A DNA stretch of 26,354 nt from a virus. The stretch lies in the IMG/VR virus record IMGVR_UViG_3300028297_000015, positions 1 to 26,354 of that record. One strand, written 5' to 3'. Within the stretch, counting starts at the first letter, position 1. Every line of letters starts with the position of its first letter. Position numbers and translations under genes: made by a program. This document shows, in pieces, positions 1 to 26,354 of this stretch. The notes beneath the pieces are model-generated. The model ran no database searches. It worked only from the letters and a program-made list of their open reading frames with translations, and was not told the origin of the DNA.

Positions 1-442
1 TGGCTATGCTAATCTCAGAGGCGTTAACACTAGCGCTATATGTAGCGGTATCATTAGTTTCAACAGATAAAGTTCTTCCAGGACTTGTAGTCCCGATACC
101 TACGTGGCCGCCAGCTTTAAATGTCAACCTTGTCGCAGTTCCTTCTTTTATGCTAAAATCACCACCTGACTCGTGAAGGTATCTCCAAAAATTACCACTG
201 CCATTTTTGAAATACAGTGAAGGCGAAGCACCTGCTGAACCAGAGGTATTCTCTAAATACAAAGAGTTTGTTAAAGGGTAGCTTGACCCAGCTGAAAGCG
301 GTAAAAAGGGTCCACCTGTAATTGCAGTGCCATCAGCCCAGTCAATACCTGTAGCTGTTGATATTAAGACCTGACCGCTAACACCTGTGTTACCATTGCT
401 GTCTATTAAGTAATCTGCTGAATATGTTTTTCCTAATCCCAT
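1..442 (-). CDS. tail fibre / receptor-binding protein, 3' part outside window
   Basis: The ATG (442-440) follows directly on the TAA stop of the giant fibre gene, so the two are co-transcribed and probably translationally coupled. The visible 147 residues begin MGLGKTYSADYLIDSNGNTG and contain near residue 118 the motif VGIGTTSPGRTLSV, the same repeat found ten times in the neighbouring fibre. Such motifs mark elongated trimeric phage fibres and other surface-exposed virion proteins. The N-terminus differs from the MAIKxLNS start of the two upstream fibre genes, so it may attach to another fibre instead of to the baseplate. The reading frame runs open off the left edge; total length and any C-terminal chaperone or receptor-binding domain cannot be seen. 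Confidence 0.75.
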   Translation of the reverse strand, partial: MGLGKTYSADYLIDSNGNTGVSGQVLISTATGIDWADGTAITGGPFLPLSAGSSYPLTNSLYLENTSGSAGASPSLYFKNGSGNFWRYLHESGGDFSIKEGTATRLTFKAGGHVGIGTTSPGRTLSVETNDTATYSASVNASEISIA

Positions 443-3400
443 TTAGTATGTATTTCTTACTATGTTAACCCATTCGTATGTTGACGCGCCTGTTTGCATA
501 CACATGTCTGCGTAGCTTGCGTCTTCTGCTGTTACTTCTATTGCTGATACATTGTCTATATCAAAATCAAAATTTGCATAACTCCCGTCCCTTTTAATTC
601 TTAAGACTGCACTGCCAACTGCACCCGTATAAATTGAGTACGAACCGACACCTTGCGAAATGTTTACCGAGTAAACATCGGTACCCGCTAAAATTTGTAT
701 TCTACCTGCAACATATCTTTTCACATCTAAAGTAATTAGATATTTTTTAGTAGCGGTTAAAGCATCTTGTTGTAAATAACTATTTGTATTAGAGCCGCCA
801 TCATCAAAAGTTGCAACACCGCTAGCTATAGCAACATCACCTACTTTAGTCCAATTACTATCGGCAGCAAAATCTCCGTTCGTTATAATATTTGTGCCAT
901 TAACCTCTACATACTCCGTATCAGTTCTGTAGCGCATTGTACCTACTTTATCTGCTGAGGCGGCAGCTGTGTCATTAGACATCTGAATACCGCCCGCAAC
1001 GTGTAGCATTGACTTAGGGACAGTTGTTCCTATGCCAACTTTACTTGTGTAATCAAAATGAGCAATAATTCCACCACCATCACCTAATATTTGTACATTG
1101 TCATCACCTTTAATTTTTAAGTTTAAACCGTCAGAGAAAACATATGATTGAGCACCTGTTCCTGAAGATGCAGATGAATCTCTAAACCAAATTCTTTTTC
1201 CATCAGCTTGTGTTATATCCCCTGCAAAATTTGTGTTTGCCCCAATTTGAGTTGAATTTAGTACTCCTCCAGCATAAAAATGGTTTTCATTATTTGCAGC
1301 GGAATACATAACAAAATCTTCATTAGCATCAAGTGATAAATACCCTTGCTGTGTGCTTGAAGTACCATCGTTGTTGTAAAAACTAAGTTTGCCGCTTCCA
1401 GCGTTTGTCTTTTTAATTCTTACTTCTGCTGTTGCATTTTCACCAACTACTATTTTAGTAAGTGCATTTATATCATCAGTAGAAGTAACTTCACTTGCAA
1501 AAGTTGCGTTATGGTTAGCGTCTATAACTATACTATTGCCAGCCACCGTAGCGACTCTACCAATAGCAAAATTAGTTCCCTCTGCTACTAAGTAACCATT
1601 TGTATCATTATCTCCTATTTGTACAAAAGCTCTGTTTGTCCTAGACATAAACTTAGCCACAGCACTTGCACCACCTTCGTGATTAACAACTAATTGTGCA
1701 GTAGCCCCAGATGTTAAAGCCCCAGCAGTAACATCCCCTGCAAAAGTTGCATCACCATCACCTTGTAGTTGTATATTAGTAGTACCTGCTGCGTTCCTTA
1801 CAACTATTGCATTATCACCATCTGTTTGTGATAAGATGCCATAGTCGGTCGTGCCGTCTTTGTCTACTTTTACACCCCAATCACTACCGTCGTTAGTTAC
1901 TAAGATACCAGCATCACCAGTACGATTACCTGTGTAGTCAACTGTTAAACCAGTGCTAGTAATATCACCTGCAAAAGTTGCGTTGCCAGCGGTTGAAATT
2001 TCCATTTTAACATTAGCCCCAGAATAAGCCGTTCCATAAGCTAATGAGTAATTGGCAGATTGATTTAAACCTGCCCACCAATAGTTACTACCTGTTGATT
2101 GATTACTGTATTTAACTGCTACTTCTTCAGCAGTGGTTGTATCGGTAGACTCTAATGTTAAATATACATCTGCAGTTTTTTGTATTGCAACATCCCCTGC
2201 AAAAGTTGCACCGCCTGCTGTATTTAAACCTACTCCTGTAGAATTAACATCTATATAATAAGCGCTGTTTGTAGCTGAATAAATAGTATTAGCATAAATA
2301 CTACCTGCAAAAGTTGCGTTACCATTATGAGCTAAAGTTAAAGCAGAGGATGCTTGTCCTGTAGCAAAGTTTATATTAGATGAGCCAGCTGTAGCCGTAT
2401 TATTTATATAGCTCCAGTTGTTATTGCTACCATCTTTATCGTTTTTAAGAGCTATCCCTTTTCCTGGTAAGTTTAATGCTGCATTAGTACCCGCATATAC
2501 ACCTGTACTGCCCACTCCTACAATACCAGAAAAAGTTGCGTCTGCACCACCAGTTTGAGAAAGTCCAGCGTCTACTGTAACTGCGCCATTAAAATAACTT
2601 GTACCGTCATTATAAAAGTCATATGACGCATGCACTCCCGCGCTTTTTACAGCAAACTTACCAGTAGCGTTGCCCGAGGCCATTGCAACATTGCCTGCAA
2701 AAGTTGCGTTTTGAGAATTATCAATAGACAATGCTACAGTGCCGTTAGCACTATTAAGATGTGTTGCTATTTCAAACGTAGGTTGCCCATTATTACCCAG
2801 CCTAGCTCCTCTTAAGGATATACCGTAATTATCAACAATAGAAGTTCCTAAAAATATAGAAGATTTGCCCGTTGTGTCTGTGGTGGCGGCTGGTTTTAAT
2901 CTTATAGCAGAAGTAGAACCAATGTTAGTTGTAATTTGGTTTTGGGCAGATGTTATTTGCCCTGCAACTGTAAGATTATTTGTTAAATCCCAAGTGTCAT
3001 CTGCATCATCAAATATTAAACTTGCTTGTGTAACACCATCGCCTCTGTATACACTTATACCAGATGTAGCTGCTGTCGCAGTATCTGGTGTTCCCTGTGT
3101 GGTATTAAGCTGTAGTATATTATCTTCTACCTCTACAGTCTGAGTGTTTAATGTAGTGGTTGTACCATTAACAATTAGGTTGCCAGACGCAGTTATATTC
3201 CTTACGCTTAAATCTCCACTTGCTGTTATATCGTTGCTTGCGACTAAATTTCCCGTTACAGTAACACCTGTGCTTGTGGTTTCAAACTTTTTAGAGTTGT
3301 TATAAAATAATTCTACATTACCACCGTTGTTTGTATTAATGGTTTGACCGCTACCATCTGCATTCTGTAAGCGTAAATTGTTTGCTCTTATATAAAGGTC

Positions 3401-6400
3401 TCCAGTTCCTACTTCTCTTATATAACTATTACTTCCATCGTGGTAGATTTGAAGGTCTTCTCCAGTTCCAAAAAGCAATCTACTGCTGTCAGGAAATTTA
3501 GTATAAAGATTTGTTCCATCCGCTGAACCACCATCTAAATAAAAATATGTAGTAGTACCACCAGAACCATCATCACTTTTAAATACTATGTCCTTATCGT
3601 TAGCGTTATTTTGTATGATTAAGTCGCCAGTATCATTAGATATTGAAGTATTAGTACCATCATGGAAAAATCCTGCGTCACCATTAGAACCTACTTGTAA
3701 TGCTACACTATCATCAGCTCTGAAATTTCTTGATACTCTAGTTATAGCACCACTACCATCTAAATAAAAATATGTAGCATACCCACCAGAACCATCATCT
3801 GTTCTAAATACTATATCTTTATCATCTGCTTTATTGGTAAAATATAAATCACCAGTACTATTTTCAATAACAGAATCTGTAGCGTTGTGGTAGATTTGAA
3901 GGTCGTTCCCGTTACCGAATAAAGATTTAGTATTATCGGTGTGTTCCACGTTAGCGGTGGCAACAGAAACACCGTCTGTAACCCAGCCACCCGTTATGGT
4001 AACGCCCGTGCTTGTGGTTTCAAACTTTTTAGAGCCACCATAATATAACTCTACGCTGTTAGATTGATTCATGTTGACTAATAAATTGTCAACTGCATCT
4101 TTAAAAATTATATCATTACCGCCCTTAATAATTAAATCGCCAGTTCCCGTATCATTTATATAACTGTTAGAACCATCATGGTAGATTTTAAGGTCATTAC
4201 CACTACCTATTCTTAATTCTACGTTATCAGATAACTTAACGTTTTTAGAAAATAAATTCGCTTCATTAGCGCCATCCAATTTAAAATATGTAGCAATTCC
4301 ACCGCTACCGTCATCACCCCAAAATATAATATCTTTATCGTCAGCATAGTTTACAATATTTAAATTACCTGTTTGATTTTCTATAAAACTATCTGTTGCA
4401 TTATGTTTTAGAGTTAAATCATTTCCTGTTCCTATTTTTAAAATTTTATCATCTACTAAACTTACATCCCCTGCAAAAGTTGAATTACCACTCTCAATAG
4501 ATATAGCGGCAGTTGAACCGTTACCGTCTGCGTAAATACTAGTTACTGTACCATTATCATGGAAAGCACCTCTAAAAGTACCCGATGTATTATGTAAATA
4601 ATAACCACCACCAGCAGTATCTAATCTAACTTGGCTACCAGCTACGTGTAGTTTTTGAGTAGGACTAGTAGTCCCGATACCTACGTTGCCCCCGTTTAGA
4701 TAAGAGTTTCCGTTAGTGTTTAATTTAACTTTATTATTATTGCTTGTATCGTATCCTAGATACTGAGCGTCTCCATTACTAGTGTTATATAGTATATGTA
4801 ATCTGTTTGCATCATTTCCTACATTAGCCTTCCCTACTATAACACCTTGACCAGCACTTGTAAAAAACGCATGTTGCGCTTGCCAAGTATTCTGCGCTTG
4901 AGTTCCATAACCACTAATAAAAACGTCCCTGTTTGAGGTGGAATAAACTTGAAGATTAGCCCCAGGACTAGTAGTACCGATACCTAGCTTTCCGTCAGAC
5001 TTCATAGTTATTTTAGTGCTGGCTCCATAGCCAAACGCTAAATCTGTTGTACCATAAGCAGATATATTAAAATAATCACCACCTGCAAAGTCTCCGTTTG
5101 ACCCATCTAACCAAATAGTTGCACCATCACTATACTCATTAAATGCAATAGCGGAGCTTCCGTCTTTTACTCTAAAATCACCACTTACATCTAGTTTGTA
5201 ACCAGGAGCAGTAGTACCAATACCAACGTTGCCTGTAGAACGCTGAAGTGTTAAAGTATTGTAGTAAGACCCTGCACCTCCATACTCTCTGTCAATCGCA
5301 AGATTATCACCAGTATCAGTACTTCTAAATACCCAGCTTACATTACCAGCATCGCCTTCAATAGCAAAAAGACCTGCCCCAGCTGTGTCGCTAGATGTTC
5401 CTATAATGTGTAGTTTCTTTTCAGGAGCAGTAGTGCCGATACCAACGTTGCCATCTTTGGTAATACGCATTCTTTCTGTATTACCGCCTTCGCTAACGCC
5501 AAACCAAATATATGGAGTACTGCCAGTACCGCCTTTCGCAATTAGTCCAGTGCTTCTGTTGTCCCCGTGAAGCAGTAAACCGTTTTGATAAGCAGCTCCC
5601 TGCTGATACTGAAGCCCTACAAATCTATCGTTACCCCAAGTTGTAACAATATCTCCATCAACATCAAGTTTTTCTCTTGGACTCGTAGTCCCGATACCTA
5701 CGTTGCCAGCTGCTGTTACTATCATTCTTGTTACAGAACCAATGCCAGCGCCACCACCTGTTCCTCCCGATAATTTAAGTAGATACTTATCAGATGCGTT
5801 TTCTGTAGAATCTACAGCTATACCATATCCGCCACCGTGAGACATATAAACATTTACATCCTCGTCAGCTGTGGCATTCTGGAAAGAATAACCCCACCCT
5901 GACTCTGCGGACAATCCGTGAATGTGATAGGCTGGATTAGTTGTTCCAATGCCCACTCTTCCAGCAGAGGTAATACGCATACGTTCAGTACCTCCGTTTG
6001 TTCGGAAATACAAATGCTTATCAGTACTTGCGTAAATATCAGCTAATGCTGTTCCTTCAGAATAAAACTCAAGAGAAGCTCCGTGTCCGCTAGCAAATGT
6101 TTGACCTTCTATTCGTACTTCACCCCATCCATTATTTCCCTTTACGTGAAGCTCTCTTGCTGGACTAGTAGTTCCAATACCAACCTGTCCACTGTCTTGT
6201 ATTGTCAGTAATGCGTGACTTAGTTGGGCAACATCTGGGTTAAAAGTTGTGTCTGGTTTATTAGCTACAATCCATTTATTACTGCTTACATTATACGGCA
6301 CACCAGTAAACCAAGACTCATTTGCTTCTGTGTTGTAGTGGTATAAACCTTGACCCCGAGAAACCGCTTGTCCTGCTTGTAGTAAGATTGAGCCAGGTGC

Positions 6401-6790
6401 ATATCCTGTTGCAGTGGTATGACTAAACTTGGCAACATAATCATTAGTAGTACTAGCAACGTGTAAGCTAGCTCCAGGACTCGTAGTTCCAATACCAACG
6501 TTGCTCTCTAGTATATATGAGCTATTTCCAGCTGCGGATAACCTAACTTTATTTACACCAGAATTAGCCCTTAAAACTAAGCTTCCGTGACTACTTTCTT
6601 GCCCTATTGCAACTACGTTAACGGTATTCCCTGAGTGCGTTAATGTAATCTGGTCAGCTGTGCTGCCTGTAGATTTTACATTAAGTCTAGCCCCAGGACT
6701 AGTAGTACCTATTCCTACTCTATCATTTGCTGCATCTACATATAGAACACCAGAGTCTGCATTTACACTATTGAGAAACTTTATTGCCAT
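443..6790 (-). CDS. giant repetitive tail fibre protein (2115 aa)
   Basis: A very long fibre protein, expected at the virion tip and involved in host-surface contact. The N-terminus MAIKFLNSVN matches that of the upstream 379-aa protein (MAIKYLNSIN), suggesting a common anchor. Three repeat classes follow in order: nine VGIGTTSPxxxLHV-type motifs in about the first third; then five copies of a unit like LxIYHDGSNSYI...TGDLxI, several with a DKDIxFxxDDGSGG segment (about residues 790-1130); then about nine NATFAGDV-type motifs (about 1300-1850). A tenth GIGTT motif lies near the end. The last ~150 residues (from NGDFAADSNWTKVG) look like a carbohydrate-binding-module-type beta sandwich. I see no S74 autoprotease at the C-terminus. 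A TAnnTTTG box lies 18 nt before the ATG. Confidence 0.85.
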   Translation of the reverse strand: MAIKFLNSVNADSGVLYVDAANDRVGIGTTSPGARLNVKSTGSTADQITLTHSGNTVNVVAIGQESSHGSLVLRANSGVNKVRLSAAGNSSYILESNVGIGTTSPGASLHVASTTNDYVAKFSHTTATGYAPGSILLQAGQAVSRGQGLYHYNTEANESWFTGVPYNVSSNKWIVANKPDTTFNPDVAQLSHALLTIQDSGQVGIGTTSPARELHVKGNNGWGEVRIEGQTFASGHGASLEFYSEGTALADIYASTDKHLYFRTNGGTERMRITSAGRVGIGTTNPAYHIHGLSAESGWGYSFQNATADEDVNVYMSHGGGYGIAVDSTENASDKYLLKLSGGTGGGAGIGSVTRMIVTAAGNVGIGTTSPREKLDVDGDIVTTWGNDRFVGLQYQQGAAYQNGLLLHGDNRSTGLIAKGGTGSTPYIWFGVSEGGNTERMRITKDGNVGIGTTAPEKKLHIIGTSSDTAGAGLFAIEGDAGNVSWVFRSTDTGDNLAIDREYGGAGSYYNTLTLQRSTGNVGIGTTAPGYKLDVSGDFRVKDGSSAIAFNEYSDGATIWLDGSNGDFAGGDYFNISAYGTTDLAFGYGASTKITMKSDGKLGIGTTSPGANLQVYSTSNRDVFISGYGTQAQNTWQAQHAFFTSAGQGVIVGKANVGNDANRLHILYNTSNGDAQYLGYDTSNNNKVKLNTNGNSYLNGGNVGIGTTSPTQKLHVAGSQVRLDTAGGGYYLHNTSGTFRGAFHDNGTVTSIYADGNGSTAAISIESGNSTFAGDVSLVDDKILKIGTGNDLTLKHNATDSFIENQTGNLNIVNYADDKDIIFWGDDGSGGIATYFKLDGANEANLFSKNVKLSDNVELRIGSGNDLKIYHDGSNSYINDTGTGDLIIKGGNDIIFKDAVDNLLVNMNQSNSVELYYGGSKKFETTSTGVTITGGWVTDGVSVATANVEHTDNTKSLFGNGNDLQIYHNATDSVIENSTGDLYFTNKADDKDIVFRTDDGSGGYATYFYLDGSGAITRVSRNFRADDSVALQVGSNGDAGFFHDGTNTSISNDTGDLIIQNNANDKDIVFKSDDGSGGTTTYFYLDGGSADGTNLYTKFPDSSRLLFGTGEDLQIYHDGSNSYIREVGTGDLYIRANNLRLQNADGSGQTINTNNGGNVELFYNNSKKFETTSTGVTVTGNLVASNDITASGDLSVRNITASGNLIVNGTTTTLNTQTVEVEDNILQLNTTQGTPDTATAATSGISVYRGDGVTQASLIFDDADDTWDLTNNLTVAGQITSAQNQITTNIGSTSAIRLKPAATTDTTGKSSIFLGTSIVDNYGISLRGARLGNNGQPTFEIATHLNSANGTVALSIDNSQNATFAGNVAMASGNATGKFAVKSAGVHASYDFYNDGTSYFNGAVTVDAGLSQTGGADATFSGIVGVGSTGVYAGTNAALNLPGKGIALKNDKDGSNNNWSYINNTATAGSSNINFATGQASSALTLAHNGNATFAGSIYANTIYSATNSAYYIDVNSTGVGLNTAGGATFAGDVAIQKTADVYLTLESTDTTTAEEVAVKYSNQSTGSNYWWAGLNQSANYSLAYGTAYSGANVKMEISTAGNATFAGDITSTGLTVDYTGNRTGDAGILVTNDGSDWGVKVDKDGTTDYGILSQTDGDNAIVVRNAAGTTNIQLQGDGDATFAGDVTAGALTSGATAQLVVNHEGGASAVAKFMSRTNRAFVQIGDNDTNGYLVAEGTNFAIGRVATVAGNSIVIDANHNATFASEVTSTDDINALTKIVVGENATAEVRIKKTNAGSGKLSFYNNDGTSSTQQGYLSLDANEDFVMYSAANNENHFYAGGVLNSTQIGANTNFAGDITQADGKRIWFRDSSASSGTGAQSYVFSDGLNLKIKGDDNVQILGDGGGIIAHFDYTSKVGIGTTVPKSMLHVAGGIQMSNDTAAASADKVGTMRYRTDTEYVEVNGTNIITNGDFAADSNWTKVGDVAIASGVATFDDGGSNTNSYLQQDALTATKKYLITLDVKRYVAGRIQILAGTDVYSVNISQGVGSYSIYTGAVGSAVLRIKRDGSYANFDFDIDNVSAIEVTAEDASYADMCMQTGASTYEWVNIVRNTY

Positions 6791-6807
6791 AATATTAACT
6801 TGTCTTG

Positions 6808-6815
6808 CAAAGATA
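6808..6815 (-). promoter_or_regulatory. Bacteroidota -7 promoter box before the giant fibre
   Basis: On the minus strand this reads TATCTTTG, a full match to TAnnTTTG, 18 nt upstream of the fibre ATG and just after the terminator of the preceding gene. No convincing TTG/TTTG box is seen at the usual distance upstream, so it rests on the -7 element and context. Confidence 0.45.
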
Positions 6816-6856
6816 AAAAATAAAGGGGTAGCGACTTTGCGCCACCACCCCTCTTT
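6811..6856 (-). terminator. intrinsic terminator after the 379-aa fibre gene
   Basis: Read on the minus strand, GGGGT (pairing with ACCCC, 6824-6852 overall) plus an inner GCG/CGC stem forms a GC-rich hairpin followed by a T-rich tract (TTTATTTTTTATC). It lies between the stop at 6877 and the next gene, where the virion operon would be expected to end or attenuate before the giant fibre. Confidence 0.65.
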
Positions 6857-6876
6857 AAATAATTATTTATTACTGA

Positions 6877-8016
6877 TTATGCGACACTTGTCACTAATAC
6901 TCTGTAAGCATTAGAAGCAGGTGCGGAAGCAAAAACTAAAGTAACAGTATTTGTGTTAGTGCGCTCTACGTCTGTGAAAACTGTAGCACCGCTACTCTTT
7001 TCGTAAACCTGTACAATTACATCTAATGTCCCTAAGCTGTGAGTAATAGCGTAAGAGGTAGCACTTGCGTCACCAACATCACCCGCAAAGTTCTTAGCAT
7101 CGTAGTGTGCTTCAACGCCTGCTGCGGTAACCGCACGAACCGTATCTGTACCTGTAACAACCTCAGCTGTAGTAGCTAACTCAACAGCACCTTTCACCGT
7201 TGCTGAAGCGTCAGCAATAGATATAGCAAGTGCATTACTACTAGCGTCAGTAGTAATTGTAGTTCCGTCACCTTGAATAGTTAGGTAAGCAGTCTGTCCA
7301 ATACTCTCAAGACCTGAGTTACCTGCAAATTGTAATACACCCAGTGCTGTAGAAATGTCCAACTTCTTAACCTCGCCAGAAGTATGAAGAAGGATCTCAG
7401 AAGTTCCTGATGTAGTACCAAAGTCAGCAAGGCTACCGATATGTAGTTTCTGATTTACTGTACTCCAGTAGTCAGCACTCTCATCCCAAATGAAGCTTAC
7501 GTTGGCAGCTGTACCACGCTCAACCTCAATACCCGAATCCTGTGAAGGAGCAGCATCACCAGCTAAATTACTATTCAGTAGAATAATATTATCGGCTAAG
7601 TTGATGGTTTCGGTATTTACAGTTGTGGTCGTACCTGTAACTGTAAGGTTAGCAGTGATAGTTACTGTAGTGCCATCATCTAGAATACTAGAGTCTACAA
7701 ACTGACCGTTAGTATCGTCCCACTTCTGTAGTGTGTTAGCAGTGAAGTTCGCATTGTTTTTTAATGCTACCGATACAGCTCCGTAAGTACCACCACCAGA
7801 TAAACCAGTAGAAGCGGTTACAGCTGTAATGTCTCCCTTCATACTCTGCCATACAGGTCCAGTCTCGTTAATACAAACGTAGACTTCTGTAGAAGAGGTG
7901 TTGTAATAAATCTGACCCAGTTTAGGGCTAGAAGGTGCAGAAGCGAGGTTGTGAACGACTACGTTCTGAATCTCATTCTGACTGAGGTTTATACTATTTA
8001 GGTACTTTATTGCCAT
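6877..8016 (-). CDS. tail fibre / receptor-binding protein (379 aa)
   Basis: The N-terminus MAIKYLNSINLSQNEIQN followed by LGQIYYNTSSTEVYVC is a common start for phage fibre proteins, and the first ten residues are shared with the giant fibre next door. The middle is a beta-rich shaft with a segment TVTGTTTTVNTETINLADNI that recurs in the giant fibre as NGTTTTLNTQTVEVEDNI. The C-terminal ~65 residues (SYAITHSLGTLDVIVQVYEK to YRVLVTSV) are the same kind of small beta domain as the C-terminus of the 108-aa protein upstream. The ATG lies 2 nt after the previous stop, so these genes form one operon. A terminator hairpin follows. Function in adsorption is inferred from these motifs and position. 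Confidence 0.8.
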   Translation of the reverse strand: MAIKYLNSINLSQNEIQNVVVHNLASAPSSPKLGQIYYNTSSTEVYVCINETGPVWQSMKGDITAVTASTGLSGGGTYGAVSVALKNNANFTANTLQKWDDTNGQFVDSSILDDGTTVTITANLTVTGTTTTVNTETINLADNIILLNSNLAGDAAPSQDSGIEVERGTAANVSFIWDESADYWSTVNQKLHIGSLADFGTTSGTSEILLHTSGEVKKLDISTALGVLQFAGNSGLESIGQTAYLTIQGDGTTITTDASSNALAISIADASATVKGAVELATTAEVVTGTDTVRAVTAAGVEAHYDAKNFAGDVGDASATSYAITHSLGTLDVIVQVYEKSSGATVFTDVERTNTNTVTLVFASAPASNAYRVLVTSVA

Positions 8017-8018
8017 AG

Positions 8019-8345
8019 CTAGTTAAAATATGCTTTTCCAGAAAATGCTCCTGAAAAGGTTAGGGTTACTGTGTTATCATCTATATATCGTATATCTCCA
8101 TACACTACGTCTTCTGCTGAGTCTACTACTACTGCTGCGGGTCGCTTACCTAAGTTATGCGACACTGTCCACGTTGCTGACGGAGAACCTTGTGTATGCA
8201 CATAGTTCTTATCGCCACCACCCTTAAGACCGCGAACCTCAAGTTGATTCTCTACAGGTTGCTTTATAACCGTGCTTTTATTATACCCACTCTGTTGAAT
8301 AGATACGCTAATAGCCTCATTATTCTTTACGGTTATATTACTCAC
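8019..8345 (-). CDS. small tail fibre/tip protein (108 aa), GTG start
   Basis: Residues about 50-108 (YVHTQGSPSATWTVSHNLGK, then RPAAVVVDS, YIDDNTVTLTFSGAFSGKAY) match a small beta domain frequently found at the ends of phage fibre or baseplate proteins. The start is GTG at 8345, overlapping the end of the upstream gene by 8 nt; no in-frame ATG gives a sensible N-terminus, so translational coupling is likely. It lies between a baseplate-type protein and a fibre, which fits a role as adaptor or tip protein. It could also be a detached fibre C-terminal domain. Confidence 0.7.
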   Translation of the reverse strand: MSNITVKNNEAISVSIQQSGYNKSTVIKQPVENQLEVRGLKGGGDKNYVHTQGSPSATWTVSHNLGKRPAAVVVDSAEDVVYGDIRYIDDNTVTLTFSGAFSGKAYFN

Positions 8346-8721
8346 TTACGTCTTCGTTTATTTTAAAGATTCCATACATCCATGTGGTTACCACAGCCCC
8401 TTGCGAGGACTGTAAGTCATACACATATAAACCACCCTCAACCGCTTTCATGACAGCTGCTGAGGCTGTAATAGTTAGCAATCCGTTGTTGTTGCCTGCA
8501 AATCCAAAAGAATTGGCGCTATTATCATTAGAATCACCATCAAGCAAAGATGCTGATGAAGTGTCAGACTCACGAACCTGCATCATCCAGTGATATCCTG
8601 AAGACAAGTCAATAGCTACGCCATCTTCATCTTTAAAAGTAAGCTCTAAAGTAAACGTGTCACCACGTCTAGTAGTAACATCTACTCTGTTTGCTATGTC
8701 TAAGTTTATGCTAGTTGCCAT
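8338..8721 (-). CDS. BppU-like baseplate/fibre-attachment protein (127 aa)
   Basis: The start ATSINLDIANRVDVTTRRGD followed by TFTLELTFKDEDGVAIDLSS resembles the N-terminal beta domain of BppU-type baseplate upper proteins and related fibre attachment domains (RGDTFxLxLTFKD...G.aiDLSg). The middle has WMMQVRES and the end WMYGIFKINEDVSE, consistent with an all-beta fold of the family's usual length for a stand-alone domain. It follows the portal and precedes the fibre genes, so an adaptor between tail and fibres is the natural reading. A promoter-like TTTG-N16-TACCTTTG precedes it. Confidence 0.6.
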   Translation of the reverse strand: MATSINLDIANRVDVTTRRGDTFTLELTFKDEDGVAIDLSSGYHWMMQVRESDTSSASLLDGDSNDNSANSFGFAGNNNGLLTITASAAVMKAVEGGLYVYDLQSSQGAVVTTWMYGIFKINEDVSE

Positions 8722-8725
8722 ATTA

Positions 8726-8753
8726 CAAAGGTACTAATTTACTGGTTATCAAA
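8726..8753 (-). promoter_or_regulatory. promoter at the portal/baseplate junction
   Basis: Minus strand: TTTG (8753-8750), 16 nt, TACCTTTG (8733-8726), then ATG at 8721. Both boxes match the Bacteroidota consensus, with a spacer slightly shorter than the usual 17-23 nt. The predicted start site would be almost at the ATG, giving a leaderless or nearly leaderless mRNA. Confidence 0.45.
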
Positions 8754-11177
8754 TAGTTGCGATAGTAAGTCTTCGCTTTGTTCTTCCGTTAACTCTCCTC
8801 TTTTTCCTTGACGCTGAGAAACCAATTTTGACTGTTCAACCGCTTGCTTTTTTATGCGACTATCTTTTGCTTTTTCTCTTTTGTCTTCGGCGCTTTGTTG
8901 AAACCCATATTGACGCTCAAGATTAGAATCACGAGTTTGAGACTTTATTTTCTCAAGCTCCATCTTATACCCATACTCTACTTCTAGAAGTTGAGATTTT
9001 ACTTGAGCTTCTATCTGAGCCTTCTGTGCATCTAATTGAGCCTCCATTTGCATCTTCTGAGCTTCCAACTGAGCCGTGACTTGCGCGGTCTGTTGGTTAG
9101 CTTGAGCTTGCATCTGAGAATTTTGTTGAGCCATTTGCTGCCGTTGCTTAATACGCTTTTTGCGTCTAACAACTAACAATCGCTCCGCTTGATCTACATC
9201 TTTTAGTCTACGTATAGCCATTGCATCTTCAAGGTCTAACTCACCTTGAGCAATTGACTGCTGAATGTTCTGCTCTAAATACATTCTATCCTCATCGTTC
9301 ATGTTTGTTACAACACGAACCCCAAAGTTATACATAGGTAAGTCCTTGAATGAAGACAGTATACTCATGTTTGTTTCACCTACTGCTTTCTCATAGACTC
9401 TATATAAAATAGACTCAGGGGGAAGTACTTGTAGACACTTTACAATGTCTTCACAAACTCTTTTGTATAGTACTTGTGATGCGTAGGTGATGTCGTATAT
9501 GGCGTTGTTAGAAGCTGATATAGCTTGTTGTCTAACACCAACGAGGGAGTCACCTTTAGGAGTTGATCCATCAACAACCTCATTAAGACCCGTAGTGTCA
9601 CGAATCATATTAAGGTATTGATTGTATAGTCCAATGAGTTCTTGGATGTTACGTATAGCATTACCTATCTCACGAACAGGTGGGTTTTGGAATCCTCCTT
9701 CTGGGTTCTTTGAGCGGTAATAGAATACACCTGTTTGTTCGTAGATATCTTGAAGCTCTAAGGGTTGGAGTTCTCCACCTCTTCCTAGCTGTACATTCTC
9801 AAGACCTTCAATGTCAATAATAAGACCATCGGGTTTTGCTTTAGCAATAGATTGCTGAAGTTTCAAGTGAGCTAGTTGCATCATATCCGCATACTGCTTC
9901 ACACTAGACACCATACTCTTAGGCATCATCTTACGCAAGTTAGTAGCTATAACACTATACGACATACGTGTTCTTGATATGTCGTGCATGTTACGAGGAA
10001 GGTTCTTTTTTAAGCCGTAGCTGAATATATGTTTTGTTCCTATAACGTGCTTACCACCATAAACTGTAGCATGTTCCATTTTATGCGCTTTACGCTCAAA
10101 CACACTACCCGAAGGAACGTGTACTTCATTTTGTCCTTTGTAGTAGAAACCAACATTTCCAAAACGTGATTCCTTTTCCTCAAAGTATAAGCAGTCTGTA
10201 GACATGAACTCAAAGTCCAATACCTCAATAATGTATTCATCATATCCGAATACAGTTTTGCTCATTGTTTGGTCGTAGTAGCTATTGCCTAATTTGGTAG
10301 GGTCGTTAGAGTATCTAGTCTTTACTTGACGAGCCATCTCTTCGTATTCCTCTTCTTCAAACTCATTACGTGAAATACGCTTGAGTTCCTCAATGGTCAT
10401 TCTTTGTATATGCCCCGCATATTTTAAGTCCGACATTGTAGCATCCTCAGTTTGAGAATGGATGAAGTATTCAGGATCAACATACTTAGTTGCTAAACCA
10501 TAGTTAGGGTCATTATCGCGCTTAACTACAGCCATACCTACACTCACTAAATCTTCTACAGCTCTACGATATGTCTTCTCTGGGAAGTCATTCCACTGTA
10601 GGGTTAGGTTTGTAGCTATTTGCGCTGCAATCTCAGATGCAACTTTAATATTAGTATCAAGAAATATCTCAGCTTCTTCGGGGCTATCGGGTAGTTTATC
10701 TACCTCAATGCCTGGGTTTAATCCCGCTTCCTTCATTTTATTGAAGAACTCACGATTTTCAATTCCCGCTTGAACCTCAGCTTTCTTGCGTTCCTTTTCT
10801 GTTAGCGATAGTGGGTCTACTGCTTCTAAGTTTGGATATGGTTCACGTGATAGAATCTTATTGACTACAATCTTTACGAACTTAGGAATGATGGGTACTG
10901 GAGACCAATCAATGTTTAGCAGTGTACCATCCCCATTGTTTGGGTCTAATGAATTAAGTACTTGCTTATATTTAGATGTATCTTGAGTCCCATTCGCATA
11001 ATCTCTATTGGTATTGAATTCTTTCATTCTGCGACCATAGAGAGAGTTAGATTCATTTGAAGAACCCCATTGACTTACGATAGCACGAGCGTACTTGAGT
11101 CCGTAAGACTTGGCTGACTTTTCAACAAATGACGCTAACGGGTTTGGAAAGCTTCCGTAGTTCTTTTTACTTGACAT
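8739..11177 (-). CDS. portal protein (812 aa)
   Basis: Forms the dodecameric ring at the capsid vertex through which DNA is packaged and ejected. It lies directly after the large terminase, has portal length, and shows the usual plan: N-terminal alpha/beta region with IPKFVKIVVNKILSREPYPN, a central stem/wing region with NPPVREIGNAIRNIQELIGL and TGLNEVVDGSTPKGDSLVGV (a typical portal tunnel-loop region), and a C-terminal ~150 residues that are Q/E/K-rich heptads (QMQAQANQQTAQVTAQLEAQ) forecasting a long coiled coil or barrel. The frame is open further upstream from a TTG inside the promoter box, but the ATG at 11177 (MSSKKNYGSFPNPL) is the sensible start. Its length and sequence style resemble portals of Bacteroidota-infecting podoviruses, including crAss-like phages; that affiliation is only an impression. 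Confidence 0.85.
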   Translation of the reverse strand: MSSKKNYGSFPNPLASFVEKSAKSYGLKYARAIVSQWGSSNESNSLYGRRMKEFNTNRDYANGTQDTSKYKQVLNSLDPNNGDGTLLNIDWSPVPIIPKFVKIVVNKILSREPYPNLEAVDPLSLTEKERKKAEVQAGIENREFFNKMKEAGLNPGIEVDKLPDSPEEAEIFLDTNIKVASEIAAQIATNLTLQWNDFPEKTYRRAVEDLVSVGMAVVKRDNDPNYGLATKYVDPEYFIHSQTEDATMSDLKYAGHIQRMTIEELKRISRNEFEEEEYEEMARQVKTRYSNDPTKLGNSYYDQTMSKTVFGYDEYIIEVLDFEFMSTDCLYFEEKESRFGNVGFYYKGQNEVHVPSGSVFERKAHKMEHATVYGGKHVIGTKHIFSYGLKKNLPRNMHDISRTRMSYSVIATNLRKMMPKSMVSSVKQYADMMQLAHLKLQQSIAKAKPDGLIIDIEGLENVQLGRGGELQPLELQDIYEQTGVFYYRSKNPEGGFQNPPVREIGNAIRNIQELIGLYNQYLNMIRDTTGLNEVVDGSTPKGDSLVGVRQQAISASNNAIYDITYASQVLYKRVCEDIVKCLQVLPPESILYRVYEKAVGETNMSILSSFKDLPMYNFGVRVVTNMNDEDRMYLEQNIQQSIAQGELDLEDAMAIRRLKDVDQAERLLVVRRKKRIKQRQQMAQQNSQMQAQANQQTAQVTAQLEAQKMQMEAQLDAQKAQIEAQVKSQLLEVEYGYKMELEKIKSQTRDSNLERQYGFQQSAEDKREKAKDSRIKKQAVEQSKLVSQRQGKRGELTEEQSEDLLSQLFDNQ

Positions 11178-11207
11178 ATTCAGTATATTGGTAAACCCAC
11201 TTTTATG

Positions 11208-11215
11208 CAAATATA
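11208..11215 (-). promoter_or_regulatory. -7 promoter box before the portal gene
   Basis: Minus strand TATATTTG within AGTATATTTGCAT, the same 13 nt found before the gene starting at 16310. It lies 30 nt upstream of the portal ATG, in the terminase-portal gap. No clear -33 box is seen. Its presence is the reason for preferring the ATG at 11177 over the TTG at 11210. Confidence 0.5.
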
Positions 11216-11238
11216 CTAAATACCTGGTAGCTAATTAT

Positions 11239-13365
11239 TTAGAACTCTCTAGGCTTAAATCTCCTAAAAAATACTTTATCGCTTAGGTCACTCTTCTTTA
11301 CTTCCTTAATAGCCTTCTGAGACGCTAGTAAAGCAAGTCCTGCAGATATAGTCATATCAAACTTTGTACGGTCATCAATATTAAAGCCAATCCAATCTTC
11401 TAATGTTCGGCTAAAATACATCCTTCCATAGCTACCTGTATCATTGTTTAACCCTACATGTTCGTGTACATAAGCCTCAATCGCTTGAGCGTGAGCTTGT
11501 ATAACATCTTTAGAGTTTGAGGGTATACCTTTTGTCTTAGAATTATGTGCTGATCCTGGCGGAGTCAAGTGTTCAGGTCGGTTCATAACATATTCATCAT
11601 ATCCACGAGCTTCAAAATAACGTACAATACCATACTTGTTATTCTCTATTAATAATGGATATCCATAGAATACTGATGCCATTAATATATCTTCATAGAA
11701 GATTCTAGCAAGGGGTGGGCGCTCGGCATACTCCGCTACAAATATATTTGATGGGTGCTGCATATTGAACTTATTGTAAAAATGACATGCACCCTTAGAA
11801 CCCCTTCCGTCTACAGTCTTATCAAGGTCATAGCTATCCACTCCCCCCACTCCTATAAGTGGATTTCCTGGATGGTACTTACCATGTTTTGACACTTTAC
11901 TGTTTCTTGTTCCTTCAGGGGGTAACCATGAAACACGCCATTTTCCGTTCTTATCGGGTGACCATACAACCTCGCTATCTTGGACTCCATCCCTCCACAT
12001 AAAATTACCACGTATCACAGGCGAAGGATAGACCTCTTCATTATGTGCTATTTGTTCGTATATCTTACCGATATTGAAATGAGAGGATTTGGTAGAGTCG
12101 CGGAATGCTTCGTCTTCTGAAAACGGAAACTGACGGATAACCTCATTAAGTTCATAGGGGTCTCCCATCAATGCTTTACGCTCATTGTTGAGGTAAGTCT
12201 TTGCACCTATATCTATAACTTCTCCGTCCAATCCTTCCACGGGTTCTTTCGGGTCGTCAACAACAGGGTTTCCGTGTTTATCAAAGAATCCCTCAAGCGC
12301 GTCATATGCAGGTATAAATATTTTATACAGACCGCTTTTTGTTCTTCCGTTGGAGTTCCTTTCATAAGGGTCTGAGTTGTAGTACAACTTTTTAAACTGT
12401 GCGCCACCACGGTCTAGCGGGTTTACTGTTGAACCGACCAATGCCTTTCCAATCACTCTACGACCTACTATTAAACATGTTCTATGTATACGCCATACAT
12501 CTTGAATATCTAATGGTCGCTCCCACTTTCCTGCCTCGTCAAGATACAACATGTGGAGCTTCTCCCCATCGTATGCGTTAGCAGTAGTATTCTTCCAATT
12601 GACGATAGTATCTAATGCTTCACCCTTATGCGAAGTCTTGTTGTTCTTGGTAATACGCTTTGAAGGCTCACGGAATGCAAGCTCCATGCGAGGATTTGTT
12701 GTACCATCTTGTATAGGCTTAAAAAAGAATGGATAGCTCTTGAAGATAGGCACAACCTTCTTCATGAATATATTCTCTTGAGCATCCTTACCCGTCTTAG
12801 ACATAATACCTAAGAGCTTCTCTTTTACTTGAGTGCCTTCATCAACCTCAATACATGCACTCATATTGGTATATCCCGAACGTCTACACTTAGTGTATAT
12901 CTGACCTAGTGATCGGGAGTCAACCTCACATGCGAGAAAGTGAGTAAATAGCTTACGCTGAAAATCTAAAAACGATGGGTAACCTATATCAATTTTACTC
13001 CATTGAAGCATCATGTAGTGGCGACCCGTTAGGTAAGTGGGCTTCCCATTGTTATAAAACCATACCCCATCACGTCTACGTGTAAATTCTTTTTGAATAT
13101 ATGGGGTGTACTTAGCTCTAAACTCTCTTGGGCTTTCCGCCCATTCATCCATAGAACGGATGGTAAGTAGGTCTTTAGGCATTGGAGTCCTACGCCAATA
13201 CTGCTCCTTCTTAGGTAAGTCGTGAAACAGTATCTCTTTATCTTCGGGGACTTCGGGAAGTTGAATGCAAAGACCAGAAATATCAATAACCTCGCCACTC
13301 GTATCGTTTGAGCAAACATTTACTACGGGGTCTTCATACTCCTCTATATCAACTAATCCTGCCAT
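11239..13365 (-). CDS. terL: terminase large subunit (708 aa)
   Basis: ATPase-nuclease motor that packages DNA into the procapsid. The ATPase half has a degenerate Walker A region (IYTKCRRSGYTNMS, about 157-168), a clear Walker B LHMLYLDEAGKWE (270-282, catalytic D276-E277) and a coupling motif ALVGSTVN (308-315). FPFSEDEAFRDS (about 413-424) is a familiar linker motif of large terminases. The RNase-H-like nuclease half shows GVGGVDSYDLD (D510, D513) and LLIENNKYG (E574) as acidic metal-binding candidates. The start codon overlaps the stop of the preceding gene (TAATG). Packaging strategy cannot be told from this sequence alone. Confidence 0.93.
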   Translation of the reverse strand: MAGLVDIEEYEDPVVNVCSNDTSGEVIDISGLCIQLPEVPEDKEILFHDLPKKEQYWRRTPMPKDLLTIRSMDEWAESPREFRAKYTPYIQKEFTRRRDGVWFYNNGKPTYLTGRHYMMLQWSKIDIGYPSFLDFQRKLFTHFLACEVDSRSLGQIYTKCRRSGYTNMSACIEVDEGTQVKEKLLGIMSKTGKDAQENIFMKKVVPIFKSYPFFFKPIQDGTTNPRMELAFREPSKRITKNNKTSHKGEALDTIVNWKNTTANAYDGEKLHMLYLDEAGKWERPLDIQDVWRIHRTCLIVGRRVIGKALVGSTVNPLDRGGAQFKKLYYNSDPYERNSNGRTKSGLYKIFIPAYDALEGFFDKHGNPVVDDPKEPVEGLDGEVIDIGAKTYLNNERKALMGDPYELNEVIRQFPFSEDEAFRDSTKSSHFNIGKIYEQIAHNEEVYPSPVIRGNFMWRDGVQDSEVVWSPDKNGKWRVSWLPPEGTRNSKVSKHGKYHPGNPLIGVGGVDSYDLDKTVDGRGSKGACHFYNKFNMQHPSNIFVAEYAERPPLARIFYEDILMASVFYGYPLLIENNKYGIVRYFEARGYDEYVMNRPEHLTPPGSAHNSKTKGIPSNSKDVIQAHAQAIEAYVHEHVGLNNDTGSYGRMYFSRTLEDWIGFNIDDRTKFDMTISAGLALLASQKAIKEVKKSDLSDKVFFRRFKPREF

Positions 13366-13655
13366 TACTTACTAAACCTTTCCGCAAATCCCCCTGAGAA
13401 GTCATTTTCTTCTGACATGCCACCGCTATCCTTTAGGGAGCGTATCATATCTTCCAACCTTTGCCTTTCTTGTAGAAGTTCGCGTGCATCTGTTGCCGTT
13501 TGCTTTATAGACTGTAGCTCCGCCTTCCGACCCGAACCATTAAGATCAGGATCAACAGGTTTCTTTACCTCTTCAATCATATTGTTGATTGCTATCTCCA
13601 TAGCTCCCATCAAACGTTGTGCAGCATCTAGCGATGTAAACTTCTTTCTACCCAT
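13365..13655 (-). CDS. small helical protein, candidate small terminase
   Basis: 96 residues starting MGRKKFTSLDAAQRLMGAME, rich in K/E/R and predicted mostly helical (LLQERQRLEDMIRSLKDSGG). The frame is open seven codons further upstream, but the ATG at 13655 overlaps the preceding gene by only 8 nt and gives a normal N-terminus. Position immediately before the large terminase, with a TAATG overlap, makes a small terminase subunit or another packaging accessory plausible. I see no recognisable helix-turn-helix, so the function is inferred from context only. Confidence 0.6.
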   Translation of the reverse strand: MGRKKFTSLDAAQRLMGAMEIAINNMIEEVKKPVDPDLNGSGRKAELQSIKQTATDARELLQERQRLEDMIRSLKDSGGMSEENDFSGGFAERFSK

Positions 13656-14220
13656 TACGCACGTATAATAAGTCATCGTTCTTCATTCTCCAAAGCGTCT
13701 CACCCTTCACTTCCATAGCGTAGTCAGAGTGTTTAGAGAAATAGACCTTATCCCCAACGCTTGCGCCTAGATAATTTAAGTCGGTATTTGCATATCTAAT
13801 GAATCCGTGGTCAGCATCCTTATCTTCTTCTAAGATGATGATACCCTCTACTATCTTCTCAGTAACCTTTTGAGGCTGTTCTACAAAAACCCAATCCGAT
13901 AACATATGGATTTCACCATCGGGTGTCTCATATGCATAGGCATGAGAACCATATCCACCATTCGGATCGTAACGAACGAGATACAAATCATCCTCTAGGT
14001 GTAAACTCTTCTCCACACATACGTGATGGTGAAAGTAAAGTATATCACCAGGCTTCGCATCCACATCGTGGCGCGCAGGAGTGGATACAATCTCCGCATA
14101 GTTAATGCGGTTACCAAATTCATCAAACTTTGAAGCGAGGTAAAGCTCTTGCCCCGCAATAGAAATCGTGTCCTTGAACTTCTTTGGAAGTCGGACAACA
14201 AACATACCTAATGCTCTCAT
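13648..14220 (-). CDS. GroES-like co-chaperonin with two GroES-like halves (190 aa)
   Basis: The C-terminal half is a convincing GroES/Cpn10 match: VEGIIIL (124-130) sits where the GroEL-binding mobile loop is, and GASVGDKVYFSKHSDYAMEV then NDDLLYV (152-187) mirror the GroES pattern vGDrVlf.ky.g.ev...eeDIlavl. The N-terminal half looks like a second, more diverged copy: a beta start FVVRLPKKF, a possible loop IAGQELYLA (21-29), and KPGDILYFHHH (56-66). At 190 residues it is about twice the usual GroES length (95-110 aa). Phage co-chaperonins such as T4 gp31 act with host GroEL to fold the capsid protein, so this gene probably helps fold virion proteins. It is tightly packed with its neighbours (1-nt gap before, 8-nt overlap after). 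Confidence 0.72.
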   Translation of the reverse strand: MRALGMFVVRLPKKFKDTISIAGQELYLASKFDEFGNRINYAEIVSTPARHDVDAKPGDILYFHHHVCVEKSLHLEDDLYLVRYDPNGGYGSHAYAYETPDGEIHMLSDWVFVEQPQKVTEKIVEGIIILEEDKDADHGFIRYANTDLNYLGASVGDKVYFSKHSDYAMEVKGETLWRMKNDDLLYVRNG

Positions 14221-14221
14221 A

Positions 14222-14458
14222 CTAAAAATTGAGGTCGTACTCTACTATACACGGCATATTCGCAACTTCCTTCCAAAACATAGTTCCATCCTTGGGATGC
14301 TCTATGTAGATTTTGTAGGTGCGCTCACCAGTTTTGTAGTACCCTCTTTCATTAAATTCAATTACTACTATTTTATTTTCCCCTACACGCATACCAACAT
14401 AGTACGCCATAGCGTCTTTCGGGTTTTGCCCGATTACAATCTTACGAATTAGATTCAT
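14222..14458 (-). CDS. unknown small protein (78 aa)
   Basis: Starts MNLIRKIVIGQNPKDAMAYY. It is basic at the N-terminus and looks like a small alpha/beta protein, with beta strands such as NKIVVIEFNERGYY and TYKIYIEH. It sits between two genes with 1-nt gaps, so it belongs to the virion operon's first messages. I do not recognise the family. It may be an accessory to packaging or chaperonin function, but nothing in the sequence shows this. Confidence 0.6.
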   Translation of the reverse strand: MNLIRKIVIGQNPKDAMAYYVGMRVGENKIVVIEFNERGYYKTGERTYKIYIEHPKDGTMFWKEVANMPCIVEYDLNF

Positions 14459-14459
14459 T

Positions 14460-14756
14460 TTAATTTAGTGTATCGTCACCAAACTTATCTATCCACCAAT
14501 CTATCGTTCCTTCTTTTGGACTGTTCTCCGCTTCCGTTGCTTGCTGTATAAAAGCTAACAACTCGTCAAAATCATCCAAATTTGGAGCGTGAGAAGTGAA
14601 TGCGATTTGTACTCTTGGCTCTTCTAAGTCCCAATCGGTGTGTGAAGCTCCAATAGCCATAGTAATTTCTTCTTCAAGACCATATTTATCCAATAATTCC
14701 TGTATTTCCTTGGCTTTATCGGTAAACTCTTGTAGAAAAAGGTCTATGTTGGTCAT
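14460..14756 (-). CDS. unknown acidic protein, first gene of the virion operon (98 aa)
   Basis: I place the start at the ATG at 14756 (MTNIDLFLQEFTDKAKEIQE), although the frame is open to an ATG at 14801. A TAnnTTTG box at 14775-14782 lies between the two ATGs, so transcripts from it can only use the inner one. The protein is acidic, with an N-terminal helix and an end GTIDWWIDKFGDD. Family not recognised. It heads the leftward operon leading to GroES, terminase and portal. Confidence 0.6.
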   Translation of the reverse strand: MTNIDLFLQEFTDKAKEIQELLDKYGLEEEITMAIGASHTDWDLEEPRVQIAFTSHAPNLDDFDELLAFIQQATEAENSPKEGTIDWWIDKFGDDTLN

Positions 14757-14774
14757 CTTAATTAGTATTTTTAT

Positions 14775-14802
14775 CAAAAATAGGGAATTTAATGAAGTCA
14801 AA
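14775..14802 (-). promoter_or_regulatory. promoter of the leftward virion operon
   Basis: Minus strand: TTTG (14802-14799), 16 nt, TATTTTTG (14782-14775), then 18 nt to the ATG at 14756. The upstream box lies inside the first codons of the divergent gene starting at 14792, so expression of the two is physically linked. Confidence 0.55.
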
Positions 14803-15220
14803 GAGGAGTAAGAAGAAGAAGATGCGAGAATTCGCTAGACTCCGCTCCTATGAATACAATCAAGAGTTTGGTAAGCTTAAAAACTTAGACTTTGCACTCA
14901 AATACATGAAGAAGGAACACAATCTGAACTACACTTTTATGATGATTATGCTTTTTTGCGTGGATTTAGAGTTCTGGACCGCTGATTATGTCGCTGAAAA
15001 GATGAATCGCAGTAGTATTAAGCTGAAAGAGCGGTTTATATACCCCGCTATGCACGAGGATTTGGTGTATAAGCACTTTGATAGGCTCTCACCTAGTAAA
15101 ATGACCCCCGATCAACAGTTATTTTATGAAGAAACAAAAATGAGCTACCGAGTTCGCTACGCATTAACGCAGAAAGCCCGATTGCTCATTCAGCAATTCT
15201 ATAAAATGCTAGAGGATTAA
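14792..15220 (+). CDS. possible winged-helix regulator (142 aa)
   Basis: The only rightward gene within the leftward arm. After a very basic start (MKSKRSKKKKMREFARLRSY) comes a helical region and then FWTADYVAEKMNRSSIKLKE (helix-turn-helix-like), EDLVYKHFDR and YALTQKARLLIQQFYKMLED. The last segment resembles the wing and dimer helix of MarR-type winged-helix proteins (...ltekGr.li...). It is divergent from the virion operon and overlaps that operon's promoter, a usual place for an autoregulator or late-gene switch. The stop shares TTAA with the convergent gene at 15217. A second in-frame ATG at 14822 is possible. The regulatory role is an inference. Confidence 0.6.
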   Translation: MKSKRSKKKKMREFARLRSYEYNQEFGKLKNLDFALKYMKKEHNLNYTFMMIMLFCVDLEFWTADYVAEKMNRSSIKLKERFIYPAMHEDLVYKHFDRLSPSKMTPDQQLFYEETKMSYRVRYALTQKARLLIQQFYKMLED

Positions 15221-16083
15221 GCCTTCTTGTGACTGTATCCTTGCTTTTTGAGGCGTAAGTGATCTTTCATTGTCTTAGCCATTACCGCCTTACCATTCTT
15301 GTACATATTGTGAGGTTTAAAAACCTTACCACCTTTCTTGTACTTCTTTACCACTGCACCGCCAGTGTTGAATTTTTTTCCTCTGCCCTTTTTCTTATTA
15401 CGTGCCGCAGCTTCTTCTCTCATGCGCTGAATGTCAGGATCATCATCAAACGGATCAGAACCTCCAAACGAAGATTCTCCAAAGGAACTCTCAAAGGTAT
15501 CTTCAATTGAAGGGGCTTTGGTTTTCTTGAGAGCGGGGTCTACATTGTAGGCTTTCATAGATTCACTACTCTTGTGTCCCTTTGAATTTATAAACTTTTC
15601 AATCTGCTCTGTTTTTTGAAACAAGTCTAGGTTTGAGAAGTCTTTATCTAAATGCTCATTAAAAGCAATCAATCGGTCAGCCTCCTCACCTTTGAAGCTC
15701 ATGTTACCTATATTGTAACTTGACTTGCTTTCAGGACTTGTAGTAGGTGGGTCAACTGGTGCTTTACCACCGGTCTTATATACCTTACCACCACCTTTAA
15801 ATTCAATGGTCTTTCCTATCTTTTTCTCTATCGCTTTAATAGCAGACTCTCTTGCTTGAGCGCCAGATGCACCTTTTTTATAAGCAGAGTCATAAGCATT
15901 GTCAAATAAAGATTTGATTTCTTTGCTTTGTTTCATGTACCACCTACCTACTTCTGGTCTTACCTTATCGTCTGGATTTACAACTTTACCACCCTTTTGC
16001 ATGTACCCCATCTTATTGCGTACTGCTGTCGGTAGCTTACTCAATCCTTTTTTGTCGCTAGGGACTTTCTTTAGTGCTTTCAT
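15217..16083 (-). CDS. basic glycine/lysine-rich protein, probably virion-associated (288 aa)
   Basis: Highly basic protein with repeated GGKV boxes (QKGGKV 29-34, KGGGKV 96-101, KKGGKV near 250) and a lysine-rich end QGYSHKKA. Residues 45-90 form a helical segment (SAYKKGASGAQARESAIKAI). The middle is polar and probably disordered (SSFGESSFGGSDPFDDDPDI). Proteins of this type occur next to packaging and structural genes in aquatic phages, and a DNA-binding or internal virion role is plausible. I cannot name a family. Its ATG overlaps the stop of the preceding gene (ATGA), so the two are co-expressed. Confidence 0.65.
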   Translation of the reverse strand: MKALKKVPSDKKGLSKLPTAVRNKMGYMQKGGKVVNPDDKVRPEVGRWYMKQSKEIKSLFDNAYDSAYKKGASGAQARESAIKAIEKKIGKTIEFKGGGKVYKTGGKAPVDPPTTSPESKSSYNIGNMSFKGEEADRLIAFNEHLDKDFSNLDLFQKTEQIEKFINSKGHKSSESMKAYNVDPALKKTKAPSIEDTFESSFGESSFGGSDPFDDDPDIQRMREEAAARNKKKGRGKKFNTGGAVVKKYKKGGKVFKPHNMYKNGKAVMAKTMKDHLRLKKQGYSHKKA

Positions 16084-16310
16084 TTCTTGCTTCTATTTTT
16101 TTTAGCAGTAATAAACTTCTTCTCCGTATGGTCGTAGTCCATTCCATCACCATTACCATAACGACCCGCATCCCTACGCTTCTTAACAAGCTCGGCACGG
16201 TACTTCTTCTTATCTCCACGCTTATTCAACTTGCGCTGGTACTTCCTGCGCTTTTCCGCTGATTCAGGGTTGTCCTTGTAGAACTGTGATGTACTCTTGC
16301 GTGCCTTCAT
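16080..16310 (-). CDS. small, strongly basic protein (76 aa)
   Basis: MKARKSTSQFYKDNPESAEK followed by RRKYQRKLNKRGDKKKYRAE; about one third K/R. The second half has GNGDGMDYDHTEKKF. A D..H pair in a basic context recalls small HNH-like or structural proteins of marine phages, but I do not see a complete nuclease motif. The frame is open to a TTG three codons upstream, inside the promoter box; the ATG at 16310 is the start. First gene of the leftward pair 16310-15217. Confidence 0.65.
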   Translation of the reverse strand: MKARKSTSQFYKDNPESAEKRRKYQRKLNKRGDKKKYRAELVKKRRDAGRYGNGDGMDYDHTEKKFITAKKNRSKK

Positions 16311-16316
16311 ATAATG

Positions 16317-16345
16317 CAAATATACTGATTATCAAGACACTACAA
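16317..16345 (-). promoter_or_regulatory. leftward promoter at the divergence region
   Basis: Minus strand: TTG (16345-16343), 18 nt, TATATTTG (16324-16317), with the ATG of the next gene at 16310. Both boxes and spacing match the Flavobacterium consensus TTG-N17-23-TAnnTTTG. The start site would fall at or very near the ATG. Confidence 0.6.
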
Positions 16346-16372
16346 CGAGACACTTAAACCATCACTTTACTA

Positions 16373-16403
16373 TTGACATTCTCATAAAAATGTTGTAACT
16401 TCG
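16373..16403 (+). promoter_or_regulatory. possible rightward promoter
   Basis: TTG (16373-16375, within TTGACA), 20 nt, TAACTTCG (16396-16403), one mismatch to TAnnTTTG. It faces into the C-rich non-coding region, so it would make a long untranslated leader or a non-coding RNA. Confidence 0.35.
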
Positions 16404-16480
16404 CTTTGAAGAAAACATCTCTTGCATACACAGTAAGTAGACATCATACCTACACACCCACACTTAAACACTCAACATCA

Positions 16481-16538
16481 AGCAGTATTGAATACGGGCG
16501 CATTGTGTTCAATTCTAAGCTATCCTTTTAGTACTGCT
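16481..16538 (+). other. nested inverted repeat (foldable RNA/DNA)
   Basis: Outer arms AGCAGTA/TACTGCT (7 bp) enclose inner arms ATTGAA (16487-16492) and TTCAAT (16508-16513); the two arm sets share base 16487. It lies downstream of the possible promoter at 16373, so it could fold in a transcript. Confidence 0.4.
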
Positions 16539-17107
16539 CACACTACCCTCCAGGATCTCACACCCCCCACTTAAAGTATCACTTTAACTAAACACCCGCA
16601 TCCCAATGATAGTACGTGTTTTAGGGGTAAAAAAAATATGAGTCCTACGTACCTGGGGGATTATAGTACAATAACACCGGGCGCGCACGCAACCCGAAAC
16701 GGATATTTCGCCCCAACCCCCTCATTTCCAGGCTTTTACGTCCAATTATTTCAAGTTTTACTTCACACCGATCGGGCTATCTATATGATACACACAACGA
16801 TAGACCACCCCATCTCAACAACCACTTCAACTCGGTAAGGGTAACCACACTCGGAGTGAGTCCTTTAGAGAGTGACACCAATCCACCCCACACACCTCCC
16901 ATAGCCAATACCTATCACCTATTCACCAACGATGGATACGCTCTATAAGTCTCATATGGTACACGAATCACCATACAATCCACACTAGGTATTTACGCTC
17001 AAATGTGCTATTGAAGTGAAATAAACTTGAATGCACTTAAAACGTTGAAAACCAGGATTTTAGTGTTTTTGAGCCTTGCACTGTGGTATCGTATATGTCA
17101 ACCATGG

Positions 17108-17140
17108 TTTGCAAATGTGGTGTCCGTACCATTACCTTTG
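17108..17140 (+). promoter_or_regulatory. main rightward early promoter
   Basis: TTTG (17108-17111), 21 nt, TACCTTTG (17133-17140): a full match to the Bacteroidota/Flavobacterium promoter consensus with ideal spacing. Transcription would start near 17146, giving a roughly 340-nt leader before the first cassette gene at 17489. It is the best promoter seen on the plus strand and is suitably placed to drive the small-gene array. Confidence 0.65.
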
Positions 17141-17144
17141 TTGA

Positions 17145-17174
17145 GTTCTTCGGAACGACACACGTTCTTTTTTT
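17145..17174 (+). terminator. attenuator-like structure: two competing hairpins plus T7
   Basis: GAACG-ACACA-CGTTC (17153-17167) followed by seven T (17168-17174) is a short intrinsic terminator. The same GAAC (17153-17156) can alternatively pair with GTTC (17145-17148) across a TTCG tetraloop. The two folds exclude each other and lie just after the predicted start site. Confidence 0.5.
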
Positions 17175-17184
17175 CTTGGTAAAT

Positions 17185-17208
17185 GCAACGCACCCCTTCG
17201 GGGGTTGC
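17185..17208 (+). other. TTCG-loop hairpin in the early leader
   Basis: GCAA, a 4-nt bulge CGCA, CCCC-TTCG-GGGG, TTGC. A stable GC hairpin in the leader downstream of the attenuator, of the same type as the junction hairpins further right but not followed by TTAACC. Confidence 0.45.
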
Positions 17209-17216
17209 TCTTATGG

Positions 17217-17232
17217 GTGGTACGTGTACCAC
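17217..17232. promoter_or_regulatory. 16-nt perfect inverted repeat, operator-like
   Basis: GTGGTAC-GT-GTACCAC: 7-bp arms with a 2-nt centre. As DNA it suits a dimeric regulator, downstream of the early promoter; as RNA the 2-nt loop would be too tight, so a DNA operator is more likely. Confidence 0.4.
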
Positions 17233-17435
17233 ATGTTATGCTATGAAAGTTGAGGTTGAAGAAGTAGTAAACCCTAGTAATATGTCAACGCCATGAGAAG
17301 TTTGCGCCACGCCCCAAGGTTAACTGATGACCGCATTTGCGGACTCTTTAGTGAGTGGCTTGAAGGGGAAGTTAACGTGGTCGTTTGAGGGTATTCTAGT
17401 AGAGCCTACATTAAACAAATTAGCCGAAACCAACC

Positions 17436-17471
17436 AACGCTCACCTAATCCGTGGGCGTTTGGTTTTAACC
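17436..17471 (+). promoter_or_regulatory. cassette junction 1: hairpin + TTAACC
   Basis: AACGCTCAC (17436-17444) pairs over 9 bp (one G-U) with GTGGGCGTT (17452-17460), then GGTT and TTAACC at 17466; ATG at 17489. This junction lies inside an open frame that continues from 17327. Confidence 0.6.
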
Positions 17472-17488
17472 ATAAATTATATTGCTTT

Positions 17489-17743
17489 ATGAAAGTAGCA
17501 AACTTCCTTAATGAATTAGAAGTATTAGGTTTCCCAATGGGAACATATCCAATGGACTTTAACAAGGATGGAAACATCATGTTGGAGTTACAAATTGGGC
17601 ATAACCATGTAGCGGTAGTTGTATTGGATGAAGATGAGGATGAGTTTACGTTATCATTGAATGATAGCATTGCGCTTACCACATCGGTAATGTCAAATGT
17701 CGTTACCCACTTGGATAACTATGTAGCCGACTTCGGATACTAA
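17489..17743 (+). CDS. unknown protein, first gene of the small-gene array (84 aa)
   Basis: Starts MKVANFLNELEVLGFPMGTY and ends THLDNYVADFGY; acidic stretch LDEDEDEF near the middle. The frame is open 54 codons further upstream to an ATG at 17327, but the ATG at 17489 is placed after a complete hairpin + TTAACC + AT-rich leader unit, exactly as in the following genes, so I take it as the main start. Family not recognised. Rightward early expression from the promoter at 17108 or from the junction unit itself is inferred. Confidence 0.65.
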   Translation: MKVANFLNELEVLGFPMGTYPMDFNKDGNIMLELQIGHNHVAVVVLDEDEDEFTLSLNDSIALTTSVMSNVVTHLDNYVADFGY

Positions 17744-17748
17744 ACCAA

Positions 17749-17773
17749 CCACCTTCGGGTGGGGGTATTAACC
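17749..17773 (+). promoter_or_regulatory. cassette junction 2: hairpin + TTAACC
   Basis: CCACC-TTCG-GGTGG (17749-17762), spacer, TTAACC at 17768; ATG at 17788. The 24 nt from CTAAACC through GGTGGG are identical in junction 3. Confidence 0.7.
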
Positions 17774-17787
17774 AATACATATTTATT

Positions 17788-17982
17788 ATGTCAAACTTTA
17801 ATAAATACTCAATCACTCTTAACGGAGTTCACTTCTTTATCCAATACTTAGGTAGGGAAGTAGAAGGTCAATGTAAATGGCACATCACATCAAAAGACAT
17901 TGTCAACCTTGAAGAATACATAGACACTCTTTGGTACACAAAACAAGAGGCGATTGAAGCCCTTCAAGATTACATCTCCTAA
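17788..17982 (+). CDS. unknown small protein (64 aa)
   Basis: MSNFNKYSITLNGVHFFIQY begins a short beta hairpin; the C-terminal half is helical (TKQEAIEALQDYI). Preceded and followed by hairpin + TTAACC units. No recognised family; the composition (one small compact alpha/beta domain) fits phage accessory proteins that act on host targets, but this is a guess. Confidence 0.7.
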   Translation: MSNFNKYSITLNGVHFFIQYLGREVEGQCKWHITSKDIVNLEEYIDTLWYTKQEAIEALQDYIS

Positions 17983-17987
17983 ACCAA

Positions 17988-18010
17988 CCACCTTCGGGTG
18001 GGTCTTAACC
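17988..18010 (+). promoter_or_regulatory. cassette junction 3: hairpin + TTAACC
   Basis: CCACC-TTCG-GGTGG (17988-18001), TC, TTAACC at 18005; ATG at 18026. Near-exact copy of junction 2. Confidence 0.7.
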
Positions 18011-18025
18011 AAAATTATATGCTTT

Positions 18026-18349
18026 ATGTATTTACCTATTAGAGTACAAAGGGTGCTTATGAATGAAATTGTAAGTGCGATTGAAAATGATAGAAGTATA
18101 ACCTCAAGCGGTGCGTTTGATTACAATGCTTCTACCAACAATGAATTCTTTAAGGTTGATGAGAATACGTACTTCGTAGTGTATTGTCCTAATGCAACGG
18201 ATGATGAAGGTGATGAACACTTCAACATGATTGCCTTGGATATTATGGAGTATGATGAACCCATCTATGTGAATCGCCAAATCAAAGATGTACACGAGTT
18301 GTTGTACCAATTAGATTTGAAACTTGGTTCAATAGATATTGAAGTCTAA
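18026..18349 (+). CDS. unknown acidic protein (107 aa)
   Basis: I use the ATG at 18026 (MYLPIRVQRVLMNEIVSAIE), 21 nt after the start of TTAACC, as for the neighbouring genes; the frame is open back to 17954 in the preceding gene, and an inner ATG at 18059 is possible. The protein is acidic (ATDDEGDEHF; IMEYDEPIYV) with alternating beta strands (NTYFVVYCP) and a C-terminal helix (DVHELLYQLDLKLG). Family not recognised. Confidence 0.68.
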   Translation: MYLPIRVQRVLMNEIVSAIENDRSITSSGAFDYNASTNNEFFKVDENTYFVVYCPNATDDEGDEHFNMIALDIMEYDEPIYVNRQIKDVHELLYQLDLKLGSIDIEV

Positions 18350-18359
18350 TTCTTCTGGA

Positions 18360-18395
18360 CACCGCACCGATCTTCGGATAGCGGTGGTTTTAACC
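18360..18395 (+). promoter_or_regulatory. cassette junction 4: hairpin + TTAACC
   Basis: CACCGC (18360-18365) pairs with GCGGTG (18381-18386), with a possible inner CCGA/TCGG; TTAACC at 18390; ATG at 18411. Confidence 0.65.
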
Positions 18396-18410
18396 AAAAA
18401 TTATATGCTT

Positions 18411-18740
18411 ATGAAATTAGCTAAACTATCAATAGGTGGTGTTGAATTCGGAACTCATATGGTATCGGAAGATACTTGGAACGGATGGTCAATTCCTTAC
18501 ATCAATGAGAAGGATATGCAAGAGTTTGTACGTAGAGTGTATGAAGTCTTCAATGAGGTTTCCGATTCTTATGATATCATAGAGAAGGAAGACGGTGTAT
18601 ATGTATGGAATGCATACTACACAAAGGATAGTAAAAACATCCTTGAACGTACCCAAAAGATTGCATCCTTTGAGGAGGGTGGAGAAACGTACTACGATAT
18701 ATTTTGTGGTCACGTTTGGGAACATGAAGAGGTCGCATAG
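18411..18740 (+). CDS. unknown acidic protein (109 aa)
   Basis: Starts MKLAKLSIGGVEFGTHMVSE at the ATG 21 nt after the start of TTAACC; the frame is open upstream to 18339 but that would cross the junction hairpin. Acidic and aromatic (DTWNGWSIPYI, FCGHVWEHEEVA), with a helix KDMQEFVRRVYEVFNEV and beta strands after it. Its last codons and stop form part of the next junction hairpin. Family not recognised. Confidence 0.68.
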   Translation: MKLAKLSIGGVEFGTHMVSEDTWNGWSIPYINEKDMQEFVRRVYEVFNEVSDSYDIIEKEDGVYVWNAYYTKDSKNILERTQKIASFEEGGETYYDIFCGHVWEHEEVA

Positions 18741-18757
18741 CGACTTCGGTCTTAACC
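18729..18757 (+). promoter_or_regulatory. cassette junction 5: hairpin + TTAACC
   Basis: GAGGTCG (18729-18735) pairs with CGACTTC (18741-18747, one G-U); the stop codon TAG of the previous gene is in the 5-nt loop. TTAACC at 18752; ATG at 18773. Confidence 0.68.
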
Positions 18758-18772
18758 AAAATTAAATGTCTT

Positions 18773-18916
18773 ATGGAGATTTCGGAACAATTAAAAAAAG
18801 ATTCTAAGGAAGCAATCAACTATTTTAAAGATTACCCTATTGATGGGGATAGATATGAAGTATATTTTAATGATATCTTGATTCAATTAGCGAGTAAGAT
18901 TTTAAACGAAGAGTAA
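18773..18916 (+). CDS. unknown very small protein (47 aa)
   Basis: Reads MEISEQLKKDSKEAINYFKD then YPIDGDRYEVYFNDILIQLA and ends KILNEE. Two amphipathic helices separated by a short strand are likely. Supported as a gene because it starts 21 nt after the start of TTAACC and ends shortly before the next hairpin, like its neighbours. Confidence 0.6.
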   Translation: MEISEQLKKDSKEAINYFKDYPIDGDRYEVYFNDILIQLASKILNEE

Positions 18917-18921
18917 AACAA

Positions 18922-18945
18922 CCCGCTCCTGGCGGGGTCTTAACC
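18922..18945 (+). promoter_or_regulatory. cassette junction 6: hairpin + TTAACC
   Basis: CCCGC-TCCTG-GCGGG (18922-18936), GTC, TTAACC at 18940; ATG at 18960. Confidence 0.68.
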
Positions 18946-18959
18946 AATACATATTATAT

Positions 18960-19202
18960 ATGGATGCAACACTTTCCTTTTGGAATAGGTCTATGTCTCA
19001 ACAATTCACAATCAACAAAACCTTCAATGATGTTCAACATTATGAGAACTATGTTGCGAAGATGAAGTCACTCGGATACACCGAGGATGAGACTTGGACT
19101 AAAGATGAGGTACTCATCGCTCATTTACGTGAGGGCTTTAATAAAGCCATCGCTAACTCTAACATCAAGGTAGTAGTCCTTGAAAACCGCTTGTTTCAAT
19201 AG
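18960..19202 (+). CDS. unknown small protein (80 aa)
   Basis: MDATLSFWNRSMSQQFTINK opens the protein; an inner ATG at 18993 (MSQQ) is possible. Helical core (VQHYENYVAKMKSLGYTEDE, HLREGFNKAI) and a C-terminal strand (IKVVVLENRL). The stop TAG is the edge of the next hairpin. Family not recognised. Confidence 0.68.
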   Translation: MDATLSFWNRSMSQQFTINKTFNDVQHYENYVAKMKSLGYTEDETWTKDEVLIAHLREGFNKAIANSNIKVVVLENRLFQ

Positions 19203-19215
19203 CGGTGTCTTAACC
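19186..19215 (+). promoter_or_regulatory. cassette junction 7: hairpin + TTAACC
   Basis: ACCGCT (19186-19191) pairs with AGCGGT (19201-19206); the stop codon of the previous gene overlaps the 3' arm. TTAACC at 19210; ATG at 19229. Confidence 0.68.
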
Positions 19216-19228
19216 AAAATAAAAGCTT

Positions 19229-19504
19229 ATGAAATTGAATAGTGTTAAAGAGCCTTGGAACGAATTCGGAAAGAAGGGTATAAGAGGTATGGTGAATTTA
19301 GTTGGTCTTGGGTTTCATCCCGACAATGACTTTCACGATTACATTGATAGTAGCGGTACTAAATCATTTAGTGATGAAGATTGCGACATGTGTAATGAGT
19401 TGTTAGATTGGTATCACGAAGCGTTTGCTAATCGTAAGGAATGTATATATGGATATACTATTGATATCATGAAGGAAGGCTTCCCAAATGTTTTTGCCGA
19501 GTAA
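19229..19504 (+). CDS. unknown acidic protein (91 aa)
   Basis: Starts MKLNSVKEPWNEFGKKGIRG; residues ~31-60 are acidic with FHPDNDFHDYI and SDEDCDMCNELLDWYHEAF. It has one CxxC pair (CDMC) and another Cys (KECIYGY), too few to claim a zinc site. The C-terminal region is helical (IDIMKEGFPNVFAE). Same leader type as its neighbours. Family not recognised. Confidence 0.68.
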   Translation: MKLNSVKEPWNEFGKKGIRGMVNLVGLGFHPDNDFHDYIDSSGTKSFSDEDCDMCNELLDWYHEAFANRKECIYGYTIDIMKEGFPNVFAE

Positions 19505-19512
19505 CCAATGCC

Positions 19513-19538
19513 CCCTCATATAGAGGGTGGTCTTAACC
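19513..19538 (+). promoter_or_regulatory. cassette junction 8: hairpin + TTAACC
   Basis: CCCTC-ATATA-GAGGG (19513-19527), TTAACC at 19533; ATG at 19552. Confidence 0.66.
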
Positions 19539-19551
19539 AAAATATTTTATT

Positions 19552-19818
19552 ATGTCTTACAATGGATACACCTCTTACGAGGCTTGGAATGTTGCTCTAT
19601 GGATTGATAATACATACGAACTTCAAAAGACCTTCAATCGCCTGGTTGAGCTTGCAAATGATGAGCGTATCATGGGCGCGAAGCAAGACCTTATCACAAT
19701 CATGAGAGCCGAATGCTTTAGTGAGTTTGGTGGAGATTGCAACCCCGATGGGGTATTAGTAACGAGAGAACGACTTGATGAATACGCAAGTATGTTTTTT
19801 GAATACCAAGGTGCATAG
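19552..19818 (+). CDS. DUF7249-like phage protein (88 aa)
   Basis: The start SYNGYTSYEAWNVALWIDN closely resembles the NGWTNYETWNVALWIxN opening shared by a widespread family of small phage proteins (the DUF7249 type), and the end DGVLVTRERLDEYASMFFE fits the same plan with a short insert. The molecular role of that family is not known to me. It is the one array member I can tie to proteins of other phages, which supports the array genes being genuine early accessory genes. Its stop codon is within the next hairpin. Confidence 0.7.
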   Translation: MSYNGYTSYEAWNVALWIDNTYELQKTFNRLVELANDERIMGAKQDLITIMRAECFSEFGGDCNPDGVLVTRERLDEYASMFFEYQGA

Positions 19819-19834
19819 CACCTCGGTCTTAACC
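19809..19834 (+). promoter_or_regulatory. cassette junction 9: hairpin + TTAACC
   Basis: AGGTGC-ATA-GCACCT (19809-19823), with the stop TAG of the previous gene spanning loop and arm; TTAACC at 19829; ATG at 19848. Confidence 0.7.
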
Positions 19835-19847
19835 AATACATATTACT

Positions 19848-19994
19848 ATGTTAGACTTACATTCGGTATATACACGAGATGAATTGTGTATAGCATTCGT
19901 GAGATTTGTAAACGCTCACAACCTGAGCCAAGAAGAGCTAAAGGATACGGATTACCTCCGTGACATTTATGCTAACTTCATTGAAGACCTATAG
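19848..19994 (+). CDS. unknown very small protein (48 aa)
   Basis: MLDLHSVYTRDELCIAFVRF then VNAHNLSQEELKDTDYLRDI and a C-terminal YANFIEDL. Acidic and helical. The ATG is 19 nt after the start of TTAACC, and the stop TAG is inside the 5' arm of the next hairpin, which is why I accept it despite its length. Confidence 0.6.
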   Translation: MLDLHSVYTRDELCIAFVRFVNAHNLSQEELKDTDYLRDIYANFIEDL

Positions 19995-20019
19995 ATGCGT
20001 TGCATCTATGGTATTAACC
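19989..20019 (+). promoter_or_regulatory. cassette junction 10: hairpin + TTAACC
   Basis: ATAGATGC-GTT-GCATCTAT (19991-20009), extendable by two pairs to 19989-20011; the previous stop codon lies in the 5' arm. TTAACC at 20014; ATG at 20034. Confidence 0.7.
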
Positions 20020-20033
20020 AAAATATATGTCTT

Positions 20034-20237
20034 ATGACAACTAATCAAGATTACTTATTTATGAACGAAAACATAGGTAAGAAGTGCGTTATTACTAATA
20101 ACATAGGAACAATTAGCGACCATATTGGCTACAAAGGGCAAACCTTAACTATAGAGTCCGTTTCCGATGATGGCTTCTATATATTAAATGGAGTCTATTG
20201 TTGTGACCATAACGAAGTAAATATTATTAACCTTTAA
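20034..20237 (+). CDS. unknown small beta-barrel-like protein (67 aa)
   Basis: I place the start at the ATG 20 nt after the start of TTAACC (MTTNQDYLFMNENIGKKCVI); an ATG ten codons later (MNENIGKK) is also possible. The rest reads as five short beta strands (KKCVITNNIG, YKGQTLTIESV, GFYILNGVYC, NEVNIINL), like an SH3/KOW-type small barrel. Family not assigned. Unlike the others, it is not followed by a hairpin: its end runs into a TTAACC box that serves the next gene. Confidence 0.65.
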   Translation: MTTNQDYLFMNENIGKKCVITNNIGTISDHIGYKGQTLTIESVSDDGFYILNGVYCCDHNEVNIINL

Positions 20238-20239
20238 AA
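20227..20239 (+). promoter_or_regulatory. TTAACC box without hairpin
   Basis: TTAACCTTTAAAA overlapping the 3' end of the preceding gene, with the ATG 21 nt from its first base. The same TAACCTTTAAAA occurs before the SSB gene and at 25541. Confidence 0.5.
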
Positions 20240-20247
20240 ACTTGTAT

Positions 20248-20523
20248 ATGCCTAAGAAGTATAGAAACAAGAATGGCGAGATGTTGTACATCTTCGCTTG
20301 GAAAGGTGGTGGTGGTAACATGGTTTACGCCCCATCTAAAGCGGTAGCTCGTAAAAGAGCGATTGCTTTTGGTAAGGGACTATCCGACTCTAATGGTCGC
20401 CCTTACGACTACGAGGTATCTCGTGGTGTTGTTTTAGTGCCGAGCATGGACACCCTCCATGCCGTTACAACTTTCCAGGAGTACCTGGAATTTGACCGTG
20501 GACTCGCTATGATGGCGTGGTAA
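20248..20523 (+). CDS. unknown basic protein (91 aa)
   Basis: Starts MPKKYRNKNGEMLYIFAWKG; the frame is open two codons further to a TTG, which I reject in favour of the ATG. N-terminal half strongly basic (KAVARKRAIAFGKGL) and could contact nucleic acid; C-terminal half is less charged (LHAVTTFQEYLEFDRGL). The only clearly basic member of the array. Family not recognised. Confidence 0.65.
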   Translation: MPKKYRNKNGEMLYIFAWKGGGGNMVYAPSKAVARKRAIAFGKGLSDSNGRPYDYEVSRGVVLVPSMDTLHAVTTFQEYLEFDRGLAMMAW

Positions 20524-20539
20524 ATCACAATCATCTATG

Positions 20540-20569
20540 AATGGGCACTCCGCCTATTCGGTTTTAACC
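20540..20569 (+). promoter_or_regulatory. cassette junction 11: hairpin + TTAACC
   Basis: AATGGGC-ACTCC-GCCTATT (20540-20558, one G-U), CGGTT, TTAACC at 20564; ATG at 20583. Confidence 0.66.
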
Positions 20570-20582
20570 AATACATTTTATT

Positions 20583-20753
20583 ATGTTAGTATTATGGGTG
20601 CGTAGGATTGGTCAAACTAACTTATTCAATACCTACGGAGTGAAGATCGGTAAGTATAAGTACATGACCGATGAGAAGGTTGATGACATTTCAAGAGGAA
20701 TTATTTTTGACATGAAATTGAATCAGCACTTCGGATGGAAATTATTATTCTAA
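20583..20753 (+). CDS. unknown small protein (56 aa)
   Basis: MLVLWVRRIGQTNLFNTYGV, then KIGKYKYMTDEKVDDISRGI and a C-terminal HFGWKLLF. Basic, aromatic-rich, mixed alpha/beta. Last protein of the array before the tRNA-like gene; ATG 19 nt after the start of TTAACC. Family not recognised. Confidence 0.6.
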   Translation: MLVLWVRRIGQTNLFNTYGVKIGKYKYMTDEKVDDISRGIIFDMKLNQHFGWKLLF

Positions 20754-20758
20754 AGTAT

Positions 20759-20785
20759 GAGGGGCATCGCTCCTCGGTATTAACC
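20759..20785 (+). promoter_or_regulatory. cassette junction 12: hairpin + TTAACC before a tRNA-like gene
   Basis: GAGGGGC-ATC-GCTCCTC (20759-20775, one G-U), GGTA, TTAACC at 20780, AAAA, then the tRNA-like gene from 20790. The box is identical to those before proteins. Confidence 0.7.
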
Positions 20786-20789
20786 AAAA

Positions 20790-20889
20790 GGACAAGTGCT
20801 ACCTTGGTGGTCGGAGTGCTTAGTATTTAGCAATACGTTAGTTAACATCTCATGGATGTAAAACAGAGGTTCAAATCCTCGCTTGTCCA
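20790..20889 (+). tRNA. tRNA-like gene, CAU anticodon likely, expanded 5' half
   Basis: GGACAAG (20790-20796) pairs perfectly over 7 bp with CTTGTCC (20882-20888), followed by discriminator A. The T arm is AGAGG-TTCAAAT-CCTCG with a canonical loop (one end mismatch). An anticodon arm ACAT-CTCATGG-ATGT (20845-20859) has U33 and anticodon CAT (Met, or Ile if the C is modified), and the 4-nt variable region is normal. However, 54 nt instead of about 26 lie before the anticodon stem. The extra ~28 nt can form its own hairpin (GTATT-TAGC-AATAC). Alternatively it is a class II tRNA with ACATC/GATGT as the variable arm, but then no good 7-nt anticodon loop is found. CCA is not encoded. Confidence 0.6.
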
Positions 20890-20909
20890 CAACTTTAAAT
20901 CAATTTACT

Positions 20910-21065
20910 ATGTCAAATGTGAAACAGTCTTTGAAGACTATAAACTCAAAGCTTGACTCCGTATTGGAGTATTGCGTGGTCATGGACAAGACTCTTCTGG
21001 TCCATAAGTTAAAAGAGGTAGAGAATGAAATCGCTTTACTTGAAGTTCAATTACAAAATAATTAA
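20910..21065 (+). CDS. small coiled-coil protein (51 aa)
   Basis: Start at the ATG 20910 (MSNVKQSLKTINSKLDSVLE); the frame is open into the tRNA-like gene, which cannot be coding. Almost entirely heptad-patterned (LKEVENEIALLEVQLQNN), so a short coiled-coil dimer is expected. The leader AATCAATTTACTATG recurs before the gene at 21739. It lies 2 nt before the HTH gene, probably co-translated and perhaps its partner. Confidence 0.65.
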   Translation: MSNVKQSLKTINSKLDSVLEYCVVMDKTLLVHKLKEVENEIALLEVQLQNN

Positions 21066-21067
21066 TA

Positions 21068-21385
21068 ATGGTAACAGTTATGGATTACTTGGAGGCTAGA
21101 GTAGAAGCTCTCCAATCGCAACTAGAGTTGCAACGACAAATCAATGAAGTAGAGGGTAAAGTGCCGATTGATCCTGTTAGGGCAATCTACCTTATCCAAC
21201 ACCTTAACACCAAGTACGGAATACCGATGACTCATCTAGCTGATAGGTTGGGAGTTACACGTGAGTGGTTAAGGCAGAACTTGAAGGAAACCAGGATCAC
21301 AAAGCCAATGCAAAATAGTGTGCAATCAATGGTAGAGGATATGATATCCGACCTCCAACTAGTTCTGGTTGAGGAACTTATCTAA
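21068..21385 (+). CDS. HTH DNA-binding protein with N-terminal coiled coil (105 aa)
   Basis: Residues 1-30 form a coiled coil (YLEARVEALQSQLELQRQIN). Residues ~43-75 contain a helix-turn-helix: YGIPMTHLADRLGVTREWLR, where MTHLADRLGV is the first helix plus turn and TREWLRQNLKETR the recognition helix. The end is an acidic helix (MVEDMISDLQLVLVEELI). The arrangement fits a small dimeric transcription regulator, possibly of the early-to-middle switch. Targets are unknown; the operator-like sites at 17217 and 25467 are possibilities only. Confidence 0.65.
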   Translation: MVTVMDYLEARVEALQSQLELQRQINEVEGKVPIDPVRAIYLIQHLNTKYGIPMTHLADRLGVTREWLRQNLKETRITKPMQNSVQSMVEDMISDLQLVLVEELI

Positions 21386-21411
21386 TTTAATTAAAGTAAA
21401 ACTTTAAGTGT

Positions 21412-21603
21412 ATGAGAGTATATTCAGCAAAATCCCACTTGCGTGGTGGGTTGGAGGGCATCTCCATGATCTTATTTTGGGTAGCGGTAATCACTTTTCA
21501 GCTACAAAATACAACGACTTTGGTCGCAATGTTTGTGTCATCTGTCGTTTTCTTCACTGCCTCACGACTAGTGAAAGTAGATAAGGTATTCAAGACCAGG
21601 TGA
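21412..21603 (+). CDS. small membrane protein, two TM helices (63 aa)
   Basis: Two hydrophobic helices, about residues 16-34 (ISMILFWVAVITFQLQ) and 36-52 (LVAMFVSSVVFFTASRLV), with positively charged ends (MRVYSAKSHLRGG and KVDKVFKTR) that suggest both termini lie in the cytoplasm. No family recognised. Early location argues against a holin, although small two-TM proteins can serve so. Confidence 0.6.
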   Translation: MRVYSAKSHLRGGLEGISMILFWVAVITFQLQNTTTLVAMFVSSVVFFTASRLVKVDKVFKTR

Positions 21604-21738
21604 TTATGCGATTTGACTTTTTAAATAAAATCGTCTAACTTCCCCGAACAGGTTACGTTCCTCTTGTGTGGCGCACCCAAGCGCCCTCACATATTCACAT
21701 TAGGGGCATACTATATAATTTAATTAAAATCAATTACT
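21604..21738 (+). other. intergenic region with hairpins before the recombination genes
   Basis: CGATTT/AAATCG arms (about 21609-21634) and GGCGC-ACCCAA-GCGCC (21670-21685, extendable with GTG/CAC) are the foldable parts. No T-run follows the second, so it may be a processing or stability element. A leader AATCAATTACTATG ends at the next ATG. Confidence 0.4.
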
Positions 21739-22269
21739 ATGGCGAACTATCAGTTCAAAACCACCAACATCAAGGGTAAACAGTATGTTGAGGTTAACGA
21801 GAGAATAAAGTTCTTTCGCTTAGATGAGCAGTACAAAGGATACTGCTTAGAATCCGAGATGGTGCATCTCACTAACGATACGGTTTGTATTAAGGCTATT
21901 ATAAAAGATGCCTCAGATCGTGTAGTTGCAACAGGTGTTGCGTATGAAGAGAAAGGTGCATCACGTATTAATTCTACATCTTACGTAGAAAATTGTGAGA
22001 CCTCAGCATGGGGTCGTGCATTAGCTAACTTAGGTATAGGTATAGATACATCTATTGCATCTAGTAGTGAAGTAGCAAACGCTATATCCCAACAAACGGG
22101 TAGCGGTACTGCTCCTTCCAATGATACTGATGTTTTTGGTAAGTCAGTAGACTATATTAAGAATGCTAAGAGCAAGAGTGCGAAGGAGACCGCTTACAAT
22201 CAAGTACTAGTTAAGTATGGTAAGGAGTTTAGCGATAAGCAAAAGGCAGCACTAAAGAAATTTGTGTAA
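21739..22269 (+). CDS. putative Rad52/ERF-like single-strand annealing protein (176 aa)
   Basis: The N-terminal ~110 residues carry a pattern known from phage recombination loci: KQYVEVNERIKFFR, then IKDASDRVVATGVAYEEKGA, then the signature YVENCETSAWGRALANLGIG (about 81-100). ERF/Rad52-superfamily proteins have a comparable ET.a.grA..lgI motif. The middle is a disordered linker (SQQTGSGTAPSNDTD) and the end a small basic helical domain (FSDKQKAALKKF). Its stop overlaps the ATG of the exonuclease (TAATG) and an SSB follows, the usual partner set for annealing-based recombination and end repair. The exact superfamily branch is uncertain. Confidence 0.65.
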   Translation: MANYQFKTTNIKGKQYVEVNERIKFFRLDEQYKGYCLESEMVHLTNDTVCIKAIIKDASDRVVATGVAYEEKGASRINSTSYVENCETSAWGRALANLGIGIDTSIASSSEVANAISQQTGSGTAPSNDTDVFGKSVDYIKNAKSKSAKETAYNQVLVKYGKEFSDKQKAALKKFV

Positions 22270-23084
22270 TGGATTTCGCTGCTAAACTTATGGAGCGGAC
22301 AGGGAAGGGATACCTTTCCTACTCCGCTATTAAATTCGCTGCCGATGGAGCAGATCAACAAGACATGAAACTTTTTGAGCTTTACATGAAGGGTAAACTT
22401 TATAAGGAAAGCGATGCATTTACGTTTGGTAGCGTATACGACAAGTTGCTACTAGAACCAGAGACCTTTACGGATGAGTTCTATGTTATCTACGATGAGG
22501 AGATAGTAAAAGAAATCGGTGGTTCTAAGCCTAGGTCTACCAAGAAGTATAAGGATTGGAAAGAAGAAGAAAGCCATACCGCTATTGAAAGTGGTAAGCG
22601 TGTTATCACCGAGGACTTGATAAAACAAGCCGAGGATATGATTGTACGTTTGGATGAATCGGAGATCATGAACCCCGACACAGGTGAGATGATTCCTGTC
22701 CGTAGATTCTTACAAGGCAAGGCTCAATACGAAATCGTTGATTGGATTGAAGACATCCCTGTCCGTGGATTTTTAGATGTACGTGGTGATGGTTTCATTA
22801 CGGACTCAAAGACAACACGTAGCCTATCGGGTTTCAAATGGGATGTAGGCAAGATGTCTTACGACATTCAAGCATTCATCTATAGTCATGTTGAGGCAGA
22901 ACCTAATTTCTATTGGGTCGCTCAATCAAAATCAGTACCCTACACTGTGGCGGTATACAAAGCTTCTAAACGCACCCTATCAATGGGTGAGGCTAAGTTT
23001 TGGTCAGCCATTACCAACATCATGAGATGGTTGGATTCACCAGAGAAAGAGACATCGTCTTTTGCTATTTACAAAGAAATTTAA
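22269..23084 (+). CDS. PD-(D/E)XK exonuclease, lambda Exo/YqaJ-RecB-like (271 aa)
   Basis: Family landmarks in order: YLSYSAIKFA (15-24), the FTFGSVYDKLLLEP box (51-64, counterpart of fGraFH.lvLEP), the active site GFLDVRGDGFITDSKTT (168-183; D170, D179-x-K181) and MSYDIQAFIY (196-205, Q201 and Y205 of the QxxxY motif). This is the plan of phage exonucleases of the DUF3799/PDDEXK_1 group, which resect DNA ends to give single strands for annealing. Length is typical. Translationally coupled to the annealing protein upstream. It probably works with that protein and the SSB downstream in replication-linked recombination. Confidence 0.82.
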   Translation: MDFAAKLMERTGKGYLSYSAIKFAADGADQQDMKLFELYMKGKLYKESDAFTFGSVYDKLLLEPETFTDEFYVIYDEEIVKEIGGSKPRSTKKYKDWKEEESHTAIESGKRVITEDLIKQAEDMIVRLDESEIMNPDTGEMIPVRRFLQGKAQYEIVDWIEDIPVRGFLDVRGDGFITDSKTTRSLSGFKWDVGKMSYDIQAFIYSHVEAEPNFYWVAQSKSVPYTVAVYKASKRTLSMGEAKFWSAITNIMRWLDSPEKETSSFAIYKEI

Positions 23085-23097
23085 TTAACCTTTAAAA
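23085..23097 (+). promoter_or_regulatory. TTAACC box before the SSB gene
   Basis: TTAACCTTTAAAA immediately after the exonuclease stop; its first base is 21 nt before the SSB ATG, the same distance as at 20227. Confidence 0.5.
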
Positions 23098-23105
23098 TTA
23101 ATGTT

Positions 23106-23438
23106 ATGTCACAAGACAAGGTTTTTGCAGGCTACTTTGAGCCATTGAAGAAGTGGAACGATTCCACACGTAAGTATGAGGATATTGACCTCAGCAAAGT
23201 AAGTATTGTTGGTAAATTCAACTTTACATTAAATGAGTTAGAAGACATCAAGAAGTATGCTTCTAATCCTAAAGATGCGGATAAGCCAAGACGTGTTTAT
23301 CTTGAGCTTAAAACCTCTAAAAAGGGTAGCCTCTATGCTGAGGTACAAGACCCTAACACATGGGGAGACAAAGGTGGTAGCAGTAATGCAGGATCGCCTA
23401 AAGAAGCTTTTGGTGGTAGCGATGGTTTACCATTCTAA
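23106..23438 (+). CDS. single-stranded DNA-binding protein (110 aa)
   Basis: Short OB-fold-sized protein: MSQDKVFAGYFEPLKKWNDS, a strand pattern (SIVGKFNFTL, RRVYLELKTSKKGSLYAEVQ) and a glycine-rich linker ending GGSDGLPF. The terminal acidic/aromatic tail with a final Phe is the hallmark of bacterial and phage SSBs, used to recruit repair and replication partners. Placement right after annealing protein and exonuclease supports this. The fold itself is inferred from length and pattern, since SSB sequences diverge strongly. Confidence 0.7.
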   Translation: MSQDKVFAGYFEPLKKWNDSTRKYEDIDLSKVSIVGKFNFTLNELEDIKKYASNPKDADKPRRVYLELKTSKKGSLYAEVQDPNTWGDKGGSSNAGSPKEAFGGSDGLPF

Positions 23439-23444
23439 GTGGAG

Positions 23445-23460
23445 TAATGCGATAGCATTA
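23445..23460 (+). other. hairpin between SSB and the next gene
   Basis: TAATGC-GATA-GCATTA, a perfect 6-bp stem 6 nt after the SSB stop and 9 nt before the next probable ATG. It resembles the array hairpins in position but has no TTAACC. Confidence 0.5.
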
Positions 23461-23469
23461 TTTGCCCAA

Positions 23470-23769
23470 ATGAATTGGGGGGTTCAGGTGTTAGCACTTG
23501 AGCCTCCCTTTTTTTTGGGAGAGCAAAAAGGTAAGAAGATTACGTTTGAAGGCGTAATCCTAAAACAATACCAAGGCAAAATCAATATCACAATCAACAG
23601 TAACACCGATTACTTGTGTTTAGTGTTTGATAATAAGCCTGGTGACAACCTTATACTGCTACGTACACAAGATGTTTTGGATATCGTAAGCAGACCGTTT
23701 GAAGTAATAGAGATTGTACCGCACATTAGACTAAAAGATAAAGTAGAGATAAGCCATGAGGGAGATTAA
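23470..23769 (+). CDS. unknown protein (99 aa)
   Basis: MNWGVQVLALEPPFFLGEQK followed by beta strands (KKITFEGVILKQYQGKINIT, YLCLVFDNKPGDNLILLRTQ) and ending VEISHEGD. The frame is open far upstream through the SSB gene; I take the ATG after the 23445 hairpin, while an ATG at 23422 overlapping the SSB end is an alternative. Codons for PPFFLG contain eight consecutive T bases. Mostly beta; family not recognised. Confidence 0.55.
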   Translation: MNWGVQVLALEPPFFLGEQKGKKITFEGVILKQYQGKINITINSNTDYLCLVFDNKPGDNLILLRTQDVLDIVSRPFEVIEIVPHIRLKDKVEISHEGD

Positions 23770-24004
23770 TTATAACGAAGTTCTTGTATCCTATCACAAG
23801 GGTATAAAAAAAACTAGCATTCATCATATAGATACTTGGGTCATAGGACCAGAGACTAAGCCTCACAAAATCAATATGAATAACGCAATGATTAAGCAGT
23901 TGGAAGCTCGTGTGTACCCTAAAAAGTACAAAGGAGTAAGGAAAATCATGGTTATTAACATAATTTCAACAAAATATCTTGGAGATAGTTTCTATTATCA
24001 GTAG
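23756..24004 (+). CDS. unknown basic protein (82 aa)
   Basis: Overlaps the previous gene by 14 nt. MREINYNEVLVSYHKGIKKT, then IDTWVIGPETKPHKINMNNA and RVYPKKYKGVRKIMVINIIS. Basic, with a C-terminal strand and aromatic end. Possibly a small nucleic-acid-associated protein; no motif confirms this. Confidence 0.55.
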   Translation: MREINYNEVLVSYHKGIKKTSIHHIDTWVIGPETKPHKINMNNAMIKQLEARVYPKKYKGVRKIMVINIISTKYLGDSFYYQ

Positions 24005-24027
24005 ATTAGTATCAAATAATTCAATTT

Positions 24028-24234
24028 ATGTCCTATACCGATAATCCCGAACACAAGCACATCATAGATTGCGTGCTTAAACAAAACGCATTGATGTTTG
24101 CAAACCTTGGCTCAGATAGTTCTAAGTTAGACTACGAGAAAGCTAAAATCAAAGAAAGACAAAAGCTCCGCAAAATAACGCACCTTGATCCTGAAAAGAT
24201 AGAACGTCTTGTAAGGGATTCTCTAGACGACTAA
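24028..24234 (+). CDS. unknown helical protein (68 aa)
   Basis: MSYTDNPEHKHIIDCVLKQN and a charged helical remainder (KLDYEKAKIKERQKLRKITH, DPEKIERLVRDSLDD). It ends 3 nt before the nuclease ATG, so it may be an accessory of that gene. Family not recognised. Confidence 0.6.
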   Translation: MSYTDNPEHKHIIDCVLKQNALMFANLGSDSSKLDYEKAKIKERQKLRKITHLDPEKIERLVRDSLDD

Positions 24235-24237
24235 AGA

Positions 24238-24639
24238 ATGAAGTCATACGAGAAGGGAGCAATTGGGGAACATCGTGTAGTTGCCGACCTCATAAGCAAA
24301 GGATATCGTGTACATAAACCCCTTTCTGAATCATTGCCTTACGACTTAGTTGTATCTATTAAAGGTTTCTTTTTTAAGATTCAAGTGAAATACGTGACTC
24401 TAACAAGAGGGTATGTTGAGACTAGCCCAAGATCTATAACGTCTAGAAAAAGTAGAGTTATAAATATAGATTTTGATTTACTAGCAATTTTCTGTCCCGA
24501 CACCCAGGAATGTTATTACGTATGGCGCAATGAATTTGAAGGGAGCGTACGACTGAGAATTAATAAAACAAAAAACAATCAAGGCAAAGGTGTTCGCTTG
24601 GCTAAAGATTACACACAAATAAAATTTAATGAAAAATAG
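24238..24639 (+). CDS. PD-(D/E)XK endonuclease-like protein (133 aa)
   Basis: A compact nuclease core: KGAIGEHRVVADLISKGYRV (helix with E11), PYDLVVSIKG (D36) and FFFKIQVKYVT (Q49-x-K51). The order E...D...(Q/E)xK is that of the PD-(D/E)XK superfamily, of the small PDDEXK_5 / archaeal-resolvase-like type whose members include intron-encoded and stand-alone endonucleases. The C-terminal part (DLLAIFCPDTQECYYVWRNE) is a common feature of that group. Possible roles are junction resolution, repair or host-DNA cleavage; the sequence does not decide. It overlaps the DnaA-like gene by 11 nt. Confidence 0.7.
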   Translation: MKSYEKGAIGEHRVVADLISKGYRVHKPLSESLPYDLVVSIKGFFFKIQVKYVTLTRGYVETSPRSITSRKSRVINIDFDLLAIFCPDTQECYYVWRNEFEGSVRLRINKTKNNQGKGVRLAKDYTQIKFNEK

Positions 24640-25198
24640 TAGAATAAACTTTTCCCAAATGATGAAGCTCTCTAGCGAGTTTAAAGCAATCGTTCAATGG
24701 TGGAACGAGTACTCATCAAAGAGCGGATTTACTGATAATAGACAAAGAGGAAACATCATATTAAAACACTCCTTCTTTGTATCGTGTCGTGAGTTAAGCG
24801 GTCTTTCTTTAAATGAGATAGGTCAAATCGTTAACAAAGATCACGCTACTGTTCTTCATGCAATGAAGCAACATAAAAATAATCTCATATACCTACCTAC
24901 ATACTCAGATGTGTACGAAGAGATTTACCATGGCATTAAGAATGCATTGGCTCTCAAGGGTATTCTACGTGAGGTAGAAAATATAAACGATGTACGTGAG
25001 CTTAGGTTTCGGCTAGTTAATATCTCAGAAAGATTGAGGATGAAGATACTAGAAGTTAACGACTTAAAAACAAAAGTTGAAGGCGCACCTGAGAAATTAA
25101 AGCAAGAGAATGCATTTCTAAAGAAACATAGCGGTCAAATATATGAACGCAATAAAAGATTAGAGAGTGAATTAGCCAGAGTAAAAAATTTAATATGA
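24629..25198 (+). CDS. DnaA domain IV-like DNA-binding protein with C-terminal coiled coil (189 aa)
   Basis: Residues ~46-83 match the DnaA C-terminal DNA-binding domain: KHSFFVSCRELSGLSLNEIG, then NKDHATVLHAMKQH, the latter being the DnaA signature (DH-[ST/A]-TV-hH) that contacts DnaA boxes. There is no AAA+ ATPase part. Residues ~120-189 are a long coiled coil (RELRFRLVNISERLRMKILE ... NKRLESELARVKNL). Such phage proteins may bind the phage origin and recruit replication proteins, or occupy host DnaA boxes. Position at the end of the recombination/replication block supports a replication role. I saw no consensus DnaA box in the window by eye. Confidence 0.75.
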   Translation: MKNSRINFSQMMKLSSEFKAIVQWWNEYSSKSGFTDNRQRGNIILKHSFFVSCRELSGLSLNEIGQIVNKDHATVLHAMKQHKNNLIYLPTYSDVYEEIYHGIKNALALKGILREVENINDVRELRFRLVNISERLRMKILEVNDLKTKVEGAPEKLKQENAFLKKHSGQIYERNKRLESELARVKNLI

Positions 25199-25335
25199 AA
25201 AACATGAAACAATTCTTACGCATAGCAAATGCTAGGTTAAGAAAACTGTATCCAAATAAGATGCAGAGAAAGGCTTGGGCTGCTAATATGTGGCGCAGAT
25301 ATGTTGAGAGACAGAACATAGAAAGAGACTTATAG
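25195..25335 (+). CDS. unknown small basic protein (46 aa)
   Basis: Starts inside the stop of the DnaA-like gene (ATGA overlap), so it is translationally coupled. MKNMKQFLRIANARLRKLYP, then NKMQRKAWAANMWRRYVERQ: strongly basic, aromatic and helical. It could bind nucleic acid or the acidic part of its upstream partner; family not recognised. Confidence 0.6.
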   Translation: MKNMKQFLRIANARLRKLYPNKMQRKAWAANMWRRYVERQNIERDL

Positions 25336-25336
25336 A

Positions 25337-25385
25337 ATAAGGTGTCTATACTATTAATTAAGCCTAATAATTGACAGCACCTTAT
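25337..25385 (+). other. 8-bp inverted repeat
   Basis: ATAAGGTG (25337-25344) and CACCTTAT (25378-25385) right after the stop of the preceding gene. It is not followed by T residues, so it is a weak terminator candidate at best. Confidence 0.4.
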
Positions 25386-25387
25386 AG

Positions 25388-25456
25388 TAATAGAGGGAGG
25401 GGTTTTTACTAACTTAATACTAAAATGAAATGGTTATTCGTTCCCTCCCTTTATTA
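25388..25456 (+). other. 14-bp stem enclosing 41 nt
   Basis: TAATAGAGGGAGGG (25388-25401) pairs over its whole length with CCCTCCCTTTATTA (25443-25456), with a single G-U. This is the strongest foldable element in the 267-nt gap between 25335 and 25603 and could be a structured RNA or a transcript 3' end. Confidence 0.5.
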
Positions 25457-25466
25457 ACCCCACTGT

Positions 25467-25519
25467 ACAGAATAAGGGTAAAATTGTACGTTTAAGCATA
25501 CAAAATAAGGGTAAATTGT
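25467..25519 (+). repeat. two operator-like direct repeats
   Basis: ACAGAATAAGGGTAAAATTG begins at 25467 and ACAAAATAAGGGTAAATTGT at 25500. Starts are 33 nt apart, about three DNA turns, so bound proteins would sit on the same face. They lie upstream of the right-end gene group, next to TAACCTTTAAAA (25541-25552). Confidence 0.5.
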
Positions 25520-25582
25520 TTCATTATACGTACATACATATAACCTTTAAAATTAGGCGCACAGATATAAAAATGGGCGCAA

Positions 25583-25605
25583 ACCTTTAACACCAAAGAG
25601 AAATG
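25583..25605 (+). promoter_or_regulatory. 23-nt leader repeat, copy 1
   Basis: ACCTTTAACACC followed by AAAGAGAAATG, ending with the start codon of the gene at 25603. In the frame that ends at TGA (25604-25606) it would read TFNTKEK, like the tails seen in copies 3 and 4. Confidence 0.6.
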
Positions 25606-25800
25606 AAAATAATAATAGGAATCATTGTAATAGCACTACTTGCAATAGGTGCTTATTGGACGGGCAAGGCTTTTACTCCCAAAGAATTTTACGAAGAAGC
25701 CGACTGCTATATATGCTATGGACTTAAGATATGGGCTTTGTTTTGGTTAATTGTGGTAGCATCTTGGGGTGTTGGTAGTTTGGTTATGCAGTTACTTTAA
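25603..25800 (+). CDS. small membrane protein, two TM helices (65 aa)
   Basis: Helix 1 at residues 2-18 (KIIIGIIVIALLAIGAYWTG) and helix 2 at about 42-62 (IWALFWLIVVASWGVGSLVM), joined by a short acidic loop with two Cys (EADCYICYG). Could be a phage membrane effector, for example in superinfection exclusion, or a holin-type protein; neither is shown by sequence. The stop is part of the leader for the next gene. Confidence 0.6.
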   Translation: MKIIIGIIVIALLAIGAYWTGKAFTPKEFYEEADCYICYGLKIWALFWLIVVASWGVGSLVMQLL

Positions 25801-25816
25801 CAACAAACGAGAAATG
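25794..25816 (+). promoter_or_regulatory. 23-nt leader repeat, copy 2
   Basis: ACTTTAACAACAAACGAGAA followed by ATG. The most diverged copy; it contains the stop codon of the previous gene. Confidence 0.55.
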
Positions 25817-26029
25817 ATTGAAGTCACACTACTAATTATCGCAATTGCATTTGTATCACTCATCGTAGTGAAGGAAATCCAAGACTATCTTTTTTGGAGG
25901 CGCATTGACAAAGCATTTGAGAATGGTTTCAAAGAGATGAATGAATTATTGAAAAAGAAACTTGAAGGAGTTGAGGATAAAGACTTTTATTCTTATTGTA
26001 TGAAAACCTTAAAAACAAAAGAGAAATGA
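25814..26029 (+). CDS. small single-TM protein (71 aa)
   Basis: Start at the ATG ending leader copy 2 (MIEVTLLIIAIAFVSLIVVK); the frame is open 15 codons upstream but that start lies inside the previous gene. One N-terminal TM helix (residues 3-20) followed by a charged helical part (FKEMNELLKKKLEGVEDKDF) in the cytoplasm. The last residues TLKTKEK are encoded by leader copy 3. Family not recognised. Confidence 0.6.
   Translation: MIEVTLLIIAIAFVSLIVVKEIQDYLFWRRIDKAFENGFKEMNELLKKKLEGVEDKDFYSYCMKTLKTKEK
26006..26028 (+). promoter_or_regulatory. 23-nt leader repeat, copy 3
   Basis: ACCTTAAAAACAAAAGAGAA followed by ATG. The whole repeat lies within the 3' end of the previous gene; the ATG overlaps that gene's TGA (ATGA). 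Confidence 0.6.
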
Positions 26030-26253
26030 AAACATTAGTTCAACTATTAAACGATGCCGTAGTAGAGGCAGATATTCGTGGACACAAAGGAAAAATCAAT
26101 GTATCCCCTGCTTTTTTTGATATAAGGAATTACTCTGAAAAAGAAAAGTGTATAGGTTATTTAATCTACGCAGGTAGATTTGGTGGCTACGAGTTACAAA
26201 GGGACTCAAGTCTACAAGGATATGGCATAACCTTTAACACCAAAGAGAGATGA
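26026..26253 (+). CDS. unknown small protein (75 aa)
   Basis: Start at the ATG of leader copy 3 (MKTLVQLLNDAVVEADIRGH). Mixed alpha/beta: a helix, then strands (GKINVSPAFFDIRN, CIGYLIYAGRFGGYELQR) and the tail ITFNTKER, which is encoded by leader copy 4. Family not recognised. Confidence 0.6.
   Translation: MKTLVQLLNDAVVEADIRGHKGKINVSPAFFDIRNYSEKEKCIGYLIYAGRFGGYELQRDSSLQGYGITFNTKER
26230..26252 (+). promoter_or_regulatory. 23-nt leader repeat, copy 4
   Basis: ACCTTTAACACC followed by AAAGAGAGATG; differs from copy 1 at one base. It lies inside the end of the previous gene and its ATG overlaps that gene's TGA. Confidence 0.6.
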
Positions 26254-26354
26254 ACGAAGAGATTAAAAAGATGGTCATGAGACATTGCGAGTTTCTCTCG
26301 TTCTACTTACAAGATTACGAGGAAAAGCTATCTACCGATCCATATAATGATGAG
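26250..26354 (+). CDS. unknown protein, 3' part outside window
   Basis: Begins at the ATG of leader copy 4 (MNEEIKKMVMRHCEFLSFYL) and runs open to the right edge, 35 residues seen. Helical and charged. Too short to classify. Confidence 0.55.
   Translation, partial: MNEEIKKMVMRHCEFLSFYLQDYEEKLSTDPYNDE

Follow-up and report, generated by a model that had tools for sequence, protein, structure and literature searches.

The window analysed here, the entire 26,354-base IMG/VR record, carries 12 units of the form hairpin-GGUH-UUAACC at successive gene junctions between 17.46 and 20.79 kb. They are headed by a leader which, together with the first unit, makes a strong case for a hammerhead ribozyme, apparently a variant of type I. 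Homology to hammerheads, the single core per array and the conservation of the target sequences, which co-vary with the arms of the core, can be read directly from the sequences compared. The predicted best explanation, and one we consider fairly probable, is that this one leader hammerhead cuts the core-less units of the array, the last of which precedes a tRNA-like RNA (Table 1). Portal and terminase of the window match PHROG head-and-packaging families, and the nearest relatives of the portal (∼29-31% identity) belong to phages of Flavobacterium and Cellulophaga; phages of this kind apparently infect Flavobacteriia. Two further features of the window were recorded, a 2115-aa protein rich in GIGTTSP-type repeats (443-6790), probably a tail fibre, and, immediately before the ribozyme leader, a region of ∼1 kb (16320-17300) that separates divergent gene blocks, has no convincing genes and may hold promoters or an origin.

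Table 1. Elements of the leader, the array and the tRNA-like RNA in the window (↓, predicted cleavage position).
Feature	Position	Strand	Remarks
P1 5′ strands, GCCAC and CCCC	17306-17315	+	pair with 17377-17381 and 17365-17368, stem II loop
GGUUAA	17318-17323	+	5′ strand of stem I, leader ribozyme
CUGAUGA, catalytic core	17324-17330	+	sole CUGANGA on + in the array, right after GGTTAA
Two small inserted hairpins	17331-17356	+	missing from L072
Stem II with long structured loop	17357-17425	+	GGCU 17357-17360/AGCC 17422-17425; in L072 GGAU/AUCC
GAA-ACC	17426-17431	+	second segment of the core, with the arm (15.1-15.3) complementary to the GGU of each unit
First unit, GGUU↓UUAACC	17462-17471	+	cis site of the leader hammerhead; model match 17318-17471
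Core-less unit, GGUA↓UUAACC	17764-17773	+	
Core-less unit, GGUC↓UUAACC	18001-18010	+	
Core-less unit, GGUU↓UUAACC	18386-18395	+	
Core-less unit, GGUC↓UUAACC	18748-18757	+	
Core-less unit, GGUC↓UUAACC	18936-18945	+	
Core-less unit, GGUGUC↓UUAACC	19204-19215	+	exception at 16.3
Core-less unit, GGUC↓UUAACC	19529-19538	+	
Core-less unit, GGUC↓UUAACC	19825-19834	+	
Core-less unit, GGUA↓UUAACC	20010-20019	+	
Decayed unit	20223-20232	+	box remains; hairpin and GGU (GGUH) lost; intact in L211 and L213
Core-less unit, GGUU↓UUAACC	20560-20569	+	
Unit hairpin, GAGGGGC-AUC-GCUCCUC	20759-20775	+	7 bp including one G-U; from sequence and fold
GGUA (GGTA)	20776-20779	+	positions 16.3-16.1 and H17; cut predicted after A20779
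UUAACC (TTAACC) box	20780-20785	+	3′ strand of hammerhead stem I, substrate arm
tRNA-like RNA	20790-20889	+	class II-like with long variable arm; anticodon arm non-canonical

The window contains 10 copies of the string GGTNTTAACCAANA, all on the plus strand and between 17.7 and 20.8 kb, where 0.02 copies would be expected from shuffling. Folding of the 34 nt that precede each unit gave a mean energy of −9.9 kcal/mol, compared with −4.0 kcal/mol in control windows. Nearly all units retain a hairpin, which differs from one unit to the next, the bases of GGT-H-TTAACC are constant, and the boxes lie 19-24 nt upstream of an ATG. Inside a GGUH array, the unit at 19204-19215 reads like the targets of the second phage group described below. 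As the repeat precedes most array genes, the tRNA-like gene included, the box could be a phage promoter with the +1 just downstream. However, sigma-70-like sites were not enriched (9 found versus 15.1 expected), hairpin and NUH grammar suit a ribozyme, and the compact homologues of the units are hammerheads, which makes a promoter extremely unlikely. Among the units, only the first loosely fits an intrinsic terminator, on the plus strand. A repeated stem-loop with a box in front of many genes is also seen in the start-associated sequences of cluster K mycobacteriophages and in the PeSL cassettes of T4-like phages, neither of which is known to be part of a ribozyme.

Both core segments of the hammerhead, CUGAUGA and GAAA (17426-17429), are present in the leader and, but for the variable N, invariant in five leaders; stems I, II and III pair in all five, and the cleavage triplet at the first unit is GUU, of the NUH type. 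A covariance model derived from the compact copies described below matched the leader and first unit as one element (23.9 bits, E 0.0018); the model also recognized this element in L211, L213, L439 and L072 (in the latter with an E of 1.5e-5). Stem II is not joined directly to A9, as 26 nt are inserted after CUGAUGA (1 nt in L072), which is why we regard the leader as a variant and not as a canonical hammerhead; compact relatives with one extra U do exist. P1 would be a pseudoknot that ties stem I to stem II and holds both side by side. All helices, P1 included, pair in each of the five leaders. Double changes among the leaders are few but consistent, both occurring in L072 (stem II, GGCU/AGCC to GGAU/AUCC; P1, CCCC/GGGG to CCGC/GCGG), and 31 of 500 shuffles reached this level. 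Downstream, between 17331 and 20900, CUGANGA is absent from the plus strand, and the covariance model found no core at any other unit of the window, even with its filters off, a setting that yielded only a shorter, local match for the leader. The notion that each unit is a complete cis hammerhead was dropped because the cores are lacking.

What a complete unit looks like is illustrated by L072, which at one unit (4354-4404) has a compact textbook hammerhead (GGTTAA-CTGACGA-GTCC/GGAC-GAAA-stem III-GTC↓TTAACC). A scan of viral contigs yielded 116 stretches with a compact core of this type, and gene junctions of other phages were found to harbour ∼200 compact cis hammerheads in all, identical in stem I (GGUUAA/UUAACC) and in the box. 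In an alignment of 35 compact copies, 99.1% of the cells were paired, and 106 compensatory cells were counted in stems II and III, a level reached in none of 500 shuffles; stem I is constant in this alignment, having been fixed by the search pattern, and carries no evidence itself. At the gathering cut-off, Rfam gave no match in the window and missed the compact hammerheads at the ten loci tested, where a tRNA was the sole match. Also below the Rfam cut-offs are rows of four to eight complete hammerheads at successive gene junctions in L420, L361/L100 and L069. One compact hammerhead lies on the minus strand of a cultured phage, Flavobacterium phage vB_FspP_elemoA_5-9B (MT497111; L673 1670-1727), at a gene junction and unannotated in the record (40.1 bits, E 1.1e-7, model R1). 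No convincing blastn match to the leader, the core of the second group or a compact hammerhead was obtained among isolated phages, and a pattern scan of bacterial genomes returned 14 scattered matches. Leaders with a long stem II were confined to the clade of the window in an exact-letter scan; two other matches from scanning for a long stem II proved to be a hammerhead plus a chance GAAACC.

The boxes follow the grammar of a hammerhead substrate. Cleavage triplets of hammerhead ribozymes obey the NUH rule. In the relatives L213, L211, L072 and L439, TTAACC is preceded by C, A or T, and G is absent from this position in all 46 array boxes and in all 214 compact ones. That the box is a hammerhead cleavage site is predicted with high confidence. 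GGU is kept in 43 of the 46 array units though their hairpins turn over. Position 16.3 is G in the same proportion of array boxes, compared with 104 of 217 compact ones (Fisher 2e-9, phylogeny ignored), and this G is also found where a unit lacks an ACC partner in cis. Across four phages, the box has four single-base variants, each of them UUAAUC, which keeps a G-U pair; two of the four are orthologues of the unit before the tRNA-like RNA and sit at the tRNA/ncRNA junction in L211 and in L213. GGU retention and the UUAAUC variants argue for continuing selection.

The targets also vary with the arm of the core. Among 672 fetched loci, only two phage groups had at least two core-less hairpin boxes, each with a core in front; one further locus, L027, was rejected as a chance occurrence. 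In the group of the window, the arm is ACC and the boxes read GGU-H, whereas in the second group (seven distinct contigs: L475, L528, L252/L294/L504, L509, L515, L247 and L257) the arm is ACACC, again with one core, and the core-less boxes read GGUGU-C (23 of 23). The core is always the 5′-most unit in the arrays. The second group is apparently unrelated to that of the window, whose terminase (TerL) found no match in the fetched second-group records, although these are fragments and the result is thus no proof of independence. The difference between GGUGUC and GGUH could in part be due to descent within each group. Ordered by TerL, the phages form a series: L069 (69% identical) has cores at all units, L072 (82%) has a leader, one compact hammerhead and core-less units, and the nearest relatives have only a leader and core-less units.

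The core-less units might instead be dead remnants of cis hammerheads, of which UUAACCAAA survives as a 5′-UTR or translation signal (presuming a host that does not use Shine-Dalgarno sequences), with only the first unit still cleaving itself. Cis and core-less units alike have a conserved A-rich stretch following the box, the distance of 19-24 nt from the box to the ATG would fit such a signal, and the leader alone would account for the conservation of the core. However, dead remnants would hardly retain GGUH, 5′ of the cut, in nearly all units while hairpins were replaced, nor would a translation signal be expected before a non-coding RNA, as in the window and L211, or GGUGUC versus GGUH track the arm of the core; we consider this reading improbable. 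A second option, that the leader loop GGUUAA serves as an antisense regulator of all boxes and nothing is cut, draws on the six-base complementarity between the leader and every box and on the leader being first in the array, yet explains neither the conservation of GGU and the exclusion of G at H nor why all five leaders contain a CUGAYGA...GAAA core, and is very unlikely.

We infer that the array is transcribed as a single RNA, that this RNA is indeed cleaved and that the leader acts at a distance. The 5′ leader (17306-17431) would fold into a type I hammerhead core, the arms GGUUAA and ACC of which would pair with GGUH↓UUAACC at the first and every later unit, and the core would cut after H, most likely on the same transcript. 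Calculated duplexes in trans are weak (stem I, −4.0 kcal/mol; ACC/GGU, −0.9 kcal/mol), and because these pairing energies are small, cleavage of separate molecules would be inefficient and cutting within a transcript is likelier. The products would be monocistronic mRNAs that start with UUAACC and have leaders of ∼19-24 nt, not of 10-13 nt as proposed in the first-pass annotation, and the new ends would be 5′-OH rather than triphosphate. Counting against remote cleavage are the 12 array boxes in which H is U (none among the compact ones), the decayed unit of the window and a possible occupancy of the GGU in cis: approximately three quarters of the clade-1 units have an upstream ACC that could pair with it. 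The first unit is, moreover, predicted to compete for the ACC arm of the leader, which is mostly paired in the window and mostly free in L211, L213 and L072. Processing of the transcript could also be the task of a host or phage protein endonuclease that recognizes the hairpin and GGUHUUAACC, for which the retention of a hairpin at nearly every unit would speak. No candidate enzyme was identified, though, the motif is exactly the substrate strand of a hammerhead, and relatives have full hammerheads at the same places, leaving such an enzyme highly improbable. On balance, we lean towards a natural hammerhead that would cut a dozen junctions of its own operon remotely, with arms and targets co-evolving in two phage groups and the tRNA-like RNA as one of the products.

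The unit ahead of the tRNA-like RNA is the last of the array in the window, and its counterparts before the tRNA-like RNA or ncRNA are last in L211 and L213. As stated in the first-pass annotation, it consists of a hairpin and TTAACC, and a tRNA-like RNA follows 10 nt from the start of the box (AAAA, then GGACAAG at 20790), where there is no open reading frame with a start codon. The reasoning that a box ahead of a non-coding RNA argues against a signal purely for ribosome binding holds as well. Its GGUA↓UUAACC is complementary to ACC and GGUUAA of the leader, and the unit has neither a CUGANGA nor a covariance-model match of its own; judged by these features, it would be the substrate half of a hammerhead and not a ribozyme, with the hairpin a putative remnant of stem III. 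Of the two processes envisaged earlier for this junction, RNA processing is thus upheld and transcription initiation is not, given the hammerhead anatomy of the box. The cut, formerly placed just downstream of the box, is predicted to fall instead between A20779 and U20780, where the box begins. The 5′ end of the tRNA-like RNA would accordingly not coincide with the +1 assumed for it: the RNA would begin at U20780, 10 nt upstream of its acceptor stem, and this leader would be left for another nuclease, such as RNase P.

The gene itself has a 7-bp acceptor stem, a T arm with a UUCAAAU loop and the long variable arm, which bears out the earlier description in part; it scored 23.8 bits with the Rfam tRNA model, below the cut-off of 29 bits (E 0.0094 for 361 bases), and ARAGORN, including its intron and relaxed options, reported no credible gene there. 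L211 carries a homologue, the anticodon arm of which differs from that in the window. As scores are below the cut-offs and the anticodon arm is not the same in the two phages, "tRNA-like" is the right word. At the corresponding place, L213 (8478-8625) has a degenerate unit (GGTTTTAATC), and the structured non-coding sequence behind that unit is a different one, containing an 8-bp hairpin (GGATGGGG...CCCCATCC). A cut at the last unit would separate the mRNAs of the small genes from the structured RNA and from the replication genes that follow.

Hammerheads have been found in clusters flanking prophage genes, where tandem cis sites were shown to cleave, and their proposed role is to divide long phage RNAs into mRNAs of gene length (Perreault et al, 2011; PMC3088659). 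Those clusters resemble the present arrays in their location at phage gene junctions but have a core at each site, whereas an array here combines a single core with up to 14 core-less sites; the stem I family described here escapes the Rfam cut-offs. A natural discontinuous hammerhead acts in cis in mammalian CLEC2 mRNAs (Martick, 2008, described in PMC6155905); there, too, a long insertion separates core and substrate strands, but the ribozyme is of type III with a single cis site, whereas the leader would be of type I and serve many sites up to 3.3 kb away. Trans-acting hammerheads are laboratory constructs (review PMC6155905), and these share with the arrays the short arms flanking NUH and one core for separate substrates; they are artificial, whereas the leader is natural, phage-encoded and known from its sequence alone. 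In the literature searched, mostly outside subscription journals, no natural trans-acting hammerhead was found. Theta (HDV-like) ribozymes beside phage tRNAs, for which processing of the 3′ trailer was proposed (PMC10879173), likewise link a small ribozyme to phage tRNA processing, but with an HDV fold and on the 3′ side, compared with a hammerhead-type site on the 5′ side; no HDV-type Rfam match was obtained in the region, even below the cut-off.

Phage hammerheads that separate genes in cis are thus already known, and what would be new is one core serving many core-less sites. If true, an RNA enzyme would act as the processing endonuclease of an operon, and the phages compared would represent an evolutionary series from cis cleavage (L069) via a mixed state (L072) to one core per array (the window). 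This would explain how polycistronic RNA is converted into gene-sized mRNAs in these phages, which apparently infect Flavobacteriia.
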